From NCBI RefSeq assembly GCF_026230195.1, contig NZ_CP036501.1, positions 2,294,001 through 2,358,000 on the forward strand: a stretch of 64,000 bases of DNA, in the 5' to 3' direction. Within the stretch, counting starts at the first letter, position 1; each line of letters starts with the position of its first letter. This stretch comes from Candidatus Paraluminiphilus aquimaris (lineage in GTDB: Bacteria > Pseudomonadota > Gammaproteobacteria > Pseudomonadales > Halieaceae). Both the position numbers and the translations under genes were made by a program. Below are positions 1-64,000 of this stretch, piece after piece. Under the pieces are notes generated by a model that searched no databases, was not told where the DNA came from, and saw nothing but the letters and a program-made list of their open reading frames with translations.

Positions 1-1034
1 AGCGCTTTCGGGTGATTGGCGTTAGTACAAAAACCAACCTTGTCAGCGGTCAGGAGCTTGGGAAGCGCCTCGCCGATTTGCCCTGGTGGCAAACGAACTA
101 CAATACGCCCCTTCGCCAGTTCAAAGCACTCGCTGGCGTAACCCTTGTACACGGCAAGGCCGAGCACCTCGATATATCGACTAATTCAGTTCGTATTGCG
201 CTCTCTAATGGTGAGACTGAGTCGATTGACTACGACTATCTTGTAATCGCCTCAGGGACCTCCAATGGGTTTTGGCGAACCGACACAGTGCAATCCGCCA
301 GTGAGATAGCCGCAGACCTCTCTCACCAGGCTCAGCGGGTAAAGGCGGCCTCATCGATTACGGTCGTTGGCGGCGGTCCTACTGGGGTTAGTGTGGCTCT
401 CAATATAAAACGGGCTGATCCGAGTAAGAAAGTCTCACTGTGCGTGTCCGGTACATTGCCGTTACCGGGCTACCATTCCAACGCAAGAGCGTTCTACCAA
501 CAGGCTCTCTCCGACGCTGGTGTGGATTTACTATGTCAGGATCGCGTGGTCGCAGTCGATGAAAAACAGTTATCGGGCTCCGTAAAATTCGCATCAGGGG
601 CAAGCATCTCTAGCGATGCCATCATCTGGACCATAGGTAACCGAAAGGCTCACACGGACTTTCTGCCCGAGCATTTGCTGGACGAAGACAGATTCGTCAA
701 AACACTACCCACGCTCGAGGTTCAGGGCACTGAAAACATCTTTGCGATAGGTGATGTGGCGTCGACCGACCCCGAGCGTTCATCAGCCCGCAATTGGGCC
801 TACGGCGTCTTAGTGCACAATTTGAGGCGCAAAGCCAAGGGAAAACCGGCAAACAAGGCGTATGTTCCGCCGGCTAACCGCTGGGGCTCTATCGTCGGGC
901 CACAAGAAAATGGCCTCACACTTCATCAGGCGGATGGCAAACGCATAAGACTATCGAAACGTCTCGTCGACACGGTTTTATTACCCATGATCGTTCGCCG
1001 CTTTATTTATCGCGGGGTAAAGCCCGACCATTGA
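1..1034 (+). CDS. FAD-dependent NAD(P)H oxidoreductase (AIF/NDH-2/FSP1-like), 5' truncated by window edge
   Basis: Pyridine nucleotide-disulphide oxidoreductase fold. The reading frame is open to the first base of the window, so the N-terminal FAD-binding GxGxxG lies upstream. Seen here: a second Rossmann motif VVGGGPTGV about 40 codons past the first third of the visible protein, which would bind NAD(P)H, and the C-terminal FAD motif ENIFAIGDVAS. The last ~80 residues are basic, ending RRFIYRGVKPDH, as in membrane-associated type II NADH dehydrogenase/FSP1-like quinone reductases. Likely role: electron transfer from NAD(P)H to quinone. The exact substrate cannot be told from this part. Confidence 0.8.
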   Translation, partial: RFRVIGVSTKTNLVSGQELGKRLADLPWWQTNYNTPLRQFKALAGVTLVHGKAEHLDISTNSVRIALSNGETESIDYDYLVIASGTSNGFWRTDTVQSASEIAADLSHQAQRVKAASSITVVGGGPTGVSVALNIKRADPSKKVSLCVSGTLPLPGYHSNARAFYQQALSDAGVDLLCQDRVVAVDEKQLSGSVKFASGASISSDAIIWTIGNRKAHTDFLPEHLLDEDRFVKTLPTLEVQGTENIFAIGDVASTDPERSSARNWAYGVLVHNLRRKAKGKPANKAYVPPANRWGSIVGPQENGLTLHQADGKRIRLSKRLVDTVLLPMIVRRFIYRGVKPDH

Positions 1035-1045
1035 GGCGAGGTGAA

Positions 1046-2080
1046 CTACGCGGACTTTTTCGTTGGAAAGCGGATAAACGTGTCAACGAGTAACTGTGCG
1101 AAGGTGGTCGGCTCCGGTCGAGACGTAGACAACACCCCTCGATGTCTCAATTCTCGCTCGAGGACATCCAATATTAGCGCCAGGGTCAGGTCATCTGACT
1201 TGCTCGCCCACGTTGCTTCCTCCGACTCATCCTGGAAGCAGTAAGCTTTCCAAGAAATTGAATAGCGAAGATCCGACCAATCGTACCGAGCAACTTCAAC
1301 ACCCTTCGGATCAGCCAGCGACCAGTGTCCATCCCCTTCAAACGTGAGCGTCGCTCCCTTATCAATCTCGGGGAAATGCGATTTTGGCGTCACGCGCTCG
1401 ACCCCGTGAAATACCTTATCGGTATCAATAAGGATCGCAGTATTGTGCGTTGCCGCCATGGACTCGCGTGGCCCCTGCCCACCCTCAGGATAATAGGCAA
1501 ACGCCCCGCCAGGATTTGCGCCAAACCAAGAAACACAGGTTGCGATAGGGATACGGTAGTCATCAAATAAGCCAGAGTGAAGCATCGTTACAAGCAGCCA
1601 CTGAGGCATGCGCTTACGATCGGCACCACGAAATTCAGGCACGTCCGTATGAATCGCTAGCTCTTGCCCAGGTGTAAGAATATTGGCATAGACAATCGCA
1701 GGAACAACCAGCGCTCTGCCGGTAACTTCGCTCGCCACGCGCAGCAGATCGGGGTGTGTAAAGAAGGGTTCTACGCCGGGTGCTTGGATATCAGTCCCGT
1801 ATGCATAGGTTTCACGGAAGTAGTTCGTGCGCTGGGCTGCAGTCCTCACATCGTCGCTGTTACCCAAGCCATCAATACCGTGCTGAATGTAGTTAAATGC
1901 CGCATCAAAGCGCTGGGGTAAGGCCTCGCCAATACCCTCATTGAGTGCTTCTTCGGCATAGGTTCGAAAAACGCCCCGCTCTTCAGCGATACGCAACATG
2001 CGCTCCGCCTCAACGGACGTCATAAATGGTTTCATCGCTTGGTAACTTGCTCGCATATTGTCACTCGGCCATTGGCTCAT
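1046..2080 (-). CDS. Fe(II)/2-oxoglutarate-dependent oxygenase-like protein
   Basis: 344 aa. A cupin-type iron site is visible: H144-T-D146 (AIHTDVPEF) and a distal His in VFHGVERV at about residue 225, the HxD...H triad of the 2OG-Fe(II) dioxygenase superfamily. A phrase rich in Gly/Tyr (GGAFAYYPEG) precedes the distal His. The substrate is unknown. It converges with the oxidoreductase on its right side (11-bp gap) and is followed upstream by a ~200-bp spacer. Family assignment rests on the metal triad and spacing only. Confidence 0.65.
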   Translation of the reverse strand: MSQWPSDNMRASYQAMKPFMTSVEAERMLRIAEERGVFRTYAEEALNEGIGEALPQRFDAAFNYIQHGIDGLGNSDDVRTAAQRTNYFRETYAYGTDIQAPGVEPFFTHPDLLRVASEVTGRALVVPAIVYANILTPGQELAIHTDVPEFRGADRKRMPQWLLVTMLHSGLFDDYRIPIATCVSWFGANPGGAFAYYPEGGQGPRESMAATHNTAILIDTDKVFHGVERVTPKSHFPEIDKGATLTFEGDGHWSLADPKGVEVARYDWSDLRYSISWKAYCFQDESEEATWASKSDDLTLALILDVLERELRHRGVLSTSRPEPTTFAQLLVDTFIRFPTKKSA

Positions 2081-2289
2081 TTTTATTGTTTGGAGTTCTC
2101 GTGCTTCTCAGCCCGAGTCACCATGTTCACATTTTTGCTCCGTCACGCGACGCTGGCGCGCCGTATTCCTTTTCAGCGGACCGGCGCTGCAACAGCAAAC
2201 CGCCAGTCTCAGCCGCGCCCAACAAGCGTCTTAACGGTAAGCGGCTGATCATCACAAGGCAAATGCGCGCGCGACTTCGAGTTACAGGC

Positions 2290-3264
2290 CTAAGGGATGA
2301 GGAGCGAGCTGCCGGTCGTCAAGCGGCCCTCAAGATCCTTATGTGCTCGAACCACATCCTCCAGGGCATATCGTTGATTAATCTCTACAGTTAGGGCCCC
2401 AGCCGCAATCAAACCAAAAATTCGATCTGCTGATGCTTGCATCCAGCCAGGTCGCGCCATGTGCGTGGCCAAAGTCGGTCGCGTAAAGTAAAGAGAGCCA
2501 CCCAGCGCAAGCTCCCCCGGCACAACCGCGTCAATGGGACCCGAGGCATTACCAAAGCTAACGAACGTACCCAGAGGCGCCAGTAGCCCTAAGCTTAAGC
2601 GATAAGTCGATTTCCCAACGCTGTCGTAAACCACCGGGTAACCCTGTGGCGCATGCGCTCGGAGGTTGTCAGGCAGATCGGGTGTGTCGCTCAGATAACA
2701 GTGTGACGCGCCGTGACTTTCGGCAAGTTCACACTTCTCTTGCGTGCTGGCGGTACCAATTAACTCAACGCCTATGTGCTTGGCCCACTGGCAAGCAATC
2801 AGCCCAACACCGCCTGCAGCGGCATGGAAAAGCACCCGCTCTCCGCCCTTCAGAGGGAACGTATCGTTGAAGAGATAATCCACCGTCATGGCTTTGAGCA
2901 ACACGGCGGCCGCTTGCTCATCGGACACGTCAGCAGGCACCCGAACCAATGAGGCTCTCGGTAGAACAATAGACTCCGCATAGGCCCCCATAGCCATCGC
3001 AAAAGCCACCCTATCACCCACGACAAGGTCATCCACTCCCTCACCCACAGCGTCCACGACCCCCGCACCCTCGCAGCCAAGACCCGTGGGCAACGGCAGC
3101 GGATACAGACCAGACCGGTGATAGGTATCGATGAGATTGATGCCGCAGGCGCTCATTCGAATTCGCACTTCTTTTGGACCCGGTGCGGGCTCAGGAATAG
3201 CCTGGACCGTCATTTGTTCTGCGGCGCCACAAGTCTCTACCCTTACCGCTCTGATCGTACTCAC
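2290..3264 (-). CDS. qor: NADPH:quinone oxidoreductase, zinc-free MDR family
   Basis: 324 aa, normal length for QOR/zeta-crystallin. N-terminal GroES-like domain with GCEGAGVV (residues ~63-70), then the nucleotide-binding loop AAAGGVGL at ~148-155 where true zinc alcohol dehydrogenases have GxGxxG. No structural zinc Cys cluster is visible, as expected for quinone reductases. It would reduce quinones or enones with NADPH in the cytosol. It lies 24 bp downstream of argE on the same strand, so the two may be co-transcribed. C-terminus ends TTGSSLLIP, typical of the family. Confidence 0.88.
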   Translation of the reverse strand: MSTIRAVRVETCGAAEQMTVQAIPEPAPGPKEVRIRMSACGINLIDTYHRSGLYPLPLPTGLGCEGAGVVDAVGEGVDDLVVGDRVAFAMAMGAYAESIVLPRASLVRVPADVSDEQAAAVLLKAMTVDYLFNDTFPLKGGERVLFHAAAGGVGLIACQWAKHIGVELIGTASTQEKCELAESHGASHCYLSDTPDLPDNLRAHAPQGYPVVYDSVGKSTYRLSLGLLAPLGTFVSFGNASGPIDAVVPGELALGGSLYFTRPTLATHMARPGWMQASADRIFGLIAAGALTVEINQRYALEDVVRAHKDLEGRLTTGSSLLIP

Positions 3265-3288
3265 AGCTTCACTCCCAATCGTTTGTAT

Positions 3289-4461
3289 TCATAAACAATA
3301 GCGCCTAATGAGCTCACGCAGCGTTTCAATCGCCGGTTGAATCTGCTCCATCGGCATGTATTCATTCGGTTGGTGAGCGACATCGATCGAGCCAGGCCCC
3401 ATGACAATGGTCTCTAACCCGAGTGACTTCAAGAACGGGGCTTCAGTCGCAAAATTCACTGCATCGGAGGTTTGACCTGAAGCCTGCTCACAGGCAATGA
3501 CTAATTCACTGTCAGCGGCTTGCTCAAAAGCCGGGACTGGCTCAACTAATCGCCGCATTTCGATATCGATATCGTGCAGCGCCGCGATTTCGACCAGTCG
3601 GGCATTCAGCGCTCGTTCAACATCTTGATACTCAAGACCGGGAAGCATTCGCACGTCGAAGCTGAAATCAAGCTCACCGCAAATACGATTGGGGCTGTCA
3701 CCACCATGGACGCAACCAAAGTTGATCGTCGGCACGGGCACTGCCATTAATTCACACCTAAACGTTTGGGCCAGCTCGTCTCGGTAGGTCGACAAAACAG
3801 ACAACAAGGTCGGAAGCGCGTCGATCACATTGTTTCCCAACGAGGGGTTTGACGAATGACCACTGCGCCCTCGCATTTTAACGCCCTGCATCATAATGCC
3901 TTTGTGCATGCGCATTGGGCGAAGGTCCGTTGGCTCTCCCACCACAGCAGCGCGTGCCAGCGGCAAGTGGTCTCTGCGAAGCGCTCGCGCTCCGTGCATC
4001 GTGCTCTCTTCATCCGCGGTGGCTAAGAGGTAAAGCGGAGCCTTAAAGTCTTTTGGGTTGAACGCAGACGCCGCCTCCAGTGCAATCGCAAAAAAACCCT
4101 TCATATCGGTACTGCCAAGTCCATACAGACGCCCATCGCGCTCGCTGAGTTGCAGCGGATCAGTGTCCCAACCCTGCGCGTCAAAGGGGACCGTATCGGT
4201 ATGGCCCGAGAGCACCAATCCCGCTGGTTCCTCCCCCTCTTTCGTCACATCGCCCAGCGTGGCTATCAAGTTCGCCTTGCCATCGACACCTGTATCGAGC
4301 GCTTGCACCTCGACGGACCAGCCGTCTTGCTCTGCGTAGCTCGAGAGATGAGAGATGACCTGTCGATTGCTGCTGTCCCAATGAGGGTCGGGCGAGCTGA
4401 CGGAATCTGCTGCTACGAGTTCGGATACGCGTTTAACGATTTTCTGCTCGCTGGTAGGCAT
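3289..4461 (-). CDS. argE: Acetylornithine deacetylase (M20 peptidase family)
   Basis: 390 aa. M20 di-zinc site visible: H87-x-D89 in SGHTDTVPFD, D119 in GLGSTDMKGF, and the E151-E152 pair in TADEEST. The lid/dimerisation domain follows with GxSGHSS. Removes the acetyl group from N-acetylornithine in arginine synthesis. The phrase GWDTDPLQL after the first zinc site is characteristic of ArgE rather than DapE. Encoded upstream of qor, transcribed away from galM; the ~90-bp divergent gap to galM should hold both promoters. Confidence 0.88.
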   Translation of the reverse strand: MPTSEQKIVKRVSELVAADSVSSPDPHWDSSNRQVISHLSSYAEQDGWSVEVQALDTGVDGKANLIATLGDVTKEGEEPAGLVLSGHTDTVPFDAQGWDTDPLQLSERDGRLYGLGSTDMKGFFAIALEAASAFNPKDFKAPLYLLATADEESTMHGARALRRDHLPLARAAVVGEPTDLRPMRMHKGIMMQGVKMRGRSGHSSNPSLGNNVIDALPTLLSVLSTYRDELAQTFRCELMAVPVPTINFGCVHGGDSPNRICGELDFSFDVRMLPGLEYQDVERALNARLVEIAALHDIDIEMRRLVEPVPAFEQAADSELVIACEQASGQTSDAVNFATEAPFLKSLGLETIVMGPGSIDVAHQPNEYMPMEQIQPAIETLRELIRRYCL

Positions 4462-4554
4462 TCGCGGTTACTTTTCTTGGTTTATTCAAGAGTAACGGTA
4501 TCGAACATCGTCGTCATCATCGATAGATGAGTCCCATTTCAGTTAGGCTAAGGT

Positions 4555-5520
4555 ATGAGTAACCGTCATACGATTTCACAGACATCTCCCGACGCTCGGA
4601 GAGGGATTACTGTTGACCTCCTTAATAGGGGCGCGGCCATTGGCAGAATCCAGTTGCACGGAATGGGTCGCCAAAGAGATATCGATGTTGTTCTTGGTTA
4701 TGCATCCACCGAGGATTACGACCGAGACCCGTTTTATCTCGGCTCGACAGTGGGGCCAGTGGCCAATCGAATCGCGGACGGTAAGGTGGCGTTAGCTTCC
4801 GGCACTTTCTCTATAGGTATTAATGAGCCGTCACGCTCGAACGCGTTGCATGGTGGAGAGCTGGGTTTGCATCAACAACTATTCCAGCCCTCCCCAACGA
4901 GCGACGCTCAAAGTCTGACGCTCTCGCGCCAACTTCCTCATCTATCAGATGGCTTCCCAGGTAACCGTTTGGTCACGGTGCGTTATGAGCTTACTGACGC
5001 CACCAGTTTGCAGTGTGATTTTGCAGCAACCACTGATCGCGAAACCGTTATTAACTTAGCCAATCACGCTTATTTTAATTTGGGTGGACGCTTAGCCGAC
5101 CATGAATTTCGAACTCATTTGGAGCATTTTACCCCTGTTAATGAGCAATCGATTCCAATCGGAACAATTGCTTCGCTCGTTGGGAGCGAGCTCGATTTTC
5201 GCCAATGGCGCCGCCTCGGCGATAGCGTGCTCGATCATAATTTCGTTTTGCGCAAGGACAACAAACTACAAAAAGCCGCCAGCCTTCGCCTACACGACAC
5301 CCAACTGCAGCTCGATGTCCTCACAACGCAGCCTGCACTTCAGGTGTACACCGGCGACGGCTTAACAGCCCCCTTCAGCGCAAGAGCGGGCATCTGCCTT
5401 GAAGCACAAGCCTTCCCAGACGCACCAAATCAACCCGGCTTCCCCAGCATCGTCCTAACGCCCGGGCGAACATATCGCCAGCGAACAATCTATCGATTCA
5501 CAGAGCTCTCAGATCACTAA
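4555..5520 (+). CDS. galM: Aldose 1-epimerase
   Basis: 321 aa, mutarotase family. Family motifs: NRIADG (residues ~71-76), NALHGG with the substrate-binding His at ~99, NLANHAYFNLGG with the catalytic acid His at ~171, and the catalytic base Glu in ICLEAQAFPDAPN at ~283. Interconverts alpha and beta anomers of hexoses. It stands alone on the plus strand between argE and a crotonase gene. A beta-galactosidase gene lies 42 kb away in the same window, so galactose use is plausible but not shown by linkage. Confidence 0.85.
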   Translation: MSNRHTISQTSPDARRGITVDLLNRGAAIGRIQLHGMGRQRDIDVVLGYASTEDYDRDPFYLGSTVGPVANRIADGKVALASGTFSIGINEPSRSNALHGGELGLHQQLFQPSPTSDAQSLTLSRQLPHLSDGFPGNRLVTVRYELTDATSLQCDFAATTDRETVINLANHAYFNLGGRLADHEFRTHLEHFTPVNEQSIPIGTIASLVGSELDFRQWRRLGDSVLDHNFVLRKDNKLQKAASLRLHDTQLQLDVLTTQPALQVYTGDGLTAPFSARAGICLEAQAFPDAPNQPGFPSIVLTPGRTYRQRTIYRFTELSDH

Positions 5521-5568
5521 ACCCGTCTCGGTCTTGCTCGCCAATGCCCTTTGGTTCTCGCGGATCCC

Positions 5569-5605
5569 TTCAGTTCTGATAGTCTTCAGCTCTGATGATC
5601 TTCAA
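5569..5605. repeat. short tandem repeat, two 16-bp units plus a partial
   Basis: Two imperfect 16-bp units of the form TTCAGYTCTGATRRTC lie side by side at 5569-5584 and 5585-5600, followed by TTCAATT. The last partial unit overlaps the stop codon of the crotonase gene on the minus strand. Most likely slippage in an intergenic spacer. Confidence 0.5.
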
Positions 5606-6450
5606 TTAAAGTCGCGCGGCTCCCACCATGGAAAAAATTCGGGCATATCACTGCTTACTTTCCCGGGGTAGTTGGCTGGCCGCTTTTCTAAGAATGACTT
5701 AACACCTTCTTGTGCATCTTCCGACTTGCCAGTGAAGTAAACACCTCGAGAATCTATCTGGTGCGCTTCCATAGGATGGTCAGCACCCAGCATTTTCCAC
5801 ATCATTTGGCGCGCCATAGCGACAGAAACGGCAGATGTCTCGTTACAAAATTCTTTCGCCAAAGCCCGCGCTGCAGGCATCAGCTCATCGGCAGGGTATA
5901 CGGTTCGGACGAAGCCTCGACTCCGCGCCTCATCCGCTGGAAATACGCGGCCAGAAAATGTCCACTCCAACGCCGTGCTGATGCCAACCACCCGCGGAAG
6001 AAACCAACTTGAAGCCGCTTCCGGAACAATTCCTCGCTTGGAGAATACAAAGCCGTATTTCGCATTTTCCGACGCCAGCCGGATATCCATCGCGCACTGC
6101 ATCGTGGCGCCGATGCCGACAGCCGCACCGTTACAAGCTGAAATCACAGGCTTTAAGCACTCGAATATTCGCAGCGTCAGCAAGCCGCCGCCGTCACGCG
6201 GTATACCGGGATCTTTAGGCTTGTAATTAAAGGTATCTCCTCCTCCCCCTAGGTCGGCACCGGCACAAAAGGCGCGGCCTGCGCCCGTAAAGATAATGGC
6301 TTTCACCTCATCGTCTGCATCCGCCGCATCAAGAGCCGCAATCACCTCATCGCGCATGGCGTTGTTAAAGGCGTTTAACCGCTCCGGACGATTGAGCGTA
6401 ATCGTTAGAATGCCGTCCTGCACATCGTACAAAATAGTTTTAAAGTCCAT
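5602..6450 (-). CDS. Enoyl-CoA hydratase/isomerase (crotonase) family protein
   Basis: 282 aa. Oxyanion-hole segments FCAGADLG (residues ~61-68) and CNGAAVGIGATM (~106-117) are both present, and RGIVPEAASSWFLPR carries the conserved catalytic Glu (~144). Typical of crotonases acting on CoA esters in fatty-acid or aromatic-acid breakdown. A Gly-rich insert (LGGGGDTFNY) follows the first motif. The neighbouring minus-strand gene encodes an SRPBCC protein 96 bp upstream. Exact substrate not predictable. Confidence 0.85.
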   Translation of the reverse strand: MDFKTILYDVQDGILTITLNRPERLNAFNNAMRDEVIAALDAADADDEVKAIIFTGAGRAFCAGADLGGGGDTFNYKPKDPGIPRDGGGLLTLRIFECLKPVISACNGAAVGIGATMQCAMDIRLASENAKYGFVFSKRGIVPEAASSWFLPRVVGISTALEWTFSGRVFPADEARSRGFVRTVYPADELMPAARALAKEFCNETSAVSVAMARQMMWKMLGADHPMEAHQIDSRGVYFTGKSEDAQEGVKSFLEKRPANYPGKVSSDMPEFFPWWEPRDFN

Positions 6451-6546
6451 TACCGAGTTGCTCCTTCACTCTCTTATCGTTTTTTAACTCGTGGCTTACG
6501 TGGTGAGCTAGACAGATTCCCCACAATGCCGGCGATTCGCTTTTCG

Positions 6547-6933
6547 CTAACTCGGGTTCAGCATTTGTTCCAAACGGACAATGCAGCCCTCCATACTCCC
6601 CTTGATAAAAGGCTCGATCGCCACCGGTTCTACGGACGCTTCCCATTGGAGTCTGCAGCCACCGTCGGCCGCGGTGATCTCCATTTTTGCCCGATGAGAT
6701 TCCAAGTTTCCGGGGCTTTCAAAGCACGAATACTCAATGATTCTAGCGTCATTATCGTGGCGTAAAATTCGCTCCTTGATCGCACCTGCGCCGGGCAAAT
6801 CAAGTGATCGGACCTCGCCATCAAACGAGCAACTCGTTACGCCCGGCACCCAATCCACCCTATCTGGGGTTCCTAAGATTTCCCAGAGCGTCTCTGGAGC
6901 CACCGCAAATTTATGATCAATTATCACTGCCAC
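6547..6933 (-). CDS. SRPBCC (START/Bet v1-like) domain protein
   Basis: 128 aa single-domain protein. The N-terminal pattern of a polyketide-cyclase/AHSA1-type SRPBCC fold is visible: an opening beta strand, then FAVAPETLWEILGTPDRVDW, and a C-terminal helix EPFIKGSMEGCIVRLEQML. Such proteins bind a hydrophobic ligand in a helix-grip cavity. No catalytic residue can be assigned. Located just upstream of the crotonase on the same strand; possibly one transcript. Confidence 0.6.
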   Translation of the reverse strand: MAVIIDHKFAVAPETLWEILGTPDRVDWVPGVTSCSFDGEVRSLDLPGAGAIKERILRHDNDARIIEYSCFESPGNLESHRAKMEITAADGGCRLQWEASVEPVAIEPFIKGSMEGCIVRLEQMLNPS

Positions 6934-7078
6934 ACCGGAACCCTTTTATCTGACATTAAGGGCTGAGACAGTAACGAAAAATACACGGCATGGGCAATCG
7001 CGCTCGAACTAAGCCACTCCCTCAATTAACATGAAGGATGATTTTGTAACGCGTCATCAGCCCAAAGGAGAACGATCA

Positions 7079-7426
7079 GTGAACCGCATCACCATATGGC
7101 ATAACCCACGCTGCTCGAAGTCGAGGGCCTCGTTAGCGTTGCTCGAGGAAAACGGCGTTACGCCTGAGCAAGTACTCTATCTGGAGACACCCCCTAGCAA
7201 GGATCAAATTACCCAGACCCTGTCTTACTTAAATGCTAAGGCTATCGACATTATGAGAACCACAGAGCCAACGTTTAAGACGCTTAATTTATCCAAAGAC
7301 CTTGATGAATTGGTTCTGATAGAAGCCATGGTTAACAACCCCATTCTCATCGAGCGCCCCATTGTCATTGCAGGAAATCAGGCTGTTATCGGTCGTCCGC
7401 CTGAAAATGTATTGCGCTTGCTCTGA
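7079..7426 (+). CDS. arsC: ArsC/Spx-family reductase (arsenate reductase, glutaredoxin type)
   Basis: About 115 aa from the GTG at 7079. This start is preferred over an in-frame ATG at 7031 because AAAGGAG lies 8 bases before it and the product then has the usual ArsC length. The catalytic Cys is in WHNPRCSKSRAS (Cys ~11, with Arg four residues later), and ERPIVI near residue 95 is the family's cis-Pro/Arg segment. Reduces arsenate with glutathione/glutaredoxin if a true ArsC. No ars operon partners are nearby, so the physiological substrate is uncertain. Confidence 0.82.
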   Translation: MNRITIWHNPRCSKSRASLALLEENGVTPEQVLYLETPPSKDQITQTLSYLNAKAIDIMRTTEPTFKTLNLSKDLDELVLIEAMVNNPILIERPIVIAGNQAVIGRPPENVLRLL

Positions 7427-7841
7427 AGGATCGATCGCCAGGCGGTTAGCAATTTTAAGCGCCCACACCCATCCCGTCCCTGCACCCTAAATGACTTGGC
7501 CTTCGCCTCTTAAACACTTTATGCACCGCCCAGGATGGACACAGCGAATGACACTTTGTGCGGTCCGTACTTAGCGTCGCCCAAACCGAGCTCGCCCGCC
7601 TCACCGCATGAAAACCTTGTGGCCAAGTAACCACCTACCACCTCATGATAAGTAGGCATTTTGAGCACCATGCCTCCACTTACCGCTTGTGATGGCAAAT
7701 TTGAGCCCCTATTTCAGACGTGCATAAGCCCTGAAAACGCCCGGTGAAGCCGTTCCGGAGCTGCATAAACATCGTTGTGTTTTAACAGCAAAAAACTGCT
7801 ACCGTAAGAGACACTCTCAAATCAAGTGATGTGACAGACCG
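7427..7841. other. intergenic stretch, no gene seen
   Basis: About 415 bp between the ArsC-like gene and a doubtful small ORF. No long reading frame, tRNA, clear hairpin or repeat recognised on either strand. Confidence 0.5.
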
Positions 7842-8039
7842 ATGATGCACTCAAAGCTTGGTTACAAACTACTAGACGCTGAGCGCAATACGCTCGAAAA
7901 ACACATTGTTTGGTCGCTATGTCGATGGCGGATCTATGGCGAGCGCGAGGACTTCCAGGGCGCCATGGCGAGCCTAGACGAGTTAGCATTGATCAAGTCT
8001 CTGGCTTCAATGCGTGATGATGTTTTCGGGACTTGTTAA
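7842..8039 (+). CDS. hypothetical small protein, doubtful
   Basis: 65 aa, charged and probably helical (KLGYKLLDAERNTLEKH at the N-terminus, DELALIKSLASMRDD near the end). No signal peptide, membrane segment or known motif. No convincing ribosome binding site before the tandem ATG ATG. The amino-acid composition looks more protein-like than a random frame, which is the only support. Confidence 0.28.
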   Translation: MMHSKLGYKLLDAERNTLEKHIVWSLCRWRIYGEREDFQGAMASLDELALIKSLASMRDDVFGTC

Positions 8040-8186
8040 CGAACGCGTTAAAAATCGCTAATCGAGCATAGCGCCACCAGCTCCTCTGCCCGTATTTGTT
8101 TAGCGGTTATTAGGGATGAGCTGCCTATGCCGAGCAGCGAGCCCCTATAGCGAGAAAGTAAGGCGCAACGGCTTAAATCACTTAAA

Positions 8187-8348
8187 TCAGTTGTCCGGCA
8201 GGCTTTTCATAAGGTCAAACAACTCATCCATAATCTTGGCAACGTCCTCAGCCAATTCGTCCCGCTCAGCTGCGGGCGCGTTACTGAAGTCAATCGCCCC
8301 CTGCAACCTGCGAAGTTTGTTCATCACTTCTTGTAGCTCGGCTTTCAT
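8187..8348 (-). CDS. hypothetical 53-aa helical protein
   Basis: Short minus-strand gene beginning MKAELQEVMNKLRRLQG and ending FDLMKSLPDN. It reads as two amphipathic, acidic helices separated by FSNAPAAERDE, a coiled-coil-like layout. A purine-rich AAAGAGAG lies about 9 bases before the ATG. No homologous family recognised. The even spread of Leu/Met/Ile and acidic residues argues for a real coding sequence. Confidence 0.5.
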   Translation of the reverse strand: MKAELQEVMNKLRRLQGAIDFSNAPAAERDELAEDVAKIMDELFDLMKSLPDN

Positions 8349-8531
8349 ATTTTGGCTCTCTTTTGACGGGGCGAACGAGATATCACTGCCATAATGACAG
8401 AGTGAATACTAAAGAGAGTCATGGTCCTCTGGCAATTGGCCCCTTTCGCCTCCCTTACAACTGCGACCTGGAAGAAAAACCGTCATACTAGGCTCACATA
8501 GCAATAAATGTGGTGTTGGGGGTAAGTAAGA

Positions 8532-10073
8532 GTGAAAAGAGACATATTAAAGTGGGTCGTTGCTTCTGTATTTCTGGCGTTAATCAATGGCTGCGGGGGA
8601 GGCTCAAGTAGCTCTCCCGAGCCCGTCATAACCGAACCCCCCGCAGCTCCGGTAACCCCCATAGCCCCGGCACTCAAGACCTTTTCGCTGCTTAAAGACA
8701 ATAATCCGGACCTGCAGGAAGACATAGAATTCGTGCGCGACGGCACAACCTTTGCGGCTCGACTCGAAACGGCACTACCCGTGACCTCCTTGACGCCCAC
8801 CTTCAGTTTCGATGGCACAGAGGTAACACTAGAAGAGGTGGCGCAAACGTCCGGCACGACCAGTCAGGACTTCACACAGATACTAACCTACCGGGTCTCC
8901 AACGAAGCAGGTACAACTGAAGACTACCAAATTGACCTGACCCACTTCACCGGTCTTCCCATCATCTTCCTCACTACCGAGGAACCCGTCGTCTCGAAAG
9001 ACGACTACGTCACTGGCACTTTCCGGCTCGACGGTGGAAGGAACTATGATTCCGTAGACCCAATGGATATGAAAATCAGAGGCCGTGGTAACTCAACCTG
9101 GGCCCTGCATCCTAAAAAACCCTACCAAATGAAACTTGAATCCAAGCGAGACCTCTTCGGGATGCTCGAGGATAAAAAATGGCTATTTCTTGCCGAGTAC
9201 TCAGACAAGACACTTCTGAGGAATCATCTCGCCTTCGAACTTGGTCGCCGAACCTCACTGCGATGGACGCCGAGTGGGCATTTTGCAGAGGTTTTCGTCA
9301 ACGGCGAACATGACGGGTTTTATCACATTTCAGAAAAAGTCGAGGACGGTAGTAACCGGGTCGACATAGGCGATACGGGCTTCCTGCTCGAGATAGACCA
9401 GCCAAACCGGTTAGATCCTGACGACGTGTCGTTTAGAACAGATACCTATCTCATCAATATTAAAGAGCCCGGCCTTGCCTACTCGGATTCAGAATTCAAC
9501 CAAGTCCGCACGCACATCAATCAATTCGAATCCATTTTATTCGGTGACAACTTTGCTGACCCAGTCGCTGGCTATCGCGCCTACGCCGACGTGGACAGTT
9601 TTATCGATTGGTTCTTAGTTAATGAGATCGCAAAAAACGTCGATGCTCAGTGGTACTCCAGTATCTTTTTCCACTGGATTCCGGGAGAGAAAATCCGCAT
9701 GGGGCCCATCTGGGACTTTGATTTAGGGTTTGGAAACGTTGACTACGCAGACGCCACCTTCCCTGAGGGTTGGTGGGTCCGCTGGAATAGCTGGATTGCA
9801 AGAATGCTTGAAGATCCCTACTTCGCGGCTAGGGTCAAAGAGCGATACGCGCTGATGGATTCTCAGCGCCCCGAAATAAAAGAAGCAATTTATGCATGGG
9901 CGGAGCAGTTGAATCTGTCGCAAGCTGAAAATGACTCAATATGGCAAACACTGGGTAACTATGTGTGGCCTAACCCAGTTGTCTATGACACGTACGAAGA
10001 AGAGGTAGAGCACCTCGTCACGTGGCTGGATACCCGTATGGATTGGTTGGCGGAATCCGTTGAAACACTCTGA
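8532..10073 (+). CDS. CotH-kinase-domain lipoprotein
   Basis: 513 aa. N-terminal lipoprotein signal with lipobox LINGC followed by GGGSSSS, so it is probably anchored in the outer or inner membrane and faces the periplasm or exterior. Residues ~60-140 form a beta-rich region of the cadherin-like/Ig type. From ~150 a CotH domain: KIRGRGNSTW (~180), KKPYQMKLE, LRNHLAFELGRR, FVNGEHDGFYHISEKV, and GPIWDFDLGFGN (~393). CotH proteins are atypical protein kinases known from spore coats, also common in marine bacteria as surface or exported proteins, often linked to glycan attachment. Stands alone. Confidence 0.82.
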   Translation: MKRDILKWVVASVFLALINGCGGGSSSSPEPVITEPPAAPVTPIAPALKTFSLLKDNNPDLQEDIEFVRDGTTFAARLETALPVTSLTPTFSFDGTEVTLEEVAQTSGTTSQDFTQILTYRVSNEAGTTEDYQIDLTHFTGLPIIFLTTEEPVVSKDDYVTGTFRLDGGRNYDSVDPMDMKIRGRGNSTWALHPKKPYQMKLESKRDLFGMLEDKKWLFLAEYSDKTLLRNHLAFELGRRTSLRWTPSGHFAEVFVNGEHDGFYHISEKVEDGSNRVDIGDTGFLLEIDQPNRLDPDDVSFRTDTYLINIKEPGLAYSDSEFNQVRTHINQFESILFGDNFADPVAGYRAYADVDSFIDWFLVNEIAKNVDAQWYSSIFFHWIPGEKIRMGPIWDFDLGFGNVDYADATFPEGWWVRWNSWIARMLEDPYFAARVKERYALMDSQRPEIKEAIYAWAEQLNLSQAENDSIWQTLGNYVWPNPVVYDTYEEEVEHLVTWLDTRMDWLAESVETL

Positions 10074-10478
10074 CCACGATGCTGACAACCCGTACGGCCG
10101 AGCCTAAAAAAAGGGCTTATTTCGCGGTTTTTAGCATAAGCACATTGCCGACCAACCTATCTACGCCCCCATTGATGCTGAAACAGCACAGTAACGGGGT
10201 CGTCATGGCTGGCATCTAGCTAACGTTGGTGCTGGTGACGTACAGTTTAGGCAGAAGCGTCTGTCATGGCTCTCAGCGCATCTTTTACTTCAAAAAAGGC
10301 GCAACGCCTCCTTTAACAAAGACGCAGCGCCTTGCAGGTTCGCACGGCTTCGCACAGTGCTGAGCGCGAAATTGTGCCGCGCCAATGCACGCAATTCACC
10401 GATAACAATTTTTCTTGCGCAACCGCACGCGGCTTCATATACTTTTACTTTATTTTTTAAAGTACTTTGGATAAGACA
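10074..10478. other. intergenic region upstream of the membrane protein/regulator pair
   Basis: About 400 bp. It contains an AT-rich end (ACTTTTACTTTATTTTTTAAAG at ~10441-10462) just before the membrane-protein start, suitable for a promoter. A weak hairpin near 10106-10135 could terminate the CotH transcript. No coding sequence recognised. Confidence 0.4.
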
Positions 10479-11090
10479 ATGGAAACGAACGCACAAGACG
10501 ATTTGAAGTATCTAAGGCAGGTGGCTGAGCAAGGCGAAAAACAGCCCGTTCATGGCGGAGAGTTTGGCATTCTATGGGGCACACTATATTTCGTGGCGTC
10601 CCTCTACGCCTATGCAACCCTCTCGGGCTTATTCTCATTTCCGAGTTCTACAGTTGTCATAGCATTTGCCCTTCCCATTCCGATTGGAGTAACGGGGCAG
10701 TATTTCCTCCTAAAACGTTTTACTCAAAAATCAGGGGCACACTCCTTCGGCAATCGGACCTCGAGCGCAGCTTGGACTGCCGTTGGCGTCTCCGGATTCA
10801 TTATTTTCCTCGGCATATTTCTAGGCAAAGTACTCGGCTTTATTAACGCAGACGAGGCGGTCATATGGGGAGTATTACAAGCAGCTATTTTTTCAATGTA
10901 CAGCGTCGCATATGGCATCACAGCGCAAACTACCGGTGACAAAGCTCAGTATGTATATGCCGCTATAGGCTTACTCATGGCCGTTGCTACGGTCTTCGCT
11001 ATTGGTCAGTTGGAAATGTTTTTAGTGCTGGCCGCTGGGGTATTCTTTGGTGCGGTACTGCCAGGAATACTGAGTTTGCGCCGAGCCTGA
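10479..11090 (+). CDS. multi-pass membrane protein, function unknown
   Basis: About 203 aa from the ATG at 10479; an in-frame TTG at 10467 is a weaker alternative. The N-terminus is soluble (ETNAQDDLKYLRQVAEQGE), then about five to six hydrophobic segments (FGILWGTLYFVASLYAY; VVIAFALPIPIGV; AAWTAVGVSGFIIFLGIFLG; AVIWGVLQAAIFSMYSVAYGI; AIGLLMAVATVFAI; FLVLAAGVFFGAVLPGIL). It is followed 9 bp later by a winged-helix regulator, so the pair is an operon; the regulator may control the membrane protein. Confidence 0.75.
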   Translation: METNAQDDLKYLRQVAEQGEKQPVHGGEFGILWGTLYFVASLYAYATLSGLFSFPSSTVVIAFALPIPIGVTGQYFLLKRFTQKSGAHSFGNRTSSAAWTAVGVSGFIIFLGIFLGKVLGFINADEAVIWGVLQAAIFSMYSVAYGITAQTTGDKAQYVYAAIGLLMAVATVFAIGQLEMFLVLAAGVFFGAVLPGILSLRRA

Positions 11091-11099
11091 GCACCCCTC

Positions 11100-11417
11100 A
11101 TGACAGACAGTCCCAAACCTACCTTTGAATTTGATCTGATAGACGACCTCATTCACAGCCGCGTTCGACTAGCCACAATGGCCTACCTATCGGGTGCTGG
11201 CACTGCAGACTTCAACGCTATAAAAGCGGTTGTTAAGGCTACTGACGGAAACATCTCAGTTCACTTGAGAAAGCTGGAAGACGCAGGCTACCTCATATCG
11301 GTCAAGCAATTTAGCGGACGAAAACCGCAGACGCTCTATTCGATAAGTGACACGGGGCGATCAGCCTGGCAGCGCTACCTGAAGCACATGAGCGATCTAT
11401 TGGATAATCATGAGTAG
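11100..11417 (+). CDS. winged-helix transcriptional regulator (HTH_34/MarR-ArsR-like)
   Basis: 105 aa, a single winged helix. FDLIDDLIHSRVRLATMAYL, then a recognition-helix region ATDGNISVHLRKLEDAGYL, and a wing VKQFSGRKPQTLYSISDTGR. This pattern is characteristic of small regulators paired with multi-pass membrane proteins. Binds DNA as a dimer. Co-transcribed with the preceding membrane-protein gene. It is the last chromosomal gene before island 1. Confidence 0.82.
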   Translation: MTDSPKPTFEFDLIDDLIHSRVRLATMAYLSGAGTADFNAIKAVVKATDGNISVHLRKLEDAGYLISVKQFSGRKPQTLYSISDTGRSAWQRYLKHMSDLLDNHE

Positions 11418-11444
11418 GGGTCGTCCACTATTGGACTTTAAGGA

Positions 11445-11518
11445 AATGGCGGAGCGGACGGGACTCGAACCCGCGACCCCCGGCGTGACAGGCCGGTATT
11501 CTAACCAACTGAACTACC
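11445..11518 (-). repeat. attachment-site repeat of island 1, distal copy (partial tRNA-Asp)
   Basis: 74 bp identical to 15971-16044. It contains the anticodon arm, variable loop, T arm, 3' acceptor strand and CCA of tRNA-Asp, but lacks the last bases of the 5' acceptor strand: after ...GAACTACC the sequence goes to TAGG instead of GCTCC. This is a tRNA fragment, not a functional gene. Confidence 0.92.
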
Positions 11519-11579
11519 TAGGTTTTTTCTCAGACTCAAAAGTCTGCACCAGTTGAAATCGTACCAGATCCACCTAAAT

Positions 11580-11607
11580 TACACAGACTTTCTACACAGA
11601 CTTTTGA
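11580..11607. promoter_or_regulatory. candidate integrase arm-type repeats, distal end
   Basis: Two direct TACACAGACT units (TACACAGACTTTC then TACACAGACTTTT), 13 bp apart, about 60 bp inside the distal att copy. A matching pair lies just inside the other end at 15912-15937. Placement and pairing fit arm-type integrase binding sites; binding itself is inferred. Confidence 0.45.
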
Positions 11608-11651
11608 CGAAGCTTCTTTTCGGAATCTCGTGAGACCCCCCCCCCCGGGGG

Positions 11652-11760
11652 GAGGCAGAACTCTTATCACTGTCGCAGTAGTTACCCGCCAGACACATCA
11701 GAAGCTAATTTGAAAAAGTAGGTCGCTAGAACAGGGCCGTGATTGCTGTCGTTTAACTGC
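11652..11760 (+). repeat. R1 repeat, copy A (island 1)
   Basis: About 100 bp. Begins with a coding-like 3' end (GEAELLSLSQ then TAG), continues GTTACCCGCCAGA, GAAGCTAATTTGAAAAAGTAGG and ACAGGGCCGTGATTGCTG. Preceded by a C11G6 tract at 11636-11652. Other copies: 12525, 13113, 15071 (same strand) and 44261, 46119 (opposite strand). Confidence 0.85.
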
Positions 11761-11801
11761 TGTTGGTTTTGGGTGGGTAAATTACGGGATAGTTTGGTTT
11801 G

Positions 11802-11855
11802 GCTGACACTTTTGTCGTACGCAGACACGATAATGAGACTTCAGGACCACTTTTG
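11802..11855 (+). repeat. R3 repeat, copy 1: shared upstream region of cargo genes
   Basis: Shares CTGACACTTTTGTC, GATAATGAGACTT and AGG-ACC-CTTTTG with 13841-13893. Both copies lie some 30-75 bp upstream of a cargo gene on the same strand (11925 and 13925). GATAAT could serve as a -10 box, so R3 may be a transplanted promoter; the -35 spacing is not canonical. Confidence 0.55.
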
Positions 11856-11924
11856 TTTAATGTTGGTTAACACACTGGCGACTCCAATAAAGACTCACTT
11901 CTTGGTGTCTTCTCAAATACTTGG

Positions 11925-12554
11925 TTGGAGGCTCCTATTACGGAAACAGCAACCTACGCCCTTCACGCTCACTCAGACTGGTTTTCGCTAAGCGTCAAAA
12001 GGCAGCGGCTAAACTACTTTTTTGCCACCATTTTATTAGCGATGTACTCCTTTGCGATATTGCTGATGTTGACGTGGATGCTGGGAGATCTCAGCTTCAT
12101 TCTCGCGGGTGCGTTAGGTTTTCTGTATTTTGGTATGGAGATGTTGCTGGCTAGTCAGCGCCTTCGTGACATCGAAGTGTCACAGTGGTGGCTAGCACCA
12201 GTTTTTGCGGCGCAAAGCATTACAGTCGCTCAAAGTACCCCACTATACTTTATGATCCTCCCCTTAATATCAGTGGGTTTTTTGATTTTTTGGCCCGGTC
12301 GCGACCAGACCAGCAGAGACCGCACCAGTGATCGTCAGGCAAATAAAAGTTCGATTAATGAAAGCCGTAAAAGTAAAAGCGTATTAATCATTGTTACGCT
12401 ATTCGTTATGGGTGTTCTGTTTTGGAGCGTGAGTTTTATAGAAGATACACGCTATGATCTTTGTCTAGAGCGTTTAGAACAAAGTAGGACGCTGTACCTT
12501 TATCCTGACGCGATATGCAAAGAAGAGGCAAAACTCTTCTCACTGTCGCAGTAG
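11925..12554 (+). CDS. DUF805-like membrane protein (island 1 cargo)
   Basis: 209 aa from a TTG start that is not certain. About four membrane segments. The phrase SQRLRDIEVSQWWLAPVF matches the DUF805 signature (RRLxDxGxSxWW), followed by a hydrophobic pair ending FLIFWPGRD; then a charged linker of ~40 residues, another membrane helix (VLIIVTLFVMGVLFW) and a short tail with Cys residues. Its last codons (EAKLFSLSQ, stop TAG) are the beginning of repeat R1 copy B, so the gene's 3' end is part of the repeat. AT-richer than chromosomal neighbours. Confidence 0.6.
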   Translation: MEAPITETATYALHAHSDWFSLSVKRQRLNYFFATILLAMYSFAILLMLTWMLGDLSFILAGALGFLYFGMEMLLASQRLRDIEVSQWWLAPVFAAQSITVAQSTPLYFMILPLISVGFLIFWPGRDQTSRDRTSDRQANKSSINESRKSKSVLIIVTLFVMGVLFWSVSFIEDTRYDLCLERLEQSRTLYLYPDAICKEEAKLFSLSQ

Positions 12555-12597
12555 TTCCACGCCAGATACATCAAAAGCTAATTTGAAAAAGCGTGGC
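12525..12597 (+). repeat. R1 repeat, copy B (island 1), overlaps a gene end
   Basis: Starts inside the DUF805-like gene at GAGGCA and supplies its stop codon, then CGCCAGATACATCA and GCTAATTTGAAAAAGC. The distal part of R1 (ACAGGGCCGTGATT) is missing. This copy shows that the left end of R1 is the 3' end of a real gene. Confidence 0.8.
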
Positions 12598-12647
12598 TGA
12601 AATTTTTTTTGTTATAGTCCGGATGTAATCTACCAAGAGCTAAATTT

Positions 12648-13028
12648 ATGCTGAACAACGATGATGGAACCATTACGTTCATCCTGCAAATGACTGTCAC
12701 GCCTAAAACTGACGATGTCGAGTCATGGATAACCGAACGCAGTAGTCGCGTAACATTTGAATTTGAAGAAATGAAAACTCGTCGTTTCGAATGGTTTTTG
12801 TCGACCAACAAATCTATGGCCACGCTGATAGAGGTTTTTGATGACAGCGAGGGTGCCTTAACTAGGTTTAATAATCTTATATCCAGCCCCATCGCCCCCG
12901 AATGGATGGAGAGATTTGAAGTGGAAAGTTTTACTGTTTTAGGTGACGCAAGTCACGAGTTACGGGAAGCGCTGGCTTCAATGGAACCAGATTTTCGGGC
13001 TTTTTCTGGCGGTTTTACTAGGGTATAG
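12648..13028 (+). CDS. ABM-fold protein, putative quinol monooxygenase (island 1 cargo)
   Basis: 126 aa. A dimeric alpha/beta-barrel (antibiotic biosynthesis monooxygenase) pattern: beta strand GTITFILQMTV, EWFLSTNKSMATLIEVFDDSEGAL, SPIAPEWMERFEVESFTVLG, and a tail ELREALASMEPDF--GGFTRV. Members oxidise quinols or small ligands without a cofactor, but no catalytic residue can be assigned. Lies between R1 copies B and C. A TATAGT box at ~12614 may be its promoter. A second ABM-fold gene lies 1.4 kb downstream in the same island. Confidence 0.6.
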   Translation: MLNNDDGTITFILQMTVTPKTDDVESWITERSSRVTFEFEEMKTRRFEWFLSTNKSMATLIEVFDDSEGALTRFNNLISSPIAPEWMERFEVESFTVLGDASHELREALASMEPDFRAFSGGFTRV

Positions 13029-13112
13029 CGGTTCAGCACTGCGACGAATTTACAGGTGGGAGGCGGAACGCCTGCTTATCACCCAGAACGGAACCCCTGT
13101 GGGGGGATCACA

Positions 13113-13217
13113 CCTATCACATAGCAGTAGTTACCCGCCAGATACATCAGAAGCCAATTTGAAAAAAGTAGGTCTTTGGAAACAGGGCCGTGATTGCTGT
13201 TGTTTATCTGCTGCTGG
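13113..13217 (+). repeat. R1 repeat, copy C (island 1)
   Basis: Matches R1 from GCAGTAGTTACCCGCC through GAAGCCAATTTG, GTAGGTCTTTGG and ACAGGGCCGTGATTGCTG. Has one extra A in the A-run compared with copies A and F, so no continuous reading frame is preserved across copies. Confidence 0.82.
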
Positions 13218-13331
13218 TTTTGGGTTGATAGCGGTTTCGTTGTCACCTTTTTCAAAGAAAACCTTGGTCTTTAACCGGACCTTTAAAAAGAGGAGCCAAT
13301 ACCTTTTTGTTCATACCGAAATTACAGTACG

Positions 13332-13709
13332 TTATTTCTCGATAGTTTCATCATCAAGCGTTCCAGAGATTTCTCCTTTCCAAATGAAGAATCCAAAACA
13401 GCCACTAACGAATCCGATAAAGGAAAATAGGTTGGACCGTCCGGTAAACTTACCCGGGACTATATCCAATGCTGGGAAAAACGGAGCGGCATAAAACATA
13501 ATGAATGCCAGTAATATGAGTGCCATTGAGGATTTGGGGACTTTTTCATTCACTGACTTACATTCTTCATGCATCGCTAGAAGCACTAGAAAGGCTAATG
13601 CGAGGTAGAACACGTAGAAGTCTATCCAGCCAAAAAACCTTGGATATACCAAACAAATCACGCCGACACATAACGCCTCAGCCCACAAAATCCTGTGTTT
13701 GCTTATCAT
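13332..13709 (-). CDS. small multi-pass membrane protein (island 1 cargo)
   Basis: 125 aa with about four hydrophobic segments (ILWAEALCVGVICLVYP; FYVFYLALAFLVLLAM; MALILLAFIMFYAAPFF; LFSFIGFVSGCFGFFIW) and an acidic tail ISGTLDDETIEK. No family recognised. It is the only cargo gene of island 1, apart from the integrase-side genes, on the minus strand. Confidence 0.6.
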   Translation of the reverse strand: MISKHRILWAEALCVGVICLVYPRFFGWIDFYVFYLALAFLVLLAMHEECKSVNEKVPKSSMALILLAFIMFYAAPFFPALDIVPGKFTGRSNLFSFIGFVSGCFGFFIWKGEISGTLDDETIEK

Positions 13710-13840
13710 CAGTCGGCGTTAACCTCGTTTTCACAGCGCAAGTGCAAGTGCAAAGAAGATAGCATCCCCGTAAACCAAGCTAACGACATTACCGCTTTGT
13801 TGAGTCTACGACGGTAATTAAGAAGGAAATTTAGATTTTC

Positions 13841-13893
13841 CTGACACTTTTGTCTCATGCTCACAGGATAATGAGACTTAAGGGTCACCTTTG
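13841..13893 (+). repeat. R3 repeat, copy 2: shared upstream region of cargo genes
   Basis: Near-match to 11802-11855 (CTGACACTTTTGTC, GATAATGAGACTTAAGG). Sits 31-84 bp before the ATG of the 13925 gene. Confidence 0.55.
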
Positions 13894-13924
13894 CTTAGGC
13901 TGGAATAAGAAGACGGAGAGCCAA

Positions 13925-14227
13925 ATGAAGTCACTTTTCTGGTTATCACAAGCGATGCTGCTCTGCTCCATTCTTTACTACTCGCCACTGCTGTCACCCG
14001 TTATCTCCTATGGCTGGAATATGGAAGAGTGGTCGGTTCGTTATGGTCAATACAGAGACTGTATTAGTCGCAAGCGACCGGACGGAAGTACCCCCAAAAA
14101 TCTTAGATGGTCTTGTAATCAAGAAGCATACGGGCTTCTGTCTTTTGAGCTTCCAGAAGGCAAGCATGAAGAAATCATCGACTACAATATTGCAACGTTT
14201 GGCAAAAATTCACGGCCATTGATTTGA
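13925..14227 (+). CDS. hypothetical protein with one N-terminal membrane segment (island 1 cargo)
   Basis: 100 aa from the ATG at 13925, chosen because GGAGAG precedes it; a longer frame opens at 13850 but begins inside R3. N-terminal hydrophobic stretch FWLSQAMLLCSILYYSPLL, then a soluble part with three Cys (RDCISRK, RWSCNQEA). No family recognised. Its stop codon is immediately followed by the thermonuclease-tail repeat R2. Confidence 0.5.
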   Translation: MKSLFWLSQAMLLCSILYYSPLLSPVISYGWNMEEWSVRYGQYRDCISRKRPDGSTPKNLRWSCNQEAYGLLSFELPEGKHEEIIDYNIATFGKNSRPLI

Positions 14228-14228
14228 C

Positions 14229-14330
14229 CGACCTCAATTCAAACGATGTCAAGAAGACGCTCAGAAGAACAAGCGTGGTCTATGGGCTGAAGAAGACCCT
14301 GTAGCGCCATGGGGTTGGAGGAGACGTTAG
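14229..14330 (+). pseudogene. R2 repeat copy E: 3' remnant of a thermonuclease (SNase-like) gene
   Basis: Open frame ending KRGLWAEEDPVAPWGWRR-R then TAG. Staphylococcal-nuclease family proteins end in this way (AKRGLWADPxPVPPWEWR). Only ~34 codons remain. The same tail occurs at 14960-15052 and, on the other strand, 42944-43012. Followed directly by the distal 26 bp of R1 (14331-14356). Confidence 0.65.
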
Positions 14331-14475
14331 AAACAGGGCCGTGATTGCTGTTGTTTCTTGGTAGATAAATTGGAGACTGATCTGACGTACACGTATTCTC
14401 AGCATACGCAGTGGAAGCTTTGACTTTAACGATTACACTTTATAGTCATGCGGCGACAACCGGGAGAGACTTCAT

Positions 14476-14952
14476 ATGAAATTTGTAACAACCCTGATCA
14501 CCTTGCTAATAACACTTTGTTCATCGTTAACTGTTTGGGCAGATGCCGCCGAAAGTGCGACGGCAATTGGTGAGAAACCCTTTGTTCTGATTGCTAGACT
14601 TCATGCATTGCCAAATGCGTCGGGAGAGGTGCTTAGGCTCTCTGAGGCTGCTGACGAGGCGGTCAAAGCATCTGAACCGGGCATGCTCCTTCATACCTTT
14701 GATCAAGACCCAAGCGACCCACTAGGATTTGTCTGGACTGAGGTTTATGCGAATAGTGCTGCCCTTATATTTCACCTAGAAAACCCTCCGCTACAAAAGT
14801 ATCTAACTGAAGTAAGTCCACTGTTGGATAACTTCACGGTTGAGCTGTATGGCGAAGTTTCTGCTGAGGCCGTCAATATGCTTAGATCAACAGGTACGCC
14901 CACATCACATTTTCAGAGCAAATTTGGATATGTGAGAGACCTGACACCCTAA
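14476..14952 (+). CDS. secreted ABM-fold protein (island 1 cargo)
   Basis: 158 aa. Signal peptide MKFVTTLITLLITLCSS...VWA-DA, so periplasmic. The mature part shows an antibiotic-biosynthesis-monooxygenase fold: FVLIARLHALPNASGEVLRLS, EPGMLLHTFDQDPSDPLGFVW, TEVYANSAALIFHLENPPLQKYL, FTVELYG. GGAGAG lies 9 bases before the ATG. Function unknown; ABM members act on quinones or other small aromatics. A distant, cytosolic ABM-fold gene sits upstream in the same island. Confidence 0.65.
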   Translation: MKFVTTLITLLITLCSSLTVWADAAESATAIGEKPFVLIARLHALPNASGEVLRLSEAADEAVKASEPGMLLHTFDQDPSDPLGFVWTEVYANSAALIFHLENPPLQKYLTEVSPLLDNFTVELYGEVSAEAVNMLRSTGTPTSHFQSKFGYVRDLTP

Positions 14953-14959
14953 GCTTTAA

Positions 14960-15052
14960 GTGCGGCTAGCGCAGCACGAGTTTAAGAAGAGCAAGCGTGG
15001 TCTATGGGCTGAGGAAGACCCTTTAGCGCCATGGGACTGGAGGAGACGATAA
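14960..15052 (+). pseudogene. R2 repeat copy F: 3' remnant of a thermonuclease (SNase-like) gene
   Basis: About 30 codons ending KRGLWAEEDPLAPWDWRR-R then TAA, in frame after a stop at 14957. Differences from copies E and G are mostly synonymous or conservative (GAA/GAG, GTA/TTA), a sign of past coding constraint. Begins 8 bp after the ABM gene's stop. Confidence 0.65.
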
Positions 15053-15070
15053 CGCTGGTCAGTTGGGCGA

Positions 15071-15177
15071 CTCTTGTCACTGTCGCAGTAGTTACCCGCC
15101 AGATACATCAGAAGCCAATTTGAAAAAGTAGGTCTTTAGAGACAGGGCCGTGATGGCTGTTGTTTGAATGCTGCTGG
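15071..15177 (+). repeat. R1 repeat, copy F (island 1)
   Basis: Full R1: CTCTTGTCACTGTCGCAG, GTTACCCGCCAGATACATC, GAAGCCAATTTG, ACAGGGCCGTGATGGCTG. On the opposite strand it overlaps the 3' end of the small shared gene, adding a tail to it. Confidence 0.85.
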
Positions 15178-15413
15178 TTCTGAGCTTCCGTCATACGCGC
15201 ATCATAGGCATTGCGATGTGCCTTCATGTACTCAAGTTTCAGTTCAGACAGGCTTATCAGTCCACTATGAAACCCTGCAGCCATAAACCCATTGAGCCAA
15301 CGACGGTCTACTTGGGTGACTGAGGCTGACTGGAGTTGCAGGTGTTTCTTCAGCTTATGCTTGAGGCTGACTAGGTAGGCTTTTTTGCTTTTGGCGTGGT
15401 TATCGCTGGGCAT
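15108..15413 (-). CDS. small basic protein shared by both islands
   Basis: 101 aa from the ATG at 15413. Residues ~9-75 (SKKAYLVSLKHKLKKH; SASVTQVDRRWLNGFMAAG; FHSGLISLSELK-EYMKAHRNAY) are almost identical to the 77-aa gene at 42431 in island 2, at DNA level too. The C-terminus runs into R1 and differs. Basic N-terminus, no membrane segment. No family recognised. In both islands it lies on the integrase side and is transcribed in the same direction as the integrase, so a role in element maintenance, such as a DNA-binding accessory protein, is possible but unproven. Confidence 0.6.
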   Translation of the reverse strand: MPSDNHAKSKKAYLVSLKHKLKKHLQLQSASVTQVDRRWLNGFMAAGFHSGLISLSELKLEYMKAHRNAYDARMTEAQNQQHSNNSHHGPVSKDLLFQIGF

Positions 15414-15885
15414 TTCCACGATTAAGATCTCCAAGTGTGTGGATGAAGAGTGTTGCTTCGAGAATGTATCGTCGCGCCTCGAGTTGCGTCCTGTGCCGCG
15501 TGTAATGCACTTCGATGAACTCAGACATATGGGTTGGTAGAGACACTCCCTCACCCCATTCAATAGCATCGTACAGCTTCGCCTGTGACGGCTTTAATTC
15601 ATCCAACCAAACACTACTGTCCCCTCTACCATCATGCCCCTGAGCCGCATCAGAGAGGCAGACAGTTCGATCGGGTTTTGGTTGTATTAACTCAGGGCTT
15701 TGTCGAGCAGTCGTGATCAACTGTTGCCACTCAGTGAGAATGGGTAAAGCCTTGTTACTAGCCTTGCGCTTATCTCTGGTGCCTGTTGATTGAGCAAACC
15801 TAGTTCTACCTAGGACAACACGGACATCGGAAGGGATACGTAACTCAACCTGCCATATGCCGGACTTCAAACACGTTAGATTCAT
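15400..15885 (-). pseudogene. tyrosine recombinase remnant, N-terminal part only
   Basis: 161 codons: IWQVELRIPSDVRVVLGRT--AQSTGTRDKRKA is the usual N-terminal domain of phage-type integrases (beta hairpin plus GT-x-(3)-A pattern). The core-binding domain is cut short and the catalytic domain with R-H-R-Y is absent; the frame ends 14 bp into the small shared gene. Full-length relatives have 380-570 residues. Located 88 bp from tRNA-Asp and oriented away from it, as for an integrase beside its attachment site. Confidence 0.72.
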
Positions 15886-15911
15886 CTGAAAAGTCTCCGT
15901 GAACCGTTGAA

Positions 15912-15937
15912 GTACACAGACTCTTTACACAGAGTTG
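15912..15937. promoter_or_regulatory. candidate integrase arm-type repeats, integrase end
   Basis: TACACAGACTCTT followed by TACACAGAGTT, matching the pair at 11580-11607. Between the integrase start and the att copy. Confidence 0.45.
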
Positions 15938-15970
15938 AGAGAAACCTACGTAGGTATGCAGTCTAGAAGT

Positions 15971-16044
15971 AATGGCGGAGCGGACGGGACTCGAACCCGC
16001 GACCCCCGGCGTGACAGGCCGGTATTCTAACCAACTGAACTACC
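15971..16044 (-). repeat. attachment-site repeat of island 1, tRNA-proximal copy
   Basis: The 74 bp of intact tRNA-Asp that are repeated at 11445-11518. Identity ends exactly where the 5' acceptor strand resumes (GCTCC). Confidence 0.92.
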
Positions 16045-16049
16045 GCTCC
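15973..16049 (-). tRNA. tRNA-Asp (GTC)
   Basis: 77 nt with encoded CCA. Acceptor GGAGCGG pairs with CCGCTCC; anticodon loop CCTGTCACG gives GTC; T loop GGTTCGAGTCC. It is the integration target of island 1. Confidence 0.96.
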
Positions 16050-16097
16050 AGGTAGCCGACACCTTCGGTGTCGCAAGGTCCAAACTCAAAGAGAGTT

Positions 16098-16173
16098 TGG
16101 TGGGTGATGACGGGATCGAACCGCCGACCCTCTGCTTGTAAGGCAGATGCTCTCCCAGCTGAGCTAATCACCC
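16098..16173 (-). tRNA. tRNA-Val (TAC)
   Basis: 76 nt with encoded CCA. Acceptor GGGTGAT/ATCACCC, anticodon stem-loop CTGCCTTACAAGCAG gives TAC, T loop GGTTCGATCCC. Lies ~50 bp upstream of tRNA-Asp on the same strand; the two were probably one transcript. Between them is a hairpin (ACACCTTCGGTGT). Confidence 0.96.
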
Positions 16174-16318
16174 CTGAAAGAGTCGGCGATTATAGAGACG
16201 CCTGCTTTGGTGTCAATTACCTTTGAATAATAAATCATGATTTTTGCCTTTTGTGTAACTTAGCACCTCCAACTTGTGTACACTCGCGCGGCGATTTTGG
16301 TGCAACGCAGGTGATATC

Positions 16319-16675
16319 GTGGAACTGTACGTAGACTTTCGATTTGAAGCCGCACACCGGCTGCCCTTTGTACCCGAGGGCCATAAATGCTCGCGTTTAC
16401 ATGGACATTCATTTTTTGTCCGTCTAGGTATCGTTGGCGACGTCAACCCGGCAACGGGCTGGGTTATTGATTTTGATGACATTCAAAAAGCGTTCGAACC
16501 GATCTATGATCAGCTAGACCATCACTACCTGAACGAGGTCGAGGGTCTTGAAAACCCAACCAGTGAAAATTTATCTCGCTGGATTTGGAGTCACCTCAAA
16601 CCACGATTAGCCTCGCTCGATTACGTAGAAATACGAGAAACCTGCGATGTTGGCTGCATATATCGCGGGGATTAG
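16319..16675 (+). CDS. queD: 6-carboxy-5,6,7,8-tetrahydropterin synthase
   Basis: 118 aa from the GTG at 16319, the start that gives the usual QueD N-terminus [19 protein letters not shown]. Zinc ligands: the His of AAHRL and the two in CSRLHGHSF; the catalytic Cys is in KCSRLHGH. The rest fits: [44 protein letters not shown]. Converts dihydroneopterin triphosphate to CPH4 on the way to queuosine. Stands alone next to two tRNA genes; a separate two-domain PTPS-like protein is encoded at 54944. Confidence 0.92.
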
Positions 16676-16990
16676 AAGCCTGCTCTTATCAGCTAAATCC
16701 TCTCCAATCCAGCTTCTTTTCTTCTTTTTTTTATAAAAATCTATTGACTCGTGAAAAATCTTATTCACACGCAGACATGAAACTGTCACTTTGTGACACT
16801 TAGTTTAGATAGGCGCAAATTCACTTAAATAAAGCAATGTAAGTTATTGTTTTAATTTAATAATTAGTGATTGGTTAAAATTTAACCAATTTGTTTGCGG
16901 TGAAGAATTTAAGGGCTTTGACGCCCGAACAAACAAATTACCCACCAAATTATCCACAGGTTATGTGGACAGATATGATTAATTTGGCAC
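16676..16990. other. AT-rich intergenic region with DnaA-box-like motifs and a palindrome
   Basis: 315 bp between queD and the esterase. Contains TTATTCACA (~16761) and TTATCCACA (~16950), both fitting the DnaA-box consensus TTWTNCACA. Also a perfect 10-bp inverted repeat with 1-bp centre (ATTGGTTAAA A TTTAACCAAT, 16870-16890) and a run of low-GC sequence (16830-16890). It could be a regulatory region or a DnaA-binding locus; two boxes are too few to call an origin. Confidence 0.4.
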
Positions 16991-17782
16991 TCAAATCTCT
17001 GCGTCAAAAAATTGTCGCACGGCAGCACTCACAGCAACCGGTTCCTCTTGGTGCAACCAATGTCCAGCTCCTCTGACAGTTACCATGTCAAAAGACGAAA
17101 AAAGCGGGGAAAACGCTCTGGCAGACTCATCAGTGACATAATCTGAAAGCTCTCCTCGAACCACAAGTGTGGGACCCGAAAACTGCTTGGCTCTACCGCA
17201 TCGCGCGGATATGGCACCCAAAATACTCTCGTATCCAATCCTCAGCCCGTTCAGATTAAAGCGCCACTGGACGTAACCCTCACTGCTAATGTGTGCACTC
17301 GCTAGTAGAAAGTCGGCAATCCGAATGTCCTCAAGCAGTGGCTGCATGATGGCTCTTGCCTCGGAACGTGACCCAACTCTTGCCTCTCGCACCGCGTTCA
17401 GTGCGCTAAAGACTGCATCGTGACGACTCGGATAAGCCACTGGGGCGATATCGAGAACGACAAGCTTTTCGACAAGAGAGGGAAAGTCCAGCGCTAGTTG
17501 CATCGCAACTTTGCCCCCCAAGGAGTGACCGATCACCCTACTCTGCCCTATTTCATTTTCAGCCAGCCAGGCGGCTAACGCCTGCGCATAAACCTGCACC
17601 GACGCCTCTGACAGCCACGGGGACTTTCCATGGTCTGGCAGATCCACGCTATATACGACGTAGTCTTCTTTAAACGCTCGCGCCAGTTGCCCAAGGTTAT
17701 TGGCAGACCCAAACAGTCCATGCAAGAGCACAAGGCGCCTCTCGCCGCTGCCCGTAACCTTAACGTTCAAATTTTCTGCCAC
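16991..17782 (-). CDS. ybfF: alpha/beta-hydrolase, YbfF-type esterase
   Basis: 263 aa. LLHGLFGSANNLGQLAR forms the oxyanion-hole strand, nucleophile Ser87 sits in VIGHSLGGKVA, and the catalytic His is in GAGHWLHQEEP near the C-terminus. DLPDHGKSP and LDIAPVAYPSRH are typical of the YbfF acyl-CoA/ester hydrolase group. Cytosolic; natural substrate unknown. Divergent from the lipoprotein gene at 17844. Confidence 0.85.
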   Translation of the reverse strand: MAENLNVKVTGSGERRLVLLHGLFGSANNLGQLARAFKEDYVVYSVDLPDHGKSPWLSEASVQVYAQALAAWLAENEIGQSRVIGHSLGGKVAMQLALDFPSLVEKLVVLDIAPVAYPSRHDAVFSALNAVREARVGSRSEARAIMQPLLEDIRIADFLLASAHISSEGYVQWRFNLNGLRIGYESILGAISARCGRAKQFSGPTLVVRGELSDYVTDESARAFSPLFSSFDMVTVRGAGHWLHQEEPVAVSAAVRQFFDAEI

Positions 17783-17843
17783 TTAGCAGCCTCCTTTGTT
17801 AGGATCGCGCAGGACTTACTTGCCGACAATGACAGGGGGAATC

Positions 17844-18656
17844 ATGTCCAAGGGAACATCAGCCAGTAAAACGCTTTTCATAGCAACACTAGCGATTTGC
17901 GCTGCGCTACTCAATGCATGTGCCTCAGGTGGAAATGTGAGCGGTAGCGGTTTCAACCCCACAACACCCAAAAATGCGCTCGATGCCACTGCTGTGCAAA
18001 GTGCCGATATCAAGCGGGTCGTTATTGCTGATGTCAATCTCGGCTCACCATCGCGCAAGTACCTTCAGAAGCGTGAGAATGCCGTTGACGCGATTATCGC
18101 CGACGCCCTTGAGCGTGAGGGTTGGGAGGTGGTTTCCACCCGAGAGTTCACACAGCGCTGGCGAAACGCGGTATCGATGCACGGCGACCCTGTCGACCCT
18201 ACTACAGGGCGTGTTAATAGCCGCACCTTTTCCCGAATCGTGAATACGATCAAAGACCAAATGATGGAGTCCTCAAATATCGACGCCCTCATATTCACCG
18301 ACCTGTTAGAAAAAGACGTCTATTTCTCCCAGGGTGTTAACCGAGTCGCGAGATGGGATGGTGTAACGCGCAAGCCCCCAACCCAAGGCGGCGGGAACGG
18401 CGTGTCCGTGAATTTTAACTGGAGTGTGCCGGTTGCCGCGACGACAATCCGCATCTCAATCTTTAACCGAAACCTCGAGCGTATGTTTGTTGGCGAGGGC
18501 GGCATTGCCCTAAACGAGGCAGTGGATACACGAAGTGGGACTGGCTTTGTTCGCCGACGTGAAATTCTAGGTAACGAAACGCACATCCGTGAGGGTGTTG
18601 CCTTAGCACTTCACCCACTCTTCCCCATGAAAAATTGGCCTGGCGACCCTGACTAA
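17844..18656 (+). CDS. hypothetical lipoprotein
   Basis: 270 aa from the ATG at 17844, chosen for the AGGGGGA ribosome site 7 bases before it. Lipoprotein signal with lipobox LLNAC-ASGG. The mature part is soluble: IKRVVIADVNLGSPSRKYLQK, then DALEREGWEVVSTREFTQRW, and an Asn-rich GGGNGVSVNFNW. The early strand-helix pattern resembles periplasmic proteins that assemble on the outer membrane, but no family is recognised. Ends just before the convergent HupE-like gene. Confidence 0.7.
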   Translation: MSKGTSASKTLFIATLAICAALLNACASGGNVSGSGFNPTTPKNALDATAVQSADIKRVVIADVNLGSPSRKYLQKRENAVDAIIADALEREGWEVVSTREFTQRWRNAVSMHGDPVDPTTGRVNSRTFSRIVNTIKDQMMESSNIDALIFTDLLEKDVYFSQGVNRVARWDGVTRKPPTQGGGNGVSVNFNWSVPVAATTIRISIFNRNLERMFVGEGGIALNEAVDTRSGTGFVRRREILGNETHIREGVALALHPLFPMKNWPGDPD

Positions 18657-18673
18657 ACCCCACCGCGCGCAGC

Positions 18674-19651
18674 TCAGGAGAGCAGCGCGCCTGTTCGCTC
18701 TAGCACCCAAAACGTCGAGACTGCACCCAACACATATACAGGCGCTACACGCAGCCATGAAGCGGAGCTCAAGCGGGTCACAACAGCACCTACCAGAGTG
18801 AGAAATGCCACAAAAATAAGCTGGCCTAGCTCGATTCCCACATTGAAAAACAATAGGGCCGCGGGAAGGTGCATCTGAGGTAAACCTGTTTCCGCAAGCG
18901 CTCCAGCAAACCCCATACCGTGCAACAGACCAAAGCCTCCAGCCAAATACCACGGCCGTGCCCAAAGGCGGCTTTTTCTCTGGGTTTTGGATAGCTCATA
19001 AGCCAACACCCAAATTGATACGGCGATCAACCATTCAATTAAAGCCTCCGGATTTGTGACGATACCCAAAGAGACAAGTGCGAGCGTAATACTGTGCCCT
19101 ACCGTGAATGCCGTTATGGTGTACACCAATCGTCTTCCCCAGCTGACCAACAACAGGAGTCCGGCGACAAAAAACAGATGATCGATGCCAACGGCAATGT
19201 GCTCTGCACCTAGCCAGAGATAATGTAACGCCGTATCCAATAAGGATCGCTGCGAGGGCACGACAAATACCGGGTCGGAAATCGTGAGCACCTCTTGAAA
19301 AAAGACCCCCGGCTGCGGCCTCACTGACACCACGGCAGATGACTGGTTCGCCGCGAGTCCCGAGACACTTAGCGGTAAACCTTCCATCGACTCGCCGGTA
19401 CACTGCCACTGCTGACGAAGAACTTTCCCTGTCCCCTCTGGAAACCAGGGGGTCTCCGATACAACCGCACACTCATCTGGCAATACGGGTAACATTGGCA
19501 CATTGGAGGTCGCTTGAGCAGGCGTTTTCCAGACGACAGAAATTTCGCCGTTTGGCAATGCACGGACATCAAGCGCAGACGGCGCAAATCTGTGAGCCTG
19601 AGTCACCAAGGGCGTCAGCAAGATCAGGAGAGCTACCAAAATACGCATCAC
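18674..19651 (-). CDS. HupE/UreJ-family membrane protein
   Basis: 325 aa. Signal peptide ending TQAHRFAPS, then a ~130-aa periplasmic domain, then about six membrane helices with the HupE/UreJ signature: LGAEHIAVGIDHLFFVAGLLLL, TAFTVGHSITLAL, GLLHGMGFAGALAETGL. The conserved His residues suggest nickel or cobalt transport in relatives. No hydrogenase or urease genes are in this window. Its start overlaps the stop of the PPIase-like gene (ATGA), so the two are translationally coupled. Confidence 0.82.
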   Translation of the reverse strand: MMRILVALLILLTPLVTQAHRFAPSALDVRALPNGEISVVWKTPAQATSNVPMLPVLPDECAVVSETPWFPEGTGKVLRQQWQCTGESMEGLPLSVSGLAANQSSAVVSVRPQPGVFFQEVLTISDPVFVVPSQRSLLDTALHYLWLGAEHIAVGIDHLFFVAGLLLLVSWGRRLVYTITAFTVGHSITLALVSLGIVTNPEALIEWLIAVSIWVLAYELSKTQRKSRLWARPWYLAGGFGLLHGMGFAGALAETGLPQMHLPAALLFFNVGIELGQLIFVAFLTLVGAVVTRLSSASWLRVAPVYVLGAVSTFWVLERTGALLS

Positions 19652-20583
19652 AGAACCACCTCATAGCGTGCCAAGCGCGCATCAACCCACTGCTCAATGG
19701 CATCATCTTCGGCAGCCCGCCGTAAATCACGCTGCAGGTCAGCGGACACCTCATCGAATGTTTTCACCCTTTGCGGCAGTCGATCCTCCAGCCACACCCA
19801 ATGTTGCCCAAAGACAGACGTAAAGGGTCCCAGCCAGGTTTCTACTGCAGGATCCGCGTCGATGAGATCCTCGGCAAACTCGCGGGCAAATTGATCCCCA
19901 AACTGTCTCGATATATCCAGCAGGCTTACATTGCGGAATCGATAGCCCGAGAGGAACACATCACTCTCAGTTCGCGCCTCATCAGGAGAGACGTTAGCCC
20001 TCAGTGACTTCGCTAGTGAGTCTATGCGTGCTTCTGATGTCTGTGGCCGCAAAAATACGTGCGAAAAGGAGAAGTGCTCGGGCTCCTCAAACTCCGACAA
20101 CCGGCGGTTGTACTCGCTGCGCAGTGCTTCATCTGTAGGCTCAAAAGCAGACTGCGTGGCCACGATTAGGGTTTCCATTACTTGCACCGTTCGTCGCCGC
20201 ACTACCTCATCTGCAAGATGCAGGCGCAATTCCCACGCCTCGGATAGCAGCATCTCATCGGGTACGTCACGCTCTGGGTTCATAAAGCGCATATTGCGGA
20301 TGAGTCGCCTTTGGACAACGAGGTCCTGCTCAATAACACCGCGCTCGACGGCCTCAATAAATAGGAGCTCCTCGCGAAGCTCTCGCTTTTTGATCAACTC
20401 AAGCTGCTGCGCTGTGAGCTCCGTAGGCTGCAGCTGGCGTATCGCCTCTGCTTGAAGCGCAACCCGCTCGGGGTTCGGTGGACCCAACTGCGGCTTAGGC
20501 TCTGGAAAAAACCATAGGTTAAGAATAAATAGGACAACACCAGCAAAAACGAACTGGTTAGCTATGGACTGATAAAACCGCAT
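19648..20583 (-). CDS. membrane-anchored parvulin-like peptidyl-prolyl isomerase
   Basis: 311 aa from the ATG at 20583, preceded by GGGGGAG. One N-terminal membrane helix (FVFAGVVLFILNLWFF), then a SurA/PpiD-like helical chaperone region, then a parvulin domain starting EPEHFSFSHVFLRP and continuing FGDQFAREFAEDL--WLGPFTSVFGQHWVWLEDR. The catalytic pattern is partly degenerate. Probably assists folding of exported proteins. Coupled to the HupE-like gene by a 4-base overlap; such pairs suggest the isomerase serves the membrane protein. Confidence 0.72.
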   Translation of the reverse strand: MRFYQSIANQFVFAGVVLFILNLWFFPEPKPQLGPPNPERVALQAEAIRQLQPTELTAQQLELIKKRELREELLFIEAVERGVIEQDLVVQRRLIRNMRFMNPERDVPDEMLLSEAWELRLHLADEVVRRRTVQVMETLIVATQSAFEPTDEALRSEYNRRLSEFEEPEHFSFSHVFLRPQTSEARIDSLAKSLRANVSPDEARTESDVFLSGYRFRNVSLLDISRQFGDQFAREFAEDLIDADPAVETWLGPFTSVFGQHWVWLEDRLPQRVKTFDEVSADLQRDLRRAAEDDAIEQWVDARLARYEVVL

Positions 20584-20604
20584 GTAACACTCCCCCAAGG
20601 TGCG

Positions 20605-21165
20605 CTAAAAGTGCGTCAGGAAATCCTCGGGGTCAAGGTCTGGGAGATTTTTAGAGGGCCCCTTGCGCGTACCGATATACAAGAAGCCAATGACCTCGTC
20701 TTGATGGCTGCCCCCCAGCGCCTCGATCACATGAGGATCGGTTGCATACTGCCCTGTCCGCCACATACTTCCGTAGCCCAGCGCGTTGGCTGCAAGCGAC
20801 ATGGCGTAAGTGGCTGATGCCGCCGAACCGACCTGCTCGTTACGATCAACTTTGGGGTGTAATTTAAAATCGAGCATAACGGCAATGAGGATCGGCGCTC
20901 TAAGCGGTGCCTTGAGCGACTTGGTTAGCTGCGCTTCATCCGTCACCCCTCGCAAACGCAAGCTCTCGTTAAGAACAACACCGAAATCGTCGCGGCGATC
21001 ACCCTCAATAACAACAAAGCGCCAAGGGCGTAAGAGTGCGTGATCGGGCGCTCTCAAACCCGCACGCGCAATCTGAGCCATCTCATCGGGGCTTGGGCCT
21101 GGCGCGTCGAGGCTGCCATGTGATACCCGCTCGGTCAGCAGTGTCAGTACGTCGTCTTGTCTCAT
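20605..21165 (-). CDS. ydjA: nitroreductase family protein, YdjA-like
   Basis: 186 aa. FMN-binding pattern of small nitroreductases: LRAPDHALLRPWRFVVIEG near residue 35 and GYGSMWRTGQYATDP with VIGFLYIGTRKG. The RAPD(H) start is typical of YdjA. A flavoenzyme reducing nitro compounds or quinones with NAD(P)H. Ends 22 bp before the PPIase-like gene; possibly the first gene of that transcript. Confidence 0.85.
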   Translation of the reverse strand: MRQDDVLTLLTERVSHGSLDAPGPSPDEMAQIARAGLRAPDHALLRPWRFVVIEGDRRDDFGVVLNESLRLRGVTDEAQLTKSLKAPLRAPILIAVMLDFKLHPKVDRNEQVGSAASATYAMSLAANALGYGSMWRTGQYATDPHVIEALGGSHQDEVIGFLYIGTRKGPSKNLPDLDPEDFLTHF

Positions 21166-21223
21166 GTCACCAGTCTATCAAGGGTTCTGCGGCGTTGTTA
21201 CATTAAGATGCCCGCCTGACACA

Positions 21224-23026
21224 TCAGACTTTCAAATTCCAATCCTTGGGAAGCAGCCTTTGCGTGATATCGATTGCCACATCACCGATCATGAGGTGAT
21301 CATCTTCCATGTGAATGTCCTCATCAGACAGCACGCCATCGTTAAATCGGTACATGGGCTGCCAGTCTCCATTTAAGCGCGCTTTTTCAGTATCCTCGCG
21401 GCACTGATCTACTGCCTCGCTTTTAGCGCGCCAATCAGAGATCGCCCTAGCGGTATGGCATTGGGCAAGGAGCTTCATCGAAACATCGGGACTCAACACC
21501 GTGGCGGTTGCGTTATTTCCGCCGAAGCCTTTGCTGTTGACGAGCGCATAAGCACAGTCCTCAGTCTCTACATCGCGCAAGGCGAAGGTCAACCGATCGG
21601 TAACCACATCGTCCGCAAGCCTATCTATCGAACCGATGCCCGGCACCCAGCCTGACTCCCATATTCCCAGTAACGCTGCCATTTGATCACCCGCTGCCGC
21701 ACCCAATGAATGCCCGGTATGACTCTTGATAGCCGAGACACGCCAATTCTCCACTGACATTGCGCCTGCAATGGTACTGAAAATCGCTGACTCAGAGGTC
21801 CGGTTCTGCGGGGTGCCGGTACCGTGTGCCATAACCACACCGGTTCGTTCAAACGACGGCTCGTCTAAAATATCGCGTGCTGCTTGGGCTGCGCGCGCCA
21901 TCGTCATGTAATTTCCTGCGCCTGGACCGGGTATTGATTTTTTTGCTCCATCGGCATGTACCGAGACAAACGGCACGGCCCCAAGGATGGGTGCACCCTG
22001 CTCAAGTGCGAGCGCATCGTCCATTAGAATCATCACTTGCGCCGATTCACCCATTACGAACCCGCAATTGTCTCCAAAGGGTCGGCAAGCCGATCGATGA
22101 TGGATCAGTCCCTCCTCCCCTACCCCTTGCAGTTGGCGCAGCTCTTTATCGGTGGCGAGCGCACCCATGGCAACGTAGCCGTCCATGAGCTCGGGGAGAA
22201 TAGGAGCCTCAGCCGCACCGACTACCGCGATGCGGGCTCGACCTGACTTAATATCGTCGACACCCCGCTGAAGGTTATAGAGAAAGGTGGCGCAAGCGCC
22301 GAGCGCTGGCCCTGTGTGACCCATCGACTTGAGGACGTAGGCGTTAAGGAAATCACCGGGCATTTCTGCAAAACCGAGTGGGCAATTTTTCGCGCTAACG
22401 CGCTCACCTCGAAGCCCCGCTGTCATCATGCCACCGGTGGCCGCCTCATCTAGCTGTCCCATCGAACTTGAAACGTAAACACTCACCGCATCAGGCGGTA
22501 AGGACCCCGCAAGTTGATCCCAATCAAGCCCCAGATCGGCCAGCGCATCAGACATTGCATAGATAGACATTTGCAACCCGCGAGGATGGTTTCGCGACGT
22601 GTAGAGCGCCCCGGGATCGAAACCCATGGGCAGCTGTCCCGCAACGCTGACATCGAACTCTCGCTGAGTCGGCACCAAAATTGTGTCCCCAGAGGATAGA
22701 CCTCGCAGTGCGTTCTGAGCCCGGGATGTGGTGAAGCCATCGGGAGATAAATTCACAACGCCATGGACGTCGTCAATTCGGTAACGGTGATTGATAGCCA
22801 CTGCAGAGGGATCAAAGTGCTGATGCTCGATTCTACGAACCAGCGTACGCGCTAATATTTCGTCTTCAATGTCCGAGTCCATCATGACGCCTAGCGCCTG
22901 TATGGTTCGGTTTCTCGCTTCAATATCGATGGAATTTATAACCAAGCGATTATGAGCATGGCGGTGCGAAGAACGCCCGGCGGTGTTGATCCCCCCGGAT
23001 GCAACAATGACAGGTAAATTAGACAT
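21224..23026 (-). CDS. fabY: beta-ketoacyl-ACP synthase, FabY type
   Basis: 600 aa, much longer than FabB/FabF (~410). Catalytic triad: Cys245 in GPALGACATF, His401 in VMAHGTGTPQNRTSE, His439 in IKSHTGHSLGAAAGDQ. The N-terminus LPVIVASGGINTAGRSSHRH resembles Pseudomonas aeruginosa FabY, which replaces FabH in starting fatty-acid synthesis by condensing acetyl-CoA with malonyl-ACP. Divergent from the GlxA-type regulator, sharing an 85-bp promoter region. Confidence 0.85.
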   Translation of the reverse strand: MSNLPVIVASGGINTAGRSSHRHAHNRLVINSIDIEARNRTIQALGVMMDSDIEDEILARTLVRRIEHQHFDPSAVAINHRYRIDDVHGVVNLSPDGFTTSRAQNALRGLSSGDTILVPTQREFDVSVAGQLPMGFDPGALYTSRNHPRGLQMSIYAMSDALADLGLDWDQLAGSLPPDAVSVYVSSSMGQLDEAATGGMMTAGLRGERVSAKNCPLGFAEMPGDFLNAYVLKSMGHTGPALGACATFLYNLQRGVDDIKSGRARIAVVGAAEAPILPELMDGYVAMGALATDKELRQLQGVGEEGLIHHRSACRPFGDNCGFVMGESAQVMILMDDALALEQGAPILGAVPFVSVHADGAKKSIPGPGAGNYMTMARAAQAARDILDEPSFERTGVVMAHGTGTPQNRTSESAIFSTIAGAMSVENWRVSAIKSHTGHSLGAAAGDQMAALLGIWESGWVPGIGSIDRLADDVVTDRLTFALRDVETEDCAYALVNSKGFGGNNATATVLSPDVSMKLLAQCHTARAISDWRAKSEAVDQCREDTEKARLNGDWQPMYRFNDGVLSDEDIHMEDDHLMIGDVAIDITQRLLPKDWNLKV

Positions 23027-23111
23027 AGATTTTATTAACTTCGGTTATCACTAAGCCCTTTGATTGTAGGAACAGAGCACATTATAATTTTGTGTTTTTC
23101 AGACACATATC

Positions 23112-24116
23112 ATGAAAAAACCGACGGAAAAATTTCGCATCCCACGCATTGCTGCACTCATTCACAGCAATGCATTAGCGAGTTCAGTCACCCTACCCAT
23201 GGAGCTCTCTATGGCAGCAGGGCAAGCTGCGGGGCAAGTATTCGACGCTGATAACCACGTATCACTGCTGTCGCCTGAGGGCGGCATGATTACGACGAGC
23301 GGCGGACTGACAGTTGAAACCAAAGCGATCGACAGTGTTGGAACACTCGATTTATTGGTTATATCAGCCATCTGGCGAGATCCGCGGCGTGTATTAACGA
23401 AGCACCCTAGTTTAGTCCCGTTTATACGCCGGATCGCGGAGTCCGGCGCAGCCATTGCAGCCGTTGGCACTGGAAGTTTTCTTTTGGCTGAAACAGGACT
23501 GCTCAGGCGGAAAGCGGCTACGACCCATTGGTTTTGGTTCGACGAATTCGCTAAGCGTTACCCGGAGATCGATCTTCGACGCGACCAGCTCATCGTGCAA
23601 TCTAACAATCTTTATTGTGCTGGAAGCGTAAATTCAATCAGCGACCTGTTGGTTTACCTCATGGGTGGCTTTTACAACCCTGAAGTAGCGAGACGAATCG
23701 AAAATCAATTTTCACCTGAAATCCGTCAGCGTTTCCGAACCACACAACTCGGCTCACATATGCTGCAAGAGCATTACGACGAGATCGTCATGGACCTGCA
23801 GTTATATATGCGTGAAAAGCTGCGAGCACCTGTCTCCACGATTGATTTTGCCGGGCGATATGGGCTGTCAGAACGCACACTTTCACGGCGCTTTCAGCGG
23901 GCCACGGGAACCACACCATGGCAATTCCTGCTCACTTTGCGCATGAGCGAGGCGGCTACGCTACTCAGAACAACCAACTTATCGGTCACACAAGTGGCCG
24001 CAGAAGTGGGGATTACCGATTCCGCGCATTTTGCTCGCCAATTCAAAAAAACCAATCAGTTAACGCCAACTCAGTATCGCAAAGCCGTGCGGGGTAAGAT
24101 GTTTTCCGCCAACTGA
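23112..24116 (+). CDS. GlxA-family transcriptional regulator (DJ-1/PfpI domain plus AraC HTH)
   Basis: 334 aa. Residues ~10-200 form a DJ-1/PfpI amidase-like domain (RIAALIHSNALASSVTLPMELSM; ESGAAIAAVGTGSFLLAETGLL) with no Cys at the nucleophile elbow. Residues ~240-330 are an AraC double HTH (STIDFAGRYGLSERTLSRRFQ; LSVTQVAAEVGITDSAHFARQFKK). Its ATG lies 85 bp from the fabY start, so it probably regulates fabY, itself, or both. Confidence 0.88.
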   Translation: MKKPTEKFRIPRIAALIHSNALASSVTLPMELSMAAGQAAGQVFDADNHVSLLSPEGGMITTSGGLTVETKAIDSVGTLDLLVISAIWRDPRRVLTKHPSLVPFIRRIAESGAAIAAVGTGSFLLAETGLLRRKAATTHWFWFDEFAKRYPEIDLRRDQLIVQSNNLYCAGSVNSISDLLVYLMGGFYNPEVARRIENQFSPEIRQRFRTTQLGSHMLQEHYDEIVMDLQLYMREKLRAPVSTIDFAGRYGLSERTLSRRFQRATGTTPWQFLLTLRMSEAATLLRTTNLSVTQVAAEVGITDSAHFARQFKKTNQLTPTQYRKAVRGKMFSAN

Positions 24117-24195
24117 GGGACGTCTTTTCATTGAGACGCCGATGCCGCTGTGGCTTAATCGCTCACCATAATAAATCGCACTGGAGTCTCATCTC

Positions 24196-25374
24196 ATGTC
24201 CGAAGCAATTTACATTGTGAGCGGCGCTCGTACGCCTATGGGTGGCCTTATGGGTGATCTCGCCCCTGTCACTGCGCCACAACTTGGCAGTACGGCTATA
24301 AAAGCGGCCGTGGAACGATCTGGACTTGACGGCGATAAGGTGGACGAGGTCTTCATGGGCTGTGTTTTGCCTGCAGGGCTCAAGCAATGCCCAGCCCGAC
24401 AAGCGAGCCGATATGCTGGTCTACCCGATCACGTTGGCGCAGTGACCGTCAACAAAGCCTGTGGCAGCGGCATGCAAGCAACAATATTTGGCATCGACAG
24501 TATTCGCGCCGGCACAAATAGCGTGGCTATCGCGGGGGGGCTAGAGAGCATGTCGAACGCACCGCACCTCATGCCCAGCGGACGCGCAGGTCAGCGACTT
24601 GGGCACACACACATATATGATCATATGTTTATGGACGGCCTCGAAGACGCCTACACAGGTGGCGCGATGGGCAGTTTTGCCCAGAAGACGGCCGATGAGC
24701 ATGGCATTACACGTGAGGCTATGGATGAATTCGCCATTCAAAGCCTCACGCGCGCAAAAGCCGCGATTGAGCAAGGCCTCCTAAAGGCAGAAACAGCCGC
24801 AGTAGAGGTCAAAACACGCCGAGATGTCGTCACCGTGGTTGACGATGAGCAACCCCATAAAGGGCGCGTCGACAAGATCCCATCGTTACGACCCGCTTTC
24901 GCCAAAGAGGGAACGATTACAGCCGCGAACGCCAGCTCCATATCCGATGGTGCCAGCGCGCTTATCCTCGCAAGCGAGTCTGCCGTAAAGGAGCATGGGC
25001 TTAAGCCGATGGCAAAAATTATCGCCCACGCTAGAGCCAGTCGTGATCCGGCAGAGTTCACACTTGCACCCGTCGATGCAATTTCTTCGCTCATGGAGAA
25101 AACCGGTTGGTCAGCAAGCGACGTAGACCTGTGGGAGATTAACGAAGCCTTCGCTATGGTGACCATGCTCGCCATGCAAGCGCACGGCTTGGACCCGAAT
25201 AAGGTCAATGTTCACGGTGGTGCTTGTGCGCAAGGACACCCGATAGGATCCACAGGTTCACGTATTATCGTCACCCTTATGCATGCCATGCATCACTACG
25301 GCAAGGAGCGTGGTGTCGCTGCGCTGTGTATTGGTGGTGGCGAGGCGACAGCCGTCGCCATTGAGAAGTGTTGA
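24196..25374 (+). CDS. atoB: acetyl-CoA C-acetyltransferase (thiolase)
   Basis: 392 aa, standard thiolase length. The acyl-accepting Cys89 is in [16 protein letters not shown] at ~310; the His in [16 protein letters not shown] and the C-terminal Cys in [11 protein letters not shown] complete the active site. Condenses or cleaves acetoacetyl-CoA. Upstream of ribBX with only 15 bp between, yet the pathways are unrelated. The exact type (degradative or biosynthetic) cannot be told. Confidence 0.88.
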
Positions 25375-25389
25375 GTTAGGAGAGGTTTA

Positions 25390-26490
25390 ATGCCGCTAGA
25401 TTCGGTTCCAGACATTCTGGACGATATTCGCGAAGGAAAGATGGTCATTCTTATGGATGACGAGGACCGTGAAAACGAGGGTGATCTCGTGATTGCGGCG
25501 GAGAAAGTAACTCCGGAGATTATCAACTTCTTCGCGAGCGAAGCCTGCGGTCTTATCTGTATGCCCATCACGGCGGAGCGCGCGCGGCAACTGCGCATTC
25601 CCCTTATGGTGCGCGACAATCGCTCGCAGCACGAAACCAACTTCACGGTATCGATTGATGCAACGCATGCTGTTGGTCCGGGTGTGAGTGCTAAGCAACG
25701 AGCTCACACCATTCTAGAAGCGGTAAAGTCAGACGCCAAGCCCTCGGACATCTCACAACCAGGGCACATTTTTCCGCTGGTAGCGAAGCCTGGTGGCGTC
25801 CTCCAGCGCGCTGGACACACCGAAGCCGGTGTCGATCTTGCGCGTATGGCGGGCTGCGAGCCTGCGGCCGTCATTGTCGAGATTATGAACGAGGACGGCA
25901 CCATGGCGCGACGTCCGGAATTGGAAGTCTTCGCTGAGCACCACAACCTGCGCATTGGCACCATTGCTGATTTGATTGAGTACCGAGCGTTGCATGAGCA
26001 ATCTGTGCGCTGCACGGGTGAATTTCCCATCGACACGCGTTGGGGTCAGTTCACGCTGACAACGTTCGAGGATCTTGTCGACGGGCAAATTCAATACGCA
26101 CTTCACCAAGGCGACCTGACGGCACCCGACCTGCCCGTTCGAATTCAACCGATTAATACCCTGCGCGATGTACTGGGCACTAAGTTACCCAATGGATCGC
26201 AGGGATGGTCTTATGAATCAGCAATGGCATACATTGCACAGCAAGGGCGTGGGCTGGTCGTAATGTTAGGCGGTTGGGAGTCACCCGATACCATTATGCG
26301 TAACATTGCGCAGTTAGCGGGCACCGCTGACGTCGAGGCACCTCCACAGAATTACCGGGTCATTGGTACCGGCGCTCAAATGCTCCGCCATTTGGGTGTG
26401 ACGAACATGAAGGTCATGTCAGCACCGATCAAGTTCAACGCAATATCTGGGTTCCAGCTCGAAGTCTCAGGCTTTATTCCTCGGCCCTGA
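25390..26490 (+). CDS. ribB: 3,4-dihydroxy-2-butanone-4-phosphate synthase with degenerate GTP cyclohydrolase II domain (RibBX)
   Basis: 366 aa. RibB domain 1-~205 is complete: [12 protein letters not shown] holds the acidic metal ligands, [16 protein letters not shown] the downstream signature. Residues ~206-366 match the RibA fold in order ([22 protein letters not shown]) but the zinc-binding Cys cluster of GTP cyclohydrolase II (CxxGDxFxSxRCDC) is absent; the region reads [13 protein letters not shown]. So only the RibB reaction is expected. SD GTTAGGAGAG precedes the ATG. Confidence 0.88.
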
Positions 26491-26548
26491 GCGCGAGAAC
26501 ACACAGGCTGATCCGCGCGTTACAACCGCTACGCCGCCGAGCAAAAAG

Positions 26549-26582
26549 GCCCGTAAACCGCGCTGAAGACGCGCGTTTGGGC
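26549..26582 (-). terminator. candidate terminator for the minus-strand nitroreductase
   Basis: A bulged stem (GCCC, AAAC, GCGC on one side; GCGC, GTTT, GGGC on the other, loop TGAAGAC). On the minus strand the stem is followed by TTTTT. About 100 bp after the nitroreductase stop codon; no T-run on the plus strand. Confidence 0.45.
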
Positions 26583-26685
26583 TGATAAAACCCTTATGAG
26601 CCACCAATTGCTAGGGCATTACTGTTAACGCACAGTCCGCTCTGGCTGCTTTGTCGCTCGCGCCTCGTCGGTTTCTGATTAGCCC

Positions 26686-27363
26686 TTAACTGTGGAAGGT
26701 AACCGCTGAACTCAGATCGGTTCGATCGGTTACAACATCGTTTATGGGTGTATCCACCGGATAGCCAAACGACAAGCCAAACATCAATTTGTGATGCTCG
26801 GGTATGTCGATAACTTCACGAATTTGCTTAGACATGAAGCCCAACGCTGTCTGAGGACAGGAGCCCAGCCCCTGCGCCGTCAAACCCAGCATAACGGTTT
26901 GTGTGAACATACCCAGGTCGCAAGCCTCTCTTAGTCCAAAGCCATCTGGAAGCATAAAAAAGGCAACAGCAGGCGCATCAAAGAATCGGAAATTGCCAAG
27001 AAACCACTCTTGACGTTTCGCCTTCTCCTCCCGGGGAATACCCAGCGCATCATAAAGTGCCTTTGCGGCACCGTATTGGCGATCTTTGTAAACCCCATCG
27101 TAAACGCCGTCATACGGGAAATCGGGGGCGACATCGCCGGTTGCGAAGGCCATTGGCAGCGACTCACGTAGCTTCTCTAACTTATCGCCCGTCACGATGT
27201 GAACAAACCAGGGTTGCGTATTACAGTTGCTGGGCGCACGAAGTGCCGGTGCAAACACAGCATCGATCACCTCACGCCCTACGGGGTCAGACTTAAATGC
27301 GCGAATCGAACGACGTTCGTTAACAATAGCCTGAAACGTCTGAGCTGCGTTGTTCATGGTCAC
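26686..27363 (-). CDS. nitroreductase family protein
   Basis: 225 aa. ERRSIRAFKSDPV near the N-terminus, then RAPSNCNTQPWFVHIVTG (FMN binding) and AQGLGSCPQTALG with PEHHKLMFGLSFGYPV. A longer, NfsB/BluB-like class than the 186-aa protein at 20605. Reduces nitroaromatics or similar acceptors with FMN. A paralogue of the same length and layout is encoded at 46466. AGGAGTGACC precedes the ATG. Confidence 0.87.
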   Translation of the reverse strand: MTMNNAAQTFQAIVNERRSIRAFKSDPVGREVIDAVFAPALRAPSNCNTQPWFVHIVTGDKLEKLRESLPMAFATGDVAPDFPYDGVYDGVYKDRQYGAAKALYDALGIPREEKAKRQEWFLGNFRFFDAPAVAFFMLPDGFGLREACDLGMFTQTVMLGLTAQGLGSCPQTALGFMSKQIREVIDIPEHHKLMFGLSFGYPVDTPINDVVTDRTDLSSAVTFHS

Positions 27364-27459
27364 TCCTAAAAAATCTCAAATCAGTGCAGCGAGGCTACAC
27401 CGACTCTTTCATCAGGTGAATAGCGCAAACGCGGTGCGAATGCTCTCCTAATTGTCGTG

Positions 27460-28929
27460 CTAGAAAGAACGAACGCTGCCGTCTGGGTTTAACGGCGCAT
27501 CTTTATTAACCGGCCAAGAAGCATCGAAGCCTGCAACAGCAAGCGGCTCGTCGAAAGAGGCTTTACTGTCGCCAACATCGCTAACCTTTGGCTGTATACC
27601 GCTTAACCAGTTAAAGGCTGCCGCAAAAGAGTCTTCCTCCGCGTCGGCAAACGGACGTGTCGCATCATCAGCCGCCTCAAAGAAAGTAAAACGCCCTGTG
27701 CTCACCAACCCGGTGAAGTAGCCACCCTGCCCTTCACCGTTCTGTATCTCAAACGCGATGAGTCTCATCCGTGTTTCACAGTTGTCTGCGTCGAGATCAA
27801 ATGCATATTGACCAACGGCCTTACCTGACGTTTCGGAGCCCACAATGGCGAGTTCAATATGCGGATCAACACTGTTAATCAGTAGCTCACTGGCCGAGGC
27901 GGAACCGCCGGTTGTAATAAAGGCAATGCGCAGCGGACTGAAGGTCTCGGGTAAAGGCCCAAAATTTGCGGTGCTATTTTGATCTTGATGTTTGTCGTTC
28001 AAATTAACGATGTAACTTAGCTGTCCGTTCGCGGTGTCACCAGCCAGTAAGTTCAAGAAAGTTTCAGCAACCCTGACTAGTCCGCCACCGTTGTAGCGAA
28101 GGTCAATAATGAGATCCGTAACGCCTGCCTCGCGAAATTTCGTCGCTGCCGCTCTCAGGGGGCCATCCGCTGCATCAATGAAGGTTCTAAAATTTATATA
28201 ACCAACCGGTGTGCCATTTGCTCGGTCAATAACCAGCACGTCGCCGGCTAAAGGCGGTGTCGTGGTCTCTTCTGTCGTTACCGTTATCTCACTTTGCTCG
28301 CCTTCATATTCCACGCGAAACACCGTCGTTTGAAGCTCTCCCCTGGCGCCAAATACGGCCGTGGGTAGCTCAGCATTTCGAGCAACCATTTCATCCCAGG
28401 TTTCAAAGTCAGCCTCACCATCGCGCTTTACCGCTAAAAGTCGCTGTCCTCGACGAACGCCTGCCGTGTGGGCGGGCCCTTCTTCGTAAGCATCGGAGAA
28501 ATAGAAATTGTTATTGATAATGCGGTAGCGTACGCCGTAGCCGTAGAAGGCCCCTGATGTAAATCGCTGGGTATCTTCTTCAATGGTCGTCATGTACGAG
28601 AAGCCGGGGTCTCGACCCGTGCCGTCTGTCCAGATGGGCTGCATGATGGCCGAAAGATAAGCGGCCGGATCCGTGTAATCCTCGGCATCTACCTCTGCCA
28701 ACTCGTCATACCAGTAGTAATAACTCTCTGCGACTTCCTTGACGAATTGTACTTGCGCCGCTGGTCCGCACGCGTCAGTGCTTCCCCCCGAACCAGACCC
28801 AGAACCCGATCCGGAACCGGAGCCCGTACCCCCTCCCGCAACAGGCGCGGGAGACGACGATCCCCCCCCGCCACCGCAGGCAGCGACACTGAGGCAGATA
28901 AATAAGGCGATAAATGGCTTGAGCATCAT
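27460..28929 (-). CDS. S41-family peptidase, lipoprotein (C-terminal processing protease-like)
   Basis: 489 aa. Lipobox VAACGGGGG, then a Gly/Ser repeat linker (GSGSGSGS, residues ~35-48) before the catalytic part. A PDZ-like segment carries EEGPAHTAGVRRGQRLLAV. Peptidase core: GYINFRTF, DLIIDLRYNGGG, catalytic Ser in TTGGSASASELL (~342), Lys in GSETSGKAVGQ (~368). Cleaves exported proteins in the periplasm or at the cell surface. Stands alone. Confidence 0.87.
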   Translation of the reverse strand: MMLKPFIALFICLSVAACGGGGGSSSPAPVAGGGTGSGSGSGSGSGSGGSTDACGPAAQVQFVKEVAESYYYWYDELAEVDAEDYTDPAAYLSAIMQPIWTDGTGRDPGFSYMTTIEEDTQRFTSGAFYGYGVRYRIINNNFYFSDAYEEGPAHTAGVRRGQRLLAVKRDGEADFETWDEMVARNAELPTAVFGARGELQTTVFRVEYEGEQSEITVTTEETTTPPLAGDVLVIDRANGTPVGYINFRTFIDAADGPLRAAATKFREAGVTDLIIDLRYNGGGLVRVAETFLNLLAGDTANGQLSYIVNLNDKHQDQNSTANFGPLPETFSPLRIAFITTGGSASASELLINSVDPHIELAIVGSETSGKAVGQYAFDLDADNCETRMRLIAFEIQNGEGQGGYFTGLVSTGRFTFFEAADDATRPFADAEEDSFAAAFNWLSGIQPKVSDVGDSKASFDEPLAVAGFDASWPVNKDAPLNPDGSVRSF

Positions 28930-29012
28930 TTAGTAAGTCCTATCGAATACGTGCAGGTTTTTACGCGCTTCCACGATAGAGAAACCCTCGCCACCTGCCA
29001 AGTGATCCTGTT

Positions 29013-29624
29013 TTATTGCGTATTGATCGCGGTTTGGAAGCACGCGCGACGCGTAATGCGTTCCACGTAGGCTTTCACGTTCGCCATATCATCAGACACG
29101 CACCCCATGCGGTTACTCATAAAGCACGCGTGCCCGAGCATAATATCGGCAGCTGAAAAATCACCGATGAGATACTCACGTCCCTCCAACGCCTCATTAA
29201 CTGGCTTTAGCGCATTATTGAGCAATCGCTGTGCTTGTCCCAAGACAACGGGATCTCTGCGCTCCTCTGGCAAGAGGATTGTATGCACCACAATCGTATT
29301 CATAGGAGGCATTACCATGCCTTCACAGTAGTGGAACCACTGTAAATACTCGGGGAAGCGGTCATTATCTGCCGCGGGCTTCAAGCCCCCATTTTTATGA
29401 CGCTCTAAAATGTACTCAACGATCGCGCCCGACTCGTAAATGGAAACATCACCGTCTTCCAGTACGGGAACACGCCCTAAGGGGTGTCGATCCCGATGTT
29501 CATCGGACTTAAGGTCCTTTGGATGAAACGACATTGCGTTGAGCTCATAAGGTAGCGCTAGCTCCTCTAGTAACCAAAGAATGCGCCCAGCGCGTGAATT
29601 AGGTGCAAAGTGGAGTTTGAGCAT
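29013..29624 (-). CDS. glutathione S-transferase family protein
   Basis: 203 aa starting MLKLHFAPNSRAGRILWLLEEL, the thioredoxin-fold N-terminal domain of GSTs. cis-Pro segment GRVPVLEDGDVSIYESGAIVEYIL (~50-75) with the GSH-binding Glu-Ser. The C-terminal helical domain has GREYLIGDFSAADIMLGHACF, the usual N-capping box. Conjugates or reduces with glutathione. Two in-frame ATGs precede it by 2 codons; the start at 29624 aligns best. Confidence 0.87.
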   Translation of the reverse strand: MLKLHFAPNSRAGRILWLLEELALPYELNAMSFHPKDLKSDEHRDRHPLGRVPVLEDGDVSIYESGAIVEYILERHKNGGLKPAADNDRFPEYLQWFHYCEGMVMPPMNTIVVHTILLPEERRDPVVLGQAQRLLNNALKPVNEALEGREYLIGDFSAADIMLGHACFMSNRMGCVSDDMANVKAYVERITRRACFQTAINTQ

Positions 29625-29794
29625 GATCATTCCTTTTATTTTTTTAGTTTAATTTTGTGTTTCGAGGCTTACGCCTAAACCCTCTCTTCAGCAGGCCTGG
29701 ATAAAAACACGTCGTACCCTAGCGTAGCGGTTGTGCACTGAAAAATCCTCATTGGGCGTATGCATTTCGCTCATATAAAGCTATCTTTATACCC

Positions 29795-30718
29795 ATGAAC
29801 ATTGACGCGTTATCACAGTGCTTAAAGGCCGCTGCAGACCCAAGTCGTCTTCGACTGCTTTTTCTCTGCAGCCAGGGAGAGCTCACGGTCACGGACTTGG
29901 TCCGGATTACCGGGCACAGCCAGCCCCGCACTTCTCGCCACCTCAAAATCTTACAAGATGCAGGGCTACTCGAAAGCTTTCGTGAGCAGCACTTCATTTT
30001 CTACCGCGTAAATCGCCAGCCTCCCTACGACGACATCCTCAATACGCTGCTCGCAAGTATCGATGCGGCTGACAGCACAATAGAAGAAGACAGTCGCCGC
30101 TTATCCGTTATTCGAAAGGCCAGAGCGCAGCTCGCTGAAACCTACGTCGAGGATGAAGTACCCGAATGGCTTGAGCTCCATCGCTATCACGGTGATGAAC
30201 AAACGTTTATTCAACACGTTACGGATTTGCTCGAGGGACACAACGTTGGGCATCTGCTCGATGTCGCCACGGGAACAGGCCGCATGCTGGGTCTTGTGGG
30301 ACCCATGGCAAGTAGTGGCTATGGCGTAGATCTGTCCAAGAAAATGGTGGTCGTGGCGCGAGACGCGATCGAAAAAGCGGGAATGACGCACCTTTCCGTC
30401 CGCCAAGAAGATATGTACCAGATGCGCTTCGCCGCCAACAGCTTCGACACCGTAACGATCGATCAAGTCTTGTACTTCGCGGACGATCCCGCTGCCCTGT
30501 TTCAGGAAGCAACGCGAGTGCTAAAGAGAGGTGGCAAGATGCTCATCGTGGCATTTACACAGCATGAGGGCGATAGCGTTCAGCAGGTGTCGGTGAGTGT
30601 CGATATGAAATCGATTATGAGTTGGCTCGTTAATGAAGATTTATCTGTCGAACAAATCGATAAGATCCCCGGTGAATCGCTCGACATCAGCCTAATTCTT
30701 GCAACGAAAACTGGCTAA
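29795..30718 (+). CDS. ArsR-type regulator fused to a SAM-dependent methyltransferase
   Basis: 307 aa. Residues 1-~95 are an ArsR winged helix (CLKAAADPSRLRLLFLC; HSQPRTSRHLKILQDAGLL). Residues ~140-300 are a class I methyltransferase with motif I LLDVATGTGRMLGL, followed by GYGVDLSKKMVVVARDA and QVLYFADDPAALFQEATRVLKRGGKMLIV. This fused family is widespread in proteobacteria, often next to methionine-cycle genes; none are adjacent here. No Cys-rich metal site is seen in the HTH. Sensing S-adenosyl metabolites is plausible but not shown. Confidence 0.85.
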   Translation: MNIDALSQCLKAAADPSRLRLLFLCSQGELTVTDLVRITGHSQPRTSRHLKILQDAGLLESFREQHFIFYRVNRQPPYDDILNTLLASIDAADSTIEEDSRRLSVIRKARAQLAETYVEDEVPEWLELHRYHGDEQTFIQHVTDLLEGHNVGHLLDVATGTGRMLGLVGPMASSGYGVDLSKKMVVVARDAIEKAGMTHLSVRQEDMYQMRFAANSFDTVTIDQVLYFADDPAALFQEATRVLKRGGKMLIVAFTQHEGDSVQQVSVSVDMKSIMSWLVNEDLSVEQIDKIPGESLDISLILATKTG

Positions 30719-30759
30719 GCAATCCAGCCTGTTGGGCGTTCTTTAGTCTAACCAAGGTA

Positions 30760-31140
30760 ATGACCTTTCTAACCCGCTGCACTACCCTCTCCCTCATGAA
30801 CACAGTCAATTTAAGAAATACCAGTGACTTTCCTGACTACAACCCGAGCCACGTTCTCGATAGCAGTCGCACGCAGCAACTGATCAAGTCTGACCAGTGG
30901 ACGAGGGGTGAATTTATCGCTCAATGGGAAAACACAACCGAAGAAGAGTTAGTAATGCTGTGGCTATGGCACAACGGGGAGATACGGGAAATATACCGGC
31001 TTTCACCTCAGACCCTTAGCCGGACAAGCTTGCTTGAGGGAATGGGTATTGCCGTTGTCAGCGAGCGCAGAGGTTTATGCCTGTTTAGCGAGGTGGTGAC
31101 ACGTGAGTCGTTGGAAGGCAACCTACAGCGTTTTACCTAG
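30760..31140 (+). CDS. hypothetical protein
   Basis: 126 aa from 30760, or 114 aa from a second ATG at 30796; neither has a strong ribosome site. Soluble, acidic, with TRGEFIAQWENTTEEELVMLWLWHNGEI and a chorismate-lyase-like RTSLLEGMGIAVVSERRGLCLFSEV. No family assigned with confidence. Lies in a short gap between the methyltransferase and a peptidase lipoprotein. Confidence 0.6.
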   Translation: MTFLTRCTTLSLMNTVNLRNTSDFPDYNPSHVLDSSRTQQLIKSDQWTRGEFIAQWENTTEEELVMLWLWHNGEIREIYRLSPQTLSRTSLLEGMGIAVVSERRGLCLFSEVVTRESLEGNLQRFT

Positions 31141-31196
31141 ACCCTTGTCACTCTCCATCGGTATATAAAAAGGCTTCCGAACACGAAGGACATCCA

Positions 31197-33356
31197 ATGA
31201 AAAAAACTACTCTCTGTCTCGTAGCGCTCTCGGGTCTCTTGGGTTGTGGAGACAACACCTCAAGCGATGCTCAAATTGCGGCGTCCGCGCCCATTAATAC
31301 TGTCGATACTCGCCGCGGCAATCATGTGGATACGTACTTTGGCGTGGAGGTTGCGGATCCTTACCGCTGGCTAGAGGATGACTTAAGTGACGAGACCTCA
31401 AACTGGATTGGCGATCAGAATTCAGTCACACGCGATTACCTAGCCGATATTGCAATTCGTGACGACGTCAAAGCAACCGTTGCGCGATTGATTAACTATG
31501 AGCGCGAGGGTGCGCCCTTCGTTGCGGGGGATGCGCGTTATGTCTATCGCAACTCGGGACTCCAAAATCAGAGCATCCTTTATCGAGTAGCGGATGACGG
31601 ATCAGAGACTGTGTTTTTAGATCCCAATTCTTTCAGTGATGATGGGACTGTCAGCATGTCGGGAGTGAGTTTCACCGACGACGGTAGTCGAGTGGCCTAT
31701 CAGCTGTCGGTCGGCGGCAGTGACTGGCGCTCAATTGTCGTGCGTGACGTGGCGAGCGGGCAGATACTTGAGACACCCCTAAACGACGTAAAATTTTCTG
31801 GTATTTCCTGGCTGGGCAGTGAGGGATTTTTCTACTCAAGCTACGACAAACCCGAGGGCAGCGAACTCTCGGCAAAAACCGATCAGCACAAACTGTATTT
31901 CCATCGAATCGGTACAGCTCAGAGCCAGGACGAGCTTGTCTTTGGCGAACTGGCGGAGCAAAAACACCGATATGTGGGTGCAGACGTGGGTGGAGACGAC
32001 CGCTACTTGCTCATCAGTGCCGCGAACTCCACCTCAGGAAACAAGCTTTTCGTAAAAGATCTGCGCTCGGATACCAATGAACTAATTACCCTCTTTGCTG
32101 ATGAGCGAGCAGATGGCTACCTTCTTGAGAGCGATGGTGAAACCCTCCTCATTTCCACCAATCACAACGCGCCAAAAGGCCGAGTCGTGGCGGTCGACCC
32201 CCAGAATCCCAAGGAGACTAATTGGCGCGATATTATCCCAGAATCTGAGGTGGTCCTCACCGCTCGCGCGGGTGCTGGCTTCATTTTCGCCGAGTACATG
32301 ATTGATGCGATCAGTCAGGTAAAGCAGTTCGATTTAAAGGGTCAGTTTGTGAGAGATATTGAGCTACCCGACTTTGGAACGGCGTCGGGCTTCTCAGGCA
32401 AAAAAGAGCAGGACACGATTTATTTCAGCTTCACCAACTATCGAATTGCACCGGCGATATTCGAACTTGACCCCGAGAGCGGCGATACCACGTTGTATCG
32501 CGCGTCAAAGTCTCCATTTGATGGGAACCGCTACAAGACCGAACAAGTCTTCTATACGTCCAAAGATGGAACACGCATTCCCATGATCATCACCTATGGG
32601 AAAGACACTGAATTGGACGGCACAACACCGACTATTCTCTACGCCTACGGCGGCTTCAATATCAGTATTCGTCCGCGTTTTAGTAGTACGGTCGCGGCGT
32701 GGTTAGAGATGGGGGGCATATACGCCGTACCCAATATACGAGGGGGTGGAGAGTACGGAAAAGCCTGGCACATCGCGGGAACTAAACGCCAAAAACAAAA
32801 TGTATTTGACGATTTCATCGCGGCTGCAGAGTTTTTGATCGAGGCGGGTTACACCCGTAAGGAGCGCCTCGCCGTTAGCGGCCGATCGAACGGCGGTCTG
32901 CTGGTTGGCGCCGTTACCACTCAGCGCCCTGATCTTTTCCAAGTATCGCTCCCCGGGGTGGGCGTACTCGATATGCTTCGCTATCACACGTTTACAGCGG
33001 GCGCCGGCTGGGCGTATGACTATGGCACAGCCGATGAAAGCAAAGAGATGTTCGAGTACCTGCTTGGCTACTCGCCAGTACACAACACAACACCGGGTAC
33101 GGCCTACCCAGCAACGCTCATTACTACGGCCGAGCGCGATGATCGTGTCGTACCCGCCCACTCCTTTAAATTTGCGGCACAAATGCAATACGACCATGTG
33201 GGTGACACGCCGATTCTTATTCGCATTGACAGCAACGCAGGACATGGCGCCGGAACACCCACCGACAAGATTATTGATCAATACACTGACATCTACAGCT
33301 TCACCCTCAAAAATATGGGGGTAGAAAAAGTCAAAACCTCGGGATCAGCGCTTTGA
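31197..33356 (+). CDS. prolyl oligopeptidase (S9A), lipoprotein
   Basis: 719 aa. Lipobox LLGCGDNTS. N-terminal beta-propeller part begins RRGNHVDTYFGVEVADPYRWLEDD. Catalytic domain: Ser564 in AVSGRSNGGLLVGA, Asp in TAERDDRVVPAHSFKF, His in SNAGHGAGTP. Cleaves short proline-containing peptides, here outside the cytoplasm. Upstream of a sodium:solute symporter by 40 bp, suggesting peptide or amino-acid uptake after cleavage. Confidence 0.9.
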   Translation: MKKTTLCLVALSGLLGCGDNTSSDAQIAASAPINTVDTRRGNHVDTYFGVEVADPYRWLEDDLSDETSNWIGDQNSVTRDYLADIAIRDDVKATVARLINYEREGAPFVAGDARYVYRNSGLQNQSILYRVADDGSETVFLDPNSFSDDGTVSMSGVSFTDDGSRVAYQLSVGGSDWRSIVVRDVASGQILETPLNDVKFSGISWLGSEGFFYSSYDKPEGSELSAKTDQHKLYFHRIGTAQSQDELVFGELAEQKHRYVGADVGGDDRYLLISAANSTSGNKLFVKDLRSDTNELITLFADERADGYLLESDGETLLISTNHNAPKGRVVAVDPQNPKETNWRDIIPESEVVLTARAGAGFIFAEYMIDAISQVKQFDLKGQFVRDIELPDFGTASGFSGKKEQDTIYFSFTNYRIAPAIFELDPESGDTTLYRASKSPFDGNRYKTEQVFYTSKDGTRIPMIITYGKDTELDGTTPTILYAYGGFNISIRPRFSSTVAAWLEMGGIYAVPNIRGGGEYGKAWHIAGTKRQKQNVFDDFIAAAEFLIEAGYTRKERLAVSGRSNGGLLVGAVTTQRPDLFQVSLPGVGVLDMLRYHTFTAGAGWAYDYGTADESKEMFEYLLGYSPVHNTTPGTAYPATLITTAERDDRVVPAHSFKFAAQMQYDHVGDTPILIRIDSNAGHGAGTPTDKIIDQYTDIYSFTLKNMGVEKVKTSGSAL

Positions 33357-33396
33357 TTTTTTGCCGCTCTCGCACCGTAGCCGCGGAGACTAGCTC

Positions 33397-34845
33397 ATGA
33401 ACTGGTTTGTCGAGCACTGGATCGCCAGCACACTGCTAAGCGCCTATGTCGGAGTACTGTTATACAACGCCTATGTCGGCAGTAAGGCCGCTACGGGCGT
33501 GGGTGGCTATTACGTGGGTAATCGCGAAATGGGAGGCGCGGTTGTCGGTATTTCCTTCTTTGCCACCTTTGCGTCAACCAACACGTTTATTGGCCATGCG
33601 GGAAAAGGCTACGAATACGGCGTAGCCTGGTTCACCCTCGCGCTCCTTCTGATGCTTTTCTCTTGGGTCTCATGGCGCTGGATCGGCCCGCCACTGAGAC
33701 GGTTCTCGGCTGAATGGGATGCGCTCACTATCCCCGATTACATCAAGGGTCGTGTTCTCAACAACGCCCCCCATGCAAGCCGACATCCCGTCCTTTTGTT
33801 GTCGGCCTCTGTGATTGTCTTCGCGAGCCTTTTGTATCTTCTTGCGATCTTCAAAGGCGCAGGGCACCTCTTCCAAATTTTCTTAGGTGTGCCTTATGAG
33901 GTGGCGGTTGGGGTAACGCTGCTTGTCGTCGTCCTTTACACCTCGATCGGGGGGTTTGTCTCGGTGGTGCGCACTGACGCCATTCAAGGCGTCTTCATGC
34001 TGCTAGGCGCCTTGGCCATTTTCTATTTCGTGACACGCGCTGCGGGCGGTGTTGGCGCGATTTCTCAGCTTGTCGATATGCCCACGAAGCAACATCTCTT
34101 TGATCTAAACGGTGCTATACCCTTCGCCGTCTTGCTCGGCGTCTCGCTCTCGGGTGCTTTGAAGCTCATCGTGGATCCCAGACAACTATCGCGCTTCTAT
34201 GGCTTGAAAAACGATGTCGAAGTTAAGCGCGGGATGTGGATCGCCGTACTGGGATTGACGCTAATTCTCGTCTGTATGTTCCCCATTGGGCTTTACGCGC
34301 ACCTTATTTTGGACAACGTAACCGACACTGATCTCATCGTACCAACACTGGTTAATGACGCGGCTATCTTCCCCTTTTGGGTGACAGACCTCCTCATCGT
34401 GTCGATCGTCTCAGCCGCCATGTCATCGATGGATAGCGTCTTACTCGTCGCGTCGTCAACACTCTATAAAAACCTAATAGCCCCCTTTAAACATGTTGCG
34501 AACGAAGTTCGGTTGTCGCGCATTGCCGTAATTGGCTTTGCCTGTATCGCGGCCTTTATGGCACTCAATCCACCAGGCGACATTGTGGGCATCACCATCT
34601 TCTCAGGCAGCCTCTACGCTGTGTGCTTTTTTCCGCCTGTTGTCTTCGGGCTTTACGGCAGAATTGCGTCTGCAGCCCGCGTTTTTACAAGTATGCTTTT
34701 GGGCATTGCAACACTCATTATTTGGATTGTCCTTGGCCTCAGTGACCTGCTCCACGAAGTGTTTCCCGCGCTTTTAGTGTCGAGTGTTATCTACCTTGTC
34801 TCCTCTCATCGCGTCCATGACGACCCCGTGCCGCACAGTGCATAA
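33397..34845 (+). CDS. sodium:solute symporter family transporter (SSS)
   Basis: 482 aa, about 13 membrane helices. Signature regions: YYVGNREMGGAVVGISFFATFASTN near the N-terminus, GGFVSVVRTDAIQG near residue 190, and IVSAAMSSMDSVLLVASS (~345), the usual Na+/solute site of the family. Substrate not predictable. Probably co-transcribed with the prolyl oligopeptidase lipoprotein. Confidence 0.87.
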   Translation: MNWFVEHWIASTLLSAYVGVLLYNAYVGSKAATGVGGYYVGNREMGGAVVGISFFATFASTNTFIGHAGKGYEYGVAWFTLALLLMLFSWVSWRWIGPPLRRFSAEWDALTIPDYIKGRVLNNAPHASRHPVLLLSASVIVFASLLYLLAIFKGAGHLFQIFLGVPYEVAVGVTLLVVVLYTSIGGFVSVVRTDAIQGVFMLLGALAIFYFVTRAAGGVGAISQLVDMPTKQHLFDLNGAIPFAVLLGVSLSGALKLIVDPRQLSRFYGLKNDVEVKRGMWIAVLGLTLILVCMFPIGLYAHLILDNVTDTDLIVPTLVNDAAIFPFWVTDLLIVSIVSAAMSSMDSVLLVASSTLYKNLIAPFKHVANEVRLSRIAVIGFACIAAFMALNPPGDIVGITIFSGSLYAVCFFPPVVFGLYGRIASAARVFTSMLLGIATLIIWIVLGLSDLLHEVFPALLVSSVIYLVSSHRVHDDPVPHSA

Positions 34846-34895
34846 TTCTCATTTATCGGGCTACACTGCTCGGCTGTAAGAAAGGACCCATTCGC

Positions 34896-36296
34896 GTGAA
34901 CGACGATATACAAGCAAAGCTAAGACATCTTCCGTCTGTCAGCGTCGTGCTCGCCGAGTTGGATGACGACATTGCGCGCTGGGGCCATCAAGCCGTAACA
35001 GCCGCGGTTAGGGAGCAGCTATCTCTCCTTCGAGCGCACCTTCACCAAGGTAAAAAGCCTAATTTTGCAATGGCGGTCATTTTGAACTCTGTTCGAGACA
35101 GCTTGTTACGCGAGAGTCGTTCCTCTTTAGTACCCGTCTTTAACCTCACGGGGATCGTTCTTCACAGCAATCTGGGACGCGCCACACTGGCAGAAACAGC
35201 AATTACGGCGATGAGTAAGGCCGCCTCAGGAGCAACAACCCTCGAGTACGACATCACCGAGGGCAAGCGTGGCGATCGCGACAGCCACATAGAGGCGATT
35301 ATTTGTGAGCTCACGGGCGCAGAGGCGGCAACCGTCGTCAACAACAACGCCGCTGCGGTGCTGCTCACGCTAAATACGCTCGCCTTAAATAAGCATGTCC
35401 CGGTCTCACGAGGCGAACTGGTTGAGATTGGTGGCTCGTTCCGTGTACCCGATATCATGAGCCGCTCGGGCTGCCATCTCGTCGAAGTGGGCACCACCAA
35501 TCGTACGCATCTCTCAGACTATTCAGACGCCATAGACAGTGACACGGGGCTTTTAATGCGTGTTCACACGAGCAACTATCGCATTGAAGGCTTCACAAAA
35601 ACGGTACCGGAAACCGACCTAGCGAAACTCGCTTGGGCTCACCGTATTCCTTTTGTTGTGGATATGGGCTGCGGAAATTTAATCAACCTCAAGGCGCTCG
35701 GTCTCCCGCACGAAGCAACGGCTCGCGAGACACTCGAAAATGGGGCTGACCTTGTCTTATTTAGCGGTGACAAATTATTGGGTGGCCCCCAGTCGGGGAT
35801 CATAGCCGGTAAGCGGTCGCTGGTAGCAGAGATTAAGAAAAACCCCTTAAAACGTGCTCTGAGGCTCGACAAGGTGACGCTTGCAGCTCTAGAGGCGACG
35901 CTCCAGTTATATCGCAACCCGGACACGCTCGCATCAGAACTCCCTACCCTGAAACTCCTTACACGAAGCGAGAGCGACATCCAGGCACAGGCGGCTCGAT
36001 TACGCGAACCGCTGGCCACCGCCCTTGGCGACTCGTTCAAGGTGGATGTCATCGCCGTTTCCAGTCAAATTGGTAGCGGATCGTTTCCAATGGAGGTACT
36101 GCCCAGTGCTGGATTCTCGATTCGCGCGCGTCAAGAAGAGGATGAGGCGTTGCGAACACTGCATCAGCAATTTCGGGAGCTGGCGACCCCGATTATTGGG
36201 CGCCTTAGCAATGGTGCGTTGCTACTTGATCTCAGATGCCTCACACCCGAGCAAGAGAGTCACTTTATTGAGCAATTAAACGATATCGCTCCGTGA
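34896..36296 (+). CDS. selA: L-seryl-tRNA(Sec) selenium transferase
   Basis: 466 aa from a GTG start with AAGAAAGGACCC before it. PLP Lys at ~293 in [31 protein letters not shown] and [15 protein letters not shown] are SelA signatures. Converts Ser-tRNA(Sec) to Sec-tRNA(Sec) with selenophosphate. The first base of selB overlaps its stop by four bases. selD is not in this window. Confidence 0.96.
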
Positions 36297-38278
36297 TCAT
36301 TGCAACAGCGGGACACGTTGACCACGGAAAAACTTCACTGGTTAAAGCACTCACCGGCATTGATACCGACACGTTAGCTGAGGAAAAGGCGCGTGGACTC
36401 ACGATTAACCTTGGTTATGCCTATTTACCGACCGAGACAGGCAAACCGATCGGCTTTATCGACGTCCCCGGCCATCATCGCTTCATCAATAACATGATTG
36501 CTGGGGTGTCTGGCATAGACAGAGCGTTACTCATCGTGGCGGCAGACGATGGCGCCATGCCACAGACACGCGAGCATCTCGCTGTTCTGGGATTACTGGG
36601 CGTAAAAGATATTGATATCGTAGTTACAAAAATCGACCGGGCGCCTGAGGATCAAATTGCCGCGGTTGCAAGCCGTGTCAGCGCTTTAGTTAGTGAGACG
36701 ACCGGCGCAGATCCAAGCGTTTTTCGGGTCTCCAATGCCACTCTCTTAGGCATAGATACGCTTCGAGAAACCTTACTTAATATCGCCCGTAAGCGGGCCG
36801 ACGAACAGACCGATCGAAGCGCGAAGCACGGTTTTCGTTTATCGATTGACCGTCGCTTTCATGTCAGAGGCGCCGGCATTGTAGCCACAGGTACTGCAAG
36901 CGCTGGCCGAGTCAGCGTTGGCGATGTGTTGCACCTACTGCCAAGAGGCATTGATGTCCGAGTGAAGGAGGTGCGTGCTAACGACGTCCAAAACGAGACG
37001 GCGACCGCTGGGCAACGCGTGGCGCTGTGTATCTCGGGAAAGGTCGAGCTAAACGATATCGAGCGCGGCGATCTGCTGGTTGATTCAAACTTTTCTGAAA
37101 CATCGGAGCGTGTCGATGTCTCATTGAAACTGTTGCCCCAGCTCGCTCGCCCACTCAAGCACCTGTCACCTGTAAAAGTGCACATAGGCGCCAAACGAGT
37201 CGCCGCGCAGGTGGCTCTTATCGATAACAAGGCGAGTAAACTCATCCCCGGGGAGTCAAGCAAAGCGCAGTTGATCTTCCAACAGCCACTGTGCACAACC
37301 CACGGCGAGCGCTTTGTCATTCGGGATGATTCCGAGACCGACACGCTAGGTGGCGGCGTAGTGCTGGACCCCAAGGGGCCTAAGTACGGTAAATCCAAAC
37401 CCCATCGTATTCAGTGGCTTGAGGCTTTGGAGCAGGCCGACATAGCGTCAGTGGTGACTGCGCTCATTGATCAAGGCCATTGCATCAATTTCTCAAAGCT
37501 GACGACGTGCTTCAACCTGAGAGATGCGCCTCCCGCAGTCTTTACACCCGTCGGGTGTATTAACTTCCAAACAGGTGGCAGTTATTGGATAACGAGCACA
37601 TCACAGCTCGCGCGAACGAGGACAGCTCTCCTCGACGCTGTAGAAAACCGCTCAATAACAGACGTGACGAAGGGGCAAAAGGTTGCGAAAGCAGAACCTG
37701 CGACGACGAAGAAAGCGGGAGTGCCGGCAACGCGAGGCATATTAAAGGACCAACTGCTGGATGCGGCCGGACGCGCTACGCATCCAGCCCTCGCAGAGGC
37801 AACGCTGACCATTTTATTAAAAAAGGGCGAGCTGCAGAGCGCTGAGGGGAGAATCCGACTCCCTGTCGCCTTCGATGCAACCAACCCTCATGATGCCCTC
37901 TGGCAATCACTCGAGCGCGCGCTGCAAGCCGCGGGTTTAAACGTGCCCGTCATTTCAGAGGCGAAATCACAAGCAGGACTTGGGGATCTTGATATAAAAC
38001 TCGCTATCAAGCACGGCCGAGAGGTGCGTGCTTTACACCGCCTCAACGCGGATCGCTTCGTGTTGAGTGGAACGCTGCTTACCTTCATAAAAGTGGCCGA
38101 GCAAATCGCCGCAAATCAGTCACTGTCGGTAGTCGCTTACAAAAACGAGCTCAACATCGGAAGGAAACTCGCCATCGAAGTACTGGAATACTTTGACAGT
38201 CTGGGCTTTACGCGAAGAGACGGTGACCAGCGAGTGATCGTTAATAAAACAGCTATCGAAAAACGCTTGGTTACCTAG
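36293..38278 (+). CDS. selB: selenocysteine-specific elongation factor
   Basis: 661 aa. GTPase domain: G1 [12 protein letters not shown] (residues 6-17), G3 DVPGHHRF, G4 VTKID. EF-Tu-like domains 2-3 follow with [13 protein letters not shown] and [11 protein letters not shown]. The C-terminal ~250 residues are the tandem winged helices (ends [20 protein letters not shown]) that bind the SECIS hairpin. Delivers Sec-tRNA(Sec) to UGA codons. Starts at a GTG overlapping the selA stop. Confidence 0.96.
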
Positions 38279-38330
38279 CGACCTATCTGTTTTACGATGC
38301 ATCCAGACACCCTTTTAGCGAAGCTAATCA

Positions 38331-38424
38331 GGAAGAGCGACATCCCCGGTGGGGTGCCTGGTCTTCAAAACCAGTGAGGTGCTGAGACAGCGCCTGGTGG
38401 GTTCGACTCCTACCTCTTCCGCCA
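38331..38424 (+). tRNA. selC: tRNA-Sec (TCA)
   Basis: 94 nt including CCA: acceptor GGAAGAGC, long extra arm (GAGGTGCTGAGACAGCGCCT), anticodon loop GGTCTTCAAAACC gives TCA, 3' end CTCTTCCGCCA. 52 bp after selB. Its 3' end is the integration site of island 2. Confidence 0.96.
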
Positions 38425-38428
38425 TATT
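38398..38428 (+). repeat. island 2 attachment repeat, tRNA-Sec side
   Basis: 31 bp: TGGGTTCGACTCC--CTCTTCCGCCATATT, the T arm and acceptor 3' strand of tRNA-Sec plus 4 bp. Identical to 46321-46351. Confidence 0.93.
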
Positions 38429-38521
38429 TAGATAAAAAGCATATAAATCAAATATTTATAAATGAAATTTAGTTGTCTGTATTGACCGAAGTGCTTGTTT
38501 TGATACATCGGGAGATACAAC

Positions 38522-40225
38522 ATGAACACGGTTCCTTACCTGTCCATACGCCATCAAAGGTTCTATTTCCGCCGCAGTGTGCCAAAAAACTTGAGAGGTT
38601 TTTTCGGTCAGCGGGAAGTTATACGATCGTTAATTACATCTGATCTTAGAGTGGCGCAAAGAGCAGCTATCGCAATGGCCGACATGTTAGACAAACTGTT
38701 TGAAAAGATTTCCAAGGGAGCGACCCTACTCACACCTCAGGAGCTTCAACGGTTTTCCGACAGAGTCTGCCAAGATCAAACCCAAGGACTACTTACTGAA
38801 GCCCTTGAAACCTTTGAGAACAGATCAGATGAGGATGTGGAACTGGAAGCCTTCACGGCGCGGACTTTCAGAAACGAAATACTGGCAGATCTGAAGAAAT
38901 CACGTCTGGGTTCAGCCGCTCCTGTTGTTAATAAGTATTTTGGCGACAATGCTGAAAGCTTCTCAAAAGCCATTTACAACCAACTCTGCAGAGCAGCCCT
39001 CCGTGGACTTGCTGACTTCTACAGTAATGCGGACTTAATAGTAAAAGGAGAGTTGGAGCATCCTGACCTAATCCTCGACGAATTATTTTCTGAAGAGCTG
39101 GAGCCAACGACATCGGACAAGTCCGAATTTAATTTTCAAGGAGTAGTTGATAAATACTTAACTCAGCAGGAAGGCGTCTGGAGCACAAAACAACATCGTA
39201 GTGTTCTCGCCATGTTTAGCTTTTTCGTGGAGTTCATCGAAGTGACTGAGGGCATACCTGTTACCAGTCTCTCACTTGGGAGCATATCCAGTAAGGCGGC
39301 GAGAGCATTTAAAGAACTACTTCAACGATCGCCGAGTAATGCCCGGAAAATTTATCCCTCGTTAAACCCAGTTGAAATGGTTGAGGCAGCAGAGCGTGAC
39401 GGCGCTAAACTGCTGAGTACAACGACACAGAACAACTACCTTCAGTCGTTAAGCAGTCTCTTCAACTTCGCCATCCAAGAACTAGACTACGCTGGCTCAA
39501 ATCCCTTCAAAGGGAAAGGAAGCACAAAGAAAACCAAGCTGAACAAACGAGCACAACGTCTTCCCTTTAGTCAGGAGCAACTAATCACCTTATTCTCCTC
39601 ACCACTGTTCAAGGGTTGTCAGACGCTTGCCTCGTGCCACAAAGCCGGAAGAATGATTCCGACGCGATCGCACAAGTATTGGATGCCGCTAATTGGTCTG
39701 TATTCAGGTATGCGAGAGCAGGAAATTCTTCAGCTTTATGTGGAGGACGTAAGGCAATATGACAACACCTGGGTATTCGACCTAAATCTTAATCACCCAG
39801 ACAAAAAGCTAAAAACAATACAGTCGAAGCGATTAGTTCCACTTCACGACGATCTTATCTCCTTGGGGTTCTTAAGTTTTCTGGAAAGCCGGACAAAAGA
39901 GGATGCTAAGGGTCGTTTGTTTTCAGACGCGCCTATGGCCGCCGATGGAACCTACTCAAGTACTTTCTCCAAATGGTTCAGTCGATACTTAAAGAAAATC
40001 GCCATCAAAACAGACAAAACCAGCTTTCATTCCTTTAGACACAACATTAAAGATGGTTTTCGTAACTCAGGCTGCTCAGACGAGTTAGCGGAGAACTTCG
40101 TGGGCAGATCTACAGGTACCACGGGTGAAGCTTATGGACAGGGATTTTCCATTGCTCGGCTTCACGAAGCATTGCACCACATTGAGTTCAATTGTGTTGA
40201 GATACCAACAAATGATCCGCATTAG
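38522..40225 (+). CDS. int: tyrosine recombinase (site-specific integrase) of island 2
   Basis: 567 aa. N-terminal arm-binding region RFYFRRSVPKNLRGFFGQREV, long core-binding domain to ~330, catalytic domain with Arg398 in LYSGMREQEIL, His503-xx-Arg506 in SFHSFRHNIK, and Tyr538 in GEAYGQGFS, all four expected catalytic residues except that the third (His/Trp) position is not obvious. Begins 98 bp from tRNA-Sec. Should integrate and excise the island at the tRNA 3' end. Longer than usual integrases (~400), mainly in the core-binding part. Confidence 0.92.
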   Translation: MNTVPYLSIRHQRFYFRRSVPKNLRGFFGQREVIRSLITSDLRVAQRAAIAMADMLDKLFEKISKGATLLTPQELQRFSDRVCQDQTQGLLTEALETFENRSDEDVELEAFTARTFRNEILADLKKSRLGSAAPVVNKYFGDNAESFSKAIYNQLCRAALRGLADFYSNADLIVKGELEHPDLILDELFSEELEPTTSDKSEFNFQGVVDKYLTQQEGVWSTKQHRSVLAMFSFFVEFIEVTEGIPVTSLSLGSISSKAARAFKELLQRSPSNARKIYPSLNPVEMVEAAERDGAKLLSTTTQNNYLQSLSSLFNFAIQELDYAGSNPFKGKGSTKKTKLNKRAQRLPFSQEQLITLFSSPLFKGCQTLASCHKAGRMIPTRSHKYWMPLIGLYSGMREQEILQLYVEDVRQYDNTWVFDLNLNHPDKKLKTIQSKRLVPLHDDLISLGFLSFLESRTKEDAKGRLFSDAPMAADGTYSSTFSKWFSRYLKKIAIKTDKTSFHSFRHNIKDGFRNSGCSDELAENFVGRSTGTTGEAYGQGFSIARLHEALHHIEFNCVEIPTNDPH

Positions 40226-40497
40226 CAGGAATCTAGATGGTATTTTCCTACTACTCGTAATGCGCAGAAAAACCAGTGTTTTCAGATGTTTCTACTTGTA
40301 ATACCTAGGTCAATATTGGTTATTTTTTGACCAACAAGTGTGTGTGGCAATGTGGGTGCCTCTGAAGCTACTCCGGACTGAGCAACAAAAGACGAATAAC
40401 AAAGGAAGGAGACAAAGAGGACTACTCCTACTGTTTATTTTGAAGGAGAAGAAGTAGGTAATGTAACTTTAATATTCCTTGGCAGCCCATAGTACTT

Positions 40498-41748
40498 ATG
40501 CATAACACACGTCCCAACCACGCACAGACACTGTATGCCATCATCGCTGAGAGCTACGAATTACCAACCGATGACTACAAACATCATCAATGGTTGAAAC
40601 CACTCAAGCTGCGTAAAGGGTCAACGTCAGAGGACAACTTCAACCAGCTGCTTGAGCAGACCTTCCTAGATCCATCCAAAGGGGGCAGAAACAACACCCA
40701 AGTTGAGAACCTCCGACACCACTGGAAAGCCCTGCTACTGAATCTGTCTTTTGTGATGTACCAGCGTCATTGGCTGTTAATCCCGCAGGACAGCAAGTAT
40801 TACTCAGACAGCTATTACCCAAGACGATTAGGTATTAGCTACAGGCCAACGAGGCATATCGTTGAGTGGCTTCAGGAGCATGGCTACGTCGTCTTGCTGC
40901 CGGGCAGAAAATACAAGGATCAACCAGCCAAAGCCCGGGCATTTCCAACGCCTAAACTGATGGAGCTACTCTGGTCTTACTTTCTTGAAATTGAGCAACC
41001 TGTTGAACCTCCGTATCTGATTATCAATGAAGCCGAAGGAGGTTGGGACAGCATTGCTGACCTGCCATCGGACCATCCAGAGAAGCAGGAACTGGCAGCG
41101 ATCAATGAGTTCCTGAAGCCCCACCAGTGGGCCTGTAAAGGCCCTGTGCAGCTGAAATATAAATCCAATGCGTTCCAAGGAGGTCGCCTGTATACGCCCT
41201 TCCAGAGCCTCCCAGACCGTCGTATGAGGCTTAGGATTAACACTCTCATTGATGGGAAAAATATCTGTGAAGTGGACTTTAGTGCTAACCATCTGAGGCT
41301 CAATTTAGCGTTCAATGGTGGCATTGACGCAGGGGAGGATCCTTACACAACGGTTGGTACTGAGGCTGGTATTGAGTCTCGTCAGTTGGTCAAAAAGTTC
41401 TTCACGGTTGCCATGGGAGGCGACAACGAAGTTGGTGCGTTACACGCTTGTTTTAAGGAAGGTATCAGCAAGGAAAATTTCCAGAAGCTGAAGGAAGCGT
41501 CGCTCAAGGTTTTTCCAAAGCTGGAGCTATTTAATGGCTGGGGCATCTATGCTCAGAACTTTGAAGGTCAGATTCTGAAAAACGTTATGCTGGAGGGCGT
41601 GAAACAAGGAATCGTGTGTTTGCCTGTCCATGATGCAGTTGCTGTGCCTTTAGATGAAATAGGCTGGGCGTGTGAAGAAATGAGTTATCAATGGGACAAG
41701 CAGATGGACATGTCTGGGCTGGCCAGAGTCACCACTGACATACCTTAA
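40498..41748 (+). CDS. putative family-A DNA polymerase-like/primase-polymerase (TV-Pol-like) protein
   Basis: 416 aa. N-terminal ~150 residues include a winged-helix-like segment (ISYRPTRHIVEWLQEHGYVVLLPG). The C-terminal part shows three polymerase A motifs in order: motif A CEVDFSANHLRLNLAF (Asp260; compare DYSxIELR), motif B/O-helix SRQLVKKFFTVAMGG (Arg295, Lys299), motif C LPVHDAVAV (His378-Asp379; compare QVHDE). This minimal palm matches the TV-Pol family described by Iyer, Abhiman and Aravind in 2008 in mobile elements and viruses, proposed to prime and replicate. No 3'-5' exonuclease domain. Not similar in sequence to DnaA/RepA-type initiators. Confidence in the motifs is good; in function, moderate. 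Confidence 0.6.
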   Translation: MHNTRPNHAQTLYAIIAESYELPTDDYKHHQWLKPLKLRKGSTSEDNFNQLLEQTFLDPSKGGRNNTQVENLRHHWKALLLNLSFVMYQRHWLLIPQDSKYYSDSYYPRRLGISYRPTRHIVEWLQEHGYVVLLPGRKYKDQPAKARAFPTPKLMELLWSYFLEIEQPVEPPYLIINEAEGGWDSIADLPSDHPEKQELAAINEFLKPHQWACKGPVQLKYKSNAFQGGRLYTPFQSLPDRRMRLRINTLIDGKNICEVDFSANHLRLNLAFNGGIDAGEDPYTTVGTEAGIESRQLVKKFFTVAMGGDNEVGALHACFKEGISKENFQKLKEASLKVFPKLELFNGWGIYAQNFEGQILKNVMLEGVKQGIVCLPVHDAVAVPLDEIGWACEEMSYQWDKQMDMSGLARVTTDIP

Positions 41749-41762
41749 AAAGGAGCCGCATT

Positions 41763-42338
41763 TTGAAAAATCCCTTCTACGTTTATGCCTTGAAAGATCC
41801 ACGGGAGAAGCCAGCCAAGACCTTCTACATTGGCAAAGGTACTGGCACCAGAGCTTGGGAGCATCAAAAGGAAAAAGGTGACTCTGATAAAAATGCTCTC
41901 ATCAATGAAATCCATGACTCAGGCCGAAAAGTAATCCACACAATTCTTGTTGAAAACCTTACTGAGCCGGAGGCGCTCAAGATAGAAGCGGAGTTGATAG
42001 CCTCATTTGGCGTCAGGTCCAGAGGTGGCTTGTTAGTTAACAAGGTTAGGCCAAATCCTGACAACATATCTGGGAAAAGCCGTATAAACGTCCCCGACGG
42101 TTGCTACGAAAAAGCACAGATGGGTTTAGAACTTTTGAAAGACGCGATTCTTGAACTAGCACGTGCTAATCCTACCGGAATAAGAAATGCAGAAGCAGCG
42201 AAACAGTTGGGACTGCAGTCTGATTATGGCGGTGGAGCGAGAGACTACTTAACTTACAGCGTATTAGGTCTTTTGATGCGAGATGGGCAAATGGCTAGAG
42301 TAGAGAAACCAACGAGACACGTAGTGGTGACTAGATGA
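41763..42338 (+). CDS. GIY-YIG nuclease with C-terminal winged-helix-like domain
   Basis: 191 aa from a TTG start with AAAAGGAG 8 bp before it. GIY-YIG motif: YVYALKDP--FYIGKGTGTRAWEH (residues ~5-40), LEM3-like variety. After a linker, ~100 C-terminal residues (LARANPTGIRNAEAAKQLGL; RDYLTYSVLGLLMRDGQ) look like a winged helix used for DNA target binding. Probably a DNA endonuclease; it may act in element maintenance or defence. Follows the polymerase-like gene by 14 bp, so both are probably one operon. Confidence 0.82.
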   Translation: MKNPFYVYALKDPREKPAKTFYIGKGTGTRAWEHQKEKGDSDKNALINEIHDSGRKVIHTILVENLTEPEALKIEAELIASFGVRSRGGLLVNKVRPNPDNISGKSRINVPDGCYEKAQMGLELLKDAILELARANPTGIRNAEAAKQLGLQSDYGGGARDYLTYSVLGLLMRDGQMARVEKPTRHVVVTR

Positions 42339-42430
42339 GGTCCATGGAAAGTCCGCTTGATAACAAGTTACTGATTGTTGACCTCTGATGTGACTGAGTT
42401 GTCCCTTCATTACTGGATACAAGTTTAGAC

Positions 42431-42664
42431 ATGCCCACTGACACCCATACCAAAAGCAAAAAAGCCTACCTCGTCAGCCTCAAGCATAAGCTGAAGAAAC
42501 ACCTGCTACTTCAGTCAGCCTCAGTCACCCAAGTAGATCGTCGTTGGCTCAATGGATTTATGGCTGCAGGGTTTCACAGTGGGCTGATTAGTCTGTCTGA
42601 ACTTAAGGTCGAGTACATGAAGGCACACCGCAATGCCTATGGTGAACGCATGACGGAAGCTTAG
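42431..42664 (+). CDS. small basic protein shared by both islands
   Basis: 77 aa. From residue 8 nearly identical to the island 1 protein at 15108-15413 (KSKKAYLVSLKHKLKKH; SVTQVDRRWLNGFMAAGFH; LKVEYMKAHRNAY). Ends GERMTEA before TAG, where the island 1 copy continues through R1. Nucleotide identity over ~215 bp is very high, so one island got it recently from the same source. Basic, no membrane segment, family unknown. Same direction as the integrase in both islands. Confidence 0.7.
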   Translation: MPTDTHTKSKKAYLVSLKHKLKKHLLLQSASVTQVDRRWLNGFMAAGFHSGLISLSELKVEYMKAHRNAYGERMTEA

Positions 42665-42689
42665 GAGCGGCAGCTGGAGAGGAGGCTTA

Positions 42690-42944
42690 CTAAGTTGTGT
42701 CAGTTCTAAACCAGTCATGCCCAGCAGGTTTATGACATCGGCTCTTCTTTTCAATTTCAGATCTTCTTGAGCAATCTATTTGATCTACGCCCGACGAAAT
42801 GCACTCTAACCTCCTTTGCTCTGCGGTTTCTAAGCACCTCTCATACGGCGTCGGGAGCACGATTAGTCCATAAACTCCAAATGAAATGATCACAATTAAG
42901 GTGATTAACAAGAAAATGTTTTTGGGCGTAACGTCTGAAGTCAT
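42690..42944 (-). CDS. small membrane protein with Cys-rich tail (island 2 cargo)
   Basis: About 84 aa from the second of two adjacent ATGs at 42944; GGAGGAGA in R2 copy G is its ribosome site. One membrane helix (IFLLITLIVIISFGVYGLIVL), then a periplasm-like tail with four or more Cys (ERCLETAEQRRLECISSG; IDCSRRSEIEKKSRCHK). No family recognised. The lead protein of the pair is the TonB-domain protein just upstream. Confidence 0.55.
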   Translation of the reverse strand: MTSDVTPKNIFLLITLIVIISFGVYGLIVLPTPYERCLETAEQRRLECISSGVDQIDCSRRSEIEKKSRCHKPAGHDWFRTDTT

Positions 42945-43012
42945 CATCTCCTCCAATCCCACGGCGCTACAGGATCTTCCTCAGCCCATAGACCACGCTT
43001 GTTCTTCTGAGC
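42944..43012 (-). pseudogene. R2 repeat copy G: 3' remnant of a thermonuclease-like gene (island 2)
   Basis: On the minus strand reads AQKNKRGLWAEEDPVAPWDW-RR then TGA, in frame with, and directly after, the TAG stop of the 43013 gene. Same tail as copies E and F in island 1. Its end also provides the GGAGGAGATG that precedes the small gene's start. Confidence 0.65.
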
Positions 43013-44125
43013 CTACCCTTGCTCCTCTTGTCTCACTCTAGATTTTCCAATAGCGATGATCTGTGACTCAATGTTAACGGTCTGCTGATTCACCATATCC
43101 ATAAGACCTTTGGGAATGCCGCCATACAACTGCCCATGTCGTTTTATCTTCTCCAATATTCCTAATGCTTTCGCAATTTCAGGTTTTTCAATCAGGGTTA
43201 GAGAAGAAGCGTATTTTAGAAGTGCGTCAGCAATTGCTGCTTTGCTTATAACGTTGCCCTCTTCAAGGTACTTAGCAAGTAGTGAATCTCTAGCAAGGTC
43301 AACCACCTCTTGATCGTTACCCAGTTCATAATAATGGGACACGGTGATAGCTGCTGCTTTGACTCCGAAATGCCAATAGCTATGCCCTCCGTTTTTTAGG
43401 AATTGGGTAAAGCGGGAAATTGCCAGTGGACCGTCACCTAACATCAAAGCTGAGTCAGCTGCGTAGTAGAGAAACGCATTATTTTCCTCACTATTTTGGA
43501 AGGCGTACTCCTCCAACGCTGACCAATCCTTTGCCTTGGAAAGCTTTTGAATTTTCTTAATTTGAGAGGACTTTAAGTCAGTGATTTGTGCATTTATATC
43601 GTTACTATTTTGGCCTTGTAACAAGAAGGTATTTCTCCACAACTGTTTCCTAGGCACACCCTGAAGTTCCAATGGGAATATAGGGAATTTAAATGAAGTC
43701 AGCGCGTCCTTAGCCGCTAATTCAAACTTCCCGCAGTAACGCCCGTCATGCCTCCAATTCAGCTTTAAATCAGCATCACCAAATCCAGACTCGCAAGACA
43801 GTAGCTTTACGTCTTCGACCACCCCAGCGTCACTTATGGTCAGTTCGGTTGTAACTACCGCAGCATATCCAGCTCTTTGCGCCGCAGTTGGATAACGAGG
43901 AGCAGTTTTTTCCTCAGGTAAATTTAGCTCCAGCAACCTAAGAAACCCATAGACCTCCGAAAAGCTGCACTCCTCAGACTCATTTTCGCGACAGGCTTCG
44001 TATGCTTTCAATTCCTGAAGGTATAGCGTCTCCAGCCCTTTTCGCATGAACCGCTTGTCATCACTGGCCATGGCATTAGATGTGAACAAGGCAAGAGCAA
44101 AGACAGCATACGATAGAGGTTGCAT
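43013..44125 (-). CDS. secreted protein with TonB-like C-terminal domain (island 2 cargo)
   Basis: 370 aa from the ATG at 44125, chosen for the signal peptide MQPLSYAVFALALFTSNAMA-SD; a frame opens 24 codons earlier. Residues ~90-175 match the TonB C-terminal domain pattern: APRYPTAAQRAGYAAVVTTELTI, GVVEDVKLLSCESGFGD, F--AAKDALTSFKF. The rest is helical with TPR-like periodicity. Periplasmic; no TonB membrane anchor, so it is probably not an energy transducer. Its stop is followed in frame by an SNase tail (R2 copy G). Confidence 0.6.
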   Translation of the reverse strand: MQPLSYAVFALALFTSNAMASDDKRFMRKGLETLYLQELKAYEACRENESEECSFSEVYGFLRLLELNLPEEKTAPRYPTAAQRAGYAAVVTTELTISDAGVVEDVKLLSCESGFGDADLKLNWRHDGRYCGKFELAAKDALTSFKFPIFPLELQGVPRKQLWRNTFLLQGQNSNDINAQITDLKSSQIKKIQKLSKAKDWSALEEYAFQNSEENNAFLYYAADSALMLGDGPLAISRFTQFLKNGGHSYWHFGVKAAAITVSHYYELGNDQEVVDLARDSLLAKYLEEGNVISKAAIADALLKYASSLTLIEKPEIAKALGILEKIKRHGQLYGGIPKGLMDMVNQQTVNIESQIIAIGKSRVRQEEQG

Positions 44126-44126
44126 G

Positions 44127-44683
44127 GGGCGTCCGTAGTAAAAAACGAGGCTCCAAAAAAACATCACCCTCCTCGTAATGCAAGTTTGTGCGCGCATGGT
44201 GTGACGAGAGTGACAGCCATACCTTAAACCGACCTCTAATGCATCTACCCAGAACCGACAGCAGTCACACGCCAGTAATCACAGCCCTGTCTCTAAATAC
44301 CCTCTTTTTTTAAATCAGCTTCTGATATGTCTGGCGGGTAACTACCACAATGACAGCAGATTACGACCTCTGGTTCTATCAAGGTGATTTTATGGTCAGT
44401 TAATGTAACCGTTAGCTACTTGGAACATATCCACCGTTGAAGGCTAAATTGAGCCTCAAATGGTTTGCATTGAGGCCCACTTTACAGAAAGGCTCATCGT
44501 CAATAGGATAAAAAGATCCGTGTTTCTAGGTTGGCTAGAGTTACAACTGATACTTCGGCTTGAGTATCTGAGGGCGCCTCACAATAAATATATTTTCGGT
44601 ACTGTCGTGCGAGCATGGGCAGCTTGCGCTGGTGGAGTATATCAACGAACTTATTTTTTTATCATTTGACGAGGAGGAGCGGT
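44127..44683. other. intergenic region of island 2 containing R1 copy H
   Basis: About 560 bp between oppositely oriented cargo genes. Holds R1 copy H (44261-44356). The rest has no convincing gene; short frames at 44460-44669 lack a family, a start site and a sensible composition. Confidence 0.5.
44261..44356 (-). repeat. R1 repeat, copy H (island 2)
   Basis: Reverse strand of R1: GCAGTCACAC--AATCACAGCCCTGTC, TTCTGATATGTCTGGCGGG, TAACTACCACAATGACAG. Same polarity relative to the integrase as the island 1 copies. Confidence 0.82.
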
Positions 44684-45319
44684 GTGAGCTTTTTTAGGCA
44701 CTTTTGTTTCAGCTTTATTCTTCCAATGACACTGATTTCTATTAGTTTGTGGGTCGTCTATAACCACTTCGATGATTTTCGGCAAGAATATTATCTTTCG
44801 GACGTTTGGGGGACGAAGAGAATACCAGAATTGGCTGTGGTGATTGTGACTGTCTTGGCATATTCAATATCAAATTTAGTTGAGCAAGCCATCGAAAGAA
44901 CACGATCCCGCAAGTTGGCTGCTCTAGCGACCGGTATGGGTATGCAATTTGACAGTAACTTAAGCTGGAGTTCCTTTTTTCCTAAAAAGTCAAAATACGA
45001 ATGCTTGGAGCAGTCAGCTGTACCTTTATTACGGAGCTGCTGGTTTAAAAACATCTTTATTGCTAATTCTGAACCTGCGATTTTTGGCTGCAAATACGGC
45101 GAGGGATTTGGGCAGTCCCGCTATGATGTATTGCGAACGGTCTACCGACACAAAGGCGAGGTCAATATAAAAAACGAATACAAAAATGAAATAGACTGGA
45201 ATATTGAGATAGGTGATGGATTTACGATTTATTACAAAGATCGTTACAGGGCATCGCCTAACGTTATTAAAGAGGAATACCGTGAAACACTGAATCTTCA
45301 CAAGACGCTACGGACTTAG
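44684..45319 (+). CDS. membrane protein with soluble C-terminal domain, DUF3137-like (island 2 cargo)
   Basis: 211 aa from the GTG at 44684, which has GAGGAGGAG 6-8 bases before it; an earlier frame start is less likely. Two membrane helices (CFSFILPMTLISISLWVVY; LAVVIVTVLAYSISNLV), then a cytosolic domain beginning RSRKLAALATGMGMQF and ending NIEIGDGFTIYYKDRYR. The Ala/Leu-x-x-Gly-x-x-F and later VFxxK pattern resembles DUF3137-type proteins; the assignment is weak. First gene of a three-gene operon (12- and 12-bp gaps). Confidence 0.55.
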   Translation: MSFFRHFCFSFILPMTLISISLWVVYNHFDDFRQEYYLSDVWGTKRIPELAVVIVTVLAYSISNLVEQAIERTRSRKLAALATGMGMQFDSNLSWSSFFPKKSKYECLEQSAVPLLRSCWFKNIFIANSEPAIFGCKYGEGFGQSRYDVLRTVYRHKGEVNIKNEYKNEIDWNIEIGDGFTIYYKDRYRASPNVIKEEYRETLNLHKTLRT

Positions 45320-45331
45320 AGGAGACCTTTA

Positions 45332-45634
45332 ATGAGTAACGAGGAGATGAAAGCAAAACGGCCTCTAGCGATCACCGTGCTATCCCTATGTTTTGTGCTA
45401 GGTGCAGTTTTGATCGCTCCCACCTTCTTCACGACTTATTACGAGCAGTTTCCGCCTTGGTATGAGTACGCGCTTGCGGTGATTGTAGCCATGGGATTAC
45501 TTGTATCGATCGGCCTTTGGGAAATGAGAGGGTGGGCAGTGATGTTATATGCGATCTTAACTCTAGTTGGTCAGGCCATGGCATTTACAAATTTTAGTTT
45601 GGTGACTATCTTTCGACGTGAAATCAGACTTTAG
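45332..45634 (+). CDS. small membrane protein (island 2 cargo)
   Basis: 100 aa, three hydrophobic segments (PLAITVLSLCFVLGAVLIAP; YALAVIVAMGLLVSIGLW; WAVMLYAILTLVGQAMAF), AGAGGAGACC ribosome site 6 bp before the ATG. No family assigned. Middle gene of the operon. Confidence 0.65.
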   Translation: MSNEEMKAKRPLAITVLSLCFVLGAVLIAPTFFTTYYEQFPPWYEYALAVIVAMGLLVSIGLWEMRGWAVMLYAILTLVGQAMAFTNFSLVTIFRREIRL

Positions 45635-45646
45635 GAGGTAAGGTCC

Positions 45647-46033
45647 ATGTTGCTGGAAAAACTATTTAGCAGAATTGACGACTCTGCAATGGTTGAGCAA
45701 AAACATTCAGAGTCTCTGCTTGCAATTTGCACTCTCGCGTATCAAATCGACGGGAAATTCAGCGCTGAAGAACAAGGAGTCTTTGACGATTTGGTAAAAC
45801 GAATCCCATGGCATTCGCAGACACGTATTGAGACTTTCCACTCTAAGGTCATCAGCGACGCGAGAGATGCAATAGGCAGAGGCGAAGTGAAGCAATTTGT
45901 TGCAGACCATGCACAATCGCTGAGAGGTGATTCTAGCGTATTAGAAGTTGTCAAAGAGCTAAGCGCCTCTGACGGTGAGGTGTCAGAATCTGAAGCTAAG
46001 CTACTAAAGTTGCTAGATGCCAGTCTTAAGTGA
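45647..46033 (+). CDS. TerB-like protein (island 2 cargo)
   Basis: 128 aa helical protein. The pair of acidic, Ca-site-like helix-turns LAYQIDGKFSAEEQGVFDDLV and ELSASDGEVSESEAKLL match the duplicated TerB (tellurite-resistance) layout. Last gene of the operon. TerB-domain proteins occur in stress and phage-response gene clusters, so cargo function there is possible; no ter partners (TerC, TerD) are present. ATG preceded by AGGAGGTAAGGTCC. Confidence 0.65.
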   Translation: MLLEKLFSRIDDSAMVEQKHSESLLAICTLAYQIDGKFSAEEQGVFDDLVKRIPWHSQTRIETFHSKVISDARDAIGRGEVKQFVADHAQSLRGDSSVLEVVKELSASDGEVSESEAKLLKLLDASLK

Positions 46034-46118
46034 CCAGCTGAAACTCGCTTTAGATTGCAATTCCTCCGACCACCCTGCGTGGCCACTTACTAAGAACAAA
46101 AAACCGCTAAACGGCATA

Positions 46119-46213
46119 ATTCACAGCCCTGTTACTAAAGACCAACTTTTTCCAAATTGCCTTCTAATGTGTCTGGTGGGTAACTACCGCGACAGTGACA
46201 AGAGTTCTGCCTC
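46119..46213 (-). repeat. R1 repeat, copy I (island 2), near the distal att
   Basis: Reverse of R1: ATTCACAGCCCTGTTACT, CTTCTAATGTGTCTGGTGGG, TAACTACCGCGACAGTGAC, and the extension AAGAGTTCTGCCTCCCC that matches the GGGGAGGCAGAACTC at 11649-11663 in island 1. In both islands the copy with this extension lies nearest the distal end. Confidence 0.85.
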
Positions 46214-46320
46214 CCCCGGTATGTGTTTTTCTTGGGTTTGCTACATCGGCTGCTACAATTTATGGTGTCGAAAGGGCAAGACAGACAGCTAAGTTGTTGA
46301 TTTATATATGGTGGAAAGTA

Positions 46321-46351
46321 TGGGTTCGACTCCTACCTCTTCCGCCATATT
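46321..46351 (+). repeat. island 2 attachment repeat, distal copy
   Basis: 31 bp identical to 38398-38428 (T arm and 3' acceptor of tRNA-Sec plus ATATT). Beyond it chromosomal sequence resumes (CTGGCC...) up to the nitroreductase. Confidence 0.93.
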
Positions 46352-46465
46352 CTGGCCGTAAAGCCTTAGCTTTCACCCCTGTCAGCAAATAAACCCGCAA
46401 TACTTCTGTCGTTTGGCGAGAGATTGCTCTAGGTTAGTCGCGTCAATTAAGTAAGGAGAGAGACA

Positions 46466-47143
46466 GTGCAATATGACGAGGTGGTCTCAGGCCGTCGGAG
46501 CATTCGGGGTTACACATCAGATCCAGTGCCTCAGTCCCTAATCAAAGAAGTCTTAGGCCTGGCAATGCGCTCGCCCTCCTCCATGAACACTCAGCCCTGG
46601 AACTTCACCGTCGTAACGGGCGAAGTGCTTGATCTTATCCGCCAGGGAAATACGGAGCGCAATCTAGCGGGTGTTCCACACTCGCGAGAGTTCCGAATCG
46701 GCTCTGCTTTCACCGGACAGCATCGGGATAGACAGGTTGGCGTGGCAAAACAATTGTTTGCTGCAATGGATATTGCCCGTGAAGACGCCGAAAAACGTCA
46801 GGATTGGGTGCTAAGAGGTTTCCGCCAGTTTGATGCGCCTGTTTGCATCATCATCACCTACGATGCGGTACTTGCAGATAGCGACGATACGGCATTTGAC
46901 TGCGGCGCAGTGACCACAGCGCTGGTCAACGCAGCATGGTCGAGAGGTCTGGGCGCTGTCATCAATAGCCAGGGCATCATGCAGTCCCCTGTCGTGCGCG
47001 AGCACGCCAATATTCCTGATGATCAAGTCATTATGAAAGCGGTGGCACTTGGGTGGCCCGATGACACATTTCCTGCCAATGCAGTCGTGTCTGAGCGAAA
47101 AAGTGTGGACGAAGCAGCCACCTTTCTAGGTTTCACTGAATAA
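46466..47143 (+). CDS. nitroreductase family protein
   Basis: 225 aa. GRRSIRGYTSDPV, then RSPSSMNTQPWNFTVVTG (FMN site) and SRGLGAVINSQGIM, PDDQVIMKAVALGWPDD. Same length and plan as the protein at 26686; both are the nitroreductase/BluB-like class. First chromosomal gene past island 2; AAGGAGAGAGAC precedes its GTG start. Confidence 0.87.
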   Translation: MQYDEVVSGRRSIRGYTSDPVPQSLIKEVLGLAMRSPSSMNTQPWNFTVVTGEVLDLIRQGNTERNLAGVPHSREFRIGSAFTGQHRDRQVGVAKQLFAAMDIAREDAEKRQDWVLRGFRQFDAPVCIIITYDAVLADSDDTAFDCGAVTTALVNAAWSRGLGAVINSQGIMQSPVVREHANIPDDQVIMKAVALGWPDDTFPANAVVSERKSVDEAATFLGFTE

Positions 47144-47187
47144 TTCTGAAGCCGTTGTGAGCAAAGCCTTGATGCAGTAATGGCGTG

Positions 47188-50313
<3,126 letters not shown>

Positions 50314-50371
50314 TTAGTCACCCTGACAGAAGAGCGCATCCAAGGCTTGGCAAGCACAAGGCTCATAAAAA

Positions 50372-50833
50372 TTACTCGCAGTCCTGCGGGCGTGTCGTAA
50401 AGCTCTGCCAAGGGTCTCCGCTGAAGCTATGCCAACGACGCGTCTCACTGACACCGTGGCTACGGACAAAGCCATCCGGCTTACAGGCCATATCATCTTG
50501 AATCGCTTTAAACGCGGCGAGTTCACTCGGAGACGAACGCTTGAGTAATTTATGAGAGGCTTCCGCCGTCCCTGGCTTGAGGGAGTAAACCACTGTCCCG
50601 GAATCGCAATCAAACGCTACATCTGTGTACGTGGTAGGTAACCAGACAAGCACGTTTGACTTATCGACCTTACCCCGCGTCGTATTTGACGGCATGCTCA
50701 CTGTCATTGGGAGCTTATCACTAAACTCGTTCATCGCATCTGTAAAGGCGAGACACAGTGCATCACTCACCGCCGCACCGGACTGTAGTGGCCAGAGCGC
50801 AACGCATAGCCCCGTCAACCATACTTTTCTCAT
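50372..50833 (-). CDS. hypothetical secreted protein
   Basis: 153 aa. Signal peptide VWLTGLCVALWPLQSGA-AV. The mature protein has four Cys, in pairs suited to disulphides (DALCLAFTD, VAFDCDSG, DDMACKPDG, RPQDCE). No family recognised. Lies 126 bp downstream of the selenoprotein gene on the same strand; it may share its transcript, but no coupling is visible. Confidence 0.6.
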   Translation of the reverse strand: MRKVWLTGLCVALWPLQSGAAVSDALCLAFTDAMNEFSDKLPMTVSMPSNTTRGKVDKSNVLVWLPTTYTDVAFDCDSGTVVYSLKPGTAEASHKLLKRSSPSELAAFKAIQDDMACKPDGFVRSHGVSETRRWHSFSGDPWQSFTTRPQDCE

Positions 50834-50959
50834 ACCCTTCCCCCACTAAATGCGCACAGCTTTGTCGCTTACCCATGACGCTTCACTTTAGAATAACGAA
50901 GACCCGAGCGAGACCCGCAGACCTGCCCCTCGCACTCCATCACGCCGTAGGAAGGCAGT

Positions 50960-51736
50960 TTAGTCAGTGACCGACTCGAAGTGGGCTTGCATCGCAGCAA
51001 GCACCACAGACGGGTCAGAGCGTCGCTGATAATCTTCAGATAAATCACGCCAGAGAACCGTTCCCTCGCGATCAATTAGCAAGGTCGCAGGTACGGGTAA
51101 CGCCTTCGCGGGCTCGCTACCGGGCGCAGAGTGAACACCTTGATTGCGTAAACCAAAGGCGTCCGTCACTGCCAACTGCTGATCGGACAACATGGTTGCC
51201 TGTAAGCCGTGTAAGTGCCGTTTCTCTGCTATGACCTCAGGTAGATCGACACTCACGGTAATCACTTTGACACCACGCTGGTCAAATTCCGTTCGTAATT
51301 CTTCCATTCGACGCAACTCGCCGATGCAATAGGGTCACCAATGAGCCCTGAAGAATTTGATCAGAACCAAGTGGCCGTTGAGTGACCGTGAATCGAATTC
51401 GACGCCCGCGTCATCAACCGATGTAAAACGTGGAATCGTATCGCCCACTTCAATCGCTACGTCGGGGGAGACAATCTGTTCGCTAATCAACATAGTGCCT
51501 GGAAAAAACAGCCCCACCACAATCGCAAATATCGGTGGCACGGCGCCTAACCAACTCGTGCGTTTGATAAACGCTAAAACACCCAAGACGGCGCACAACA
51601 TAAAGACCAAAGCGAACCCAGTTCGATCGCTTGGTAATGCAACTTGTCCGGTTAAATGGAACCAATACCATGTCGTAAGCCCAGCTAACGCTGCCGCAAA
51701 AAGACCGATTTTGGTGCCAAGTTTTATTTTCGCCAT
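50960..51736 (-). CDS. selenoprotein: membrane-anchored peroxiredoxin/thioredoxin-fold protein with in-frame UGA (Sec134)
   Basis: 258 codons if UGA at 51337-51335 is read as selenocysteine. Three hydrophobic segments (residues ~10-27, 40-57, 62-84), then a redoxin domain: LVLIKFFRAHW-[UGA]-PYCIGEL, giving a U134-x-x-C137 redox site where relatives have WCPYC; later VKVITVSVD and the cis-Pro segment LPVPATLLID. The frame is open on both sides and continues in the same phase. Automated callers would give two genes (51736-51335 and 51316-50960). selA, selB and tRNA-Sec are in this window. Probably a periplasmic or membrane-facing thiol/peroxide reductase. A sequencing error or a pseudogene are the alternatives. 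Confidence 0.82.
51305..51326 (-). promoter_or_regulatory. candidate SECIS hairpin
   Basis: Minus-strand mRNA CAUCGGCGAGUUGCGUCGAAUG, starting 9 bases after the UGA: arms CAU/AUG, CG/CG, G-U, CG/CG; apical loop AGUUG with a GU. In E. coli fdhF the loop GU lies at nearly the same distance from the UGA. Structure predicted by eye. Confidence 0.6.
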
Positions 51737-51868
51737 TACACAAACTTATCGAAAAAAAACGACGTTTCATAGCGGAATTTAGTGCGGGAGCCTCCATATC
51801 GCGATCACTCAATTAGGCCGGGCACTGTCATCCACTGCCTTGTTCAAAAAACGCGTTAAGCTAGCCGC

Positions 51869-53392
51869 ATGTTCAGCACTATCGACTGGGCCGTAGTCGG
51901 TCTTTACATTGCGCTCACCACATGGATTGGCCACCGACAAAAAGGGCGTCAGCAAACAACGCATGACTTCTTTTTAGGGGGGCGAAATATCCCTTGGTAT
52001 GCGGTTAGTGCGTCTATTATTGCGACGACAATCAGCGCAGTTACCTTCATTGGCGTCCCCGCCATAACGTACGCGGCAGGCGGCAACTTTACCTACCTGC
52101 AACTCGCCTTAGGCGGCATTCTCGCGCGGCTTCTAATTGCGCGTTTTCTGTTGCCGCGTTATTTCGAAGGCAACTATTACAGTCCCTATGACTTCATGAG
52201 TGATCGCTTTGGTGCGGTGACCGGACGGATTACCGCCGGGCTATTCATGATGGGCGGCGTACTCGGTCAAAGTGTGCGGGTCTACGCAACCGCCCTAGTG
52301 ATCGAACTACTCACCGGCTGGAGTCTCGGCCATAGCATCCTCGTGATCGCCGCGTTCGCTATTTTGTGGACATGGATGGGGGGAGTAGCGGCAGTCATCT
52401 GGACCGATGTTGTGCAGTTTTTCGTGCTGGTCATAGGGGCTTTAGCCGCCTTATTCCTCATCACAACAACGCTGCCTGACGGCTGGAGCTCCTTAGTAAG
52501 TTTTGGTCAAACCGCCGGAAAATTCCGGCTGCTGGACTTCACAACGGACCCTCGGGTGGCCTTCACCTTCTGGGCTGCGTTGCTTGCCTTGCCTTTTCAG
52601 GGCGTTGCCGTCTACGGTACAGACCATCTATTCACTCAACGCCTTATGTGCTGCCGAAATGCCCAAGAAGCCAGAAAGGCACTGCTTTGGAGCATAATGG
52701 GTGAGTGCATACCAGCCCTGATGCTGTTAGTGGGCGTTGGGTTATTCACGTTCTACAGCCTACATCCGCTTGATTCGCCCCTCGCTCAACTTGTTTCAGA
52801 AAAAGGTGATCGGATATTTCCTATTTTCATTCTCAGCGAGATGCCGGTGGGCCTGAAAGGCTTACTCATAGCAGGCGTGTTAAGTGCCGCTATCTCGAGT
52901 CTCGATTCAATACTCGCCGCGCTGTCACAAATTTCCATCACGATGTTTTATCGCCCCTTCATAAAGTCCAACGGAACAGAGGCGCACTACCTCTCGATGT
53001 CGCGCTTCTTAGTGGTGCTTTGGGGCGCTTTATTGGGCTTAACAGCGTGGCAATTTTCTCAATCGACCGGCGACCTCATTACCCTCGCGTTCTCAATGAC
53101 GACCTACACACTTGGTCCGATGCTCGGCCTGTTTATACTGAGTTTACTCAGTGCACGATACCGGATCAGTCACATTACGCCTGCGGTCTGTCTCAGTGTC
53201 TTAGTGGTTTTAACGGTGAATGAGCCTGAGCTCTTCACGGGTATTATCCAGCACTCCTTTCAGTCACCGCTTCTAGCATGGCCGTGGCTTTTCCCGATTG
53301 GAACGCTCGTCTGTATTGGCTTGGCAATCAGAGCACCTCTTAAACCTAATCAGCCAAAGGTTGCGACCAACGGCGATGATCATCGACCTTAG
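51869..53392 (+). CDS. sodium:solute symporter family transporter (SSS)
   Basis: 507 aa, about 13 membrane segments. Signature FFLGGRNIPWYAVSASIIATTIS near the start, GGVAAVIWTDVVQF near residue 175, and GVLSAAISSLDSILAALS near 335, the Na+ site. Differs from the SSS protein at 33397 (~25% alike by eye). Upstream of a leucyl aminopeptidase by ~55 bp, similar to the peptidase-transporter pair at 31-35 kb. Substrate unknown. Confidence 0.87.
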   Translation: MFSTIDWAVVGLYIALTTWIGHRQKGRQQTTHDFFLGGRNIPWYAVSASIIATTISAVTFIGVPAITYAAGGNFTYLQLALGGILARLLIARFLLPRYFEGNYYSPYDFMSDRFGAVTGRITAGLFMMGGVLGQSVRVYATALVIELLTGWSLGHSILVIAAFAILWTWMGGVAAVIWTDVVQFFVLVIGALAALFLITTTLPDGWSSLVSFGQTAGKFRLLDFTTDPRVAFTFWAALLALPFQGVAVYGTDHLFTQRLMCCRNAQEARKALLWSIMGECIPALMLLVGVGLFTFYSLHPLDSPLAQLVSEKGDRIFPIFILSEMPVGLKGLLIAGVLSAAISSLDSILAALSQISITMFYRPFIKSNGTEAHYLSMSRFLVVLWGALLGLTAWQFSQSTGDLITLAFSMTTYTLGPMLGLFILSLLSARYRISHITPAVCLSVLVVLTVNEPELFTGIIQHSFQSPLLAWPWLFPIGTLVCIGLAIRAPLKPNQPKVATNGDDHRP

Positions 53393-53446
53393 TGATCGCG
53401 CCCTATAAACTCTGGTCCTTAATTTTTAGGATCACGCGACAACGAC

Positions 53447-54829
53447 ATGTACATCACCCCACCCGATTCTTCTCTTAGCGGCACAAGCTTTATCGAGAGT
53501 GCTGAAAACCCAACGCCCATCGAGCTCGTAAAAACCGCAGATTTCAACGGGCGTGAAGCCTCCCTTGATGCCTATCAAAAGGCGTCACTTAAGCGGCAAG
53601 ATTTTTCTGCCGCGAAAGGGCAAAGGGCTTGGCTTAAATGCGGAGACCAGTTCAAGGTGTTGGTAGGTTGGGATGGACAAGACGACCTAGCAACACTTGG
53701 CGGGCTGCCTCTCCTGCTCACAGAAGGTGATTACTACCTTGAGACTCCCGTATCTGATCTGCAGTTGATCGGTTGGGGGATGGGCAGCTACCAATTCAAT
53801 CGCTACAAAAAAGCAAGCCGTGCGCCGGCACGTCTCGTCATGCCCGAGGGTGTTGACAGCAAACGCGTCATCAATACCACTCGTTCAGTCGCACTTTGCC
53901 GAGATCTTATAAATACGCCTGCGCAAGACATGGCGCCCTCGCACCTCGAAGCTGAGTCGCGCGACATGGCAGCGCACTTTGGCGCGAACATCAGCGTTAC
54001 TGTGGGAGATGAGCTTTTAGCAGCAGGCTGCGGGGCTATTCATGCTGTTGGTCGTGCGGCTGATGACGCGCCGCGCCTCATTGACCTCACCTGGGGGGAT
54101 GAGAATGCGCCCAAAATTACGATCGTGGGGAAAGGTGTCACGTTCGACAGCGGAGGCTTGGATATGAAGCCAGGCTCGGCAATGCGCATGATGAAAAAAG
54201 ATATGGGCGGTGCGGCCAATGCCATCGGCCTCGCTTACCTGATCATGGCAGAACAGCTACCGGTGCGATTGCGCTTACTCGTTCCAACGGCTGAAAACGC
54301 GATCTCGGGTAACGCATTTAGACCCGGCGATATTTTGCACACGCACAAAGGTCTGACGGTTGAAATCGACAACACGGACGCAGAAGGCAGACTTCTCCTC
54401 TGTGACGCGCTGTCAATTGCAACCGAAGATAAGCCTGATGCGATCTTTGACTACGCAACGCTCACCGGCTCAGCCAGATCAGCTGTCGGCGCCGAGGTCT
54501 CGGCCATGTTCTGTAACAGCGATGCACTTGCCGATTCCATTTCACATTCGGGTCGCGATACGGATGACCCCGTGTGGCGAATGCCTCTGCACGGTGACTA
54601 CAACCACATGCTCAACTCAAAAGTGGCTGACATGGTGAATTGCGCGCCATCGCCCTACGCAGGCGCCATAACAGCGGCGCTATTTTTAGAGCGTTTTGTT
54701 GACGACATGCCTTGGATGCACTTTGATATTAATGCCTTTAATACACGCAGCCGACCCGGACATCCCGAGGGCGGTGAGGCCATGGCTCTGCGCGCTGTAT
54801 TCGACTATCTCAGACGCACCTACGCTTAA
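53447..54829 (+). CDS. pepA: leucyl aminopeptidase family (M17)
   Basis: 460 aa. Zinc-binding core: VTFDSGGLDMKPGSAMRMMKKDMGGAA (~231-257) with the catalytic Lys, and the M17 signature NTDAEGRLLLCDAL (~309-322) with Arg. N-terminal ~160 residues are the regulatory domain. Hydrolyses N-terminal Leu and others in the cytosol. PepA or PepB cannot be told apart from the core. Follows the symporter gene, so it may process imported peptides. Confidence 0.9.
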   Translation: MYITPPDSSLSGTSFIESAENPTPIELVKTADFNGREASLDAYQKASLKRQDFSAAKGQRAWLKCGDQFKVLVGWDGQDDLATLGGLPLLLTEGDYYLETPVSDLQLIGWGMGSYQFNRYKKASRAPARLVMPEGVDSKRVINTTRSVALCRDLINTPAQDMAPSHLEAESRDMAAHFGANISVTVGDELLAAGCGAIHAVGRAADDAPRLIDLTWGDENAPKITIVGKGVTFDSGGLDMKPGSAMRMMKKDMGGAANAIGLAYLIMAEQLPVRLRLLVPTAENAISGNAFRPGDILHTHKGLTVEIDNTDAEGRLLLCDALSIATEDKPDAIFDYATLTGSARSAVGAEVSAMFCNSDALADSISHSGRDTDDPVWRMPLHGDYNHMLNSKVADMVNCAPSPYAGAITAALFLERFVDDMPWMHFDINAFNTRSRPGHPEGGEAMALRAVFDYLRRTYA

Positions 54830-54943
54830 CGCTTCAGAGTGTATTAGCGGCCTCACCTAGACGGCTGTGACGGATGCGCCCTCGCCTGGGACTCAAGTAT
54901 GGCGTGAAGGATGCCTTCTTACTGATTACTCAGTTTGAGGGGA

Positions 54944-55951
54944 TCAAACCGTCTCAGCTGAGCCGAACGCACCTTTGCCCACACCCTCGAAGGCCTTGAC
55001 TTGAACAGCAAGGCCACAGTCCGTCGACGCTGCTAACGCCAAATGATTGGCAATATTTTCCACCGTACTCACGCAGGGGACCACAAATACCTGATGTTCA
55101 GGCATCGAGAGTGAGAAATGGCCTTGGGCCGCGTCGTAGGCCATGTCAATGTGCGCCATGCCGTTGTGTACAGTCTTCCCCGAAATATGCTCTTCGCTTG
55201 CAATGTAAATATCTCGGAGCTTTGCTACCCACTGAGCTTCTAGTTCGCGATCTCGAGCGCCGTGAACTGAGAGCTCCAAACGTGAGCGATGACCATGGGC
55301 AATACGCTGACATTGCCCTTGGTGTTTTTGAAGGCCATGACTGTAGTGGAAAAAAGCCCCGTCGATTTCCTCGCAACGCAGCTTTACAAGCACATCCGAC
55401 ACGTTATCAGGTAAGACGCTTCTCAACTGCAGCGCCAAGTCCTCGGCTACCACTTCCGCTGAGATCACATCACAGGTCACCAGGAGCACGGCGTCTCGTG
55501 GCGACTGGTGCCGAATCAGACCACCATTGGCCAGCGAAAACTCGACCAGAAGATCATTACCCACCGACTGCGTCCGACATCCAGCGTATGCAGCGGGAAC
55601 AAGGAGGCGATGATCGGCTTGCGCGTCAATCAGCTGCTTAATCTGTTTTTTAACATGTCCAAAATCAAAAACCATGCCCTGATCATCGAGCTCGCCGCCG
55701 AGTTCTATATCAACGATCCAGGACTCCCCCACCACACCACGATCGGCATCAAGGTACGAGAAATCCATCACTGTAAGGTTGTCTACAAATAATCGAGCCA
55801 CTTTCGCCTCTGACCAAAATCCTACTTGCGCCGTCCGTGTTAGCTTGTCTGCACGTGTTTGAAGTACGACAGCTAATGGTAACGTTCCAGATTGGGGTGG
55901 AATCCCGCAGTGTAACGTATAGAATGCTCGCTCGCTGACGGTTGAGATCAC
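54944..55951 (-). CDS. tandem 6-pyruvoyltetrahydropterin synthase-like protein
   Basis: 335 aa with two PTPS (T-fold) modules. Module 1 (to ~140): VMDFSYLD and DDQGMVFDFGHVKKQIKQL, but no HGH zinc motif. Module 2 (~170-310): FHYSHGLQKHQGQCQRIAHGH supplies the expected His ligands and the catalytic Cys, then ISGKTVHNG. So only the second module looks catalytic. Usual members are ~120 aa. It faces folE2 across a 217-bp divergent gap, linking it to pterin synthesis; queD is a separate gene at 16319. Confidence 0.78.
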   Translation of the reverse strand: MISTVSERAFYTLHCGIPPQSGTLPLAVVLQTRADKLTRTAQVGFWSEAKVARLFVDNLTVMDFSYLDADRGVVGESWIVDIELGGELDDQGMVFDFGHVKKQIKQLIDAQADHRLLVPAAYAGCRTQSVGNDLLVEFSLANGGLIRHQSPRDAVLLVTCDVISAEVVAEDLALQLRSVLPDNVSDVLVKLRCEEIDGAFFHYSHGLQKHQGQCQRIAHGHRSRLELSVHGARDRELEAQWVAKLRDIYIASEEHISGKTVHNGMAHIDMAYDAAQGHFSLSMPEHQVFVVPCVSTVENIANHLALAASTDCGLAVQVKAFEGVGKGAFGSAETV

Positions 55952-56168
55952 TGTCGGTAATATGTCGCCTTACAGCATGAACAAACGAGTTGTGAATGAA
56001 CCACAACGGAGTCAACGCAGTAAGGATGGCAAGGAAAGGTCGGGGCGAATGTGGGGCGCAGGTCATACAGAATCGTCACGAGGCTTGAATCCTTGCCAGA
56101 CACGAGCGGCGACGGGTGAGGCTCATTGAGCATCCGCGCAAATTTGACATGTATTAGTGAAGCTTTAA

Positions 56169-57077
56169 ATGAATCCTTCCGACACCCTTCCTGATATCAC
56201 CAGTGAAGCGCTTGCCCAGCGAGGCTCGCCGCTGCAGTGGGTAGGTATGGAGCAGTTGGATCTGCCTGTTTCGATCGCACTTGAGAACGGCGAAACCGTG
56301 CAGGCGCCTGCCAAGGCAAATGTCTTCGTAAGCCTCGACGACACAGCCAGCAAAGGCATTCACATGTCCCGGCTGCATGCACTTGTTCAAAAATTAGGCC
56401 GTCAGCTGTGCAGCCGAGAAACAATCGACCGCTTTTTGACTGAGTGCGTTGAATCGCAAGCGGGAATCAGTGCTCACGCAAAAATCGAATTACACTTTGA
56501 CCTATTACTTGAGAAACCGGCGCTTCTGAGTGGTGAGGTCGGCTATCAAGCCTACCCCGTTTCGCTCATAGGGACAGTAATCAGTGGCGAGTTCCATTAT
56601 GAGCTTGGCTATACAGTGCCCTATTCCAGCACATGCCCCTGCTCTGCATCGCTTGCGCGTCAACTCTTCGCAAACGCAGTAGATGAGCAATTTGAAGGTG
56701 ATGTCATCGACAAGGCGCGCTTACTTGAATGGATGCAAAGCGAATCTGGAAGCGTTGCAACGCCACACGCACAACGCTCTTATGCTTACGTAAAATTAGT
56801 ATCTGACGCGCCGACTTGGCCTGCTTTTGACACGGTGATACGCACCATTGAAAGCATGATTGGCACGCCGGTTCAGACGGCCGTAAAACGAGTGGATGAG
56901 CAGGAATTTGCGAGATTGAACGCGCAAAACCTCATGTTTTGCGAAGATGCAGCTCGACGTATCAAACACGCCTTAGAGGCGATGCCACATGTCGTTGATT
57001 ACTGGTTGAAGGTCGATCATCAGGAAAGCCTTCACGCCCACAACGCTGTAGCGATTGACCGTAAATCCAAAAATTAA
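56169..57077 (+). CDS. folE2: GTP cyclohydrolase FolE2 (type IB)
   Basis: 302 aa. FolE2 family: the YSSTCPCSASLARQL segment with the Cys155/Cys157 metal site, SRLHALVQ, and GISAHAKIELHFDLLLEKPALLSGEVGYQ. Makes 7,8-dihydroneopterin triphosphate from GTP for folate and deazapurines, with flexible metal use, often under zinc control. Divergent from the tandem PTPS gene. No Zur operator recognised by eye in the gap. Confidence 0.92.
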   Translation: MNPSDTLPDITSEALAQRGSPLQWVGMEQLDLPVSIALENGETVQAPAKANVFVSLDDTASKGIHMSRLHALVQKLGRQLCSRETIDRFLTECVESQAGISAHAKIELHFDLLLEKPALLSGEVGYQAYPVSLIGTVISGEFHYELGYTVPYSSTCPCSASLARQLFANAVDEQFEGDVIDKARLLEWMQSESGSVATPHAQRSYAYVKLVSDAPTWPAFDTVIRTIESMIGTPVQTAVKRVDEQEFARLNAQNLMFCEDAARRIKHALEAMPHVVDYWLKVDHQESLHAHNAVAIDRKSKN

Positions 57078-57146
57078 CGCAAGCTTGGGCGCGTCATCTG
57101 TCATTCAGATGAATAGGTCGCCACCCTCTTTGGTCTCTCAAACGAC

Positions 57147-59150
57147 TTACCGGTAATCACTCAATGTTGGGCCCAAGGCATCTTCAAGAGGCCCAAGGTA
57201 CGCCCCAAAGTGTTGCCACTGCTCCATTCCTGACTTGTAAATGGGTTGCCGCACCTGCTCCGCGCTGGGTGTCCTGACGGCCCGCTCCGTTTCATGAAAA
57301 TCGAGGCAGGCTTGCTCAAATGGCAGATCACAATAATCAAGGATACGACGAACCTGACGCTCGAGATCCTCGACGACATCCTCATGCTGAACCCGCAGGA
57401 TACGCCCCGGGAGCACTTGCTCCCAATGGGCCATCACGTCGACATAGGCACGGTAATACCGACCAATCTCGTCAAGCCCGTAGGTAAACTCCTGCCCCTC
57501 AGCAAACAGCTGCTTGAAGCCACTAAAACAGCAGGCCATCGGATGGCGGCGGGCGTCAATAATCTTTGCCTTAGGCAATATGAGCTGAATAAGTGGGATA
57601 TGACGGAAATTATTCGGCATCTTGTCAATAAAGTAGATGCCGTCACCTCTGTGGTGCTCGGTTTCCTGAATAAACTGCTCACCGAGCTGTCGTGTCTGTG
57701 CTTCGGTAAGTTGAGCCAAAACCTTCGGGTACGGCGACGCTCCGGTTCGTCGTTTCTGACCGTTTAACCTGTTCGCTGTCCCAATGATATTAGCGAGCTC
57801 CATAGTCCCATCGACAAGACTGTGAGAGGCCAGTATCTGCTCGAGCAGGGTAGACCCTGCGCGGGGTAATCCGAGAATAAAGATCGGCGCCTCGGTTGCG
57901 TGGCCAAAGCCGCTTCGCTCCTCAAAAAAACCACCATCAAAAAGTGCTTTTTGGGCCGTCAGCTCTTGTTCGACTGTCTCGGATCGATAGCCACTTTCTG
58001 CGCGCTTTAGGGCGTTGCCCTTGTCGTAATACCCAAAGGATCGCGCGTAATCGCCGAGGTCCTCGAACGCCTTTCCGAGCGCAAAGCACAAGTGAAACCG
58101 GTTTTCAGTGATGATTGACGAAGACGCTTCCTGCTCGACCATTTGAGCCAACTCTGACTCTGAGAACCGATAGGTCTTCAGATTAGCCAAACTCCAGTAC
58201 GCGTCACCGTAATCCGGTTGCGCGCGATAGGCACGCTGATAGGATTCCACCGCCTCATCAGCACGCCCACTGGTTTTCAGCGCATGACCGCGGGAAGTCA
58301 ATATTCTCGCCATCTCGCCGTGTTCCTTGAGCACCTTGTCATACACGGACAACGCACCTGAGAAATCACCCACCGCCTGCTGCTGAGCCGCGAGGGTGAC
58401 ATCATAGACCATGTTTTCGGGAGACCTCGCCCGCAAGTGCAGCGCCTGATTGAGTGCCTTATCAAACTTTTGCCGTTTGTGGAGAACCTGAACATAGTCG
58501 AGTCGAGCACGCTCATACTCCGGATAGAATTCGACACATGACTCAAGCAGATACTCTGCGTCGTCAAATATTTGTAGCTGGCTGCCAATTTCAGCAAGCA
58601 GCCTCATACCCTCTTGATGATGGGGCTTTTTCTGCAGAAATTGTCGACAGATCTGCTCGGCAACATACAACTTGCCCTCGTAAAGTAAGCTCGTGACCGT
58701 CTGTAACTCGCTCGGCATGCCGTCAAGCCAACGGATGTGATTAGCCGCTTCTACTTTGCGATCAGCTAAGCCTAACTGTCCATAGCGACCATGAAGCGCT
58801 TTCCAGCTCGCAAGCAGTGCGGGGTTAAGCGACACGGCCCGTTCAAAGGCCTCAAGCGCTGACTCATTTCGTTTTAAGGCAATGAGGTTGTAGGCCTCTT
58901 CCTGATAGGCGCGACCATAATCCGGATGCGCAGCGAACAGCGACTGAAGTGTGTTACGGGCAGCGACTGAGTCGCCTTGCTGCCTCATAGTCACCGCCAA
59001 GTAATACAGTGCGTCTTTGTGAGTGGGGTCCGAATCAAGGATAGCGTGCAAGGCTCTCACCGCTTCAGCCCGATTACCGGATTGAAGCTGCCGCTTGGCC
59101 TCAGACAAGATTGCGTCGTTCCCTTGTAACTTACTGTTTTCCACTGTCAC
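57147..59150 (-). CDS. TPR-repeat sulfotransferase family protein
   Basis: 667 aa. Residues ~10-400 are TPR repeats (DPTHKDALYYLAVTMRQQG; ALEAFERAVSLNPALLASW; AVESYQRAYRAQPDYGDAYW). Residues ~415-660 are a PAPS-dependent sulfotransferase: P-loop GLPRAGSTLLEQILASHS (~426) and IDARRHPMACCFSGFKQLF. No signal peptide. Sulfates or acts on an unknown acceptor. The gene lies just downstream of a TonB-dependent receptor, a pairing common in marine and sphingomonad genomes. Confidence 0.88.
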   Translation of the reverse strand: MTVENSKLQGNDAILSEAKRQLQSGNRAEAVRALHAILDSDPTHKDALYYLAVTMRQQGDSVAARNTLQSLFAAHPDYGRAYQEEAYNLIALKRNESALEAFERAVSLNPALLASWKALHGRYGQLGLADRKVEAANHIRWLDGMPSELQTVTSLLYEGKLYVAEQICRQFLQKKPHHQEGMRLLAEIGSQLQIFDDAEYLLESCVEFYPEYERARLDYVQVLHKRQKFDKALNQALHLRARSPENMVYDVTLAAQQQAVGDFSGALSVYDKVLKEHGEMARILTSRGHALKTSGRADEAVESYQRAYRAQPDYGDAYWSLANLKTYRFSESELAQMVEQEASSSIITENRFHLCFALGKAFEDLGDYARSFGYYDKGNALKRAESGYRSETVEQELTAQKALFDGGFFEERSGFGHATEAPIFILGLPRAGSTLLEQILASHSLVDGTMELANIIGTANRLNGQKRRTGASPYPKVLAQLTEAQTRQLGEQFIQETEHHRGDGIYFIDKMPNNFRHIPLIQLILPKAKIIDARRHPMACCFSGFKQLFAEGQEFTYGLDEIGRYYRAYVDVMAHWEQVLPGRILRVQHEDVVEDLERQVRRILDYCDLPFEQACLDFHETERAVRTPSAEQVRQPIYKSGMEQWQHFGAYLGPLEDALGPTLSDYR

Positions 59151-59186
59151 TGACTAAACTCGTAAAGTTGATGTTTTAAACTAAAA

Positions 59187-59209
59187 AAGGCGCTCCACTG
59201 GAGCGCCTT
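59187..59209 (-). terminator. rho-independent terminator after the TonB-receptor gene
   Basis: Stem AAGGCGCTCC/GGAGCGCCTT with a 3-base loop, perfect 10 bp. On the minus strand it is followed by TTTTTTAG. It lies 27 bp beyond the receptor stop codon. Confidence 0.85.
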
Positions 59210-59235
59210 GTATTTTTACCGCATTTGCAAACGAC

Positions 59236-61599
59236 TTAGAAACGATAGCTCAGACGGACACCGAACGTGCGAGGACGATTCGGAGTGGTCTTGATAATGT
59301 CGTCTTCGTTACTAATGAAGAGGTCTGCAAGCTCATCTGTCAGGTTCTCGCCAAAGACCGTGATGGTCATATTTTCCAGGTCATACCCAAGACTCGCATC
59401 CCAAGTACGGTAGCTATCCATCTGGAAGTCGGCACCGGTGACGATTGCACTGATTTGATCATCCGTATACTGGTGAACAAGCTGCGCAAACATGCGATTA
59501 CCGTTACCAATCTCCCAGTCATAGCGCGCTCTGAGCACGTACTGCAGCTCTGGAGCCAAGGCGAGGGAACTTCCGGGCTGACGAAGACCTACAATATTTG
59601 CCGGTACTCTAGTCAGTTCACTGTCGTTAAATGACACGTTCGCGAACAGGGTCAAATTCTCATTTGCCTGCCACACGCTGTCGATTTCCATGCCCGTAAT
59701 CTCAGCATCCGACACATTGTCAATGAATGTAAGGTTCGAGATATCGAAGTCTAGGACACCAATCTGCATGGCTTCCCACTCAATACGATAGATGGCACCG
59801 TTAAACCGGAGCGTGTCATCCATCATTGTCATCTTCCAACCAAACTCAAGGTTGGTCACCTCATCTGACTCGTAGAAGTCAGGTACGAATGGCCCCTCAG
59901 GGTTAGCGCTTGACCCACCATTTCGGTTAAAGCCGCCAGGGCGGTAACCCTCAGACCAGGTTCCGTAGATCATGGTGCTATCGTCGATATTCCACTGAAC
60001 ATTCAACTTCATGATCGTGTCGCTAAGATCTGCAGGGCTCGAGCCTTCCAGTACTTCATCAACGTTACGGCCCCAGTCTAGATCGCCCGTGCCGTAGTCT
60101 CGGTTTGCAAAGTTAGAGCTGCCTTTAAGACCGATCTCAATGTCGTAGCGGCGAACACCAAAGGTCGCGGTCACGTCGTCGCTGATGTCGTAGTACAACT
60201 CACCAAAGAACGAGAGTTCCTTCTTGCTTCGAGTGAAGTCGTTGAAGAAAACAACGCCGGGAGGACGCGTATTCGGATTGCTTGAGGTCGCTCCGGGAAT
60301 GGGCGCATTCGGTACGAATCCGGCTTCCACAGACGACGGATAGTTCCAATCACCCTGCTCAACGTTCTCAGTATCATCGGCAAATACACCGATCATGGCG
60401 CGTAAACGTCGATCGGCATCTGTATTAACTCGGAATTCGTGCGTTGTTCTTTCCGTGTTGTAGTACTGATCGAGGAAAAACGCGGTCTCACCACAGCTCG
60501 TATAAGACGTATTACAAATGTAATAGGGAATATACGGGCCGTTATTGGCATAACCCGAGTAATCCGAGATGCCTTCGACCAATCTGTCTAGGTACGAACC
60601 GGTGTAAATAAGGTCCAAGTTCGCCATACGACCTGAGACAGTCCATGTCGTTAGGTCGAATTCGTCATCGGCGAAGTCAGGTTGATAAGACTCCGAGTTC
60701 AAGTCGCCCAGCGTTGGATCGTAATCCCAGACACCCTCAGTCTCAATTGTCTGGCTGGTATGCTGCAATTGCACATCCCAGTCATCATTAGGCGCCCACC
60801 GAAGGCTCGCTCTGTAGCCCTCGTACGTCGCATCATTAAAGTTGTCTTCGACAAGATCCTCGTTTGTAGAGATCGCCCGCTCAGCTGGCTCTCGCCCACC
60901 GAGACCTGGGTTGCTGTAGGGGAGTAATCGACTGCCACTCACGTTATTGATGTAGCCGCCCTCTTTGGCACGGTAAACAGCAACCCGGGCAGCGAGTTTG
61001 TCATCAACGAGCGGAATGTTTGCATAAGCCTCAATAGCGCTGCTGTTGTCGGCTGACGACGTGTTAGAACCCATCAAATCGATACCACCAGAGAATTCGT
61101 TGAATTCTGGCTTGTTCGTAATCAATCTGACCGTTCCAGCCTGAGAACTTGCTCCATAGAGCGTCCCCTGTGGACCCGGCAACACCTCCACACGGTTCAT
61201 ATCGGTCATGTAGGGGTCGATATTTCGACCACCCATGGATATCGGCGCTTCGTCTAAGTAGAGCGCGACAGTCGGCTCAAGACCCACAGCACCCGCGATC
61301 TTCAGACCTCCTTTACCGGTCGAAACACCGCGAATGAAAATTTCATTACGACCCGGACCACGGCCCCCCGAGGTCACCCCTGCAAGGTTCTTGATGTAGT
61401 CTTTGAAGTTACCAATACCCAAGTCTTCAAGCGTGTCTTCACCCAGGGCTTGGATGGTAATGGGGATGTCTTGCGCACTTTCCGTACGCTTCGTGGCCGT
61501 AACGACCACCTCCTCAAGCTGCGCGTGTGCCGAGGTCGCGGTAATCGCGCTGACGGTTAACGCGGAGATCGCATGGCTAAGTGTTTTCTTTTGGAACAT
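59236..61599 (-). CDS. TonB-dependent outer-membrane receptor
   Basis: 787 aa from the ATG at 61599 with AGAGAGGCCC before it; a start 5 codons upstream is possible. Signal peptide ending ATSAHA-QLEE, then the TonB box EEVVVTATKR. Plug domain: VEVLPGPQGTLYGASSQAGTV. 22-strand barrel to the C-terminus, ending RPRTFGVRLSYRF, with the terminal Phe used for BAM recognition. Transports an unknown substrate, perhaps a siderophore or oligosaccharide. A terminator follows it; the TPR-sulfotransferase comes next on the same strand. Confidence 0.92.
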   Translation of the reverse strand: MFQKKTLSHAISALTVSAITATSAHAQLEEVVVTATKRTESAQDIPITIQALGEDTLEDLGIGNFKDYIKNLAGVTSGGRGPGRNEIFIRGVSTGKGGLKIAGAVGLEPTVALYLDEAPISMGGRNIDPYMTDMNRVEVLPGPQGTLYGASSQAGTVRLITNKPEFNEFSGGIDLMGSNTSSADNSSAIEAYANIPLVDDKLAARVAVYRAKEGGYINNVSGSRLLPYSNPGLGGREPAERAISTNEDLVEDNFNDATYEGYRASLRWAPNDDWDVQLQHTSQTIETEGVWDYDPTLGDLNSESYQPDFADDEFDLTTWTVSGRMANLDLIYTGSYLDRLVEGISDYSGYANNGPYIPYYICNTSYTSCGETAFFLDQYYNTERTTHEFRVNTDADRRLRAMIGVFADDTENVEQGDWNYPSSVEAGFVPNAPIPGATSSNPNTRPPGVVFFNDFTRSKKELSFFGELYYDISDDVTATFGVRRYDIEIGLKGSSNFANRDYGTGDLDWGRNVDEVLEGSSPADLSDTIMKLNVQWNIDDSTMIYGTWSEGYRPGGFNRNGGSSANPEGPFVPDFYESDEVTNLEFGWKMTMMDDTLRFNGAIYRIEWEAMQIGVLDFDISNLTFIDNVSDAEITGMEIDSVWQANENLTLFANVSFNDSELTRVPANIVGLRQPGSSLALAPELQYVLRARYDWEIGNGNRMFAQLVHQYTDDQISAIVTGADFQMDSYRTWDASLGYDLENMTITVFGENLTDELADLFISNEDDIIKTTPNRPRTFGVRLSYRF

Positions 61600-61843
61600 C
61601 TGGGCCTCTCTCATTCTGTTTATGGGCTGTTCATCTCTGACTCAGCGAAACCTTTTAGAGATGTGCGTCGGACTCTTTCGCTTTTTTAATTATGTACGCC
61701 GAACTGACCATAACCTTACGGATTTAGATAACAAATTCAAGCACAGTCATAGGTTGGCTCAGCTGTTATCGAGCCATTATTTACTGACATTTCCACGTTA
61801 TTTGCGGATTTTAGAGGGCACGCCGCCGTGCGTTTGACAGGGG

Positions 61844-62431
61844 TTAGTCTTTGTCCCGGACACCGGAAGTAATACCCCAGCGATTCACAAGATCGTTCTC
61901 AAGTTCGAACAAATCTAAAACACGCCCGACACTGTGGTTAATGATGTCATCGACGCTCTCAGGGCGTGTATACATGGCAGGCAGCGGCGGTGCGATGATC
62001 GCCCCCATTTCCGATAGTGCCGTCATCGTTCTCAAGTGCCCCGTATGAAACGGCGTCTCACGCACCATCAAAACGAGTTTCCTGCGCTCTTTTAGGACAA
62101 CGTCGGCCGCTCGGGTAAGGAGCGATGAGGTAACGCCAGTCGCGATTTCCGACATGGTTCGCACAGAGCACGGTGCAATTACCATACCAGCTGTCGGAAA
62201 GGACCCGCTGGAGACCGCGGCCCCAACGTCTTTTACTGGATACCAGTGATCAGCCAATGCTTTTACGTCATCAGCGCGCAGGTCACTTTCATAACTAAGC
62301 GTCAGTTCTGCGGACTTACTCATGACTAAATGAGTCTCAATGTCCGACGCGCGCAACGCTTCGAGCATACGGATACCGTAAATGATGCCCGAGGCGCCGC
62401 TGATTCCTACGATTAGTTTCTGTCTGCTCAT
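61844..62431 (-). CDS. ubiX: flavin prenyltransferase UbiX
   Basis: 195 aa. KLIVGISGASGIIYGIRMLEAL (residues 5-26) is the flavin/phosphate-binding start of UbiX/Pad1; MVIAPCSVRTMSEIATGVT and LVLMVRETPFHTGHLRTM follow. Makes prenylated FMN, the cofactor of UbiD, for ubiquinone synthesis. ubiD is not in the window. Confidence 0.94.
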   Translation of the reverse strand: MSRQKLIVGISGASGIIYGIRMLEALRASDIETHLVMSKSAELTLSYESDLRADDVKALADHWYPVKDVGAAVSSGSFPTAGMVIAPCSVRTMSEIATGVTSSLLTRAADVVLKERRKLVLMVRETPFHTGHLRTMTALSEMGAIIAPPLPAMYTRPESVDDIINHSVGRVLDLFELENDLVNRWGITSGVRDKD

Positions 62432-62803
62432 CTGGGGTAACTCTACCTTCTCTGAAAAGACCCAATGTGCTTAAGCTAGGCCCAATTAATAGCTCACCGT
62501 TAGCGGCATTGGCCCTTTATCGAGAGACCATACACAACCGACTTACAACGAGTGCGACTCTAACCCCAAAGCACCCGTCATGTCACAGATTGGGCATTGA
62601 GGCTCGGGTATTAGCTTGGACACGACGGCTTACCTCGTCACGCCTTGGTCACTGCTGCCATGGCATTATTGCAGATGCCTATTTCGCAAATTTCGATGAT
62701 ATTTCCCACAGGAAGCTCCCCTAGCACAATGCAAGAAAGCCACAGAACGTAGACCGGCGACCGTGAGGGAAGCCAGAAAGAACTGATCACTACGGAAGGA
62801 ATT
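62432..62803. other. intergenic region between ubiX and tRNA-Ala
   Basis: About 370 bp. No convincing gene: the longest frame has no recognisable family or ribosome site. An upstream region for tRNA-Ala (minus) is at 62880 onward, not here. No repeat or hairpin recognised. Confidence 0.5.
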
Positions 62804-62879
62804 TGGTGGAGCCAGGCGGGATCGAACCGCCGACCTCAACACTGCCAGTGTTGCGCTCTCCCAGCTGAGCTATGGCCCC
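62804..62879 (-). tRNA. tRNA-Ala (GGC)
   Basis: 76 nt with encoded CCA. Acceptor GGGGCCA/TGGCTCC contains the G3-U70 pair that identifies tRNA-Ala; anticodon stem-loop AACACTGGCAGTGTT gives GGC; T loop GGTTCGATCCC. Confidence 0.96.
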
Positions 62880-62974
62880 AAATCGAAGAGGCCGAACGTT
62901 ACGAGTAAGCGCGGCCGGTGTCAAGGCGGAATCAGGTTTGCTATGGTGTCGGAGGCAAATCTGGGAGGCAAAAA

Positions 62975-63403
62975 ATGTTTGGTCAATTACTGTTGGGTGT
63001 TACAGGCGCCATTTTCTTCGGTTTAGGTGTCATTAGCGTTTATGACCCAGAAATTCCTGCTGGTTGGTCGGGTTTATTTATTGCCTCTCAAGACGCCTAT
63101 GCGGAGATAGCCGCCATGTATGGCGGTATGGAAATTGCCGTAGGCTCTATCTTGCTTGCTTCGGCCGTTATCAAAGAATACTTGAAGGCCGGCCTGTGGC
63201 TATTGTTTGTCATTATCTTTTACATTGGCGCCGCAAGAGCCTTTACCGTAATCCGTGAGCTCGACTCGACGGTAGAGGTTGCAGGCAGCCAAGTCGGCAT
63301 TGAGATGACGTCTAGCTTCACCAGCTATACGTGGGGTGTTCTAACGTTTGAGATCGTGGTCGCCATTTTGGCACTCATCGCACTTCTCAACCGGCCGCGC
63401 TAG
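62975..63403 (+). CDS. DUF4345-like membrane protein
   Basis: 142 aa from the ATG at 62975, preceded by TGGGAGGC. About four membrane segments (LLLGVTGAIFFGLGVISVY; AAMYGGMEIAVGSILLASAV; AGLWLLFVIIFYIGAARAF; TWGVLTFEIVVAILALIAL). The YGGMEIAVG phrase is typical of the DUF4345 family. Function unknown. Next to tRNA-Ala, transcribed away from it. Confidence 0.72.
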   Translation: MFGQLLLGVTGAIFFGLGVISVYDPEIPAGWSGLFIASQDAYAEIAAMYGGMEIAVGSILLASAVIKEYLKAGLWLLFVIIFYIGAARAFTVIRELDSTVEVAGSQVGIEMTSSFTSYTWGVLTFEIVVAILALIALLNRPR

Positions 63404-63439
63404 CCACTCACCACATTCAAAGCGGCAGCGCGGTGTTGG

Positions 63440-64000
63440 TTAGGCTAACGCTGCGTACTCTTTCTCGAGTCGCTTTGCGGCCTTCTTAGACACGCCACCC
63501 AAAACGCTGATGGCGTTTCTTAGACGAGCGCGCGTGAGGTCAGGCCCAAGAATCGACATTGAGTCTGGGATCGAGTAAGCGCTCGACTTGCCTGAAATTG
63601 CGACGAAGAGCGGTGCGAACAAAACCTTTGGCTTTAATTCCAACGTGTCCGCCAAGCCTTTGAGCGCGGCAAACAAAGCCCCGCGCTCCCAATCCTGCTG
63701 TGCCTCTAGTCGCCACAACACGAACTGCAAACGCTTAAGCAGCTCCTCTTGTGAATCCGCCGTGCCATCGAAGGCCTCAGCGGTCACCGCAACCTCACCC
63801 GACAGTAAATAAGCTGACATTGGGATAAAGTCAGACATGACATCCATGCGGCCCTGCGCGTGCGGCAAGATCTTATCTAAGGTCTCATCGTTCCAGAGCC
63901 AGGACTTTAAGCGCTCCTTTAAGGTCTGAGCGTCGAAGTCTTCGCGAAGCCAAGTGCCATTAAGCCACTTGAGTTTTTCAACATCAAAAATAGGGCCTCC
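63440..64000 (-). CDS. gltX: glutamyl-tRNA synthetase, C-terminal part (truncated by window end)
   Basis: About 186 codons of the C-terminal anticodon-binding part; the 5' end lies beyond the window. From the right edge the frame reads PIFDVEKLKWLNGTWLRE, the segment that follows KMSKS in GltX, then PHAQGRMDVMSDFIPM and, near the end, LTRARLRNAISVLGG--KKAAKRLEKEY. KMSKS itself is outside. Charges tRNA-Glu. The neighbouring tRNA-Ala is on the same strand, ~560 bp downstream, with the DUF4345-like gene in between. Confidence 0.88.
   Translation of the reverse strand, partial: GGPIFDVEKLKWLNGTWLREDFDAQTLKERLKSWLWNDETLDKILPHAQGRMDVMSDFIPMSAYLLSGEVAVTAEAFDGTADSQEELLKRLQFVLWRLEAQQDWERGALFAALKGLADTLELKPKVLFAPLFVAISGKSSAYSIPDSMSILGPDLTRARLRNAISVLGGVSKKAAKRLEKEYAALA

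Follow-up and report, generated by a model that had tools for sequence, protein, structure and literature searches.

The closest described systems are redoxins with a thiol or selenol pair. ResA faces outward and is tethered to the membrane by one helix, and the motif of SelL is UxxU. Prx-like thiol:disulfide oxidoreductase selenoproteins, with the domain PF00578 and UxxC or UxxU, have long been catalogued, as the available text of two sources makes clear (PMC9312934; PMC13188914). The accessible part of the GOS survey lists 225 sequences under ‘Prx-like 1, pfam00578, UxxC’ (PMC2398784). Peroxiredoxins have TxxC or TxxU, and the peroxiredoxin-type selenoprotein motif is given as PxxxTxxU in the text available of PMC13188914.

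Our locus lies in a window of 64,000 nucleotides (the whole stretch of Candidatus Paraluminiphilus aquimaris DNA that was analysed). An earlier note on this DNA had described two minus-strand reading frames in one phase that are split only by a TGA, and had called the locus a new selenoprotein candidate. Both frames (51335-51736 and 50960-51316, minus strand) are real and in the same phase. Taken together as 51736-50960 they make 258 codons, with the TGA at 51337-51335 as the sole interruption; the TTG start of the second frame is a mechanical start that comes from the list of open reading frames only. Reading through the TGA gives a product of 258 residues with U134 inside RAHWUPYC (...LVLIKFFRAHWUPYCIGELRRMEE...). 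The genes flanking the locus code for a lacZ-like protein, a sodium symporter and an M17 peptidase, and their counterparts occur, unannotated, in similar size and order in a relative (G006). The features of the locus and of the selenocysteine (Sec) machinery in the window are:

50960..51736, minus strand: selenoprotein gene candidate, three membrane helices and an AhpC/TSA (UxxC) redoxin, 258 aa, U134, TAA stop (frame, translation, Pfam, homologues, model)
51647..51721, minus strand: predicted membrane helix 1, residues 6-30 (AlphaFold, hydropathy)
51566..51622, minus strand: predicted membrane helix 2, residues 39-57 (AlphaFold, hydropathy)
51494..51550, minus strand: predicted membrane helix 3, residues 63-81 (AlphaFold, hydropathy)
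51050..51448, minus strand: AhpC-TSA/redoxin domain, residues 97-229 (Pfam)
51335..51337, minus strand: in-frame TGA, proposed Sec codon, residue 134 (TGA in 33/33 genome-contig loci and 13/13 full-length matches)
51326..51328, minus strand: TGC, Cys137, second residue of the U-P-Y-C pair (invariant in alignments of 13 and 22 rows)
51307..51325, minus strand: bSECIS-like hairpin, nt 13-19 pairing with nt 25-31, numbered from the U of UGA (codon alignment, covariation, fold)
34896..36296, plus strand: selA, L-seryl-tRNA(Sec) selenium transferase (TIGR00474, 576 bits, cut-off 267.9)
36293..38278, plus strand: selB, Sec-specific elongation factor (TIGR00475, 394.3 bits, cut-off 242.25)
38331..38424, plus strand: selC, tRNA-Sec, anticodon TCA (ARAGORN; RF01852 72.5 bits, gathering 47)

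The redoxin domain does continue past the TGA, as had been claimed: the Pfam match to AhpC-TSA (PF00578) runs across it, from residue 97 to 229, with 88.6 bits (E 3.9e-25, cut-off 26). The matches to NCBIfam models are all below threshold, the best being ResA (50.2 bits, cut-off 170). Automated annotation will therefore probably miss the gene or report it in two pieces.

With PF00578 above its cut-off and U134-P-Y-C137 instead of TxxU or TxxC, the window protein fits the Prx-like UxxC class. It has the domain, the U-x-x-C and the marine occurrence in common with the catalogued Prx-like selenoproteins. It differs from them in its three helices: the available descriptions, which are our sole basis for the comparison, name no three-helix membrane subfamily. 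We found no description of such a subfamily in the accessible text of the GOS and Sargasso surveys, of the deep-Sep paper or of two reviews, and the fusion section of the GOS survey describes no such fusion in the text available (PMC2398784). Some of the GOS Prx-like 1 reads may nevertheless belong to the three-helix subfamily (PMC2398784, available text). Within the open-licence literature we found no paper on selenoproteins of Halieaceae, and for HTCC2080 together with selenocysteine the portions available contained only work on methanethiol oxidase. Hence the word “new” in the earlier note is too wide for a UxxC selenoprotein of PF00578, a class already catalogued, and stands at most for the membrane-anchored subfamily. 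As far as our searches reach, this three-helix and probably periplasmic subfamily is new.

Of the ResA/TlpA proteins, ResA is both the best NCBIfam match and the best match to a PDB sequence (4nmu). However, the window protein falls well short of the ResA cut-off of 170 bits (NF002854), has three helices and carries Sec instead of Cys. Peroxiredoxins of the Bcp/PrxQ and AhpE kinds stand alongside ResA among the best structural matches. When the window protein is compared by eye with a Bcp-type protein of the same genome (L031, TPGC), Sec134 falls at the position of the Thr and Cys137 at that of the peroxidatic Cys; its F-F-R-A-H-W-U-P-Y-C departs from P-x-x-x-T-x-x-C/U. A SelL-related redox protein (NF040769) is also Prx-like with Sec, but the match is weak (29.4 bits, below the cut-off of 120).

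We consider it very likely that the locus is one selenoprotein gene whose UGA is read as Sec. The DNA itself holds the support for this reading, namely the frame, the conservation of the UGA, the covariation of the hairpin, the Cys in homologues and the machinery; from these we infer the insertion of Sec.

The first search covered 58 genomes (the own genome, the same genus and the same order). Full-length matches numbered 13 and did not extend beyond the genus: the own genome and 12 others, which are 62–82% identical to the window product. All 13 retain the frame, the single TGA inside each aligns with that of the window, and the motif is W-U-P-Y-C in 12 and W-U-S-Y-C in one (G009). The second search, a species genome-contig scan that shares genomes with the first set, yielded 33 loci, and TGA stands at the aligned codon in every one of them. 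The two peptides used for the scan sit either side of the UGA codon and exclude it, so there was no selection for TGA, although peptides taken from conserved stretches of the Sec forms favour close relatives. The loci are labelled Halieaceae, Luminiphilus, Haliea or Halioglobus, marine gammaproteobacterium HTCC2080 and SAR92; three come from two MAGs (Binatia, Deltaproteobacteria), one is labelled Flavobacteriaceae, and the remainder bear only the labels bacterium, Proteobacteria or Gammaproteobacteria. The closest named record is Halieaceae bacterium MED611 (L032, 98% identity). The terminal stops of the 33 loci are TAA (13), TAG (12) and TGA (8). Eighteen pattern matches in viral contigs included no relative, and phage records gave no match.

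In comparison with G006, pN is 0.08 and pS 0.78 downstream of the TGA (0.14 and 0.75 upstream). Protein-changing differences are thus as rare after the TGA as before it, which points to purifying selection downstream. TGA and frame are both retained in the relatives, and we saw no loss of the frame.

A hairpin follows the UGA, with a stem of 7 bp and an apical loop of 5 nt, AGUUG, at 51314-51318. At the lowest position of the stem (13-31) the window and two close relatives have A-A. We aligned 22 genes by codon, taking 21 of the 33 loci together with the window. Of the 254 six-codon stretches scored in this alignment, the one from +4 to +9 after the UGA ranks first in excess synonymous identity. 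A wider tally of the codons after the UGA takes in 33 rows (the window and 32 loci, with one identical stretch omitted). These rows use GTC or ATC at codon +4 and GGC or GCC at codon +5. For Leu +7 all 33 use TTR, compared with 25% TTR among the Leu codons of the 22 genes. The loop is AGUUG or AGUUA, with AAUUG in two loci (L058 and L059). Six of the seven stem positions pair in 33/33 rows and the lowest in 30/33. GGC accompanies CGT or CGC, while GCC accompanies CGG in all seven rows that have it, a compensatory swap within the coding sequence. Over the 32 distinct rows 98.7% of the cells are paired, and nine cells have both sides changed. None of 500 shuffles reached the pairing, double-change or covariation score of these rows; the remaining two of the five measures were ordinary (336/500 each). 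If the partner strand is slid, pairing falls to 21–61%. RNAalifold, unaided, predicts the same helix.

Bacterial SECIS elements have published bSECISearch criteria, which we scripted: a loop of 3–9 nt, an upper stem of 4–16 bp, G in the first two loop positions, a spacing of 16–37 nt and an MFE of at most -7.5 (legend in PMC13188914). The window hairpin, with its 5-nt loop AGUUG, 16 nt from UGA to loop and -8.8 kcal/mol, falls within them, so that the SECIS-like structure suspected behind the TGA is present and is maintained by compensatory changes. When each row is folded on its own, 26 of the 33 pass and seven fail; L084 and L086 fold differently. The criteria also admit 310 of the window's 2415 TGA triplets, so a hairpin alone is weak evidence and we reject it as proof. 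It is the comparative evidence, rather than the hairpin itself, that carries the case.

Outside the genus we relied on profile searches (E <= 1e-20), with matches in 30 of 390 genomes at the order level and in 8 of 369 at the class level, the own genome being in both. These gave 35 matches outside the genus, of which 33 loci were inspected; second matches in two genomes (G459 and G519) were left out, and L015 and L104 are one gene of G042. The Cys that the earlier note expected in related redoxins at aligned position 134 is found in 29 of these 33 distant loci, and the other four have Sec (L079, L084, L085 and L086). Two of the Cys loci, L087 (G466) and L088 (G593), are orthologues with W-C-P-Y-C and a TGC codon. 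They match the Sec forms from the membrane region through the redoxin domain (profile positions 8-250 and 7-250 of 251) and form one clade with them (SH-aLRT 97). The hairpin was looked for in both and is absent. Their genomes gave no match to selA, and their tRNA-Sec matches are below the cut-off, the one in G466 being a tRNA-Ser. A quick tree of 55 rows puts 25 Sec rows on one side of a branch that has a support of only 33 and for which the program issues a long-branch warning; seven of the 33 distant loci were omitted from it (L075, L079, L080, L091, L095, L104 and L105), including the Sec-bearing L079. This last locus (from G370) is a distant redoxin that resembles the soluble group and has an in-frame TGA in FRGHWUPYC. 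It is possibly an independent Sec exchange.

The window also contains selA, selB and tRNA-Sec, all three as stated earlier. The two protein genes precede tRNA-Sec, whose end is 12.5 kb from the redoxin gene. With selD (408 bits), which lies elsewhere, outside the window, the own genome carries selA, selB, selC and selD.

Gene and machinery go together in the genus. Among 37 same-genus genomes the tRNA-Sec match reaches 66 bits or more in 12 of the 13 with the redoxin gene and in 3 of the 24 without (p 2.8e-6); for genomes at least 90% complete the counts are 8/8 and 0/4. The line at 66 bits is our own choice and not the cut-off of Rfam; we drew it because matches of 47–50 bits resemble tRNA-Ser, as ARAGORN indicates for G621 only. 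At the Rfam cut-off of 47 bits the counts are 12/13 and 9/24 (p 0.0016), and 8/8 and 2/4 in genomes at least 90% complete (p 0.09). One genome, G025, has a tRNA-Sec match of 48.7 bits and no selA. We sought selA in 16 chosen genomes. Seven same-genus genomes without the redoxin gene were among them, and selA was found in G004 (97% complete), G007, G031 and G032 and in none of G010, G025 and G036. Hence the Sec trait does not require the redoxin gene. In G020 (79% complete) the redoxin gene is accompanied by part of selA, and no tRNA-Sec match exceeds 42 bits. In G621 (100% complete, 6 contigs) the gene, its UGA and the hairpin are all present (L085), but the genome gave no selA match, and ARAGORN identifies its sole tRNA-Sec match as a tRNA-Ser. 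The UGA in G621 looks orphaned. Recent loss or a missing region may account for this exception.

One could argue that the UGA is decoded not as Sec but as Trp or Cys, by near-cognate readthrough or under a changed code. The continuity of the frame is silent on the residue inserted, and in G621 the gene is present although no Sec machinery was detected. We nevertheless regard such decoding as very improbable, for the following reasons. First, 8 of the 33 orthologues use UGA as their terminal stop. Second, the distant loci have Cys, not Trp, at this position in 29 of 33 cases. Third, all four sel genes are present and the SECIS-like hairpin is conserved.

It is also highly unlikely that the UGA is chiefly a regulatory stop, with a 133-residue membrane protein as main product and the full length made only with selenium. 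The three predicted helices do end upstream of the UGA, and a degree of termination is normal at Sec codons. However, purifying selection past the stop implies that the full product matters, and a regulatory role would be additional to the reading as Sec rather than an alternative to it. That the TGA is a nonsense mutation or a base-call error in an ordinary Cys redoxin is hardly credible: the stop-split pair of frames does resemble a recent nonsense mutation and G621 carries the gene without detected machinery, but the same TGA recurs in 33/33 loci and 13/13 full-length matches, purifying selection acts past it, and synonymous constraint and covariation lie immediately 3′ of it.

Under the reading as a selenoprotein, the product would be anchored in the membrane. 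AlphaFold, given 22 sequences, predicts three helices ahead of a thioredoxin/peroxiredoxin fold (mean pLDDT 87.2), in agreement with the membrane fusion proposed earlier. The top structural matches in the PDB are Bcp4, ResA and other peroxiredoxins (3hjp, 5epf, 3drn, 1xxu). The N-terminus has a net charge of +1 to +3 in 20 of 22 rows (L059 has 0 and L064 is truncated), loop 1 has -2 to +1 in 21 rows (L059 +3), loop 2 has +1 or +2 in 21 rows (L059 -1), and the segment after helix 3 has 0 to -4 in the 22 rows. L059 is the exception that breaks this pattern. The pattern favours an N-terminus inside and a redoxin domain in the periplasm. We also considered a cytoplasmic redoxin domain, against which the charges speak without being proof.

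We propose that SelB and Sec-tRNA-Sec decode the UGA at 51337-51335 as selenocysteine, and that the hairpin just 3′ of it (51325-51307) directs this decoding. The product would be a 258-residue inner-membrane protein in which three helices anchor a peroxiredoxin-like domain of thioredoxin fold, with Sec134-x-x-Cys137 as the active pair. Its likeliest chemistry would be the reduction of a thiol:disulfide (or of peroxide). The selenolate of Sec134 would attack the substrate and Cys137 would resolve the selenenylsulfide; a thiol donor of the DsbD/CcdA kind, located in the membrane or the periplasm, could then reduce the latter. The catalytic roles, donor, partners and substrate in this scheme are putative, as are the insertion and orientation, and so would be any function past thiol/selenol redox chemistry.

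It is conceivable, although we think it rather unlikely, that marine gammaproteobacteria have a dedicated selenium thiol relay at the inner membrane. The anchored Sec redoxin, a convergent selenoprotein neighbour in several relatives and a donor of the DsbD/CcdA type would pass electrons among themselves, and such redoxins would be a main reason why the Sec trait is kept. With our locus, the selenoproteome of marine bacteria (OM60/NOR5, SAR92) gains a conserved Sec redoxin that is tethered to the membrane and probably periplasmic. The natural pair of Sec and Cys forms in one family offers a test of what Sec buys. The SECIS comes with covariation evidence, which is unobtainable from the hairpin of a single genome.

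Nine of the 37 same-genus genomes have a partner redoxin gene that is interrupted in frame by a TGA of its own, in W-U-P-P-C; the TGA is present in 9/9 copies. This gene is convergent to the anchored redoxin in eight of the nine genomes. The ninth copy is cut by a contig end (G031), and that genome shows no anchored redoxin. In the two copies examined (L112:11164-12369 and L111:9490-10719) the product has 402–410 aa, with a UxxC AhpC-TSA domain and a DsbD_N-like one, and by eye no signal sequence. The partner is absent from the window's genome, where its best match is the anchored redoxin itself. It is a candidate for a second, convergent selenoprotein, and this combination of redoxin and DsbD_N in some relatives is new as far as our searches reach.

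A second UGA-interrupted UxxC AhpC-TSA protein occurs in the own genome at 1,141,011 on the minus strand (L121:433-1623, minus strand). Its hairpin loop is AGUUA, hydrophobic segments are visible by eye at its C-terminus, and no NCBIfam model reaches its cut-off. We found no Rdx/SelW in the own genome.

Next to the Sec machinery, a perfect direct repeat of 31 nt (38398-38428 and 46321-46351) covers the 3′ end of tRNA-Sec and bounds about 7.9 kb. The bounded segment starts with a tyrosine-recombinase-like gene (38522-40225, Phage_integrase and DUF6538). An element has apparently inserted at the tRNA-Sec gene and left the gene intact.
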